This document shows, piece after piece, positions 1 to 64,000 of a DNA stretch of 64,000 bases. The stretch covers positions 63,277-127,276 of the forward strand of contig NW_017264208.1 of assembly GCF_001619985.1 (NCBI RefSeq), written 5' to 3'. The position numbers and the translations under genes were made by a program. This DNA comes from Xylona heveae TC161. Taxonomy: Eukaryota; Ascomycota; Xylonomycetes; Xylonales; Xylonaceae. The notes under the pieces were generated by a model, which saw nothing but the letters and a program-made list of their open reading frames with translations, searched no databases and was not told where the DNA came from. Within the stretch, counting starts at the first letter, position 1. Each line of letters starts with the position of its first letter.

Positions 1-11961: not shown

Positions 11962-12454
11962 TTTGGGAATATCTGTATGGTTCGTTGAAACCTTGATAGT
12001 TGTTTTGTATTATTTCTCCTTTGCCCCGCGATAGAATTTAGTTTAGATTGAATAGGGCTGGTGTCAAAAGTGGGCCGTGCACGCGAATTGTTTTGCTTCG
12101 AGATTGGCAAATTTACGTCAGAAGCGTCTCCAAGACAAGAAAACCTCACAAATCTTCGATGTGCCTTATTGGTAAGGGCCCTCACTTTAATCCCCTTGTC
12201 AGAAGCTATACCATGGAAGATTAAGAACTCCCTTGAAGGATCCACGCCCCTCTGAGTCACCACTACTTGGCAACCAGCCACAAACGAAGCTCCGCAACGA
12301 ACTTCAGGCGACCAACTTCAGCCGGCCGCCTGAAAGTCAATCAATGAGTCAACGCAGATAAAATACTATCTTAAAGAGCCACAGTCGACATTTTCCCTTA
12401 CAAGTTTTCACAACCAAAGCCCATCGCAATAACCAGCCTCTCTGAGAAGGCGCA
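11962..12454. other. Shared upstream region of ankyrin gene and TRL1
   Basis: 493 bp between two divergent starts, so both promoters must lie here. A minus-strand open frame (11880-12281) has no recognisable content and is taken as chance. No clear regulatory motif was picked out. Confidence 0.55.
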
Positions 12455-14962
12455 ATGTCTCGTCGTGATACCCCGCCATACGTCCCTCAAGACCCGCAGG
12501 AGGTGGCGCAGATCGTGCAAGCTCTCGACACACATTCGAAAAAGTCAGGACATGGCAAAAAGGCAGGCTTTTCTTGTAGAAAGGCCACTTTTGAAGTTGA
12601 AGGCACCAACGGACGTACGGTTGATTCCTGGCGCTTCCAGGACTGGGACTACAAGAAACCCGACCTTCCTACTTACGCCCGTGGCCTCTTTACCTACAGA
12701 AACCAAGAGGGGCAGCAAGAGATTGTTGTCCGTGGATACGATAAGTTCTTTAACGTCGACGAAGTGAATAAAACGCAGTGGCGAAACGTGGAGAACAACA
12801 CACGAGGTCCATACGAGCTTAGCGTGAAAGAAAACGGTTGTATCATCTTTATCTCTGGACTGGACGATGGAACACTGCTGGTCTGCAGCAAGCATTCTAC
12901 TGGTCCAAGGGATGATGCTGATCTTAGCCATGCTACGGCTGGAGAAAAGTGGGTGGACAGACATCTCGAGACAGTTGGCAAGACGAGACGGGATCTCGCT
13001 TTGGAACTGCGCAAAATGAATGCGACCGCTGTTGCGGAGCTTTGTGACGATAAATTCGAGGAGCACGTTCTAGCGTACGATGAATCAAGGGCCGGGCTGT
13101 ACGTTCACGGGATCAATCTTAACCTACCTTACTTTGCGACGTATTCAGGACCTCTTGTTGACAAATTTGCCGACAAGTGGGGAATGAGAAAGGTCGAGTA
13201 TGTCATGAAGGACGACATCTTCTCTACCCGAAAGTTTCTCGAGGAAGTGGCCGAAACTGGATCTTATCATGGAAAGCAAACGGAAGGCTTTGTCATAAGA
13301 TGTCAAGCTCGGGAACATGAAGGCGCGCCTTGGGAGGACTGGTTCTTCAAATACAAGTTTGAGGAGCCGTACCTAATGTACCGCCAATGGCGAGAGGTTA
13401 CAAGAGCCATAATTGCTGGAAAACCTCCAAAATACAAAAAACACAAGAAGGTCACAGAAGAGTACATCCAATTCGCCCGACGCCGATTCATTGAAGACCC
13501 GAGTCTTGTGAAGGCATTTCAGCAAAATCACGGAATCATTGCATTGAGAGAAGCATTTCTCCAAGAGCGCGGCCAAGCAGGACATGAAATTATCCGGGAA
13601 GAAGGAGAGGCTGGCGCGGATCAGAGTGAGGTGACCCACAATGTCGTACTTGCTCCCATCGCCACCATTGGTTGCGGTAAGACAACAGTTGCTGTAGCCC
13701 TTCAAAAACTTTTTGGATGGGGCCACATTCAAAACGATAACATACAAGGCAAAAAGAATCGGCCGCAACGGTTTGCCGCCGGAGTCTGTGGCGAATTGTC
13801 CAAACACCCTGTGGTAATCGCCGATAGAAATAATCATCAGCGCCGTGAGAGAAAACAAATCATTGAAGATGTCAAACAGCGAAATCGAGGTGTTCAATTC
13901 GTCGCTTTACATTGGGTTCATGAGCCCTCCAATTATGCTGCTATCAAGCAGGCCATGTGGAACCGAGTTGCTTCTCGAGGAGATAACCATCAGACGATAC
14001 AAGTTGGTCCCAAGTCCAAAGACGACATTCTTGGTATAATGGAAGGTTTCCTGCACCGGTTCGAGCCCCTTGACGATTCCAGAGACCCGGATGACGCATT
14101 TGATCTTGTCATCAACCTCGACGTGACGGCGTCCTCGCGCGACAATCTAGAAACAGTCGTCGGCGCTCTCCACAACGCCTATCCGAAGCTGATGACGGAT
14201 ATGCCCACTGTCTCCGACCTCGATGACGCCATCCATGCCGCTATGAACGACTATCAGCCCGACATTAAGCACACTCTCAATTTTGGGGACAATAAGGCGG
14301 CCAAGGCCAAAACTAACGCGCAAAATCAGGCCAGTACGCCAAAGAAACAAAAACCTCCAAAAGTTGACTTCTTTTGCATCCGCCTTCCAACACAGCGTAT
14401 CAACTCAATCCTCGATTCTCTCTTTGCTTCACAGCCGCCCGAAACTGCCCGGTTTTACCGACAACTCCAGCAGACCCGGCGAGTCCAGGCAGCATTCCAT
14501 GTCACGCTCATCCATCGGGCTGCTGCCCAGGCCGAAAAGGAGACCTGGGAGCTCTTCGATGCGAAATACGTTGCCGCCCTTGCTGAAGAATCAGCACGGA
14601 TCAAGTCTAAGAACCAGGCCTCGCAGGCCAACGGCACCAATAACGCCAGCGCCCAGCAATTTCCGGACCCTGTCCTGGCAACGTGCCGTGTCCAGCTTGA
14701 ACGTCTCGTCTGGGATAATCGTGTCATGTGCATTGTCGCGCGCCTTCCTGATGCCGCTGACTCTGGCTGGCATACGGTTAACCCCGTTGCCCACGTTACC
14801 GTCGGCACCGCCTCCCAAGATATCAAGCCCAAGGAAAGCAATGACTTGCTCCAGGCTTGGCTCCAGAATGGAAATGGCGAACATAGCGGCATCTCCGAGC
14901 TAGCGATTCCCGGACAGATTATTCTTCACGGGGATGTCCATGCTTCATTGCAGCGCAATTAA
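12455..14962 (+). CDS. TRL1: tRNA ligase (ligase / kinase / cyclic phosphodiesterase)
   Basis: Single exon, 835 residues, with all three Trl1 domains in order. The adenylyltransferase ligase has its nucleotide-binding lysine at K125 in VKENGCIIF. The polynucleotide kinase has a P-loop IATIGCGKTTVAVAL near 405. The C-terminal 2H cyclic phosphodiesterase has its two histidine motifs, HVTLIH near 681 and HVTVG near 778. In fungi this enzyme heals and seals the halves of intron-containing tRNAs and joins the exons of HAC1/hacA mRNA in the unfolded protein response; the kinase prefers GTP. The gene is essential in yeast. The usual core residues are all present, so the enzyme looks active. Confidence 0.96.
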   Translation: MSRRDTPPYVPQDPQEVAQIVQALDTHSKKSGHGKKAGFSCRKATFEVEGTNGRTVDSWRFQDWDYKKPDLPTYARGLFTYRNQEGQQEIVVRGYDKFFNVDEVNKTQWRNVENNTRGPYELSVKENGCIIFISGLDDGTLLVCSKHSTGPRDDADLSHATAGEKWVDRHLETVGKTRRDLALELRKMNATAVAELCDDKFEEHVLAYDESRAGLYVHGINLNLPYFATYSGPLVDKFADKWGMRKVEYVMKDDIFSTRKFLEEVAETGSYHGKQTEGFVIRCQAREHEGAPWEDWFFKYKFEEPYLMYRQWREVTRAIIAGKPPKYKKHKKVTEEYIQFARRRFIEDPSLVKAFQQNHGIIALREAFLQERGQAGHEIIREEGEAGADQSEVTHNVVLAPIATIGCGKTTVAVALQKLFGWGHIQNDNIQGKKNRPQRFAAGVCGELSKHPVVIADRNNHQRRERKQIIEDVKQRNRGVQFVALHWVHEPSNYAAIKQAMWNRVASRGDNHQTIQVGPKSKDDILGIMEGFLHRFEPLDDSRDPDDAFDLVINLDVTASSRDNLETVVGALHNAYPKLMTDMPTVSDLDDAIHAAMNDYQPDIKHTLNFGDNKAAKAKTNAQNQASTPKKQKPPKVDFFCIRLPTQRINSILDSLFASQPPETARFYRQLQQTRRVQAAFHVTLIHRAAAQAEKETWELFDAKYVAALAEESARIKSKNQASQANGTNNASAQQFPDPVLATCRVQLERLVWDNRVMCIVARLPDAADSGWHTVNPVAHVTVGTASQDIKPKESNDLLQAWLQNGNGEHSGISELAIPGQIILHGDVHASLQRN

Positions 14963-16062
14963 ATCGGGTACTTGAAATAGCGATCTAAAGGCCGGCCATT
15001 TCTATAGTCTGGTGACGGATATCTCCCGATAGTTAGAGCTAGGGACGGCCTTGGCTAATGTTATGTGGACAACCGGGATGTTCATACGATTATGCATGGA
15101 GATATTGGCATCTAGCTCAAAATAGCTGATTATTATATTTTGAACCATCCCAGACACCTCGTCGCACAATGAAAATCCAATTAAGTCTAACAGTCGCTTA
15201 TATCTCTAATGCCGACCATAGTGCCCATGTGATGCTCGATCCCAATCTACGCAAATGACTCCCGACAATGCAAGCGTTGTATAAATATGAGCTGACCCAT
15301 CTTTTTCAAGGACACTGACTTCCTTAGTCTCTCCCGCTAAAGCTCAGCACCCGTTTCTGCTGCAATTTAGTAAAACAGCTCTCTCCAACTTAGACCAAAG
15401 TCCTCGATTTCAGACCCGTCCCTCGTCATACTAGGCTGGAGAGTGTATCTCAAAGACCAGAAATCCTCATCAAGTCGTATACAAAGGAGATCAAGGTCCA
15501 TCCATTTCATTTTTGTCATTCGATGCCTCTTTACAGCAGTTGGTCCGTGCCGAGCGGTGTATACTATGAATCTCTCTGTTCAAAACGACATGTTCATGGA
15601 TGGAAAGCAACGTGGGACTATGGCCCAAATATTTACGCGTTGCAGGCACCAGCGATTCCAGCGTGAGAAACGAGATCAAGCGGCTGAGCTGCAGGGAAAG
15701 CTAAATTATGGAATTTTGAGATTTGGTAAGGTGGTTGTGATGACATATGGTGTTGAGATTGGGGTAAGTCGAGTCGTAGATGTACATCTATAAGTACTGA
15801 TCGGCATTTGAGGCTCCATTTTGTGTATAGTGGAGGCTTTTGGTATTTCTGGGTCCGTTTGTTTAATTAGTGCAGACATGGCTTTTTCTAGGAAAAAGGT
15901 AAAATCAATCCCCCTTACCCTTTTAATAGGACTTGGGACTGGCGAAGGGATAGATGAGGGGGAAAGTGCTGTATTAAGCAATTGGATACTGTCCGAACGA
16001 CGAGGGGATGAATTGCAAGACGGCACAGTTGATGGCAGGAGTGGTGGAAGGGAACCTTCCAT
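14963..16062. other. Gene-poor intergenic stretch
   Basis: Follows the TRL1 stop. Open frames on both strands (for example + 15443-15793) lack start context, domains or splice logic. I see no RNA gene or repeat. Confidence 0.5.
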
Positions 16063-16488
16063 TCACTTCCATGATGATGGTTTATGGAAACTAAGAAGAA
16101 GAAGAGGCAGAAAAAGAAACATGTGGACAAAGGAGCAAGAAAAATGTAACGACAGCTCTCCCCTATCAATGGGTAAAGCAGCAAATAAACAACGAAGGCT
16201 CTGATCCACCATGGATGGAGTGATAAACAGATTTGGTGGCGTTGCAAACAGGTACAAAGTACCCATCTTTTTCGTCCTCTGAACCGCGCCCTTGACTGAA
16301 TCAAAGGCAGCCGAAGGGTCCAGGTCCTCAGCCTTGGCACAGTCCTTCAGCGACTGGCTGTTATTTAGGACCTGGCTGTCTTGCCCACAGATCTCGCGGG
16401 GCACTACCACCAGTTGGTGGTTCCGCTGTGCAAGCTGTGCGAGATATGCATGCATTTCTGTGACCCTTGAATCACCATGGAGCGACAT
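16063..16488 (-). CDS. Candidate small gene, unknown product
   Basis: Open frame of 141 codons. The first ~75 residues look protein-like: polar, helical, with LAQLAQRNHQLVVVP and SQSLKDCAKAEDLDPSAAFD and ending VKGAVQRTKKMG. The rest is hydrophobic and pyrimidine-driven, more like intron or 3' sequence. A donor near 16262 (ATGG|GTACTT) could end a first exon, but I found no convincing second exon. It may equally be chance. No family recognised. Confidence 0.3.
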   Translation of the reverse strand: MSLHGDSRVTEMHAYLAQLAQRNHQLVVVPREICGQDSQVLNNSQSLKDCAKAEDLDPSAAFDSVKGAVQRTKKMGTLYLFATPPNLFITPSMVDQSLRCLFAALPIDRGELSLHFSCSFVHMFLFLPLLLLSFHKPSSWK

Positions 16489-16954
16489 TATGATATATAG
16501 AGAGCGTTCTGCTCGGCCTGACTACCGACCACAGTGCAACGGCAATATGTGAGCGCGTCCTGTCATGATGCCTTGGATCGGTTTGTTCAGGAGATTTCGA
16601 TATTGAGGACCGCTAGAATGTGGAGATATATGAGCTCAAGGAATTGGGCACCACTGAGTGTGCAGAGAGCCATATCCACGAGACCCTTTGGCCTTTGAAA
16701 TAACATGCCGTGTCTCTAGGTTCTGTGGAGGCTTGGCTCCTGAATAGTGCAGCAACAGAGCTAGGCTGCTGTATGAGAAGCAAACATCTTCTCTGGTTGT
16801 AAATTCGGACTACATGTAAAAAGGGAACAAGTAATAATAGCCCACAGTGCGGGGTGCCGTTGACATATTTGTTCTCCGTAAAAGTCTCGATACCATGAGC
16901 CAGTCCAAATACTCGTCAATATCTTAACTGATAGCAAGGGCAGCTGAGCGTGAT
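16489..16954. other. Intergenic
   Basis: 466 bp between two weak minus-strand gene candidates. Nothing recognised. Confidence 0.45.
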
Positions 16955-17519
16955 TTAGCTCAGATCCACCATGCGTGCCAGGCCGTACACGGCAGCCAAC
17001 AAACACTGGACGATTGCGGCCAGCCCGCAACAAGGAGCAACGGAATGGTCACGGCTCTATATACATGTTAGCTGCGTACACACATGTTGAAGACCGTACG
17101 ACTCACCTGAACTGAAAGGGCCTGGACATAGCTGAATCGGCCGCTCTCAATCTGTTCGGGCCGTACGGCCCAAAGGGAACGCGAGACGGACTTCAGCATC
17201 AAGCCAGTCAAGCAGCTGACGGCCCCCGATCCGCGAGATGAAAGGGTTCATCTATATGGCAGGTCAGCATAGTCAACTAGCAGCGTACGGGATAAAAAAT
17301 TCACCTCCGTGTTGGCAATGTCCAACACGAGCTTATTCGACCTTGGACGAAATAGACAGGCATCAGGCTGCGGAACCACCGTGCTATGCAGGTGTGGGCA
17401 GGCAGTAAGTTTTCCAAGAGCTGGTCTTGTGGAAGCCATTGTTTTTGCTCATTTTGAAGCGCACTTTGAGAGCCCGAACAGAATTTTCGGAAAGTTTTTC
17501 TCGACTTGTGTTGGGTCAT
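16955..17519 (-). CDS. Candidate three-exon gene, unknown product
   Basis: Proposed exons 17519-17305, 17215-17107 and 17056-16955 (introns of 89 and 50 nt) keep one frame for 141 residues and end at a TAA. The splice signals are good: the first intron has a TGCTGAC branch site and CAG acceptor, the second a GTGAGT donor, CTAAC branch site and ATAG acceptor. The last exon reads like protein (LAAIVQCLLAAVYGLARMVD, a likely amphipathic or membrane helix). The first exon could use another frame starting at 17439 (MASTRPALGKL), so the N-terminus is unsure. No family recognised. Confidence 0.35.
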
Positions 17520-18647
17520 GTAGAAGTTGACTTGGCTGAGAGCTTGGCAAAGCTTGTGGCAAATTCAGGACCAACGGAGAAAATGTGTAATTGGGATCAA
17601 AAAGCCCGGAGTTTCTTTTTTGAATTTTTTGGTTATTCGTGGAGAAAAGCGATGTCACGTCCCGGACGAAAATTGCTAGGAATTGTTGAGAATCATGATG
17701 AGATTGTAGCTGAGACATACTGCTAGCCAGTTACTAGCCCTTTGATATTGCCACGAATGGGAGATTCAGCTATTCATTGTAAGGTAGTTCTAACAGCTCT
17801 TTTCAAAAGAGCGAGCAGTTGTTCTACAAATCATGAGGGCCATTTACCGCCAAACGACATATATTCTGGTTTCATGATGGCAGTATCTATAGAAAATCTC
17901 GATGAGATGGACTGGCTCTGACAAGAGTACTTGTTGAAACTTAAAACATAATATAATAAAGTTTAGGTAAGCAATACTGCAACAAGGTTTGACATTGCAA
18001 GGAGAGGATATTCCTGAAACGTTGGTTGATTTGTGTAGTTTTTGATATTTGAAGAAGAACTTTTGAAGTGTAACAAGATATCGTCCTAAGTGTTCTTAAA
18101 GGAATTATAGTCTTGTATCACCTCGTTACTAAAAGTGTGACAAAGGGCAAGGCCGCAAGAGAAGTAGATTGCTCTACGATTGTAGATATACAATACGATC
18201 AGAAGACATGTAAGTCTGTGTGGAAACATGGGAATTTATAAAACGTAATATAGCTTTTCACAAAGTTAAGGATGAAGGTGACCCGCCAAATTCCCGGAAA
18301 AATTAAGTAAACATGAATATAGAATGTGCATTGAATCCTCATGATGAATCCAATCATGTATTGACTTTACAAGTAATCGCTCTTGGCCACTCCATTCGGT
18401 GAAATAATTATTGAATAATTACTCGCTTATTGTGACACGGAAAGCCATGATTGGCGTCCTTGCAGATCAATTTATCGTCCTTAAGTTATGTAAAAATCTA
18501 CGTAGAAGATATCACTTTAAAAATATGGTATAGGGAAAGAGACGAGTTACTTTCTCACACGCCCCAGAATGATATCATCCGACTAGCCAGTCAAATTATG
18601 TACTCAACGTCGTAACGGATTTTCAGGTCCATAGACATGCAGATTTA
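17520..18647. other. AT-rich gene desert
   Basis: 1.1 kb with no plausible gene. It contains a perfect 17-bp palindrome, GCTCTTTT-C-AAAAGAGC, at 17796-17812. Nothing else stands out. Confidence 0.55.
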
Positions 18648-20430
18648 TTATGGAGCCAACTTGCTCTTTCCTCTCAGCCACGGACCCCAGATCCGAAATG
18701 CCAGAGGAATTGGAATCATAATAGCTGCTAAACAACCGAGTAGAGTACCAGCCCATTGCACACCTAAATTTTTGAACATCTGTTTCGAGAAGAGAGGAAA
18801 TCCGGCTGCAACGCTGGAGCGGAGGATGATATTTGCGGCTACTGTGGATGCTGCTCTTTAAGAAAATCAGTTTTTCGCTGAATAAATAAATGGTAAATCA
18901 ACTTACAAAGGGAGATATGAGTCAACCAGATAATTGAAACACGGAAGAAAGATGCATAAGACACCAAATCCAATAAGTACACCCGCCGCAGTTGGCGCCA
19001 TCCAATGAATAGTAGAAGTAAAACCAGTCCAGCCAAACCTGGCTCAAGTCAGTACATAAAAGCAACGGAAAAGAATTACTCGGGGTGATAAAAATACATA
19101 CCAAAACAAACCAGCAGTGAAGATGGGAGCACCGACAATGGCAGGCAGAAGGCGCCATTCAGGAACAGGGACATTGTTATTTGCATTCAATTTCTTCACA
19201 TAAATTGAATGCTGTGAAAGGATAAAGCAACATGCCGGCACTTGGCCAACGATAAGACCGTTGAACGTTAATCCTCCAACGCCAGGGCTCATTCCATATA
19301 TCGTCTCGAACACAAAAGGGTATGCTTCTAACATTGCGTATACCAGACCGTATATGAAGGACATGTAGAGAGAGATGAGCAGGATGATAGGCTCTGTGAC
19401 AAGCATTCGTACTGGACGGGTAAAATTATTCTGAATTAGCTCATGAAGGTCGATTTCCACTTCATCCTGCTTGGCGTGAATCCCCCAGTTTAAAGTTTGA
19501 CGGCGCAGAGCTGCGGCCTTCTCGACTAACAGAAATGGTGCATATGTTTCATTGAGGAGGAGGATGAACAGGGAAAAGCTCGCAAAACTCATGAATGCAG
19601 GTATGTAGAGAGTCCATCGCCAGCCCAGAGAGCTGGTTGCAATGAAACCACCGATGAAGGGGGCGCTAAAGGGACCAACAAACACGGTCAGAGAATAAAT
19701 GGTGATTGCTACCCCTCGATGTGCATTGTTGTAGATGTCGGATAAAACTGCTGGTACGACTGAGAGTTGACTGGCACCGAACATGCCAGCAAAGAAACGG
19801 CATAGGATCAATGTTTGGATATCTTTTGCGATCGCTGATGCAATAGTAAAAATGGCACCGCCAAACATTCCAATGGTCAACGGCCAGCGTCTTCCAATCA
19901 ACTCTGAGGCAGGGGCCCATAGTAACGGACCCGAGGCAAAGCCCAAGACATACAAGGTGGTACCGAGTGTAGCAACCTCTGAGCTGACGCCAAAAGCTTT
20001 GCTTGCACCTTTAATGCCAGGAGCAAATACTGCACTTGTGAACGAGGCAGTCAGCGTGCCAAAACAAGCAATCGAAGAAAGATATAGTCTGAAAATAGTC
20101 TGTCAGAACTGGTCCAGATACAACTTTTGTCAGGGTTGCATACTTGACAGGAAGACTCCAATTATGAGGATGCTCTGGGTCATCGCTCCCATCAAATTCA
20201 ACCACATAATCTTCTGGATCTGGAAGAGCAGGAGGAAATGGCTTTCCATCCCCCATTTTCAAGGGACGGTCATGTCCTGTCTCTCTGCCATGGTTTGAGC
20301 CCACAGTCAATTTTTGTTGCAGGCGATTGGTGGTGATTCGAGCCAATTCCAAAGCATCCAAGTAGCGGTGATCTGAATTATTTGCCTGTGATGGTTGATT
20401 ATCAGCTTGGCTGGATTGAGGAGACTCCAT
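18648..20430 (-). CDS. MFS transporter, DHA1 drug:H+ antiporter type
   Basis: Four exons, 20430-20144, 20088-19102, 19038-18907 and 18855-18648, with introns of 55, 63 and 51 nt; 537 residues. The junctions restore family sequence: SLPVK-LYLSSIACFGT and AGLFW-FGWTGFTST. A 95-residue polar cytoplasmic N-terminus ends in DPEHPHNW, typical of fungal DHA1 members. The twelve helices follow, with motif A around ASELIGRRWPL and motif C-like VFVGPFSAPFIGGFIA. It should move a small organic compound across the plasma membrane by proton antiport. Its start lies back to back with the Zn2Cys6 regulator, and its promoter shares a triplet array with that gene and with the nitronate monooxygenase, so export or uptake of that enzyme's substrate is a fair guess. 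Confidence 0.92.
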
Positions 20431-20611
20431 TCTATCATCGTACTCCAGGATAATGGGATAGGACTACTCAGCTGAGATGGACCATGGTGGGCGTAATTTG
20501 CTATATATCAGCCTGAAATTGCTCAAAACAATAATTTGACTCTAAGCTGAGTATGTGTAAACTCTTTTAGTTCGTGGGCCCTGAGGAGTAGAAGAGTGGC
20601 GTCGTGGATAA

Positions 20612-20632
20612 CGGATGGTGCGGTTGTTGCGG
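20612..20632 (-). promoter_or_regulatory. CGG array with 9-bp pitch upstream of MFS gene
   Basis: CGG begins at 20612, 20621 and 20630, exactly 9 bp apart, about 180-200 bp before the transporter's ATG. Read on the transporter's strand it is CCGCAACAACCGCACCATCC followed by G. The same pattern occurs in the two neighbouring promoters. Direct CGG repeats with 6-bp gaps are known sites for some Zn2Cys6 regulators (Hap1), and CCGCA is the half-site of AlcR. Confidence 0.65.
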
Positions 20633-20882
20633 AACCACTAAACTTGAGATGCCAGTGATTATAGCATCCGGTCAAACAATGCATGATCAACGTGTGGCGA
20701 TACTCAAAATCTTTTCTTGAATAAGATACATTATTCTATCTGCCTCTATTTCCTTTCATACACGCGCAGCCCCAAGCCACGTATATAGGATTCCTCGGAG
20801 CTTGAATGACGACAACCAAGTGCCTGGTGTGCTTAGGAAATCTCTACGGTCGAGACTGCTGATCACTAACCCATCTCGCGTC

Positions 20883-20912
20883 CCGCAAGTACCGTAATTA
20901 CCGCAATATCCG
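20883..20912 (+). promoter_or_regulatory. CCG array with 9-bp pitch upstream of Zn2Cys6 regulator
   Basis: CCG begins at 20883, 20892, 20901 and 20910: four triplets in perfect 9-bp register, 100-130 bp before the regulator's ATG. Three of the four are followed by C, and the first three by YAA. This fits autoregulation. Confidence 0.7.
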
Positions 20913-21011
20913 CCACAGCCATGATATCCTCCCGTTGCCTTACGTCGTTCATGAAGCTTATTCCCATATCGCAATTGATTGGATAAAAATTTCTTTTTAC
21001 TCTACATTATC

Positions 21012-22700
21012 ATGGCATCCTCCACCGGACAGCTCAAGCGCAAGCGCTCTCGGGTAGCGTGCGAGCCCTGTCGAGAACGAAAGAGAAAATGCAATGGAGG
21101 AAACCCTTGTCTGACATGCACTGAATGGGGATATGACTGCTTCTACAAAAACCACCATCGCGCAGAAGCCCAGTCGTCTTTAATTCCAGCTCCACCTGAA
21201 GATCTGCAGGATGCTTCTGTTGCCGAAAGATCAATACCGGACACCGTACGGTCTGAGGATCAAGACGTCGCGCAACGTTTGGAAGCAAATTCCGGAGCTG
21301 CTTTTGTGAGAAAGCTGGGCCTCAAAGTCGATCCGGAACATGCACCCAAATTGAACCTTTTTGGATGGAACATCGGCGCGCGTCAAGGACTTTTAGGCGC
21401 CGAATCTGCCTCTGCTCTGCCTAGTCTCAATGTTATTCCTCTAGCAGACATGCGGGAATTGGCATGTGTCTACTTCGCAAAGGTCGACCCATGTTACGGT
21501 TTCATTGATTCCCGTGTTTTCTATGAGCGCTTGGATGCGCGTTGGCGTTCGCCTCTGACAAGCAGCTCATATGATAGTGTGCTGGCTGGAGTTGCTGCGC
21601 TTGGATCACTTTTCTCTACCAGGAATCTCGGCATTACAGAACACCATCTGGTGAAGACAGCTCAGGTGCAATTAGAAACGGAGCTTTTGATCAAAGCTCC
21701 TTGTCTGGACACACTTACCGGCTGGACGCTTCGAGTAATCTACATGAGAATGACGGCATCTCCATATCCTGCATGGATCGCAAGTTGTACTTTGATGCAT
21801 TTGATTGAAGCTGCAGGTTTCCACCTCAAACCATCTAGCGACACAGTCCTTTCTTGTGGCGTACAGTGCGATCCCCAGATTCGAGGGAGACTAATTGGGG
21901 TAGCACAGCACCTCAACATGTGGATTTCTTACGATCTCGGCCTCTCAATGGTTCCACTACACAACGAGAACCCATTGACTTTATCTCCTAGAGAGGGCGA
22001 CTATACGACCGAGCTTCTTAATCTCTTGCCAGTTTCATCCAGCCTGGCACCAGACAAGACTCGAAATGACACTGATCTGCAATCACTTCTTTTACAGATC
22101 TTGAATGGAGCACACAGTCAGCCGCCATCTGTTCTCGCCCAATGCAACCTTGTCCTATGTCTACTTCGCCGACTGCGAGCCTTGAATTCCAACCTTTCCT
22201 CTCTTCTTCTCGAGAAAGTCCTTGCGTTATTCAAACAGGGCCTCTGTGCCGCGCGCACCATGGCAATGAGCTGCAATCCCTGGCACCACGTAGCCAACGT
22301 ACCTTTTCACATCATCAGCATTCTCCTCGAGATGGACAGCCGTGTCTCATTTGCTTTACTCCCAGAAGCAATGCAGACATTGCGACAGGTCGCCAACACG
22401 TACAACACTGCAACTATGCGCGAGGCTCACAATACCGCCTGCCTGCTAATCTTTCTCTATCAACGACGCAGGTCCGAAGATGTAAGCCTCTTTAGTTCTA
22501 TTATGGGTGTTCACTGTCAGCCTTCAGAGCTCAGACCGTCCCCACGACAAATGACACCAAGCTCTGAAGGAGTTTCCTGGCTGGAAGGTTTGGTTTCCGA
22601 GCTTCCCAACTTGCAGGGGTTTGACTTCACGCAATTCTTGCAAGACATGAATGATTTGTCTCAGGATGTAGACGTGGTCGACGGGATTAATTTTATGTAA
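21012..22700 (+). CDS. Zn2Cys6 fungal transcription factor (cluster regulator)
   Basis: Single exon, 562 residues from the ATG at 21012. A basic stretch (LKRKRSRVA) precedes the binuclear zinc cluster C17-x2-C20-x6-C27-x5-C33-x2-C36-x6-C43. The middle domain has the fungal-specific signature region, with GWTLRVIYMRMTASPYPAWI followed by ASCTLMHLIEAAGFH. It binds DNA in the nucleus. The likely targets are its own gene and its two neighbours, because each of their promoters carries CCG triplets spaced 9 bp apart. This is inference from position and motif; no binding specificity can be read from the protein alone. I saw no intron and none is needed. Confidence 0.92.
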   Translation: MASSTGQLKRKRSRVACEPCRERKRKCNGGNPCLTCTEWGYDCFYKNHHRAEAQSSLIPAPPEDLQDASVAERSIPDTVRSEDQDVAQRLEANSGAAFVRKLGLKVDPEHAPKLNLFGWNIGARQGLLGAESASALPSLNVIPLADMRELACVYFAKVDPCYGFIDSRVFYERLDARWRSPLTSSSYDSVLAGVAALGSLFSTRNLGITEHHLVKTAQVQLETELLIKAPCLDTLTGWTLRVIYMRMTASPYPAWIASCTLMHLIEAAGFHLKPSSDTVLSCGVQCDPQIRGRLIGVAQHLNMWISYDLGLSMVPLHNENPLTLSPREGDYTTELLNLLPVSSSLAPDKTRNDTDLQSLLLQILNGAHSQPPSVLAQCNLVLCLLRRLRALNSNLSSLLLEKVLALFKQGLCAARTMAMSCNPWHHVANVPFHIISILLEMDSRVSFALLPEAMQTLRQVANTYNTATMREAHNTACLLIFLYQRRRSEDVSLFSSIMGVHCQPSELRPSPRQMTPSSEGVSWLEGLVSELPNLQGFDFTQFLQDMNDLSQDVDVVDGINFM

Positions 22701-23102
22701 TGTTAGTGGAGCAAGATATCAAGTGCATGACATTGGAGATAGTAATGCTTTCACGAAGTACATGCAAGCTGGCAATCCATAAAGTTCGTCTTGTAAGAGT
22801 ACTGAAATTAAATTCTAATTCCTCTTCATAATACTGGAAAAAGTTGAAACACTATACCGTTATGTCATACTTCTAACTAATCCGCGGAGACAGTTGGTGG
22901 CGGCTACACAACAATGATCTTCCCGCAATTCCCGCAATAGCCGCTACGCCCCGCCCGCGGCCTATATAAGTGTCGAATGTGGAATGCTCACGGCTGATCC
23001 TTTCCTCCCTACGTAACAATATATCATATAGTCTACAAGTAACTAAGTGAATTATCTTCTTTCCATTCAACCAGACGAACAATAAAAAAATAAAAATTAA
23101 AC
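22701..23102. other. Intergenic, promoter of nitronate monooxygenase
   Basis: Holds the CCG array at 22923-22943 and a TATATAA-like stretch near 22962. No gene seen. Confidence 0.6.
22923..22943 (+). promoter_or_regulatory. CCG array with 9-bp pitch upstream of nitronate monooxygenase
   Basis: CCG begins at 22923, 22932 and 22941, again 9 bp apart, 160-180 bp before the ATG. The gaps are CAATTC and CAATAG, close to CAAGTA and CAATAT in the regulator's own promoter. Confidence 0.68.
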
Positions 23103-24188
23103 ATGTCATCAGCACGGCATTTGGCTAAGAATCTCATGTCACTCTACCCATGGGTCACCAGCCCATTAATAGTCAGCGCTCCCATGCGCGTCATGTCCGG
23201 CCCGGTGCTGGCAGTAGCCGTCTCTCGCGCCGGCGGATTGGGATTTATTGGCCCGGGGGTCAAAACTCAGGACATGTTCAAAGACCTCGAGGAGGCATCA
23301 GCGCTGGTCAAAAATCCAAAATGGACAGCACGACCACCACCCGTAAATTCGACGCTTCCTGTCGGAGTAGGTTTTCAACTGTGGAGTGATGATGCCGAGA
23401 TAGCAGTATCTGCCATACGGCAATTCAAGCCCTGCGCTGCGTGGCTGTACGCGCCGAGAGAAGGGCAAAAGGAGTATGATCTCTGGTCGACGAAGATTCG
23501 CAAAGCGTCGCCTCATACGCAGATATGGATCCAGATAGGTACTCTGGCAGAGGCAGTGCAACTCGTCCGAGAAGGTCCCGCTGAGCAAAGACCTGATATC
23601 ATTGTCGTGCAGGGCGCAGAGGCTGGCGGGCATGGTCGGGCTAAAGACGGAATGGGTCTCATGACTCTCTTCCCGGAGGTGGCGGATGCCTTGGCACACA
23701 GCGAGATACCGCTCTTCGCTGCTGGAGGTATTACTGATGGACGAGGAGCAGCGGCTGCGTTGTGTCTCGGTGCTTCGGGCATAGTCATGGGTACGCGGTT
23801 CCTGGCTTCGACGGAGGCACGGATAAGCCGGGGGTATCAAAATGAGATTATACGGGCTAGTGATGCGGCTACGTCAACCACGAAGACCTTGCTGTACAAT
23901 CATCTGAGGGGAACGATGGGGTGGCCAGAAGAGTATAGTCCCCGAACGATTATTAACAGATCATTCATTGAGCACCAAAAGGGGTCTCCATTTGAAGAGT
24001 TGAAGAAGCTTCACGATGAATCGCTCAAGGCTGGTGATAGTGGCTGGGGGCCAGAGGGCCGGCTGGCAACCTATGCTGGAGCTGGCATTGGATTGATTCA
24101 CGAGGTCAAGGATGCTGCAGCGATTGTTCGGGAGACTCAAGAGGGAGTGCGAGAGAGACTGAGCTCCGGGAATAAATATAAACTATAA
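23103..24188 (+). CDS. Nitronate monooxygenase (2-nitropropane dioxygenase family)
   Basis: Single exon, 361 residues. A TIM-barrel FMN enzyme of the NPD/NMO family: N-terminal SAPMRVMSGPVLAVAVSRAG with GGLGFIGPG, the catalytic histidine H177 in VQGAEAGGHG, and the phosphate-binding loop FAAGGITDGRGAAAALCLGA then GIVMGTRFLAS. These enzymes oxidise alkyl nitronates such as propionate 3-nitronate to the aldehyde or keto acid with release of nitrite, and can detoxify nitro compounds made by plants or fungi. It follows the Zn2Cys6 regulator on the same strand. Its promoter array links it to that regulator and to the transporter. Key residues appear intact. Confidence 0.93.
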   Translation: MSSARHLAKNLMSLYPWVTSPLIVSAPMRVMSGPVLAVAVSRAGGLGFIGPGVKTQDMFKDLEEASALVKNPKWTARPPPVNSTLPVGVGFQLWSDDAEIAVSAIRQFKPCAAWLYAPREGQKEYDLWSTKIRKASPHTQIWIQIGTLAEAVQLVREGPAEQRPDIIVVQGAEAGGHGRAKDGMGLMTLFPEVADALAHSEIPLFAAGGITDGRGAAAALCLGASGIVMGTRFLASTEARISRGYQNEIIRASDAATSTTKTLLYNHLRGTMGWPEEYSPRTIINRSFIEHQKGSPFEELKKLHDESLKAGDSGWGPEGRLATYAGAGIGLIHEVKDAAAIVRETQEGVRERLSSGNKYKL

Positions 24189-24432
24189 GTTGCTCTGAAA
24201 AGAAGTAGTCAAAGGACAAGCAAGAATGAAACATGGGCGTACATATGCTTTAAAAAAGCGTAACGTCTAGTCTAGGCGTACAGTTCTATATCTACAGGTA
24301 CATGCCGAGGTATATCGAAGCTCAATGCCAAAAGCCGCCCCTCCCTTGCCGTATTATTTTAAGTCCCAAGAAAACGAAGAAAATGCATGACGCTCGTGCT
24401 CGCTGCGTAGGTAAAACCGTCAACAACTTTTT

Positions 24433-25710
24433 TTAAGCCTCCTCTCCCCTCATCTTGCGGAAGAAGTCCATCACACCAGTGAAGACGACCAGCAAGATAC
24501 CGCCACCAGGACCCAATCTCAGGACCTTGGGCACGAATCCCTTGTAAAGTGCACCGAAACCCTCTTCCTTCATGACGGTGCCAATAGCGGGCCAGGCCCA
24601 ATTGTACTTGGGCGCTTGACCAGCGATCTTCGGTGAGTTCTGAATACGCGACTTGACGACGTCCATGGGGGTGTTGAGAATGGTACCAATGGTACCACCA
24701 ATGGCACCGGAAATGAGATCGTTGCGCACTTTCTGACCCTTGGTCTCGGCCTTGGGCAACACTTGACGGATCTGGAAGATGACACCAAAGTAACCGGCGT
24801 TCCACAGAATGTGTCGCCACAAAGTACTCTCGAGGCCGTTATACATGGCAAGAGGACCCTCCTGCTTGACAATCTTTGTCACGCAGTCGACCATGCCATT
24901 ATATTTGCCAGCCGACGCGCGGTCTTGCAGCCGAATCTTGACGAGTTCAAAGGGGACGACGACGAAGGCTTCCGTAGCACCAGCGGTAGCACCGGTTAAA
25001 ATCGACAAAGGCTGGCTCATCTGTGCGACACCAAACAAATTCCGGTAGAAGTTGCCCCATTGGTCGTTGGCAGAGAATTTGATCGCTCTGAAGAGATAAC
25101 GCATTGGTAGCTGTCTCTTAAAATCGAAAAAAGTTATGTTCCACTTTAACTCACCGCTTAGGCGCCTCCATCAGAATGGGAGCATTGATTCCTCGGTACA
25201 GCCGAGAAGCACTATTATTCCAGTGTGAGCGTGCATTCGATAGCGCAGGGCCGGGCGGAAAGATGTATCGTACCCCTCGTTCTTGACGATCTTGCGGAGG
25301 CAATCGAACATGCCATTGTATGCTTCCTCGCCGACAGTTGTTCCTTGCTGCAATTGACTGGCAATTCGTTAAAAAGGCGTGCAATGACTTGTGGTATACT
25401 AAACGCTTACACTCTTGTCTTGACCACATCTAGAGGATACCTTTCTGCTATCAGCAACTTGGATTGTTATGTCCGGAACATGACTTTTCTTACATGACAC
25501 AAATCTACCCGAATCACCGTTAGCACATTTCGAAATGCTGCATTAAGGATCGTCAGGGTATGCTCACCTCAGAAACACCAGCCACCGCACCTGGTTGAAA
25601 GAGCCAGTCAGCAAATTCATCATGACAAATCAAAGGTAGCAACAAGAGCCATTAGTTTTCGTACCTGCGGCGAACTGGTAAATAAAGGGAAGCGGCTTCT
25701 GGTCCGACAT
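24433..25710 (-). CDS. ODC1: Mitochondrial 2-oxodicarboxylate carrier
   Basis: Seven exons: 25710-25665, 25590-25568, 25504-25494, 25440-25411, 25357-25274, 25211-25155 and 25087-24433; 301 residues. The start reads MSDQKPLPFIYQFAAGAVAG and VSEICVMYPLDVVKTRVQLQ, joined from four exons of 46, 23, 11 and 30 nt. Three mitochondrial carrier repeats follow, with signatures PLDVVKTR, PFELVKIR and PMDVVKSR. The residues YRGINAPILMEAPKRAIKFS match the Odc1/Odc2 branch. It exchanges 2-oxoglutarate and 2-oxoadipate across the inner mitochondrial membrane, serving lysine and glutamate metabolism. The gene starts back to back with DNA2, 832 bp apart. The 11-nt exon is needed: without it the phases do not match and a stop appears. 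Confidence 0.93.
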
Positions 25711-26377
25711 TTTGCTTTGAGGAAATTATGTGCGGGTTGCGACGGATTCCCCAGTTGTATGATAAAAATACAAAAGTTTCAAACGAAGGCGAGATGAGGT
25801 CCTGGAGCGAGACGACGTTGGCCGGGCTCTTTGGGTCTCGGTGACAACCGAGTTTAACAAAGTTGCCGCGAAGGACGGGGACGCGGAGGTGACCAGGCCA
25901 GGGGGATGTGCTGCCGGTCTAGAGGATGAGCGAGGACGATGGGGAAAAAATCGGCTTAGCTGATAATCTGAGGGTCGCCACAGGGACTTTAATTGATCTG
26001 TTCCCGAGTCTTATTCGTGGCAGAGCGATGGAACTAAACGTGGGGAGTGTTAGTCCAAGCGTCGCGTAACTGACGGCGAGAAAGAGAGCCGAGATCGGAA
26101 TCAACACTGAAAGATAAGGAAAATCTTCGGGAAGCGACCTGCCAAAGCACTTTTTGGCTCGGACAGGATGCCCTGGAGAATTACCTCAAACCCCATTAGC
26201 CAGTCAGTAGAAGATGTGGTCAGTAGAAGATTAATCATCACAAGCAAATGGAACCAAAAATTTAACGCCGAAAATTGTGTCTCTTAATATCTATGCGACG
26301 CCTAGTGGACGATCATCGGGCCCTTCCCAGGAAATAATTGTACCGGCGGTTGGGATATTCAAGTCACGTGCTTTCGC

Positions 26378-26393
26378 GTACCCGCGCGGGTAC
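26378..26393. repeat. 16-bp perfect palindrome upstream of DNA2
   Basis: GTACCCGCGCGGGTAC, self-complementary along its full length, 150-165 bp before the DNA2 ATG. It could be a dimer binding site or chance. Confidence 0.5.
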
Positions 26394-26423
26394 AACTGTA
26401 GATATGACAGCGCCTGAACGTGT

Positions 26424-26429
26424 ACGCGT
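26424..26429. promoter_or_regulatory. MluI cell-cycle box (ACGCGT) upstream of DNA2
   Basis: ACGCGT lies 114 bp before the DNA2 ATG. This is the known MBF site that drives S-phase genes of DNA replication in yeasts, which suits DNA2. Six bases alone can occur by chance. Confidence 0.5.
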
Positions 26430-26542
26430 CGTGTCTGGAACATCTCCACATTGAAACCTCAGCCTTGCTAGACAGTTGCTGAGCTTGCTCCACAAGAATC
26501 TTGCTCAACTTTTGTTGGGAGAGCTTCAGATGGCCTGCCATC

Positions 26543-29500
26543 ATGTCCAACAAACAAAGATCTTTCTTCGATCAGGTACCTAAACCGGCTGCTGTATGTT
26601 ACATGTTACGTTTGGATGTCGATACTCTATAGAGGCCGAGCTGATATTGATATCATCACTTTCGCAGAACCGTCGATGGCAGCGTCATACCAGTACAGGA
26701 AACCTTCCTTCACATTCCAATGCCGTCCCTTCTTTGAAGCACTCGACAACTGCCCCGCCTATTTCAGCTTCTACTCAATCGCGTTCAAAATTGAAAGCAT
26801 TCATGTTTGAAGATAGCCATGGATCAGTGACAAAGCCAAACGCCGCACACCAATTTGAAGTCCAGGACAAGGAGAATTTGCATTCTTGGAACCCGGATGG
26901 CCATGTCGAAGACTCAACTCACGTCCAATCTGTTCCAGTGGAGGGCCCGAAAACCGGCAAAGAATGTCCGCAGACTCCTGGTCCTCGACTGCTCTTGGCG
27001 GGTCTTCTAGGAAACAACGAGGATGCTACACTGAGTTCTTCACAAGCCAAAGATTCTACACCCCACGAGCGCGTTTACTGGGATCATTCACGGCGGTCCC
27101 CCAAAAGTTCGAACCTGGGCAGCTCCTTCGATACCCCACTCCCGAAAATCCGCGAAGAAGGGAGGACGCGAACACCCTCCCCCATCTCCTCTTCTCGTCC
27201 TGACAAAAAGATTAAAGCCGCGAATAGAAGGGAATCGCTAGACTTACAGACACTACAAGACTCGTTGAAGACGCCTCAAGCCGACCCTGCTACCGAACTG
27301 TGGAATCGCTATACGGTCAAAACTGGAATGAAGAACTCGCCAAGTGCTTCTCCGGTTCCTCCATTTGCACACCTTATTGAAGCTTCTTCGCCGCACTGTG
27401 GATCTGCTTTGCCTAGGGGTCTCTTGAGAAGATCACTCAGCTGTCATAACGAATGGCCGACGTCAGCCTCCAAGCGCAGGCGAATCAAGGGCCCGCAAGA
27501 AGAGAAAGACAATAACGATGTTTTTGCTTCTGGCAGCCCGGGAAAGGAGCGGTCGAAGCTATCAAGGGTCAGCATGCTCATGGATCGCATCCAAGAGAGC
27601 TTTACAAAAGAGGGTATGACGGGAGATCCTGCTGAGCCGTCTAGCTCTTCGCCACTACCAGACAGAAGTGATTCTCTTTTTGTGCCTCCGCCCTCGCCCC
27701 TTCAGCGAAGGGCTCAAACAACCGGAGCAGACTCATCCAAAAGCGCGGCTGCCCTGTATCAACGCGAAGAGATAGCAATGAAGTCACTTGCCAGGGACGA
27801 GACTGAGATGAATCCCAACAGATATGCAAAGCACCATCCAAAGGCTCTGGCATCTGACGCCGGTGGGGAAGCTATTAATGAAAACAACGCGAATGTCAAT
27901 GTTTCAGTGATGTCGGCTGCGCAGTCAGCTCCCAATGAAGATTATGGCGAGGATATCATGGAGGCTCTTGTCGAGTCTGATGATTTTGGAAGTGATGAAG
28001 ACGACCTCTTCACAGCAGATTTGGAGCATATGGCAGCTCGATATGACCAATCTGAGGAATTTCTGAGCGATCCGCCAGTCCATACACTTGATACCCTTCC
28101 ACAACCAGCGACGGAGACTGGCACCAACCCTGCCAAGTCAATATCACAAAAAGGCTCGACCCACGCCATCATTGATCATTCATCAGATGACGAATTCGGC
28201 GAGGACGATATTGAATTGGAACAGTTCGTGGCTGCAGAAGTTGCTGCAACCCAAGCAAGCAGACCGTCTTCGAATCATCAAAACTTCGTAAGGCTCCATG
28301 TACATCCCCAATTATGATCCGGTGCTAAAAAATCTAAGAGTGAAACGGAGCCGTGTGCAATCAAACGATACCTTATCACTAGTCTTGCTGAGAGCTCTTA
28401 TAACACTTTTGCTGGTAAGGAGCAGCCGGAGAAGGTACCGAAAAAATAACCAACTCTTTTCTTGGGTGGCAGGCTGCTAAAGTTGCCCAACAGATACTCA
28501 TGGTGTCCGACGAAAAGACAAAGGCAGTTAAAGTGATTGCACTGCGCCAGTCTTGGTATGATACACCTTGTACGACTGGCTCTTACATTCATCTTATCGG
28601 TAGATTTGACCGCACGGGACATTGCATTGTTGACGACGCTTCTAATATGCTTATCTTACATCCGGATCACCTCATTTCTGCAACGGTTGTAGCTGATTCC
28701 TTTGGCTGCATGCGGCGCGCTGTCTTGCAGGATCGAGTCAAGGCTACCAGTGATGCCAGTGCACCGCAGGTCTATGGCCATATGCTTCATGAAATCTTCC
28801 AAGAGGCTATGCGGGCCAATCAGTGGGACTTGGAATGGCTAGCCAAGACAATCGATGAAGTGGTTCTCAGATACATGGAAGCCCTTTATGAAATACATTT
28901 AACGGTACCACAAGCATCGGATTACCTTAAAGGCAAAATGCCCGAGTTGCAGTCCTGGGCTGAGCTGTTTATTTCAGAAATGCCAAAGGTAAGCTCGGCG
29001 GGCCGTTCATGCAACAATCATGTAAACATCAGCTAATCTCCAAAGCCCAACGCCATAGTAAAAGACAGGAATGAACGACAGGTCAAAATGAGCATCAATA
29101 AATTGCTAGACGTTGAAGAGCACATATGGTCTCCCATGTACGGACTCAAGGGGAACATTGATGCCACTGTCCAAGTTGTCATGCAGGACGGTCCTAGCAA
29201 GCGCACTCTGACGGTTCCCTTCGAGGTGAAGACTGGGAGAAACGCCAGTAATGCTCAACACCGAGCCCAAACAGCGCTTTATACATTGCTTCTTTCTGAT
29301 CGATATGGTACGTTTTGACAGGATTGCACAAAGTGCACTTGCTGACTTTAATTTTAGATATAGAAGTCGCTTACGGTATTTTATATTACATGGAAGCATC
29401 GGATATCTTTAGAATACCTGCAATTCGACATGAAATTCGTCATATGGTGATGCAACGGAACAGAATCGCGTGCTTTGTAAAGGATCGGCTACAGCTCCCG

Positions 29501-31909
29501 CCGATGCTTAAAAGTTCACATCTCTGTGGAAAATGCTATGCGAAGCTTCCTTGCTTTGTATATCACAAATTGGTAGACGGTGGAGACGGCGAGTCCAGCG
29601 GAATGAAGGAAAAGTTTGACGACGTCGTCCGACACTTAAAGCCGGCTCATCAGGAATTCTTCAAGAAATGGGATGGCCTTCTCACCAAGGAGGAAAAGGA
29701 CTCCATGAAGTTTCGGAGAGAACTGTGGACCATGTTGAGCCAGGAGCGCGAGAAACTTGGGCGATGCTTTGCCAATGTGATTATCGAACCGGGATCAGCT
29801 TTCGAATCAGAAAGTGGTCCCAAGATCAATCGGTTCAGATATTCGTTTGTGAAGCAGAAGCCAGCTGCCAGCTTTTCTTTTGTGGAATCGCAAATCGGCG
29901 TGGGAGAGCCAATTGTGATATCGGATGAAAAAGGCCATTTTGCTCTGGCCAACGGATATGTGACGCACGTGCGGAAGCATAGAATCTCGGTGGCTGTTGA
30001 TCGCCGACTGCAGAATGCGCGAATTAGGCGGCCTGGTTTTGATGCAGAGTCAAATCAAACGTTTGCAGGCATCATGGAAGTATTCGAGGATGGACAACCA
30101 CAATCTACCATGGCCTCTATCGAATCTGAGGAACCTGTGCTTTATCGCCTTGATAAGGATGAATTCAGCAACGGTATGGCAACTGTCCGTAACAATTTGA
30201 TCCAGGCAATGGCGGTGGACGTCTTTCACGCCCGAGAGATCCGGGAACTCGTTATCGAAGGCAAGGCACCATCCTTCAAGCCATCACCAACAGCATATAC
30301 GTTGCCTGGTCCGTCAAGCCAGGCCACGTTGAATGTCGACCAGAAACGCGCCATCGAAACAGTGATGAGTGCCAGGGACTATGCGCTAGTTCTAGGCATG
30401 CCCGGTACCGGCAAAACAACGACGATAGCTCATATTATCAGAGCTCTAGTTTCTCAAGGGAAAAGCGTGCTGTTGACTTCTTACACCCACACCGCGGTCG
30501 ATAATATTCTGCTGAAAATTCGCGATGATGGCATCCGGATCTTGCGCATTGGAGCAATTGCCAAGGTTCACCCCGAAGTCCAGGAGTTCGCAGAGCTTGC
30601 GAGCCAGCCAAAAGGATCGATTGAAGAGGTTCATCAGGCCTACCACCGTCCCAGTGTCGTTGCAACCACATGTCTGGGCGTGAACCATTCAATATTTAAT
30701 GAACGGATCTTCGACTATTGTATTGTAGACGAAGCATCCCAGATCACTCTTCCTGTGTGCCTTGGCCCCATTCGCATGGCAAAGACTTTTATCCTCGTTG
30801 GCGATCACTACCAATTGCCACCTCTCGTCCAAAACGAAGAAGCAAGAGAGGGAGGTTTGGACGTCAGCTTGTTCAAATTGCTATCGGATCTTCACCCTAC
30901 ATCGGTTGTCAGCTTGGAACATCAATATCGCATGTGCGAAGATGTCATGCTCTTGTCTAATACGCTCATCTACGACGGGCGCCTCAAATGTGGAAATGAA
31001 GTTGTAAAACGACGATCCATTGCCATACCAAACATGGATGGCCTCAAGCAGCATCATTTCACTAATTTCAGCATGGACCTTTTGTCTCCAGGGCAGAAGG
31101 ATGTATGCCTCGGACCTCATCGAGGCAGTTGCTGGCTTCGAGATCTTCTTGATCCCAATGTTAAAGTCAGCTTTGTCAATACTGACCCTCTTCTTCCTGC
31201 GTCTCGGGAAGAAGTGAACGGGTCTCGAGTGGTAAACCACATTGAAGCGAATTTGAGCACTCAGCTCGTCGAAGCACTTTTAAGTACAGGCGTAAATGCG
31301 AGCGAAATCGGTGTCATCACTCTCTACCGCTCCCAGCTTGCGCTGATCAAACAGAATCTTCGCCATCATCCAGATGTTGAGATGCATACTGCGGACCGAT
31401 TCCAAGGCCGAGATAAGGAGGTCATAATCCTATCACTTGTCCGCAGCAACGACAACCGCCAGATCGGTGATCTCCTTCGCGACTGGCGCCGTGTCAATGT
31501 TGCTTTTACCCGCGCTCGGACCAAATTGCTAGTGCTGGGTTCTCGCACTACGTTATCAGGCAACGATCTCCTGGCAAATTTCCTCAACCTGGTTGAAAAG
31601 AAGGCTTGGCGATACGATCTACCGCGGTCCGCTGTGACGGGTCATTATTGGGATGAAGCATTTACACAAGCAAGCATGAGCGCTGTTGACGCTGCTCCTG
31701 CATTGACAGAGCAAATGATGCAGCAACAGAACCAACAGAGCATATCAGTTAAATCGAAGCAGACACCTTCTTCCAAGGAAAAGTCTGCAGGGTTTATGCG
31801 GAAATTTATGGAAACGGGAAAGGCTGGCGTTAAGACTGGAAAGGTATCGGAACGCGTGCTTTTGGGTAATCGGCCTGTGTTACGAGATATCATCAATGAT
31901 GCGATTTAG
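26543..31909 (+). CDS. DNA2: Dna2 nuclease-helicase
   Basis: Six exons: 26543-26575, 26668-28287, 28339-28434, 28494-28988, 29046-29307 and 29358-31909; 1685 residues. The first exon encodes MSNKQRSFFDQ. A long disordered N-terminal part (to about 550) is followed by the RecB-like nuclease core (KRYLITSLAESSYNTFAGKE, then ALRQSWYDTPC and ILHPDHLISATVVADSF). The Fe-S cysteines lie near 654 (FGCMRRAV) and 891 (CGKCYAKLPC). The SF1 helicase follows, with Walker A GMPGTGKTTT near 1183 and Walker B CIVDEASQ near 1291, and late motifs HTADRFQGRDKEVIILS and VNVAFTRARTKL. Dna2 trims long flaps of Okazaki fragments and resects broken ends. All catalytic motifs look intact. A basic C-terminal tail follows the helicase. 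Confidence 0.96.
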
Positions 31910-32471
31910 TATAAAGAACTGCTTTTCTTTTTTCTCAAGGAAATTATATAGCATTCCAGGATAAATGTCAACGTTCAATTTTATCCTCGCATTCTTCTCC
32001 ACTTAAACTTCAAAGACAATACCTTCGAATCAGGTAGTCCGGCATGAGTACTTGCAGACGCGTGCGAAAATCCTTGCGGGGCAGATAGCGAAATGTTATT
32101 TAGCTTTGTCAAGATGCAGCTGGACCGCAAGAAGACAAGTAACATCATTGATGACCTGATCAAAGCCTGTCTTATGGAATTTCGTGTCTGTACAAGCGGG
32201 ATGGTATTCTGTGGCTGATGCAGGGAAGAAGAACAGCCAATCATCCATATGGAAAATCAGCCTCTGTGGAAGCTCACCGTTGCTGCCTGGGCGGGGACAG
32301 TTGTAATGCGGGGAAATATCTACTCTCCTTTGCGAAAAAATAATATATGATCCAAACCAACAAACTATCAGGGCAAGAAGGTCAACGACGTTGATGATTT
32401 CAGAATTGGCAGGTGAGAAACTGGCACATTCATTGCCTGGTCTACATTCATCTTTATGAGATTGCTGCGCG
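31910..32471. other. Intergenic after DNA2
   Basis: 562 bp. A minus-strand open frame (32096-32569) covers it, but its content is not protein-like and it overlaps a better plus-strand model. A GGCAG|GTGAG donor-like site near 32412 might be a 5' leader intron of the next gene. Confidence 0.45.
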
Positions 32472-32834
32472 ATGTCATCGTGGGCCACGAAACTTGCCGG
32501 TCTTTCTGCGCCAATGAATACTTTTGCTGAGAAAGCAGTGATTGATAGGATGGCGGCTGTATGCGGCACCTTGTTCGTGCTATTGATATGCAGTGTAGCT
32601 TACAATGTCTAGAACTCGGCGATCAAGAATATCAAGCTCAAGTGTGGATAACCGCTCTTCTCAGATTAATACTGTTTCTCATCGCTGTATAGGGGTACGA
32701 AATTACACAAAAGTCATGATGGCTCCGGCAAGAATGTTATTTCCATCCAGATGTTGAATGAAAAGAATGCGAGGGTTGAGACTATACATGTGGACGAGAA
32801 CGGCGACGTGGACGTGAAGAAGAAGTCGCAGTAA
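32472..32834 (+). CDS. Candidate small three-exon gene, unknown product
   Basis: Exons 32472-32558, 32613-32641 and 32693-32834 with introns of 54 nt (GTATGC...CTAG) and 51 nt (GTGTGG...ATAG) join into one 85-residue frame ending at TAA. The product is basic at both ends and hydrophilic: MSSWATKLAGLSAPMNTFAE, then NSAIKNIKLKGTKLHKSHDG, then VETIHVDENGDVDVKKKSQ. All three frames only agree after splicing, which argues for a real gene. If the first intron is kept, the frame runs into a signal-peptide-like stretch and a stop. I do not recognise the family. Confidence 0.5.
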
Positions 32835-33157
32835 TGCGGCCATGTGGATTGATGGTGATCAGAAACTATTCCCCGGTGCGACCAAAGTATCAGAGTTTAC
32901 ACGAAGCATTTTTCGGTATTTATTTGATATGTGATTGAACTCTTGGTACCAAGTTTCCGTGTCATCAGTTGCCCACAAGTCCGGTCCATGTTTAAGCTTT
33001 GCGTAGTGCGGACTACTTTAACGAGCTAGCCCAGTGGTGAGTGCTAAGCGCGTAATCCGTATGCCCTTCCGACTCCCAACTGGTTGACGGCAATGGGATG
33101 GTTTACTCGTAACGCCAAATTTCTTCCTTAGCTCTTTTTTGCATCTTCTATGTTCTC
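32835..33157. other. Intergenic
   Basis: 323 bp, nothing recognised. Confidence 0.5.
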
Positions 33158-34626
33158 ATGATATATGACTTGATTAATGTTATGATCCTGCTTTCTTCAA
33201 ACTTTAGTCGTGTGTGCCGCACCCATTTGCTCAGAAGTAGTTTCCGGTCACGACATCCGGCATTTTCGGCCATGCTTCATAGTTCTATGCTTTTTTCTCG
33301 GAAAATTGAAGAGGAATCACTCAGTCGTTTTAATGCGCTGCGGTACTATCCAGTACACATCGGCGAACAGATACACAACAGATATACCCCCGCTGCCAAA
33401 TTGGGTTATGGAGGATATTCAACCGTCTGGCTCTGTCATGATACGTTGTGCGTTGCCCATGGGGAAACCGAATTGATCTTTGATAGTTTGCTGAAAAAAT
33501 CGCAGAGAAAGTTCCTACAAGACTCTCAAAGTCGGCACGTTACGAAAAGAAAACGATAAAAGTCCCAATGAGATTATGGTCTCGAAGTATCTTAAATCCA
33601 AATCCTTGGATCACAACGGACGGTATTGTGTTAGAAGAACATGTGATTATTTCGAAATCGAGGCTCCAAACGGCTACCACCCATGCTTTGTTTACGAACC
33701 GCTCGGAAACAGCCTATTGGAGTACGTTGAACTGCAGCCCGAAAAAGTAGTTAATCTGCCTCAAGTCAAGTGGATTACTACATACCTCTTGCATGCGCTA
33801 GATTACCTCCATCAGTCGGGTGTGGTGCATACAGGTATGCGAGTTGGACTTGTCGAATGAAATCGGTTGCTGATAAGTGTCATAAAGATGTCAAACTCAA
33901 TAATGTCCTATGTACACTACCAGAAAATGGCAACGAGATCCTGCAAGGATTAGTTGACAATGAGAGTCAGAATCCAAGCCCTCGCAAGGTAGTGGACGAT
34001 GGATACACGATTTACGAGTCTAAAAAGCTAAGTTACGATAATCCTCTCGGCTTTCCCATCCTTTGCGATTTAGGAATGGGTGTCTACGGCAAAGAAAAGT
34101 ATACTGGGGTTGTTCAACCCATCCCGTATCGTGCTCCAGAAGTAATCTTGCGGATGAGATGGGATTCCAGCATTGATATTTGGAATTTGGGAGTCTTGGT
34201 AAGTCTTTTGGCCGGCTATTTCTCAGTTATAGAATCCTATCTCGCTGAATGTTTCAAGGTATGGGAGCTTCTCTGTGGAGAATTCTTATTTGGGCACGAT
34301 AACGAGCGCGATACTTTGTCAACAATGATTTCATACCTCGGCCCTCCTCCAGAGCGCTTTATCGATGTCAGTCCTGTACGCTCGACGTACTTTGATGATC
34401 GCGGTAAGTGTGTGCGAGCTTCGTGTCTGAAAAGTATTAATAATAGTTGACAGGGTCGTGGAATGGTTTCGTAATTGAATCAATTCCGCTAAAAGAAAGA
34501 TTAGAAGGCACTGGTGACATAGATCTTTTTCTCGATTTCTTGATGTCTACGCTCGACTGGGAGCCCGGGAGGCGAAAAAGTGCTGCGCAACTTCTACACC
34601 ATCCATGGCTTAGTCCTGATTCATAA
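33158..34626 (+). CDS. SRPK-like serine/threonine protein kinase
   Basis: Five exons: 33158-33447, 33506-33834, 33888-34198, 34259-34403 and 34454-34626; 415 residues (377 if translation starts at the ATG at 33272). The pre-domain segment RYYPVHIGEQIHNRYTPAAK and glycine loop LGYGGYSTVWL are typical of fungal SR-protein kinases. Others: K105 in YKTLKV, the catalytic loop as HTDVKLNN with D207 (HTD for HRD, usual in this family), DLG in CDLGMGVYG, APE in YRAPEVILRMRW, and the C-lobe up to LLHHPWLS. The spacer between lobes is short and little is left of the SRPK insert. Such kinases are numerous and variable in filamentous fungi, and their targets are mostly unknown. The third intron is 60 nt long and open in frame, so its retention would add 20 residues after GVL. 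Confidence 0.85.
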
Positions 34627-35655
34627 TTCATGAAGAGGATAAGCGTGCACAATATGGTCACGGCTTGGGAGGTGTTAGAAAATCTAAATTATAAGAACGT
34701 TTTCTTGTGCCAGTATGATTGTATTGTCATTGTGACTAGTCAATGGAGAAAAAACGATTAATCTGGTATATATTTTTATTGCAATTACCTATAATATTCA
34801 CTCAACCTCTACAAGATTATTTTGACCATTGGATATGTTGATGCCATCCAGGGTGCTGAGCTGGACCGACTGAGTGGAGTCATTGGCCTGGAGGAAGGTG
34901 ACGAGGGAGAAGAGCCCCGGTTGACGCCAGGCGGGCCTGGCGTAGTGAACCCTCACGCTGACCAGTGGATAAAGTGGTGAAATTTCATTGTTGTTAGATT
35001 ACGATTCCAAGCATTTGGATATTCCTTCTTTTATGTGGCGTAGACTATACAATGGCATGGGCAGACATGGGAGACCCTTTTTTTGCACTCAGCTTTTGTA
35101 TTCGTTTACCAGCAGTGCATAGCTTGAAGCTAAGTACAAACGCCATGAGACTTTTGTTTAGTTTTCTCTAGATGTTTTAATCTAATTAATTATTCCTTTA
35201 AAGGCTCATTAGTTCGGAGCCATAGATGTCAGGTAATATCTCTATGCCATTGGTATTGAATACTTTGATACTTGAGCACATACGCCTCGGAAATTACAGT
35301 TCCAGAGTCTCCTTGTCCATACTATCCTATTGCATAATCTTTGATGGAAACAGTGCGCAGTAGTGCCATATTTGCTGTCGAAAACGGAATGTTCCATTGA
35401 CTATCTGTACTGCAAATATTCATGTAGATGCAAATTTTTCTTGATGTCCGTTGATATTTTCAGCTACTCTCTATTGATCAAACTCTGGAGAAGTCAGTCT
35501 AGACTCTTAAAACGAAGCAAAGATAAAGAGCTGGTAAAAATGCTGAGGGAGATTAGAAAAAAAAGTGTAGAAGAAAAGACAGGCGGAAAAGAGCCTGATG
35601 ATCGATTAAAACAGCTCTAGCAAAGGGGTCATGCATCACACCAGGGTCTGCATAC
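34627..35655. other. AT-rich intergenic stretch with a gene relic
   Basis: About 1 kb of AT-rich DNA. The exception is a GC-richer patch at about 34840-34975 (see the relic entry). The open frame at + 35363-35620 has a Lys/Glu-rich end but no recognisable domain and is not accepted as a gene. Confidence 0.5.
34798..34998 (-). pseudogene. Coding-like fragment, C-terminal piece of an unknown protein
   Basis: An open frame of about 67 codons ending at TGA reads like the end of a beta-rich protein: PLVSVRVHYARPAWRQPGLF, then SLVTFLQANDSTQSVQLSTL, then DGINISNGQNNLVEVE. Base composition here is clearly more GC-rich than the flanks. There is no start, no upstream exon that I can find, and no family match. 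It is best read as a remnant of a gene that was mostly lost. Confidence 0.35.
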
Positions 35656-36441
35656 CTATGGTAAGGACCATTGTTGATCATCTGACGCCAACATGCCTAG
35701 GTACCATAGCGCAAGCAACACGGTAAGTCGTGGCTGATGTTGCGTCCCTTGAGCACTCCAGGGGATTGATTCTGACAGCTCCATGCTGCCGGCGTTATCT
35801 AGTCGCCGAATTGCGACAAGTTCACGGTCGGTAAGTATAAACCCAAAACGAGCTTTGTGTTGATTCATGTAGTAATTGACTTGCGACAAAGCCTGCTTGA
35901 ATTCTCTTGTCTGCTTAGAAGCCGGACTGTCTCTGAGAGAGAGTGACCACTTGTAAGACGGCTTCAACTCACCAGGCGCTCGATTCGGCCTGGTTAACGT
36001 GGGGAGATTTGAGTCAAAGTACGCAGTGTCCGGTCTGTATGTATTGACCATTTGAGCCAAGCTCCCTTCTGCGAAACTTACGACCGTATGATTCAGGAGC
36101 TGGTTATTCGTAGCCAGGTAGTGAAAGCCAACGCGAAGTGATCGTCTAACTCTTGCATTTAAATAAAATGAGAAGCGTTGCTGGAGACCTGTCTCTGAAT
36201 TGATTGCTTGCGGAGGAGAAGTGGGCATTGCCTCATCTTCGATCCGTGCATTGGCCAGTAGAGGCTGGAACTGCTGCATGATGGTGTTCAAGTTGAAAGA
36301 TGACCAGACTCCGACCTGAGAAATATCCTCCGCAGAATAGCTTTTGCTTGTTGTATTGTCATGCGAGGATCCATTGTCGATGACTGGTAACGTCGGTGGG
36401 CCGTGTTGCAGATAGGCAAGAAGGGTAACTTGATTTGCCAT
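35656..36441 (-). CDS. Fungal protein with PD-(D/E)XK nuclease-like fold
   Basis: Single exon, 261 residues from the ATG at 36441. A variable N-terminal third is followed by a conserved core. E83 sits in the first helix (NSETGLQQRF), P137-D138 in NTYRPDTAYF, and E158-L159-K160 in APGELKPSYKW. This is the spacing of a PD-(D/E)XK active site. Next come the helix EFKQALSQVNYYMNQHKARF and strands GFILTDRELVAIRRLD, then the end LTVLLALWYLGMLASDD. Proteins of this kind are common, multi-copy and uncharacterised in filamentous fungi. The fold resembles restriction-enzyme-like effector domains; nuclease activity here is inference. It is transcribed away from an APH-like kinase gene with 791 bp between the starts. 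Confidence 0.7.
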   Translation of the reverse strand: MANQVTLLAYLQHGPPTLPVIDNGSSHDNTTSKSYSAEDISQVGVWSSFNLNTIMQQFQPLLANARIEDEAMPTSPPQAINSETGLQQRFSFYLNARVRRSLRVGFHYLATNNQLLNHTVVSFAEGSLAQMVNTYRPDTAYFDSNLPTLTRPNRAPGELKPSYKWSLSLRDSPASKQTREFKQALSQVNYYMNQHKARFGFILTDRELVAIRRLDNAGSMELSESIPWSAQGTQHQPRLTVLLALWYLGMLASDDQQWSLP

Positions 36442-37232
36442 TCTATGTACAGAGTATCTTGTCAAATCACTTGGGTGGTGAAACGTGGGAGCGTTGATAG
36501 CTTGGTAAACGTAGGATTTTTCCGCTGTTGCTGATTCTCGTTCCAGAATTGGCCAACGTTGGCAAACTTGTATATATGCTCAGTTTAGGGCTGCTGCCTA
36601 ATTTCTATTAGAAAGTACAATGACTGGGATTGCGATTGGTTGCAATTAGATACAATGTTCTACTATCAACATTGAGAAAAATACTTTGAAACGTTACTAT
36701 ATTGTAGTCCCAGAGAGACATGCTTTGCAGATCAAGCAATATATATGTGAGCTGGGTCACATTTTCATTTCATGTGAATATAAAATCAGTTACACATGAT
36801 AGATCCTTCTGCCACGTGAATGAGCCTTGTGATGATCCATCCGTTTGGCACTTTGTATTTTGTCCTTTCTTGCGAGGGTCCGGCCCTCTTGTAGAGTTCC
36901 ATCTCGGCATAGAAGAGAGAGGCATTCAATCGGACAGTTGTTTGCTAGGTATTTCCGAGAAAGAAGTTATGTCAAGTAGAGTTAAAAAAAAAGACTATTT
37001 AGAAAAAAAATCGATGGCGTAAATTCAAATTATGAGCATTATTGTTTATGGCTGTACAGTACCAACTTGATAGGTGGAGATGGAAATCTTATAGCGCGGC
37101 CCGGGCGGGTGCGCTAACTGAAACCCTTTATTTTCGCTTAGATAACTCTAAGTACTACATAATCACTACATCCATTAATATGACCACTTTGCGGAGATCC
37201 AAGCCTCTCTTCTCACGTCACCCACAGAAATC
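36442..37232. other. Divergent region between PD-(D/E)XK-like gene and APH-like kinase
   Basis: 791 bp, AT-rich, presumably both promoters. No gene or clear motif seen. Confidence 0.5.
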
Positions 37233-38033
37233 ATGGACATCAAACTGTCAGAGGTGCTCTTCGTGGAGGAACTTAAGAAGTCTGACTCGGGTTGTATCTT
37301 CCGAGTGCGTTGGCGTGGCATGGACTGCGTGATGAAAGTGGTACGCAACCTTGACGGCCTTCTTGACACTGGTCTCTAACGATGCACTGTATCCGTTTAG
37401 TTTCACACTGTTGTCCTCTCTTTCGTCCCGCCAGGTCGCGAAGTCGACAATTTCAAATGTGAAAGCCGGGCCTATTCTCGACTCAAGGCGAAAGGATTAT
37501 GTGATCGCGGAGACATCCCTGACTTTTACGGCACGATAGAACAGATAGACCCTATGGAATGGCAACCACACTTGAAGAGATTTCTCAACGACCGTTTGCG
37601 CCCCAATGCTGTCTTGATCGAATACATACCAAATATGCGGCGAATAGATCTATCTAATTTCACAGAGGAGAGGGCCCGCAAACTGCGTCAAATCCTCACT
37701 GAGATCCATGAGGCCGGTGTCTTCCATGGTGATCTGTATCCGCGAAATATGATGGTTCAAGAAGTTGATCATTGCGCAGGAAGAGCCCTGTGGATTGATT
37801 TCGACTGTGCTCAGACGTTAGAAGTCGGTTCGCTTACGCCACGTCAGCAGCAGTGGCTGGAGGAAGAAGACGAGTTGATGGATGAATTTGTCGATGGTCT
37901 AGTAGGGCTGACTCTCCGGTTTGAACTGGGTTACTGCTGACTTTAGTAGGCAAAAGATTACAGGGAGGGCAAAATCTTTCACACATGGATCTACTATTAT
38001 CAGTACGTCCCATATTTGCAAAGACCCTATTAG
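37233..38033 (+). CDS. APH/protein-kinase-like fold protein
   Basis: Three exons, 37233-37371, 37435-37901 and 37950-38033 (introns 63 and 48 nt), 229 residues. The last exon reads AKDYREGKIFHTWIYYYQYV, matching the family's usual C-terminus after an FVDGL end of exon 2. The beta-lysine is in CVMKV. The catalytic loop is HGDLYPRNMMV (H144) and the metal-binding aspartate follows in LWIDFDCAQT. The N-lobe is short (SEVLFVEELKKSDSGCIFRV) and there is no glycine-rich loop. It is a small member of the aminoglycoside-phosphotransferase-like kinases that are very numerous in Eurotiales. The substrate is unknown. The first donor is GTCTCT, weaker than the others, so residues around the first junction are less sure. 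Confidence 0.78.
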
Positions 38034-39539
38034 CAAAGTGATGGTAGTATTGACTACTGCGATTTTTAGGGCTATATATCCATTTTCTTGACCACCAGTA
38101 CCTTTATGCTCAATGAAGATACATAAAAGTGAAACCGGAAGGCCTGACAAAAGGGCTTTGTCACTTGAGGCAACGAGTTTACGGGCTATGAACAGGTTTC
38201 ATTGGAATCCCCGCCGCCACGAACGGTTTCTTTCCTTTTCTATTCCGAGCGACGTTGTCTTCCACATGAAGCGAGCAACGTTTCTGCCTGAGTTTCTTAT
38301 TTTAATCCAGCGCATTGGCGTCATTTTCTTTCCTCAGGGACGTGGATCACATCGCGTCGACTGTGCCCATCTATAGCCTCAGGAATCCCGAAAGTACTAC
38401 ATCTACTCAGACAGAGAGCCAGCCTATTTTCGAGGGTCTTGCTATTTTTATTCCATAAACAACGGCTTTTTCTTCATGGAGATCGGAAAATTTATTTGGT
38501 ATGCTCAAACACTGTCAAAATGTCTTGACTAGACGCGACTAATACCCGTCCATTAAATTTAAAAGAACACGAATCACTCATATCTTCCAGACGTCATACA
38601 ACCATATCGTTCTTCCTTGGGGATAGTATTCGTCCGTCAGAAGGCCACCTTTAGAGAGACAAGACAAAAGGGCAAGGCCGATAGGAAAAGATATGAATGT
38701 GATTCTTCGCTACCGAGGCAAATTACTCCTCTATTCTTAGATGATGTACCAAGTAATTCAGATTGTCAAACCCAAGGCTTTTCTAAAAAAAAATGCAATA
38801 ATACTTTAATAGATCAATGACGGTGGGAGGTTTGGTTCAAGATATGCCGTGTCCGAGGTGGATACATGAATGAGATCAGCTAGATTTCCCTGCTGAAAAT
38901 TCAACAATGATATGATTCAACGGCCGACCGTTTGTAATCAGATAGTAGAAATTACTAATGACCGAGCTTTAATTCCCCCATAGGAGACGCAATTTGCCAA
39001 TTTGTATATTTCCACCTCCACCTGTTCCCACGAGAGTTTGGTAGTTGGATCGTATCATAGAGGATGGCACTCGGTATAAATATAAAGTGGCCTTTGTACA
39101 AAAATGCCTGCAGCCTGCAGTAGCTACTTGTGGTATCCGTCCTTGATTTGATAGCTCTTGGGCCTTGGCTCATTTAGACACTGTCACGCTGCTAAATTTC
39201 TTGTTGAGACTGGAGTTCTACTGGTAACTAGACCGTGCTATTTTACTATACTTCTCTTGTGTTTGTGTAATGCTTAAATTCATCAGTGACATCCCAGTCC
39301 CTTTATGAATGGACTTTTCTGGTACGGCATGACGCCATTTTGTTTCTCATACATATATGGCAAGGTAGAAGTATTATATTATTATTAGAATCAATAGCTT
39401 TTGTAGCATGGTAACAAACAAGGGTAAAACTTATTATTATATGTTTTGGAGTCTCAATATCACCCCAGATTTCGCAAGTGCAAATGTCAGGAACGGAAAC
39501 TTTCTGCTATATTTTTTTACTTTCCGTTTCAAGAGCACT
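38034..39539. other. AT-rich gene-poor stretch
   Basis: 1.5 kb with only short open frames and no recognisable domain, RNA gene or element. It separates two accessory genes whose 3' ends face each other. Confidence 0.55.
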
Positions 39540-41059
39540 CTATAAAAACTCGTAGCGGGTAGTATCATACTCACCAGACCCCAGCCACTCGTACCACTTC
39601 CTTAAGCAGCAGTCTTTGGAGCCCCATAGTTCGATAATGCACTTAGTGATTAGATTCTGCCAGGGAATCTTCATATCAAGCGCCTTAGCCATCATATCAC
39701 AGCGGACCAGGATCTGCCAGCAATATTTAAGATACAGGGCTAGTTCTTCGCTGTTGGAAGGGTGGAACGGATCGTGTGGCACTTTGAGGGTCCCTTTTGG
39801 CACGTATTCGGCAAATCTCATTATCTCTATTGACAGCTCGACAGGGAGTCCTTTACGACACAGCATCCAGCGCACAAGACAGACGTCAGATAAGTTCGGC
39901 TGGTGCTCGGTCGAGCCCATTAAGGCGAGAAACTTATCGAACGGAAATTTTCCGCAGCGATGATTTTCATCCACAGAAGCCAACCTGTGGTTGATGGCAC
40001 CGAAGAACTGTTGATGTGGATACATCACAACATCTGAGGTGATGCCAACCTCCGTGCACATCATGAGCGTATGTTGGTAGAATTTGGTATGGCGATAATC
40101 GGTCTCTTCGGTTTTACCAGACGCCACATCCCACATCTCCGGGAAGCAATATGTCACATTCAAACACATGTAGGCAGCCAGTGCCTTCTCGCAGAGTTGG
40201 TCCCATCCGAGATCAGGATCCTGTTGGTAGTCAGAATGAATTTAAAAAGTGCGTCTGATCAATTGGTCAGTGGTGGTGGGGGGGGAGGGCGCCAAAGTGT
40301 CTTGTCAATGACTTACCATGCACATGCATTCTCCATCGTGCCACCAATCTTTAAGGCTCACGCGGGGATGGGCACTCGCGCGTAAGATAGGGTCCATTTC
40401 ACCGTGCAAAATCAAGGTCTTGACAAGTTCAAGGTTGAAGAAACCAGCCTTGTTAACTTCAAAAAACTTATAGCAGTCGTTCATGACCCTTGCCCGGAAA
40501 AACGCGGACACTCTTCTCTCCTCGTACGGGAGAGCAGGGCATTGACACTCTCCATCCTCATGAGGTCGGCAAGCATTCCCGCCGCAACAGTAGTCCGACT
40601 CACGCTCGCTGCGCCATCGGCGGACAGTTGGAATAATCTTCTTGACAATATCTTCATCAAGTATAACGTCCGTAGCGCTTGGCTCATCATATTTTTCGGG
40701 GTATTTTCTGCGCTCGCATGCTGAATGCTCGGCAATATTCTTCGCAAAAGCGTTGGCGAAGTATGTTAATTCCTTGCCCTGATTGGGTCTCAATCTGGGG
40801 CGAAGATTCGTGGCGCCGCAATTACAAGAACCAGCCGGGGCCCATTTCAGATTCGAAGACAAGAGAGTCCATGGGATGTTGTGTGCCTGATGGGCCATGG
40901 GTACGGGGGAGGCCAATGTGCCACAAATCACAATTACTTTGGCTTCAAGAAGGCCGTCTGCGATGGATGTTAGCCTGCTCAAAAGCCTCTTTCATATCAG
41001 ATTACATACCTATTATTTGTTTTCTTGCGTAATAGATATGGGTAAAGTTCGAATTGTCC
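39540..41059 (-). CDS. Cys-rich fungal protein of unknown function
   Basis: At least three exons: about 41059-41010, 40957-40317 and 40220-39540, with introns of 52 nt (GTATGT, GCTAAC branch, CGCAG) and 96 nt (GTAAGT...ACAG). Across the first junction the frame reads HIYYARKQIIDGLLEAKVIV then ICGTLASPV. The 5' start was not found, so this is a partial model of about 457 residues. The middle is rich in Cys and His (YCCGGNACRPHEDGECQC), as in a metal-binding module. The C-terminal third has a short F-box-like helix (GLPVELSIEIMRFAEYVPKG) and a highly structured end (LYLKYCWQILVRCDMMAKAL). I know similar uncharacterised proteins in other filamentous ascomycetes, but no function. Confidence 0.65.
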
Positions 41060-41749
41060 CTGAAATTTGTTTATATATTCTGATGATATTATTTCAAGTG
41101 AGTCATTGCACAGCGGCTCAGCCGCACAGCCCCAGTCATCAACATTTACCCATTTTGGGGGATCTGTTCATCATTGTGCCTCTATACCGCATACTACCTT
41201 TTTTTTTTTTAGAAATTTATATTCATTATACATCTCTTTTTCGGATGATTGAGCTTGCTTCTTCTCTTTTTTTGTATCCGCTCAGTTATATTTATATTAA
41301 TATAAGGATATTTCTAATATCTGACACTATTAGTAAATAATTTCCAAGTCTAAATAGACAGAGATAGTGTAATTCATTTCCCATAGCGCTTACCCTGAAA
41401 GCAACGACACTCCTTTATGTCTCTTATTGATTCTTCAATATCAGATATAATCTTATGGTTATTGATCTTTCTTTGTCGAGCTATATCACCTGGCGGTCAA
41501 AATGACTGGTGGATGTTGTCGCTCTACGGAGTAGTACCGCAGGTGGATATTATCATCGGCGTAACTAGAATTTAGCTCCGACTTCCCACTACGCAATGAA
41601 ACCACCGAGAAACCATAACACGCTCCACCAAGCTACAACACATCAGCCCCGCGTCTTTGCAACGTCACAAAAAATCTCCAATTGAGATACCTCTCGCTGT
41701 CTTACGAAACATAAAATACACGAACCCGCAGGTCGCATCATAACGCAGT
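41060..41749. other. AT-rich intergenic, border of the accessory island
   Basis: It may contain the first exon of the Cys-rich protein gene on the minus strand. It includes a T10 run near 41203-41212. No other feature seen. Confidence 0.5.
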
Positions 41750-42754
41750 ATGTCCTCCGGCTTCGTGTCCGGCGGGACCAACGAGCAGCCGATTGAGCGT
41801 GACGACGCCTGGCTCGAGGCACAGCAGCAGATCGAAGAGACACGGCGGCGAAAAGAGGAAGAAGGGAAGCAAGATGGCGGAAAGAGCTTATTCGAAACCC
41901 TACAGGCCAATAAAGGTAAATATTCTGCCATCCTCTCAGACAATCACAGAATTTGCCCATTTCAAAGTCCAATCAAATCCATTAAATATACCTTCATTCT
42001 CCCGGCAAGAACTAACGTACCAGCTCCATCTTGATCCGATATAGCCGCCAAGCAAGACGCCTTTGAAGAATCCATCAAGCTCAAGCACCAATTCCGCTCA
42101 CTAGACGAAGATGAAGTCGAATTCCTCGACTCGGTGCTCGAATCGACCCGCGCCCAAGAAGCTGCATTGAAGAAGGAAACGTCTGAACAGCTCGACTATT
42201 TTCGAAAACAGCAAGAACAAGCTGACAAAGCTCTCCTCGCGGCTGAAGGAGAGCAGGATGCGCAGACCGGTGCAGGAAGCGGTAGTCCCACCGCCACGGC
42301 CGAAGAGGAGAATTGGGCGGTCAGTGGCAGGAAGCGCAAGAAGGGAAAGGACGGCCAAGGAGGGTTGAGAGGCGTGAAACTCTTGCGCAAATCCTCCTCT
42401 GCGTCGGGCGCGAACGAGAAGCAGAAGAATGCGGCGTCTCCTGGTTCTGATTCGCCGGATACAAAGGGGGTATCTTCTGCTGCGAAACCTGCGCAACAGG
42501 GAGGAGAAAAGCCTACTGCTACAGAAAAGGACGAAAAGGACGAACAGCACAAGGCGAACGCAAAGAAGGAGTTGAATGGGACTACACCGCCTGTTTCCTC
42601 GGCAGATGCGAAGGCGAATGGGACAGTCCCGTCTCAGGATAAACAGAATTCACCGTCAAAGCCGGTATCTGGCCCGACCAAGGCTCCAGCACCTGCGACT
42701 AGTGGTTCTTCGTTAGGGCTACAGCTCGGAGCATATGATTCTGATGAAGATTGA
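41750..42754 (+). CDS. FAM192A/NIP30-domain nuclear protein
   Basis: Two exons, 41750-41915 and 42045-42754 (intron 129 nt), 291 residues. The N-terminal 110 residues are the NIP30/FAM192A domain: MSSGFVSGGTNEQPIERDDA, GGKSLFETLQANKAAKQDAF, then LDEDEVEFLDSVLESTRAQE and a coiled coil. The rest is a low-complexity Lys/Ser/Ala-rich tail with a basic SGRKRKKGK signal and an acidic AYDSDED end, as in animal relatives. In animals FAM192A (PIP30) binds the proteasome activator PA28 gamma in the nucleus; whether fungal members do anything similar is not known. Confidence 0.88.
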
Positions 42755-43314
42755 ATTGTTATCTGGATTGTACCGGCATGGATTATGTGGAGTTTGGCGC
42801 ATGCAATTCTGCTCTTGAGTTTCGGGGTTATTCTTGTACCAGCATTGACATGCCAATGGCTATTTGACTTGTCCAGGTTTGATGGTTTGATGCATGGCGC
42901 AGATACTATGGCTACTATGGTTTTGGACTGGGTTAAAAGCACTTTTTTTGCGACATTGTGCTGTGAAATTTCTTTTTGTTTTTCGTTTCGGGCAAGACAG
43001 GTCGAGATTTCGAATCTTTCTGCACCTGCAGTATGAACACAGCTCAACATATTTGATACTGTACAAAGGCCTGCTATTGAACAACTAGCATTGAATCTCC
43101 TTGCTGATTGTACGTAGTTGTACGTAAGTGGAGATGTAGAAGAACAAGAAAAGAAAAGAAAAAAAAAAATGAACCGCTTAATATATACATTTCATAAACC
43201 TACAAAACCACTTATGAATACAAGAGATGATCGAATAAGCAGCCAAGAAAAAGGAAGAAAAGAAGAAAATAATCAAATGTTCAATCTCTCATTGAATTGC
43301 AAGATCAAGTTTTT
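42755..43314. other. Intergenic, facing 3' ends
   Basis: 560 bp between two genes that end toward each other. A-rich near 43150. No gene seen. Confidence 0.55.
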
Positions 43315-44725
43315 TCAATGCTTTTGTCTCGTCTGGTCAAATCCCTCGAGCATCGTTCGTGTCATTTCACTCTTCTTCGCCTCGGAGCTTTCTCCGCCCT
43401 CGGGGATATCTTTCCATTCGCCCTCTCCGTACTTTTGCACTTCGTCTTCGAGACGACTTGGATCCTGGCCGGCGTGAGACGACGGCACGTTCAAGAGCTT
43501 GGCGGCCATGGCCTTGCTCTGGCTATCGCTCACCTTGCCGTACACTGCCATGGCGCTGGCAATCATGGATCCAATATCGCCGACGTTTCCGGGCACAACG
43601 ACCGAGGTGCCCTCCTTGGCCAGTTTGGCAAAGGCATCGACGTACTTCTCCGCAACGCTGAGGCTGACGGCGCCCTGGGCAGACTCCTTGCCCTCGGCAA
43701 TGCTGCGAGCAACTGCATCAATACCGGACGCAGTGGCGCGGGCCTTGAGGAGAATAGCCTCGGCCTCACCGCTTGCCATGTTGATCTGTTCTGCCTTGAT
43801 GGCCTCGGATGCAAGGATCACGCTCTGTTTCCGTCCCTCGGCGATGTTGATTGCGCTCTGACGCTGTCCTTCAGAGTCAAGAATCTCGGCACGTTTGCTC
43901 CGCTCGGCGGTCACTTGTCTGTGCATTGCCGCCACGACGCCCTCGGGGGCGTGGATGTCTCGGATCTCGTAACGCAGGCAGACGACGCCCCAGTCTTGAG
44001 CGGCCTCATTGATCGCCTGGGTGATGTTCGTGTTGAGTGCCGCGCGCTCTTTCAGGACGTGGTCGAGCGTAAGTTGGCCGATTTCTGAACGCATCGTTGT
44101 TTGAGCAAGCTGAGAGATGGCGTACTCTGCGTCTTCGACACCGTAGCTATAATCGTCTTAGCATTCAATTGAAGGGGCTGAGAAGGGTATAACTGCAGGC
44201 ATACCTTGCCTTGTAAGCATCAACGACCCGCGTGTAAAGCACACCATCCAATTCAAGTGTCACATTGTCCGCGGTGATGGCGCTCTGGCTGGGGATTTCA
44301 ATCGCAGCTTCTTTGAGACTCTTGACGTAGGCAATTTTGTCGATGAACGGAATCAGAATGGCCAACCCGGGATCCAATATCCGGTTGAATTTCCCCATTC
44401 GCTCCACGATCCATGCTGTCTGTTGCGGCACAAAGCGGATGACGGTATTGGCGGGGAGTGACGGGCGCTGAAAGTACGATGTCGGAGCCGACGAGGAACC
44501 TACGCCAAGCAGGCCGCCTCCGGGGAATGACCGCTGAGGGGTAGTGGAGAGTTGTCGACGGTTGAAGCCATTGAGGGAGGTGGATGTGATTGCTGGTCTA
44601 GCAAGGCGTAGAGAAGCTGGGGTAGCTGAGCTCAACGGGATCAATGAAGAGGAGGATGACGCCGCTGCCGGGACTCGGCGCAGCGACATGCTCGTGTTTG
44701 CGACGACCTTCCCTACGGGCGCCAT
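43315..44725 (-). CDS. Mitochondrial stomatin-like protein 2 (SPFH/prohibitin family)
   Basis: Two exons, 44725-44205 and 44146-43315 (intron 58 nt), 450 residues. The N-terminus is a Ser/Ala/Arg-rich mitochondrial presequence ending near RRQLSTTPQRSF. The SPFH domain follows: NTVIRFVPQQTAWIVERMGK, FNRILDPGLAILIPFIDKIA, VTLELDGVLYTRVVDAYKA, then SYGVEDAEYAISQLAQTTMR. The coiled-coil region (MHRQVTAERSKRAEILDSEG) precedes a C-terminal domain with KYVDAFAKLAKEGTSVVVPG. SLP2-type proteins sit at the inner mitochondrial membrane, bind cardiolipin and organise protease and respiratory complexes. Length and order match the family. Confidence 0.94.
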
Positions 44726-45168
44726 GATGGGATTGAGAGGTAGGCGCACCTCCGGATGTCTAGGGAAGGGAGGAGGAGGAATTTGGTTGAGGAAATTTGT
44801 TGTTTCGTGGAGTTGGGGTTCAGTTCAGTAAGGCATTTGGAGATCCTTGCAACCAGTTGCACGCAGCTCGGATATATGTCAGTCCCTCTCTGAACCTCTC
44901 TGATGTACTACAGAGTTACCGCCTACCCGAATTGTTTCCAGGAAAGGCTCTTCTCGGCCCCATAACATCATAGCGAATCTTCTTAGCGCGTCTACCTGAC
45001 AGCATTCACAAATCTCTAATCAACTCTGCTGATCTGCTCATCGACAATAGGAGGGTGCAATATTCATTCTTCCTATCTTCAAACGGTATTGAGATATTTG
45101 CCGTGATCTCTGCCTGTTTTGCCTCTTTCTTTTCCCTCTTTCTTTCCCCTCTTTACCGGTTCGGCAAG
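44726..45168. other. Divergent promoter region, SLP2-like / U1 zinc finger genes
   Basis: 443 bp between two divergent starts, with a pyrimidine-rich tract just before the plus-strand ATG (45115-45160). No gene seen. Confidence 0.55.
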
Positions 45169-46158
45169 ATGTCTGAATACTGGAAGTCAACTGTGAGTAT
45201 ACTTGCAAAATACAAGATTTAGTTATTAGACAGCTTGGATACTAATAAATCATAGCCTAGATATTGGTGTAAACACTGCAAGATTTACGTCCGTGACACT
45301 AAATTCGAACGGCAACAACATGATGCTACGGGGCGGCATCAAGGAAATTTGAACCGATTCTTGCGCGATCTTCACAAGAATAATGACAGAGCTGAGCGAG
45401 AAAAGCAACGCGCTAAAGATGAAGTGGAGAGATTGAACGGAATCGTCTCGGGCACCGGCGCGACGAAACCCAGCGGCTCTAAGCCAGAAACGATAGGCAG
45501 GCGTGTCCCTGGTCCAAGGCAGGCCACCGTCGAAGACAGAAAGCAGCAAATGGCGCAGCTTGCTGCGATGGGAGTCTCTGTGCCCGACGACTTTAGACGC
45601 GAAATGGCCATGGCAGGGGATTGGCAGGTCATGTCAGAGACGCCTGTAGCACGTTCGGCGAAAGAGGAAGACGGTGCAGAGAAGAAGTCAGACGTCAAAA
45701 ATTTTGGCGTTCATAAAAGGAAGCGACCGGGAGAAGAAGACGTGGAGGATGAAGAAGAAGCAGGAACTACAACGATACGAAAGAAATGGGGCACAACGAT
45801 TAAGACCTACCCAGGTGCTACGGAAGAAGACGACGATCTCGATGCCTTGCTCGAAAAGGGGAAACAAGCAAAGGCGGCAAAGGTCAATGCCGAGGAGGAA
45901 ACAGGCGATTCAGAAATCAAAAAGGAACCTGTCGTTAAGCAGGACCCTGATTCACCTGCCGCTGAAGCTGAAGCCCCGGTTATATCAGATGTACCACGAA
46001 TCAAAAAGGAAGAGTCGGATGCTGATTTGGGCATCTCGAACTCTGTAAGAGACGTTGGAGATGCCTCAGACCCACCGATCAAATCAGAAGATGGCGCTGC
46101 GCCTGGGGCAGGTGTAGTATTTAAGAAGCGTACCGCAAAGAAGATTCGACAAAAATGA
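45169..46158 (+). CDS. U1-type C2H2 zinc finger protein (WBP4/FBP21-like splicing factor)
   Basis: Two exons, 45169-45192 and 45256-46158 (intron 63 nt), 308 residues. The short first exon encodes MSEYWKST. The junction gives PRYWCKHCKIYVRDTKFERQ followed by QHDATGRHQGNLNRFLRDLH, a matrin/U1C-type zinc finger with C-x2-C and H-x5-H. The rest is a coiled segment (RAEREKQRAKDEVERLNG) and a disordered acidic/basic tail with several IKKE-like sumoylation sites (EIKKEP, RIKKEE). No WW domain is present, unlike animal WBP4. Proteins of this type associate with the early spliceosome. Confidence 0.87.
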
Positions 46159-46352
46159 GCTCTGAACGGATCACACGAGCCCTTCCCGATAGATTCGCCA
46201 ATGATACATACTTCGCTCAGCCGAGATTGTACCAGGGGTCAAGTGCACTACATCCTGTTTACTCACCCAAATGGCGCTCCCGAGATCCACCGAACCATCA
46301 TGTCAAGAGCTACATCAGGTCGATCTTGGGGAAGCTTTTCGAATATGACGGG

Positions 46353-47933
46353 TTAGTGTCCTGAAAGTTTCTCCCGTCTCTTAGAGCGAGGGATGCCTAC
46401 CAAATGACCAGCTCCGTCCACAGTCACAAATGCAAAGCGCGATTCGATATCTGCACTGTCACTCATACGAACTTGGACTTCCTTTGCGGATCCAACTGTC
46501 TCTTTCTCGCCCGTCGCTGCAACCACCGAGGTCCACGGCCGAAGCGATTTGGATGTAAACTCCACCTGTCCTTTCCAGGAAAGTGCATGCGCCCAGCGGA
46601 GATTCCCAGCCGTGTTGCAGGCAAGGTCGAGATTGCCTTGGTAGGCGAGGAAGTGCACCTGGTTTGCGAGTAGAAAAGCGACCAGATCGGATTGAGACGT
46701 CATACCGTCCGAGGTCTTGTCGAACGCGTGAATGACAGAATCAGCGACGAATTTGTATTCCTTAATTTGCTTGGGAGGCGAAAGAGCGTCCCAGACAGCT
46801 GGGCTATTCAGATATTGCTCAATACGCGCTGCTTGAATGTAGCACATTTCGTCGATTTCGCAAGGGGCCGTGACTGTTTACCCACGCATGAGCAAAAGCT
46901 AACATCTTGACTTGCTTTGTTATTTGACTTACTGTCGAACCTGTTGCGACCGCCCTTGCCGGCTTCGTCGTCGTACCATCCAACAACACCCTCGTAGCAA
47001 ACGGAGAGAGCAGCGTGGCAGACGGCAGGATCCGGATTTTTTACGCATATTTCGGCGACGTCCATGCATCGTGGCATGTTGGCTGCCATGATATCACACC
47101 TGGTCTTATTGAAAACGGGCTCCGAAACCCCGGGGTTGGTGGTGCAGAGTGTTTCCCAGTATCCGAATGCCGAGTCTTTCGGCGACATGAATCCGTTGCC
47201 CACCAGGCACGATTTCAGGCGTACCTGGGGCTCACTGGGATAGAGTTTGTTCTGCTGCACAATCTGAGCGCCAAGGTACGGGATGTATTTGCCCTGGAGA
47301 TGTCAGTGCGGTGCGCATGGGGGTCGATTTGGTGGGATGGAGCGCCGCCGCCATTCTCACCGCATATGATTCGCCAGAAAGGTGGATGGATGCAGACAGC
47401 TTGTGGGGAAAGACTTCAGAGATAAATAGCTGTAGGAATCTGTGCATGTCGACCGCGGCCTCCTGAGAGTCACGTGGCAGCTCATGGCCTTCATCGATGT
47501 AAGAGAATCCGACATCAACGGGTTGGTCGACGAAGAGCAGCGACGAATTCCTGGACCAGGCCCACGGATTGTGATAAGTGCCATTCCCGTGCTCGTTGAT
47601 CAGACAGGGACCAATCTCCTCGAACAAACCGATCATGCTGGAGTCGCCAGGCCCACCCGTCATCCACAGGGTCAGCGGGTCGCTGGCGGGGTCATTTTGG
47701 CTCTCAAAATACCAGAAGAACAAATGCTTGGGCCCTACATCGAGCCAGCCGGTGTATTGTGGAGAGCCAGCGGCGCAGATGGAATCGTTCTGCTGCCGGA
47801 TCCGAATTGAATGGTTGGGCGAATGCTTGCTCTGAACCACGCGAAAACCATCTTCGGGGACAACAGACAGCAGTGGCGCCTGAGTGGCGGCGTAACTCAA
47901 GCCGAACAGCGCGATCCAGCAGAGAAGCAACAT
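46353..47933 (-). CDS. Secreted serine carboxypeptidase (S10 family)
   Basis: Three exons, 47933-47361, 47293-46933 and 46873-46353 (introns 67 and 59 nt), 484 residues. A signal peptide ([15 protein letters not shown]) is followed by the S10 fold: the oxyanion loop [20 protein letters not shown], the nucleophile S189 in [16 protein letters not shown]394 in [11 protein letters not shown] and H468 in DGAGHLV. Several Cys and N-glycosylation sites (NGT, NSS, NKT) fit an extracellular or vacuolar protein. The enzyme removes C-terminal residues from peptides at acid pH. Its 3' end faces that of the zinc finger gene 195 bp away. The catalytic triad is complete. Confidence 0.94.
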
Positions 47934-48494
47934 TGGGGGTGAGGGGCTATGGGTGTGAGAGGACGACAACAACAAAATATGCTTCGAGCGACGTTGAATA
48001 TGTGTGTATGCAGGAAGTAAACAACTACATGCTGTGCTGTACGTGGGCAGCTACTCCATAGAGTTCAATCAATGTGATTCCTGACTAAAACACAACTGGC
48101 ATATACAGTACATTGCCATCGCTTGACCTATCATCTAGGTAGTAATTGTTGTACTCGTAGCATATTGTGCCATTCTTTCTTCCGGGGTAAATAGGGATTC
48201 ATTGGCTGTGGTTGGTTCATCCCCTGACACTTTTTTACGTGGATCCTGCTTTGTCAGCCGCTTGCAGTCTGGGGAACCAAAACGGCGGGACCCTGATGGG
48301 ATGTTGATGTGGTGACGCCATAACAAAGAATGCCTTGACAACGGCAATAACTATGGGGAAGTTGTCAAGGAATTGGATACACATTTAGCCGTATCATTTT
48401 CTTCGCATCTCGGGCATTATTAGACAAGCTGCATACATTATCGCTCCTTCCTCATCGATGGTATTCTATAAATTGGGTGAAGTACACATAAGTT
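47934..48494. other. Divergent region, carboxypeptidase / oxidoreductase genes
   Basis: 561 bp. Short open frames only. No clear motif recognised. Confidence 0.55.
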
Positions 48495-49838
48495 ATGAGA
48501 GCATTCACAAAGTCATTCGTAACGGACTTCGGACTTAAGAGCATTCGTCGCCCTTTGAAAACCACATATACCCCCGCACTTCTCCCTGCTACTCTTCTAC
48601 CAGTGTCTTGCACTGCTCATTGCCCATCTTTCCCTAATATTCGATATCTTCATACCACGTCTCTACGCTTTTCCAACATGAAGGAAGCTATCGTTCATCC
48701 TGGGCCTCGCAGCGAGCTCATAGAATCGCCTATCCCTAGACCCAACGCCGACCAGGTCTTGATCAAGGTTGTGGTGTCGGGCTGCAACCCCAAAGACTGG
48801 AAGGGAGCTCAGAATGAAAAGAAATCGGCCAACTCTGGTGACGATATTGCTGGGATCGTGGAAGCCGTAGGAGAGAACATTACCGAATTTAGGCCTGGCG
48901 ATAGAGTTGCAGCTTTTCACCATATCGGAACTCCTGGAGGCAGTTTTGCTGAATATGCCATCAGCTGGGGTTATGCAACCTTTCATATTCCCAAAAAGAC
49001 AAGTTTCGAAGGTACGTCTTGTAATGGGATCTTCATTCCATACGCATTCTGGCTTTCTCGGGCCAACCAGCTGATGAGTACTCATGCTACAGAAGCTGCT
49101 ACGATCCCACTCGCAGCCATGACCGCTGCAGTTGCTCTCTATCAAGAATTACGACTTCCGCAGCCGTGGCAAGCTCCTACCGAGCCGCTTCCGCTGATTA
49201 TATATGGCGGTTCTTCTGCGGTCGGGGCCTATGCCATTCAACTGGCCAAAGCGTCCAATATCCATCCGTTGATTGTCGTTGCAGGTAAAGGAGCTGATTT
49301 GGTGGAGAGTCTGATTGACAGAAGCAAAGGCGACACTGTCATCGATTATCGTGAAGGCTACGACGCAGTCGTTGCGGGTCTCAAAAACGCTCTCAAGCAG
49401 TCCGGACAAAACCGTGTACGATATGCCTTTGACCCGGTTAGCGACAAGGGCAGTTACCAGGCCATCTGCGAGGTTTTGGATCGTGAAACCGGCAAAATCA
49501 CCTTTGTTCTCCCTGGAAAAACGTACGAGGAGGTGCCCAAGTCGATTAAATGGACCTTGACAAAGGTGCCTACCTCCTTCCTGGATGTCGCTCCAGATTC
49601 TCCCCAAGGCAAAGCGGGAATTAAAATCAGCAACAAGGACTTTGCCTTTCTCTTCTTGAGGTTCTTTGGACGAGGTTTGCAGGAGGGATGGCTCCGGCCG
49701 CACCCCTACGAGGTCGCCCCGAAAGGATTGGAGTCGGTTGGCGAGTGCCTCAAGAATCTGTACGAAGGAAAGCTGAGCGCGAAAAAGTATGTCTTTAGGA
49801 TCAGCGATACTCCCGGTTTAGAGGACTCGGCGTGGTGA
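48495..49838 (+). CDS. Mitochondrial zinc-type/quinone-like oxidoreductase (MDR superfamily)
   Basis: Two exons, 48495-49011 and 49093-49838, 420 residues. The first 61 residues are a basic, Ser/Thr-rich mitochondrial targeting stretch ending RYLHTTSLRFSN, followed by a second Met (M62, base 48678) where cytosolic relatives begin (MKEAIVHPGPRSELIESPIP). The GroES-like domain has VVVSGCNPKDWKG and GDDIAGIVEAVGENI. The Rossmann domain has IIYGGSSAVGAYAIQLAKAS. The catalytic zinc ligands of alcohol dehydrogenases are absent, as in quinone oxidoreductases and enoyl reductases. The 81-nt intron (GTACGT...ACAG) has no stop and is a multiple of three, so it reads through; removing it restores KKTSFEEAATIPLAAMTAAV. 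NADPH-dependent, substrate unknown. Confidence 0.88.
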   Translation: MRAFTKSFVTDFGLKSIRRPLKTTYTPALLPATLLPVSCTAHCPSFPNIRYLHTTSLRFSNMKEAIVHPGPRSELIESPIPRPNADQVLIKVVVSGCNPKDWKGAQNEKKSANSGDDIAGIVEAVGENITEFRPGDRVAAFHHIGTPGGSFAEYAISWGYATFHIPKKTSFEGTSCNGIFIPYAFWLSRANQLMSTHATEAATIPLAAMTAAVALYQELRLPQPWQAPTEPLPLIIYGGSSAVGAYAIQLAKASNIHPLIVVAGKGADLVESLIDRSKGDTVIDYREGYDAVVAGLKNALKQSGQNRVRYAFDPVSDKGSYQAICEVLDRETGKITFVLPGKTYEEVPKSIKWTLTKVPTSFLDVAPDSPQGKAGIKISNKDFAFLFLRFFGRGLQEGWLRPHPYEVAPKGLESVGECLKNLYEGKLSAKKYVFRISDTPGLEDSAW

Positions 49839-50437
49839 TGCACTGCATAGTAGCGCCTGTTCTCATGGGTGTTTGAGCATCCACAAGGAATCTATTCCGC
49901 CAGTGAAGCTACTCCCGTTGCTCCAGACCGTACAATTATTGCTCTTAGCATTGAACTCTCTCTTGTCATGAAAAGAAAAGACGTATGATCAGGTGGACGT
50001 TGTTGCATCATTTATCTTCCGATAGGATGAAACTGCTAGCCCAAGTAACAAATAGCTAATGAAATTGACACGTTTAAAATCTTTGATTGTGCTTGCTTTG
50101 AGTTAATGGCTTCATAGAAATAAATAAGATTCTGGCATGTAGTAGAGATTCATTCAACTACCTAGTCCTTGGGTGGACGTAATAATAAGCATGGAGATGG
50201 AGCAACCCCAACTTGGACAGGATGAGACTAAGAGCTGCTCCGGTCCAAGCACGGACCCTTTCGGCCAATTTCGCCCGTGACGACGCGAACGAGAAAGCTC
50301 CCCTAGTTGGTCACTGCGTTGCGCGTTGTCCTGGTTAAACACATTTCAACGCCGATCAGCGCTCGGTTCTATGCGATCAACCTCTGCCACCAGGCCCCTA
50401 CTATGACACGTCTATTTCGCCTGAATAGATAGCAAAG
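49839..50437. other. Intergenic before HIR1
   Basis: 599 bp between tandem genes. No gene or repeat seen; it holds the HIR1 promoter. Confidence 0.55.
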
Positions 50438-53400
50438 ATGCGCTTCATTAAGCCGTCCTGGCTAACTCATGGAGGTTTGTCCTAACCTCCTCCTTGTCCT
50501 GGTCCTTTACAGCTTGGACTTTGGAGCTTTTTGGAGATTATTTGAAGACAGCGTCACGCTGACAAGAAGTAGGAGAGAAGAAGGACTTCGAAGTCTACAG
50601 CTGTCATGTTTCGCCCGATGGAAGTAGACTTGTCACTGCTGCTGGAGGTAGGACGGTTCGACAATTTTTTGTTGCATTTATGAAGTCGCTTCCTCCTAAC
50701 TGTCCCGCTTCGCAGACGGATACGTTCGAGTTTGGTCGACTGAAGCAATATACAATGCTGGAAATCCCGAATACACCAAACCAAAGCAATTAGCGTCCAT
50801 GAGCTACCATTCCGGCACTATCCATACCGTGCGCTTCTCTCCGAACGGGAAATACCTGGCTTCTGGTGCCGACGACAAAATTGTCTGCGTCTACACGCTT
50901 GATCCAAACGCTCCGTCTCACGCTTCGACATTTGGTATTCCACCATAATTGGAAGGAGTCTCTGAAATAATTTGCTGACATGGAGCCTAGGCACCAATGA
51001 GGCGCCTCCGGTGGAAAGCTGGCGAATCTTTCGACGCCTAATCGGCCACGACAACGACGTACAGGATCTTGGTTGGTCCTACGATTCCTCAATACTTGTG
51101 TCTGTTGGCCTTGATTCCAAAGTGGTCGTGTGGTCAGGACACACGTTCGAAAAGCTAAAGACCCTCTCGCATCACCAAAGTCACGTCAAGGGTTTAACAT
51201 TTGACCCAGCGAACAAATACTTTGCAACTGCCAGTGATGATCGGACAATCAAGGTCTTTCGCTTCACACCTCCGGCTCCAAACTCTACGGCGCAAGATCA
51301 AATGAACAACTTTCATATTGAATTCACTATTATAGCACCTTTTGCCTCGTCACCTCTAACGACATATTTCCGAAGATGCTCATGGTCCCCCGACGGAAAC
51401 CACATTGCCGCCGCGAATGCTGTGAACGGCCCCGTGAGCTCCGTGGCTATTGTAAACCGCGGCAGCTGGGACAGCGAGATCAATTTAATTGGACACGAAG
51501 GACCGGTGGAAGTGTGCGCCTTTTCGCCACGGCTGTTCTGCAAGGAGCCCCCTAGTCAGGTCAACCAGGATGGAAAAGGCTTCAGCACCCAACATCTCGT
51601 GACGGTCATCGCTTGTGCTGGTCAAGATAAAGCTCTCAGCATCTGGAATACTAGTCATCCAAGGCCCCTCGTCATTACGCAGGACCTAGCAGTCAAGTCT
51701 ATATCCGATCTAGCATGGAGCCCAGACGGTCGACACCTGTTTGCCACTAGCTTGGATGGCAGTGTTATCTCCGTCGTCTTTGAAGAGGGCGAACTGGGCT
51801 ATGTTGTCGGATTAGAAGAGAATGAGAAGGCGCTTGCAAAATTCGGTGCTGGCCGACGCGGTGCAGGAGTCGTCGAGGGAACTGATGGCCTCTTACTTGA
51901 AGAGCGAAGCAAAGCCGGAGAACTAAAGGGCGTGCAGGGAAGGATGGGCGAGTTGATGGGAGACAGCCGAGATGTAGCAGCGCAAAAGTCTAAGAAGGGT
52001 GGTCCCGATGCATCTACGAGCACTCCTGATCCAGCCACAGTCCAAGATGGTTCAGCGAATCAATCAGGGCAACAGGCAGCAGATGGTACGCCTGCTGGTG
52101 GCCAGACGCCGCAACCCGACCAGCATACTGCCAAGTTGGAAAGACTCAAGCAAAGAGTGACCATCACCAAAGATGGAAAGAAGCGCATTGCGCCTTTGCT
52201 TGTTTCCTCATCTGGTGGTGCTGAATCCTCCATGCCTCGGCCTCAATTGATGGCTGCTACGGCCAGCGCCCAAGCAAAGGCCGACGCACCACAATCCATT
52301 GTGGATCTGTCCAAGCCATTTGACGGATTACCAAAGGGCGGCCTCGCAGCGCTATTGCTTGGAAACAAGCGCAAAGCGGCTCATATTGAAGGAGATGAAG
52401 ACGGCCATGTCGAGAAGCGGCTAGCAGCTGCAAGCCGTGGAGGCGCGGTCCCCATTCTCGTCAATGGTGTAGATGGACTTGAGCCTGCAACGCCAGCGCC
52501 TGGGGCAGGAGGCGTCCAGCCGACTCCTGAATTTATCCGACCAGCGGTTGTCAATCCGAGCTTGGCTATAAGTCAAGTGCGGCTGGCTGTGCCCAAAGTC
52601 CGTACTCATATTGTACGAAGCCTTGATTCTAGTGGCAGGCCAACACAGAGCAATGCCCAGCCAAACGGCACCAACCCAAGTACGAATCAAGCTTCCGGAA
52701 ACACCTCAGGCGATTTGGTGTTCGAAGCGCGCAACCCCTCAAGCCCCGCTGCTACTGCCCGATTGCACGACCGCGACCCGGCCAAGTTGACAGTTACAAG
52801 GAAAGGCCAGACAATATGGCAAGATTTCCTGCCCCGGCCTGTCCTTTTGACCTCTGGAAACCGGAGTTTCTGGACTGCGGCGTGCGAGGACGGCAGTGTA
52901 TATGTATGGACCCCGGCAGGCCGACGTCTGCTCAACGCTCTAGTCCTGGAAGCTCAGCCCGTTATTCTAGAGGTTCGAGGATCCTGGGTTCTGTGTATCA
53001 CGGCCGTGGGCATGTGTCATGTCTGGAATGTCAAGACGCTCTCCTCGCCACATCCGCCCCTCTCCCTCGCTCCTGTTCTCGATATTGCGATTCACAACCT
53101 GCAAACACATCCTACAGTTGCACCGGCCGTGACTTCTGCGCGATTAAACTCGAAAGGGTACATCATTGTGACCCTCTCAAATGGCGACGGCTATGTCTAC
53201 TCTCCCTCAATGTATGTCTGGCAACGTCTCTCTGAAGCCTGGTGGGCCGTAGGCAGTCAGTACTGGAATACCACGGATGCTACTGTTGGCAATCTTCGGT
53301 CGGCTGCCGACTCTGCGAATGCTCCGGGTTCACTTGAGGACGACATTGGCCCAAACAATCTGTCGGCAGGCATTATTCCGCATGTAGAGCGCAATACTAC

Positions 53401-53980
53401 AAACGAAGTGCTTCTTCGTGGCAGAGCCTACTTCCTGCAACGTCTTATCAAATCGCTTCTTTCACGCGAAGGATACGAAGGTTTCGAGTCTAGCGTATCC
53501 ATTGCTCATCTGGAAAATCGTTTATCAGCTGCCTTGCACCTCGAAGCAAAGGAGGAGTTCCGTACGTACCTTGACATGTATGCGAAGCGGCTTGGCGCCG
53601 AGGGACTGCGCACAAAGGTTGAGGAGCTCTTGAGCGGTCTCCTCGGCGGTGTCTTCCGAGATGGTGTCAATGGAGAGGACGTGTCGAAGAAGCGCTCCAA
53701 GGAGACAGGTCATGGATGGTACACTGAGGATGACGAGCTATGCGGATGGAACAGGGAAGACTTGCTTCGTAGCGTCCTCTTAATCTTGGGTATGTTTATT
53801 TCATATTCTCCCCACTTCGCCCCTTTGCGTGTATCTTTGTGGGTATATGATCTCGGGCATTTCTGATATATTGCAGGCAAACATCGCGACCTTCAGCGTG
53901 TCACAGTTCCATACGCAAAACTGCTTGGAGTCATGGACCTCGAGTCCACATCGGCGACCGAGGATACGCAAATGACTTGA
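50438..53980 (+). CDS. HIR1: Histone transcription regulator Hir1 (HIRA family chaperone subunit)
   Basis: Five exons: 50438-50474, 50573-50647, 50716-50934, 50991-53789 and 53877-53980; 1077 residues. The N-terminus MRFIKPSWLTHGGEKKDFEV starts a seven-bladed WD40 propeller (SCHVSPDGSRLVTAAGDGYV, SYHSGTIHTVRFSPNGKYLA, GHDNDVQDLGWSYDSSILVS and so on). Near residue 507 lies the Asf1-binding B-domain core KKRIAPLLV. The C-terminal Hira domain begins near LTVTRKGQTIWQDFLPRPVL. Hir1 with Hir2, Hir3 and Hpc2 deposits H3-H4 outside S phase and represses histone genes. The linker is Gln/Ala/Pro-rich. Every junction is in phase 1 and family sequence is restored at each. Confidence 0.96.
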
Positions 53981-54497
53981 TCAGGCGGATATTGTTGTAG
54001 TCTCAACTTCATTTTATTTTTATTTTGCATCTGGAAAACGGGAAACGGTTTCATTTCAATGGCACTGTACATCTTAAGGGGGTTTTTATTTGCAAGCTTT
54101 TGCTTTTCGCATTTGTACTATACCAGTCTCGATCAACAAAAGAAAGGAATGATTAAATACATAAACTTTGGACGCAGCGATTTATTTGTGCCTTAAGCAC
54201 CCTGTAAAAGGTCTGAGACTCCATGACTAGTAGCGAAATGACGTTCACGGACTGCCGAGTCGGACTTGTTCAGGGTCCGACCGTTAGCGTGTTGCCAGGA
54301 GGTCGGAATAGCTCATAGCTCAACCATACAACTCCAAGACGGACCATATAGACACCTACCTTATATTCACAACTTCCTCTCACCGTATACGCTCCTTTGC
54401 TAGTTTATTCAAATCGTTGGAGTCAGCATGTTTCCGTTTGTGTAAAATTCATGTCCGAACCCAAATGCGACATTAGATTCCAAACATTTAATGCGCG
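53981..54497. other. Intergenic between HIR1 and RIC1
   Basis: 517 bp between tandem genes. Nothing beyond 3' and 5' flanks recognised. Confidence 0.55.
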
Positions 54498-57400
54498 ATG
54501 TATTGGCCCATTGGCGCCCCGCGCATTTATAATGCAGCAAACATAACACCTCGCACCCAGCTCATTGAGAGCGCAGGTGTTGAGCCCGTGGTCGTCGAAA
54601 CAGACGATATACCTGATACCAGCACGATTGCCTCTACTGTCGACAACAGTGAAGCGGAAACCCAGTCAATCGCGGAGGAATCGGACGGGGGAGAAAGCGT
54701 GTATCCTGGCACGAGGTCAAATTCTAATGGCGTTAAACAATCGAGTGGAGAAGACTTAATTGGTGGACTAGAGAAAGAGGGGAAGGTGGGACGTTCTGGT
54801 TCTGAGGAAGCTGTAATAACAGGCGGCCAATCTGGGCGAAGTCGAGGGTCAAGCTTGAGGGGGGAGGATGCCGAATCGCCTGCTCGGCGGAGGGGTTCAA
54901 GCTTGAAGGAGACCCACGATGGTAACAGGTCAAAGTACACGGCTAAGCGCCAGCGGAAGCCATCTTATCATGGCTCTGGAAGCAAACGTGGTAGCGCAGC
55001 AAGCACGACACAGAGCGATGAGCCCTTACAGGAGGAGAGAGACTATCCCAGCACGGACAATGCGCGCATCCTTGCCCTCCAGGTTTCACGCAACGGACGA
55101 ATCTTTGCGACAATAACATCAAATTCTCTCACGATATGGCAGGCAAAGGTTGGCAGCTAGCACCTATTGCAAAAAAAAAGGTTCTTACTAACAAGCTCTT
55201 ACGCAGCCAACTGCTGTTCTTGCAACCGTAACTCGGCCCGTTAGCTCGATTGATGTCTATGGAGAAAACATTGCGCTACTCCTTCGACCAGATTCTGCTA
55301 TCATTGTCGTGCAGACTTCTTTAGGCTATCTCATCACGTACTCGCTTGCCACGGACCCGAATTCTCGTGTCTACAAACTTCATCGACTGAATGCCGGAGG
55401 CGGTTCATCCCGAAGACAAAGTGTCAGCGGATATGGAGGCTACCACTATGGCGAACGTCAACAGCGACTGGAAGAAGGTGTAGGCATAATGGAGGTTAGC
55501 CTGAGGTTTCGAATGGTGATCAAAATCGACGCGGGTATATCAAAGGCGCTGGCCCTCGACGACGAGTTGGTCGTCGCAACGTCAAAGCCTGCTGCTGTGC
55601 AGTGCATCAGATGGACACCAGACAGCAACGGCACGCAAACGAGCACAGAGCTACTCAGCCGAATGCAGTGGTTTGCGAGGAAGACAAGGGTCGTCGACAT
55701 GCTGCATGATCGGCCGATGAATCTGTCTACCTGGATCGCGTCTGACGGCAAGGCGTACGCAGTTCAGAAAATGCCAAACAGCATGCAGGAGCCGGGCGCT
55801 CCCAAGAAGTTGTTCCGTGGCTATTGTTTCCATACGCCTGCTAACCGGGATGAATATGCGGTCAAAGCCGCGATAAACGCGAGGTTTTCACTCATTGCGA
55901 TTGGTTGTGCCAACGGAGGCGTTATTGTCTACAATGCTCGCGACTATGTTGGGAACATTCCGGTTTCGCATAAGCTTCAATTACCAGTCTCATTGGCATC
56001 TTCAGGCCCAATGACTTTCTTGTCATATTCGCCGGATGGATACTGTCTCTTTGCCGGGTTCGCCAAGGGCTGGATGATGTGGAGCGTCTACGGGAAGCCT
56101 GCTGGGAGCAGCTTCTCCTCTGAGAGATTATTGTCCGAAACGAATGAGGAAGAGTGGTTACTTGGAGTTCGCGACGGGAGCTGGATTAATGGAGGGTTTG
56201 AAATCCTTTTGCTTGCGGCCGGACAAACCAATTTGTTTGTTCTGGAAATGGCTAGAAGCGCATTGACGACACTATTTTCCTCGGCCAACGTTTCTCACTC
56301 TTTGCTTCTGACTGATACGGGACTGATGGTATACCGAGGGCACAACATGTCGGATCTGACAGCTATTTCTGCGGAATCGTCTGTCTGGCACAATGTCCAG
56401 ATTCCTCCAAGCTATCTCGTCAACCAGTGGCCCATACGGAGCGCCGTGGTCTCGCCGGACGGGCGATACATTGCTGTGGCGGGTCGACGAGGGCTGGCGC
56501 ACTACAGCGTGCACAGCGGTCGGTGGAAGACATTCAATGACCCGGCAATGGAAGACGAATTCATCGTCCGAGGAGGAATGTGCTGGCATCAGCATGTGCT
56601 AATTGCTGCCGTCGAGACGGGCATGTACTTTCAGTTGCGTCTCTACTCTCGCGAGCTCGCACTGGATAATTCCCTCATTCTTCACACCGAGAGCATACCT
56701 GCGCCAATCGTACTCATTGCGAGATCTGGAGAAGATTCGCTCTTGGTGTACACTTATGAAAATATCCTCTATCACTATATTATTGCGGCCAGCAGCGGGT
56801 CCATACGGCTGGTGCAGGTCGGTCAGATTGCTCTTCACGGGATAATCCGAGCACCTGCTCGAGTTCGAGCCGTCAGTTGGCTTCTCCCAGAAGCGCAGAT
56901 CCGTGAGTATTTGTTTCGTCGTATCGGATATACTTAATGAACCAGGAGACTGACTCTGAACAGAAGACGGCGACCCGTCACAAGACGTCAAAGTGGCAAC
57001 AGTACTTTTTTTGGTTGATGGAAAATTGGTTCTCCTCTGTCCTTCGACGACTGAAGCAGGCGGCTTGAAGTATGACATGCGGATCATTGCTCAAAACATC
57101 GAGTACTATGCGCTCATGCGGGATCAACTGCACGTGTTCCGCGACGAGGGCAGGGGGTTAGGAACACCATTGCTCGAAAAGTCATTTGGCGGGTTTGACC
57201 TGGATCTCGGCAGCGAACATGATCTGCGGGATTCATTGTGGACGTTTGACGGCGACAGCGTCAAAGTATGGCCGGATGTCAAAGAGGTCCTGCAAGCCCC
57301 CAGCAGTGTTCACGCAGCTGTCAATGGTGTCGGTGAAGCAGCCCGAAATAACCTCCCGCCCACCGTGTCGATTTCCTTTGACTTTTACCCGCTCTCTGTC

Positions 57401-58869
57401 GTGCTAGAGCGTGGCGTCATTATCGGACTCGAAGCCGATCTCGTTCAGCGACGAGACATTTCCTTTGCGTTTTTCCGAATGGCCACTCGCGTGAGTTTTA
57501 CGTTTATCCTTACATTCCTTCTAACATTCTCGCTATATGTTTGCCTTATTCTTATTTTTCTTCCAATGCTAATACTCTGCAGACACACCTCTTTATCCCC
57601 CCTCTGCTACGGCACATCCTTACACATCCGCATCCCGACCACCCCAACATGCTCTCCCCCGACCCTGACGCATCCATTTCTCCCGCCCATCCCGACATTG
57701 ACCTCATATCCGACTCCGCCTCTTCCAATACTCCTAACCCCGTCTCTCCTCATCCCGTCTCTCCTAACCCCATATCTCCCAATCCCTTCTCATCATCTCC
57801 CTCTCCCTTCACTGCCCCTACCCCTACCACACTCACTACCGCTCCTAATCCCTCAACCACGACCATCCCCGCGGCGCTCCACATGGCCAGTTTCTTCCAG
57901 CACCTGCCGTACTTCCCGCACGCGCTCGAAATGCTGCTGCACAACGTCCTCGACGACGAAGTCGACGCGCCCTCCCCCTCTCCCGAGACCGCGCTCCTCC
58001 CTGTCGTCATTTCCTTTCTCGCCATGTTTCCAGATTACTTGGACATTATCGTGCAATGCACGCGCAAGACCGAAGTCCGCTCCTGGCGCACTCTGTTCCA
58101 GTACCTCCCGTCCCCGCAGACCCTGTTTGAGGAATCCCTCGCGAGGAATGCGCTCAAGACTGCGGGCGGGTATTTGCTTGTCTTGCATACTTTTGAGGAA
58201 CTGGGTCCGCTGCCTAGTCCAGGTTCTTCCGACTCTCATTCCGTAACAGTATCTTCCAGTGGCACGTCATCCCAACTCGTCACCCTCTTGCGCCGCGCCG
58301 TCGACGAGCAAGACTGGGATCTATGCAAAGAACTCGCGCGCTTTCTTACCGCCCTGGACCCGTCTGGATCCACCCTCCGCGATGCCCTCGAAGTCGTCAG
58401 ACTCGGAGATTCTCATCCTTATCCTGGTCCTCATCCTGATATCCCTGAAGGTCTTGAAAACCGTGAAGCCCATGAAGGTCCTGGAAGTCCTGACGCTGCA
58501 AGAAGCGTGCAAAGTGCAGGAAATGCAGGAAATGCACGAAACGCTCCAAGTGCGCAAGGAAATCCGTTCCCGTGGAAAAATACATTTCTCAGTCCGACCT
58601 CGCCTGGCACGACAATGGCTGCGCCGCTGCGCATACCCAGGAGTCGAACAAGTCGGGCCAGTGGGAACGGGAGCGAGAACGGGACTGGGAATGGGAGTGC
58701 CAAGGGGAGTAGAGAACCGATTGGGTTGGGAATTGGCAGTACCGGTGGCAGTGGTACCGGTGGTAGTGGTACTGGTAATGCGAATCGAGGAGGAGGTGAT
58801 GGTAATGGGAGAGGGCGAGGGGATGGGGGAGATGGGGGAGATTACTTTTTTTCTTCGTCTGTCGATTAA
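54498..58869 (+). CDS. RIC1: Ric1, subunit of the Ric1-Rgp1 Rab6/Ypt6 exchange factor
   Basis: Four exons: 54498-55148, 55207-56902, 56964-57490 and 57583-58869; 1386 residues. It starts MYWPIGAPRIYNAANITPRT, has a disordered Ser/Glu-rich insert (about 45-185), then WD-like beta-propeller sequence (RILALQVSRNGRIFATITSN, SYSPDGYCLFAGFAKGWMMW, AVVSPDGRYIAVAGRRGLAH). The conserved C-terminal RIC1 helical domain has HLPYFPHALEMLLHNVLDDE, VQCTRKTEVRSWRTLFQYLP and AGGYLLVLHTFEELG. With Rgp1 it activates Ypt6 at the Golgi for retrograde traffic. Two oddities: a 65-residue Pro/Ser/Thr insert (57640-57870) inside the helical domain, and a Gly/Asn-rich repetitive tail. The first donor (GTTGGC) is weak. 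Confidence 0.94.
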
Positions 58870-60044
58870 CCCTCCTATATTTTCTTTTCCTTTCCTTTTC
58901 CTTTTTTTTTTTTTTTCTTTTCTTTTTCTTTGGTTTGAAACTGTTATTGTTGATCTGGTCAGGGCTATCGCGAGGTGGGAGAAGTATGTCGTGAAAAAGA
59001 TGTTATGTTTGCATTTGCTGTATCTCATTTCAGAAAGGGTATATACGTATTTCCCAAGCTTTGAAATGTATTAAGATAATTAATATAAGACTTGACTCAC
59101 ACACTCACTCACATGAATGCGTCCAATCTGCAGAAAAGTTTGTAGGTAGGTAGCGATTATTCGGAGTAAGTGTAGATAGTAATTCTAATCATGAGTGTGC
59201 GGCTCAGAGACCGGAGTCAAAACTAAATCCATCCCATCATGTCAACCAGCAAAGTAGTCAATTTATCCTAACTCAATTAATCCGAACACCCAATAACCTA
59301 ACACCCAATAATCTCCATCCCACAGATGAGTCGTATGCGTAAGACAGTCTATTCAAAATTGTATACCAGGGGGGATATCTCAATACGTGACCAGCAATGA
59401 AGAAGCAGAGGAGGAAAGAAGGAAATTAGGGGAAGAAAGAAGAGAAACAGAGGAAGAAAGAAGAAAATTAGGTGAAGAGAAGGGAAAGAAAGTACAAAAT
59501 GAGGAGGGGGAATGAAGTAGAAAGAAAGTCCAATCGAAACGCCGTTTTCCTTTACTCTGTATCCGTGACCGTGACCGTGCCCGCGTCCGCGTTCTCTCCG
59601 ATGACTCCGTGACAAAACTCCAAAATTTGAATCTAGTAAAGACGTTGATATATAGAATGGATGGGGGATTATAAAAACGAAGATAGGGGAGAAATGGGAG
59701 GAAGGTGAAGGATAGGAGAAGAAAAAGGAAATGGGAGGGCGAAAGGAATAAATCATGAAGTCATGGCGTTAAATTAGTTGAAAGAGTGACTTCCATGCCA
59801 AATTGGACAAGTCTCGGACTGGCATGTGGACAATCGGGCGGTGTCTGCGTATGAATCGTTAGTTGCTATTTCTTGATATAGGTAGCTTTTTCGCAGGATA
59901 GAGGTCGTCGGTCCAAGGGGAATACTTGAGATGATATTGAATGTAATAGAATAGAATGGAATAGAGAGGATAAAACATCAAAAGATAAAATTGAAAGAGA
60001 CGAATAGAAGTGAACGTATGAGAAAAATTTAAACGTACCAGTAC
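58870..60044. other. Intergenic with homopurine/homopyrimidine tracts
   Basis: Contains a long T-rich run just past the RIC1 stop (58880-58930) and a GA-rich tandem repeat (59408-59491) inside a purine-rich zone (59398-59540 and 59680-59740). No gene seen. Confidence 0.6.
59408..59491. repeat. GA-rich tandem repeat, two ~42-bp units
   Basis: Units start at 59408 and 59450. Each reads CAGAGGARGAAAGAAG, then RAAATTAGGKGAAGARAG with small changes. The flanks are also purine-rich. Confidence 0.55.
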
Positions 60045-60539
60045 TCAGTCGGTGTTCTCGGATAGTCTTACTTCTGCCATGTACGCAGAAGACTTCTCGA
60101 GAGGGACAGGGACGCCATGGGCCGAACCAGCTTTGGCGTCAACTTTGGCTTTCGCTTTGGCCCCAGCTGCAGCTCCAGCTCCGGTATTGGGAATAGGCTT
60201 CTTAATAGCGACTTTCTTTTGAACGGGTTGATGAACTGCTGCTGGACGTTTAAGCGCAGCCGGGGTAGCAGTCACACGGGGCTTCGGCGGCGGAGTCGCA
60301 GCAGCAGCGCCAGCTAAAAGGGCAGTCGTGTGCAAAGGGTATCCCGTCTCCCAGGCATCGGGCTTGGTAATTGCAGGGACATCTGAGTCGGCCAAGGACA
60401 GTATATTGTCTGGTTCGGAAGAAAGTGCAGCCGCTGGAAGAGACGATATGTCGACCCAGCGTCGCAAATGGAGGAACGGCGGCAGAGCATGTGCGAGCAG
60501 AGCGCAGAAGAGCGGGATAAGAATGTGAGCGAGTCTCAT
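60045..60539 (-). CDS. Small secreted Ala/Pro/Lys-rich protein
   Basis: Single exon, 164 residues. The N-terminus MRLAHILIPLFCALLAHA is a clear signal peptide, with likely cleavage before LPP. The mature part has no Cys. A first half with acidic/hydrophobic residues (SLPAAALSSEPDNILSLADS) is followed by a repetitive cationic stretch rich in Lys-Ala-Pro (QKKVAIKKPIP, GAKAKAKVDAKAG). It could be a cell-wall or extracellular protein, or an effector-like one. No domain is recognised. The ATG at 60539 is the only start that gives the signal peptide. Confidence 0.6.
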   Translation of the reverse strand: MRLAHILIPLFCALLAHALPPFLHLRRWVDISSLPAAALSSEPDNILSLADSDVPAITKPDAWETGYPLHTTALLAGAAAATPPPKPRVTATPAALKRPAAVHQPVQKKVAIKKPIPNTGAGAAAGAKAKAKVDAKAGSAHGVPVPLEKSSAYMAEVRLSENTD

Positions 60540-62254
60540 TGTTGCTTTGATGGAATTTCGAGTCCTAGCGATTTTTCTTTGTTCTTCTGGGCTTTCGTTC
60601 TGATCTAGCTGCTGGGTTTTCTTTCAAGAGCTCAGATCCTCGCAATTTTCGTAGGTTGACAATCAAGCAAAGGTCAATGTCATGCAAATGTAGGACTGGC
60701 GAGGAACAGAGACGAAAGAAGAAGAAAAAGGACAGCAGTCACGATAGATGAGCTAATTTGTAGGAAAAGGTTGGCATTCTATAGTATTTTATTGCATTCA
60801 TGACCGATGGGCCCTGCGGGCAATGATGCTGGGTGGCATTAAGGCGCCCCAGCTACGCCTCGTCCATACCTAGGTAAGTAGGTAGCGGTATCAGTAGGGA
60901 AAAATTCAGGTGCAAAAGGACAGCCAGCATGAAGACCAGGCGTTCCAGACCAGCCAGACAGAAGCAGTGTAGCTCCAACGTGAATGGCATCCTCCACCCT
61001 CTTTTGATGGATTTTTGACGTGACAAGAAGATCCGATGAGAAGAGGACAGCTCTGGATGTTTGAGCCAATCACAGCGCGTATATCCCTCCACGTTTTATT
61101 CGGAAGTTTGCCGTTTGCGGACAGTAAGAGACCACAGTACTTTAGAGCACTTTTATTTACTCGATAGATACGAGTGCGTAAAAGTAGCTTGAAGTAAAGG
61201 ATTCAGTCGGAATGTCTAAGCTTTTTGGCGCCGGAGCTCAGCGAGGAACCCCCACTAGCCTTTCTTAACCAGGCTTAGTGGGCTCTTAACCGGGTTTAGT
61301 GAGGATTCACCTCCTGATGGCGAGAAGCCACCCAGGAAGACCCTTTGCGAGGAGAACAGGGAGCCTGGGCGGTTCGAATAGATTAAATCGGAATGACACC
61401 ATTCTGGCTTTGCATTGTCAATAACGTGACCAATTATTGTTTCTCATTGCTATACCTTTGTACTTGGCTGTGAAAGTGAAGGAAAGAAAAAAACTTGACC
61501 AATTGCATTTGAACTTTTTGTACAGCTCTTTCCGCTAGCTTTGCACTGTTTACTTGGTCAGTGTTTGTCACTTATTTTCTAAAATCTCCGATTGCACATT
61601 TACTGCAGTCATGGCGGAAGAGTAGAGAAGAAGAAACACTGGGCTATAAAGGGTTGTTAGACTCTCAGTTCAACTGCAGAAAGAGCAGCAATATATGCAT
61701 GTTTCGCTTGATTGGATGTCTGAATCTACTCTGCTGCTTTTCAAAGTCACGGTCTCATCTGCTCTGACTATCTGAATGATCATTAGGTCAAGTACTCAAA
61801 TTAATGCCACAGCTGTTGGACGCCTTTGACGATCAAATTCAGCGAGGATACTGCGTAGTCGAGCGATGAAGGTCAACAGTAATCTTATCTGATCGATCTT
61901 AGAAATGTTGTGCCTCTGCTCTGTTCGTTGCTGTACGCACATATCAAAGAAAATATCTTATAACATTTGGTATAACTCGAATATTATAGTTATACCTAAT
62001 TTATGAGATTTCTTATATAGGGAATATATCATGAAAAGTAATATCAAGTGAAAGCATTCGAGCTGCCTGCAGCCACTATATATTGAAACTGCTTAGTCAT
62101 CACGTTTCGACGCTCAGCAGATCAACTCCGCGAACGCGAAGTTCGAGGCCTTGGCAGACTTGGAGTCTTCACTCGACGTCAATAGACATTCCCTGTTCTG
62201 CTTCTAAGCGTCTGAAAACTGCATTAGATCAGGACAGAGGAATCCAGCTACATC
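60540..62254. other. Gene-poor stretch before CKB1
   Basis: 1.7 kb with only short open frames. It holds a hairpin-prone tandem repeat at 61251-61304, listed separately. The last 150 bases are presumably the CKB1 promoter and leader. Confidence 0.55.
61251..61304. repeat. Tandem 21-bp repeat with hairpin potential
   Basis: TTAACCAGGCTTAGTGGG at 61265 is repeated as TTAACCGGGTTTAGTGAGG at 61286. The preceding CCCACTAGCC (61251-61260) is the inverted complement of GGCTTAGTGGG apart from one extra base, so a stem can form. It may be the end of a small non-autonomous element, but no partner end was found. Confidence 0.45.
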
Positions 62255-63813
62255 ATGGATGACTTCAATAGCGAGACCGACAGCGATTACACCAGTTACT
62301 GGAGAGATTGGGTAAGTGGTTCTTTCTTTTTCAATTGAGCGGGGTCTGCTTTTTCATTTTTGCTTTGGGAAGGCGCCGTCTTGTTCACCCTTTCGCAAAA
62401 TGGTATCCTTACATAGGAGATGATCTCATGCATCCTCCATCCTTTTGCGCTGGCTACGTCTTCTTGGTGGGGGTGCTCGGGAAGGATCTGTCATCTGGCC
62501 ATCTATTCCCAGTCTGTCAATTGAATTCGCCAATATGTACGAATCGCAATTCGTTACGCAGCAGCTCCATCTGTGTTCGCCGTCACTTCAACATTCTCCT
62601 CATCTGCAACTCCAGCGTCGACACACAGGCCACGAAACAACTCAAACGGTGCAGCATGCATTCTATCACCCGCCGCCCTCACAGCACCATTCGGACTTTC
62701 CCAGTGACCATTCTGTCTATCAGATTATGCACTGGCGGCCTTATGAGCACTATACTCAAGCACGAGGGCTAGGAAATGCGGCCGCTCTGGCAGATACGGA
62801 CACTATTCGAGACGTCGAAGAGGAGTCATTGATAACTTCATCGCGGGAAGACAGCTCAATATCTGGACAGCACCCCATCAGACACGAGACGGCCAAGAGT
62901 GATTTTTTGGGCCTGCTTCGTAAAAGACCTACTATGTTTTCTATATCTGTTGTTTGCCCAACGTTGGCCCCGCTCATCTAATCTTTGTACTCGGCCGCAC
63001 TTGGGGCTGAAAGCAATTACTAACACTATTGTTTACTATAGTTTATCTCCTCTCGGGGAAATGAGTACTTTTGCGAAATTGACGAAGAGTACCTCACCGA
63101 CCGCTTCAATCTGACTGGTCTTAATACCGAAGTACAGTACTATCAGTATGCTTTGGATCTGGTTACGGATGTCTTTGACCTCGACTGCGACGATGACATG
63201 AGGGAACAAATTGAAAAGTCGGCTCGTCATTTATATGGTCTGGTTCACGCTAGATATATTGTTACGACGCGAGGACTGGCCAAGATGGTGGGTCCTTTTG
63301 CCTCTCTATGCTTTTTCTTGAGCCGCCGCTCCTAACTCGCGTTCCTCTCTACAGCTTGAAAAATACAAAAAGGGTGACTTTGGCAAATGCCCCCGCGTCA
63401 TGTGCGAACACCAACCCCTTCTCCCCATGGGTCTCTCCGACAATCCCAATGTCAAGCCGGTCAAGCTTTACTGCTCCAAGTGCGAGGATATTTACAACCC
63501 GAAATCCTCGCGTCATGCGTCCATTGACGGCGCCTACTTTGGTACTTCTTTCCACAATATTCTTTTCCAAGTGTACCCCGCGCTAGTGCCTCCAAAGTCA
63601 ATCCGGAGATATGAGCCCCGCGTATTTGGCTTCCGCGTTCACGCAGCAGCAGCATTGCAGCGTTGGCAAGATGCTCGGCGCGAAGAGCTCAAGGATCGTC
63701 TGCATAAGCTGAAGATTGACTCGGGCTTTGAGGATGACGACGACGGTGAAAGGGAAGACGAAGAGGAGGAAGATGAAGCAGGCGACATGGACGTTGTCGC
63801 CACGAACCCATAA
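62255..63813 (+). CDS. CKB1: Casein kinase II regulatory beta subunit
   Basis: Three exons, 62255-62311, 63042-63287 and 63355-63813, 253 residues. The joined start MDDFNSETDSDYTSYWRDW then FISSRGNEYFCEIDEEYLTD and RFNLTGLNTEVQYYQYALDL is the nearly invariant CK2 beta N-terminus. The acidic loop DVFDLDCDDDMREQIEKSAR and the zinc ribbon follow: CPRVMC (first pair) and YCSKCEDIYNP (second pair). The dimer and alpha-binding region is DGAYFGTSFHNILFQVYPAL, then a Glu/Asp-rich tail. It sets substrate choice and stability of the CK2 holoenzyme. The first intron is 730 nt, about ten times the local norm, and contains a 178-codon open frame. Confidence 0.95.
62445..62981 (+). CDS. Candidate open frame inside CKB1 intron 1
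   Basis: A 178-codon frame on the CKB1 strand, wholly within its first intron, ending at TAA 60 bases before the acceptor. Inner ATG at about 62535 gives MYESQFVTQQLHLCSPSLQH. The second half looks protein-like and hydrophilic (DTDTIRDVEEESLITSSRED), ending in LLRKRPTMFSISVVCPTLAP. No domain recognised. It could be a nested gene, an upstream frame of an alternative transcript, or chance. Confidence 0.25.
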   Translation: MRWLRLLGGGAREGSVIWPSIPSLSIEFANMYESQFVTQQLHLCSPSLQHSPHLQLQRRHTGHETTQTVQHAFYHPPPSQHHSDFPSDHSVYQIMHWRPYEHYTQARGLGNAAALADTDTIRDVEEESLITSSREDSSISGQHPIRHETAKSDFLGLLRKRPTMFSISVVCPTLAPLI

Positions 63814-64000
63814 TCTCCGTCCTGATCAGCGTGGTCACTTTTGCCCTATCCTTTTCTTGTTTTTATTTTCTATTTTTGCATGCATGGTTTTGGCGCAAGC
63901 TGGCGAAAGGTTCATCAGTTTAATGCTCTAATCAGTTGACTGATGGTGATGTGGTTTGAGATGATATCACGGGAGAGCCTTATTGTTTATGGTGGTATTT

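What the first reader, a model, noticed from the sequence alone, without database searches (positions are those of the whole stretch)
20612..22943. Three neighbouring promoters share CCG/CGG triplet arrays at exact 9-bp pitch
Direct reading shows CGG at 20612, 20621 and 20630 (MFS promoter), CCG at 20883, 20892, 20901 and 20910 (regulator promoter), and CCG at 22923, 22932 and 22941 (nitronate monooxygenase promoter). Ten triplets fall in register in three places, each 100-200 bp before an ATG, and the gaps share a CAA start (CAAGTA, CAATAT, CAATTC, CAATAG, CAACAA). Known parallels: Hap1 binds CGG-N6-CGG direct repeats, and AlcR uses CCGCA half-sites. A tandem array of three or four half-sites at helical near-period 9 is unusual. 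The local Zn2Cys6 protein is the obvious candidate binder, giving a self-regulated module.
Basis: partly seen in the sequence, partly recalled or inferred. Interest (0 to 1): 0.8.

Follow-up and report, generated by a model that had tools for sequence, protein, structure and literature searches.

The report
Tandem binding-site arrays in fungal cluster
Three neighbouring fungal genes (a transporter, a regulator and a detoxification-type enzyme) each carry three or four evenly spaced copies of a short DNA word in front of them, most likely landing sites for the regulator encoded between the other two, which would make this a small self-regulated unit of a known general type.

Summary
The genome (Xylona heveae TC161 by protein match) holds 527 generic (CCGN6)2CCG matches against 781 for a reversed control, so the bare pattern is common. 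Special are three arrays in non-coding gaps of one 2.3-kb stretch with a longer shared half-site, CCG-Y-A-A: 3 of the genome's 4 exact matches to CCGYAAN3CCGYAAN3CCG are here, and 0 of 1000 shuffles reproduce the arrays. The genes share contigs in other fungi (regulator with NMO 20 cases, with MFS 22, all three 5). One of the seven 12-bp units is one mismatch from the published KojR motif CGGCTAATGCGG. Such near-KojR sites lie within 4 kb of 4 of 99 Zn2Cys6 hits in this genome, including 3 of 3 members of this regulator's family. Best reading: CGG-N6-CGG direct-repeat operators of the local Zn2Cys6 protein in an autoregulated unit. Binding is inferred; conservation of the arrays between species could not be tested, as no fungal relative's DNA was found. 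The kind is known (KojR, Hap1); the in-register tandem of 3-4 half-sites is a variant.

The parts
20612..20632 (-). MFS-promoter array: three half-sites CCGCAACAA CCGCACCAT CCG(TTATCC), 9-bp pitch
20883..20912 (+). Regulator-promoter array: four half-sites CCGCAAGTA CCGTAATTA CCGCAATAT CCG(CCACAG), 9-bp pitch
22923..22943 (+). NMO-promoter array: three half-sites CCGCAATTC CCGCAATAG CCG(CTACGC), 9-bp pitch; contains CGGCTATTGCGG (reverse strand), one mismatch from the published KojR motif
22963..22969 (+). TATATAA, a TATA-box-like sequence 19 bp downstream of the NMO array
   Evidence: direct reading
21012..22700 (+). Zn2Cys6 regulator, 562 aa in one open frame (finger C17-C43, 21060-21140)
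   Evidence: Pfam PF00172 E 6.9e-10; 98% to X. heveae P0001
23103..24188 (+). Nitronate monooxygenase-family enzyme, 361 aa
   Evidence: PF03060 E 1.1e-36; PDB relatives named nitronate monooxygenase, 2-nitropropane dioxygenase and FMN enoyl-ACP reductase
18648..20430 (-). MFS transporter with introns, divergent from the regulator; public model starts at 20256
   Evidence: PF07690 E 3.7e-36 for the main exon; P0241 99% over 94%, 'putative bicyclomycin resistance protein', X. heveae

Best explanation
The three arrays are operators for the Zn2Cys6 regulator encoded at 21012-22700. The functional unit is a head-to-tail CGG-N6-CGG direct repeat (reverse strand, mostly CGG-NNN-TTR-CGG), of the kind bound by KojR, apparently as a dimer, and each promoter carries it as overlapping units: three or four half-sites CCG-Y-A-A every 9 bp. 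The regulator would thereby switch its own gene, the divergent exporter and the downstream nitronate monooxygenase together, plausibly on sensing a nitro or nitronate compound or another toxicant that is then oxidised or exported. Shown: positions, consensus, rarity of the specific array, gene content and contig sharing in other fungi, near-KojR sites beside the other two family members. Inferred: that this protein binds these sites, that it binds as a dimer through its C-terminal part, the direction of control (activation likelier), and the inducer.
For: Arrays not reproduced in 1000 shuffles. Spacing-6 CCG pairs: 7 in 982 bp of the locus gaps against 2 in 19,782 bp of other non-coding window DNA and 1 in 14,223 bp around six other Zn2Cys6 hits, picked by hand. 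3 of 4 exact matches to CCGYAAN3CCGYAAN3CCG in 24.3 Mb are here (two overlapping in the regulator array, one in the NMO array; the MFS array has one mismatch); the fourth lies in a 351-aa open frame. Same half-site in three promoters whose remaining sequence is not alike. Contig sharing: regulator and NMO in 20 cases, regulator and MFS in 22 (X. heveae itself among them), all three in 5, with consecutive locus tags such as Penicillium alfredii NUU61_009182/3/4. KojR full-length gSELEX motif CGGCTAATGCGG; two CGG triplets only with full-length protein, read by its authors as a dimer. In this genome the KojR 12-mer with at most one mismatch has 79 sites (control 83); within 4 kb they reach 4 of 99 Zn2Cys6 hits, including 3 of 3 family members (P 2.6e-5; 6.3e-4 with the locus left out).
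Against: No binding or expression data exist. Genome-wide, the generic array (527 vs 781 control), CCGYAN4CCGYAN4CCG (21 vs 19), the one-mismatch YAA array (22 vs 31), CCGYAAN3CCG (353 vs 602) and the KojR 12-mer (79 vs 83) are not enriched or barely so, so most single matches are background. Only 1 of the 7 units here is within one mismatch of the KojR motif; the others differ at 2, 3, 3, 3, 4 and 4 positions. The paralogue test is partly after the fact: KojR was picked because it resembles the locus, both paralogues were inspected before the test, and at 3 kb only 2 of 3 family members count. The C8 paralogue's four pairs contain a 118-bp duplication and lie about 1.7 kb from its regulator gene. 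The paralogues show pairs, not 9-bp tandem arrays. 4 of the 10 arrays elsewhere that match CCGYAN4CCGYAN4CCG are in no frame of 120 aa or more, so they may be intergenic too.
Confidence: 0.7

Rival explanations
1. The half-sites are read singly: several regulator monomers line up on CCG-Y-A-A half-sites (as recalled for AlcR and XlnR), and the array raises local occupancy without a fixed dimer.
For: The conserved element is the half-site with its +1 to +3 bases, and arrays of three leave a half-site over for dimers. No ordered helix follows the finger in the model (residues 47-119 have pLDDT below 50).
Against: Pitch is exactly 9 bp in all seven intervals, which unlinked monomers would not need; in the MFS-regulator gap the only same-strand CCG spacings up to 20 are 6 (5 pairs), 15 (3 pairs, the skip-one distance of the same arrays) and 19 (1 pair). 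Full-length KojR selects two triplets at N6.
Confidence: 0.2
2. Another Zn2Cys6 protein of the genome (a global regulator or one of the two paralogues) binds the arrays; the neighbouring regulator is a target like the other two genes.
For: 99 Zn2Cys6 matches exist in the genome, a lower bound; CGG triplets are the common core (general knowledge); the 12-mer CCGCAATAGCCG occurs both here and beside the C1 paralogue.
Against: Near-KojR sites accompany 3 of 3 family members but 1 of 96 other Zn2Cys6 hits within 4 kb; regulators encoded inside a cluster usually control it (general knowledge).
Confidence: 0.15
3. The arrays are compositional or minisatellite-like coincidences without regulatory role.
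For: The bare pattern is frequent (527 matches), and short-period repeats in open frames make such matches, e.g. the seven overlapping C11 matches.
Against: Gaps that differ between units, three separate promoters, same orientation, 0 of 1000 shuffles; no promoter similarity beyond the arrays.
Confidence: 0.05

Closest known systems
KojR / kojic acid cluster of Aspergillus oryzae (PMC10890517: passages, section 15, section 18 part 1 of 2; PMC9961346: passages)
   Same: Zn2Cys6 protein with the same cysteine spacing, 14 of 27 finger residues identical; CGG-N6-CGG site, one of the seven units here being one mismatch away; several copies crowded in one promoter; cluster with an MFS transporter gene.
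   Different: Partner enzyme KojA is an oxidoreductase of kojic acid synthesis, not a nitronate monooxygenase; an 11-bp palindromic motif is proposed instead for A. flavus KojR; whether the kojT copies are in 9-bp register is not stated in what I read; the full KojR sequence was not compared.
Hap1/Cyp1 (CGG-NNN-TA-N-CGG; consensus recalled)
   Same: Direct repeat of CGG at N6; finger matched by profile (1hwt E 7.7e-5).
   Different: TA at spacer positions 4-5 in 0 of 7 units here (TT in 6, GT in 1); no confident coiled coil after the finger.
AlcR (half-site recalled as CCGC(A/T))
   Same: 7 of 10 half-sites read CCGCA or CCGCT; its finger matches the profile weakly (1f4s E 0.0029).
   Different: AlcR's long loop between cysteines 3 and 4 (recalled, 16 residues) is absent: 5 residues here.

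Membership tests
CGG-N6-CGG direct-repeat operators (KojR type) | Two CGG in the same orientation separated by 6 bp | tested here: met
   7 overlapping units in three promoters
CGG-N6-CGG direct-repeat operators (KojR type) | Matches KojR 12-mer CGGCTAATGCGG | tested here: inconclusive
   1 of 7 units within one mismatch (22932); the other six differ at 2 to 4 positions
CGG-N6-CGG direct-repeat operators (KojR type) | Demonstrated binding by a dimer | not testable with these tools
   needs in vitro binding
KojR orthologue | Full-length homology and kojA partner gene | tested here: inconclusive
   Only the finger printed in PMC9961346 was compared (14 of 27); partner here is an NMO-family enzyme
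Hap1 sites | Spacer CGG-NNN-TA-N-CGG (recalled) | tested here: not met
   0 of 7 units have TA at spacer positions 4-5
AlcR | Long loop between cysteines 3 and 4 (recalled) | tested here: not met
   C-x2-C-x6-C-x5-C-x2-C-x6-C
Zn2Cys6 regulators (PF00172) | Six-cysteine binuclear cluster | tested here: met
   E 6.9e-10, 39.3 bits over a cut-off of 21; cysteines invariant in 25 of 25 aligned rows
Nitronate monooxygenase (PF03060) | Profile match over the curated cut-off | tested here: met
   127.4 bits against 28
Nitronate monooxygenase (PF03060) | Oxidation of a nitronate | not testable with these tools
   enzyme assay needed; solved relatives also include FMN enoyl-ACP reductases

The most novel reading that the evidence does not exclude
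A widespread ascomycete detoxification unit (MFS exporter, Zn2Cys6 regulator, nitronate monooxygenase) is controlled through tandem arrays that a head-to-tail chain of more than two regulator molecules occupies in 9-bp steps, giving a copy-number-graded, switch-like response; and one regulator family reaching from this protein to KojR-like proteins shares a single CGG-N6-CGG code beside its own genes.
Probability: 0.15. Interest if true: 0.6.

Novelty: new variant of a known kind. Interest (0 to 1): 0.42.

Why it matters
It would give a candidate operator for a regulator family whose genes share contigs with nitronate monooxygenase and exporter genes in many ascomycetes, and a natural series (three, three and four half-sites) for asking how tandem half-sites set the output of a fungal promoter. 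It also suggests a cheap way to predict operators: near-KojR sites lie within 4 kb of all three family members found in this genome. Four literature searches that named the enzyme together with other terms (listings, and passages of one paper) showed no paper on this gene cluster; the library lacks most subscription journals.

Tried and rejected

Large regulon: unsupported. CCGYAAN3CCG (353 vs 602 control), CCGYAN4CCGYAN4CCG (21 vs 19), the one-mismatch array (22 vs 31) and the KojR 12-mer (79 vs 83) show no clear excess. CCGCAWTRSCCG does (36 vs 13), but it was built after seeing the sites, and part of the excess may be unrelated GGCC words; I do not lean on it.

Promoter duplication: rejected; blastn of the three promoters aligns the regulator and NMO arrays (25 bp, and two shifted registers) and otherwise gives matches of 8-13 bp with E 1.3 or more. 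Regulator-NMO fusion protein: rejected for this genome; the 879-aa public model P0001 skips the stop at 22698-22700 and the NMO start. NMO paralogues C10 and C2 (40% and 31% over parts): of the CCG-N6-CCG pairs in the fetched stretches one is of the YAA kind (L037, CCGTAAAGCCCG, on the far side of the matched exon by my count) and none of the CAA kind; promoters were not mapped. Literature holding both 'RDR1' (the name several public relatives bear) and 'CCGCAA': 0 papers. MoIRR paper (PMC9024399, passages) and A. fumigatus Nmo paper (PMC9323177, passages): nothing on this operator in the passages seen.

Full report
Where it is. The window is G000:C16:63277-127276 of a 24.28-Mb, 17-contig genome. 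The regulator and MFS proteins are 98% and 99% identical to Xylona heveae TC161 proteins from a contig of the same length as C16, 352,448 bases, so the organism is X. heveae or very close. The genes are an MFS transporter (minus strand, from 20430 or 20256 down to 18648), a Zn2Cys6 regulator (plus, 21012-22700) and a nitronate monooxygenase-family enzyme (plus, 23103-24188).

The observation. Every triplet is at the stated coordinate. In all three promoters CCG is on the strand of the gene. Over the ten half-sites the bases after CCG are Y 10/10, A 7/10, A 9/10; the next three positions vary. The last unit of each array keeps CCG-Y-N-A but loses CAA. The units are CCGYAA-like half-sites or, read on the other strand, overlapping direct repeats, CGG-NNN-TTR-CGG in 6 of 7 cases.

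Is it chance? Generic triple array: 4 in the window against 0.28 expected, 0 of 100 shuffles as high, but genome-wide 527 matches against 781 for the reversed pattern, so the bare pattern means little. Allowing any trinucleotide and any period from 6 to 30, 0 of 1000 shuffles of the three promoters have one array type in all three. CCGYAN4CCGYAN4CCG has 21 matches (control 19) that form 13 separate arrays; 3 of the 13 lie in this 2.3 kb, and of the other 10, 6 are inside open frames of 278 aa or more and 4 are in no frame of 120 aa. The stricter CCGYAAN3CCGYAAN3CCG has 4 exact matches: 3 here (two overlapping in the regulator array, one in the NMO array) and one in a 351-aa frame; the MFS array has one mismatch, and with one mismatch allowed the total is 22 against 31 for the control. 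Spacing-6 CCG pairs number 7 in 982 bp of the locus gaps, 2 in 19,782 bp of other non-coding window sequence and 1 in 14,223 bp around six other Zn2Cys6 hits. Non-coding here means outside any frame of 120 aa, a crude rule for a genome with introns.

The gene set in other fungi. Equal length means same contig, not neighbourhood, but locus tags confirm neighbours where they are given: NUU61_009182/3/4 in Penicillium alfredii is MFS-regulator-NMO; regulator-NMO pairs are BBP40_011073/2, MMC16_005520/19, M1818_005476/5, N7467_009360/59, N7459_002737/6 (MFS 002739), N7468_001119/8 and N7495_005823/2. Four of the 120 listed regulator hits are models that fuse regulator and NMO (P0001, P0029, P0036, P0089); in X. 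heveae this is a gene-model error, because a stop codon separates them. The lists hold only best hits and say nothing on how many species lack the arrangement.

The known parallel. KojR of Aspergillus oryzae, a Zn2Cys6 protein in a cluster with an MFS gene, selects CGGCTAATGCGG in gSELEX; two triplets appear only with the full-length protein, which the authors take as a dimer, and four CGGN6CGG copies are densely distributed in the kojT promoter (PMC10890517: passages, section 15, section 18 part 1). A. flavus work proposes an 11-bp palindrome instead (PMC9961346, passages). The unit at 22932 read in reverse is CGGCTATTGCGG, one mismatch from the KojR motif; the other six units differ at 2 to 4 positions. 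The fingers share 14 of 27 residues and the same cysteine spacing.

A within-genome test. Of 10 matches to the regulator in this genome (best candidates only), apart from the gene itself two proteins match along most of their length: C8:365704 and C1:1820067 (two matches), about 28% over 521 and 488 residues; the other six match at or near the finger. Beside the C1 gene, about 500 bp past its stop and before a gene with NmrA and NAD(P)-binding profiles, lies CGGCTATTGCGG, with further N6 pairs. Beside the C8 gene, between a zinc-binding dehydrogenase and an MFS gene, lies CGGGTAATGCGG in both copies of a 118-bp duplication. Non-coding spacing-6 pairs are 4 in 3,419 bp of the C1 stretch and 4 in 3,332 bp of the C8 stretch, the latter two independent because of the duplication. 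As a test I searched the published KojR 12-mer with up to one mismatch: 79 sites, control 83. Within 4 kb of the zinc-cluster position they reach 4 of 99 Zn2Cys6 hits, including all 3 family members (hypergeometric 2.6e-5; 6.3e-4 if the locus is left out); the fourth, C3:1403541, is one of the six weaker finger-region matches to the regulator. At 3 kb it is 2 of 99, both family; at 10 kb 7 of 99, including all 3. The distance and the choice of KojR came after seeing the loci, so I read this as good support, not proof.

Mechanism. A model of the regulator is modest (mean pLDDT 65.6, 25 sequences): a finger, a low-confidence linker (47-119 below 50) and a helical middle part. Foldseek found 0 of 466 matches at E 0.001 or better; the best is 8ow1 chain ce (E 3.6e-3, TM-scores 0.46/0.49), an inner-kinetochore entry that by sequence search holds CBF3 subunit B (Cep3), itself a Zn2Cys6 protein (that chain ce is Cep3 is inferred). 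No confident coiled coil follows the finger, so a dimer would have to form through the C-terminal part, as the KojR data suggest. On three half-sites a dimer has two overlapping, mutually exclusive registers; on four it has three, of which two can be filled at once. Nine base pairs turn the helix by about 309 degrees at 10.5 bp per turn, so successive half-sites step slowly round the DNA. Whether dimers, monomers or a longer chain fill the array cannot be told from sequence.

Function of the unit. The enzyme belongs to PF03060; solved relatives by sequence include nitronate monooxygenases, 2-nitropropane dioxygenases and FMN enoyl-ACP reductases. With an MFS exporter, response to a toxic nitro compound is the natural guess; no inducer is known and other substrates are possible.

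Verdict. The feature is real, and the local Zn2Cys6 protein is the best candidate binder. The kind of operator is known; the strict tandem of three to four half-sites in three promoters of one gene set is a variant I did not see described in the passages read here, although the register of the four kojT copies was not given.

Noticed in passing
window 21012-22700; P0002, P0003, P0183, P0195, P0242, P0245, P0246: Lipomyces yeasts hold relatives of the regulator (61-63% identical), the MFS (80%) and the NMO (68-71%), with pairs on shared contigs. In a tree of 29 regulators the two Lipomyces rows group with Aspergillus melleus (100/99) among Pezizomycotina, which suggests horizontal transfer; drawn with a midpoint root, bootstrap not fully settled.
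   Followed up: partly
window 21012-24188: The public X. heveae model P0001 ('inosine monophosphate dehydrogenase', 879 aa) fuses regulator and NMO across a stop codon, so that the NMO promoter array would lie in its intron.
   Followed up: yes
L059 about 8092-8327 (G000:C8): A 118-bp tandem duplication carries two CGG-N6-CGG pairs per copy between a zinc-binding dehydrogenase and an MFS gene, next to a regulator paralogue whose finger shares 17 of 27 residues with KojR.
   Followed up: partly
L012 1501-1521 (G000:C2:1829105-1829125): CGG-GAGGTG-CGG-ATAATG-CGG array outside any long frame, about 490 bp upstream of an open frame with a 6-phosphogluconate/3-hydroxyisobutyrate dehydrogenase-type NAD-binding domain; one of its units is one mismatch from the KojR motif.
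   Followed up: partly
G000:C8:1126598 and G000:C1:1714974: Two further copies of CCGCAATAGCCG, the NMO-array unit, elsewhere in the genome: possible regulon members or background.
   Followed up: no
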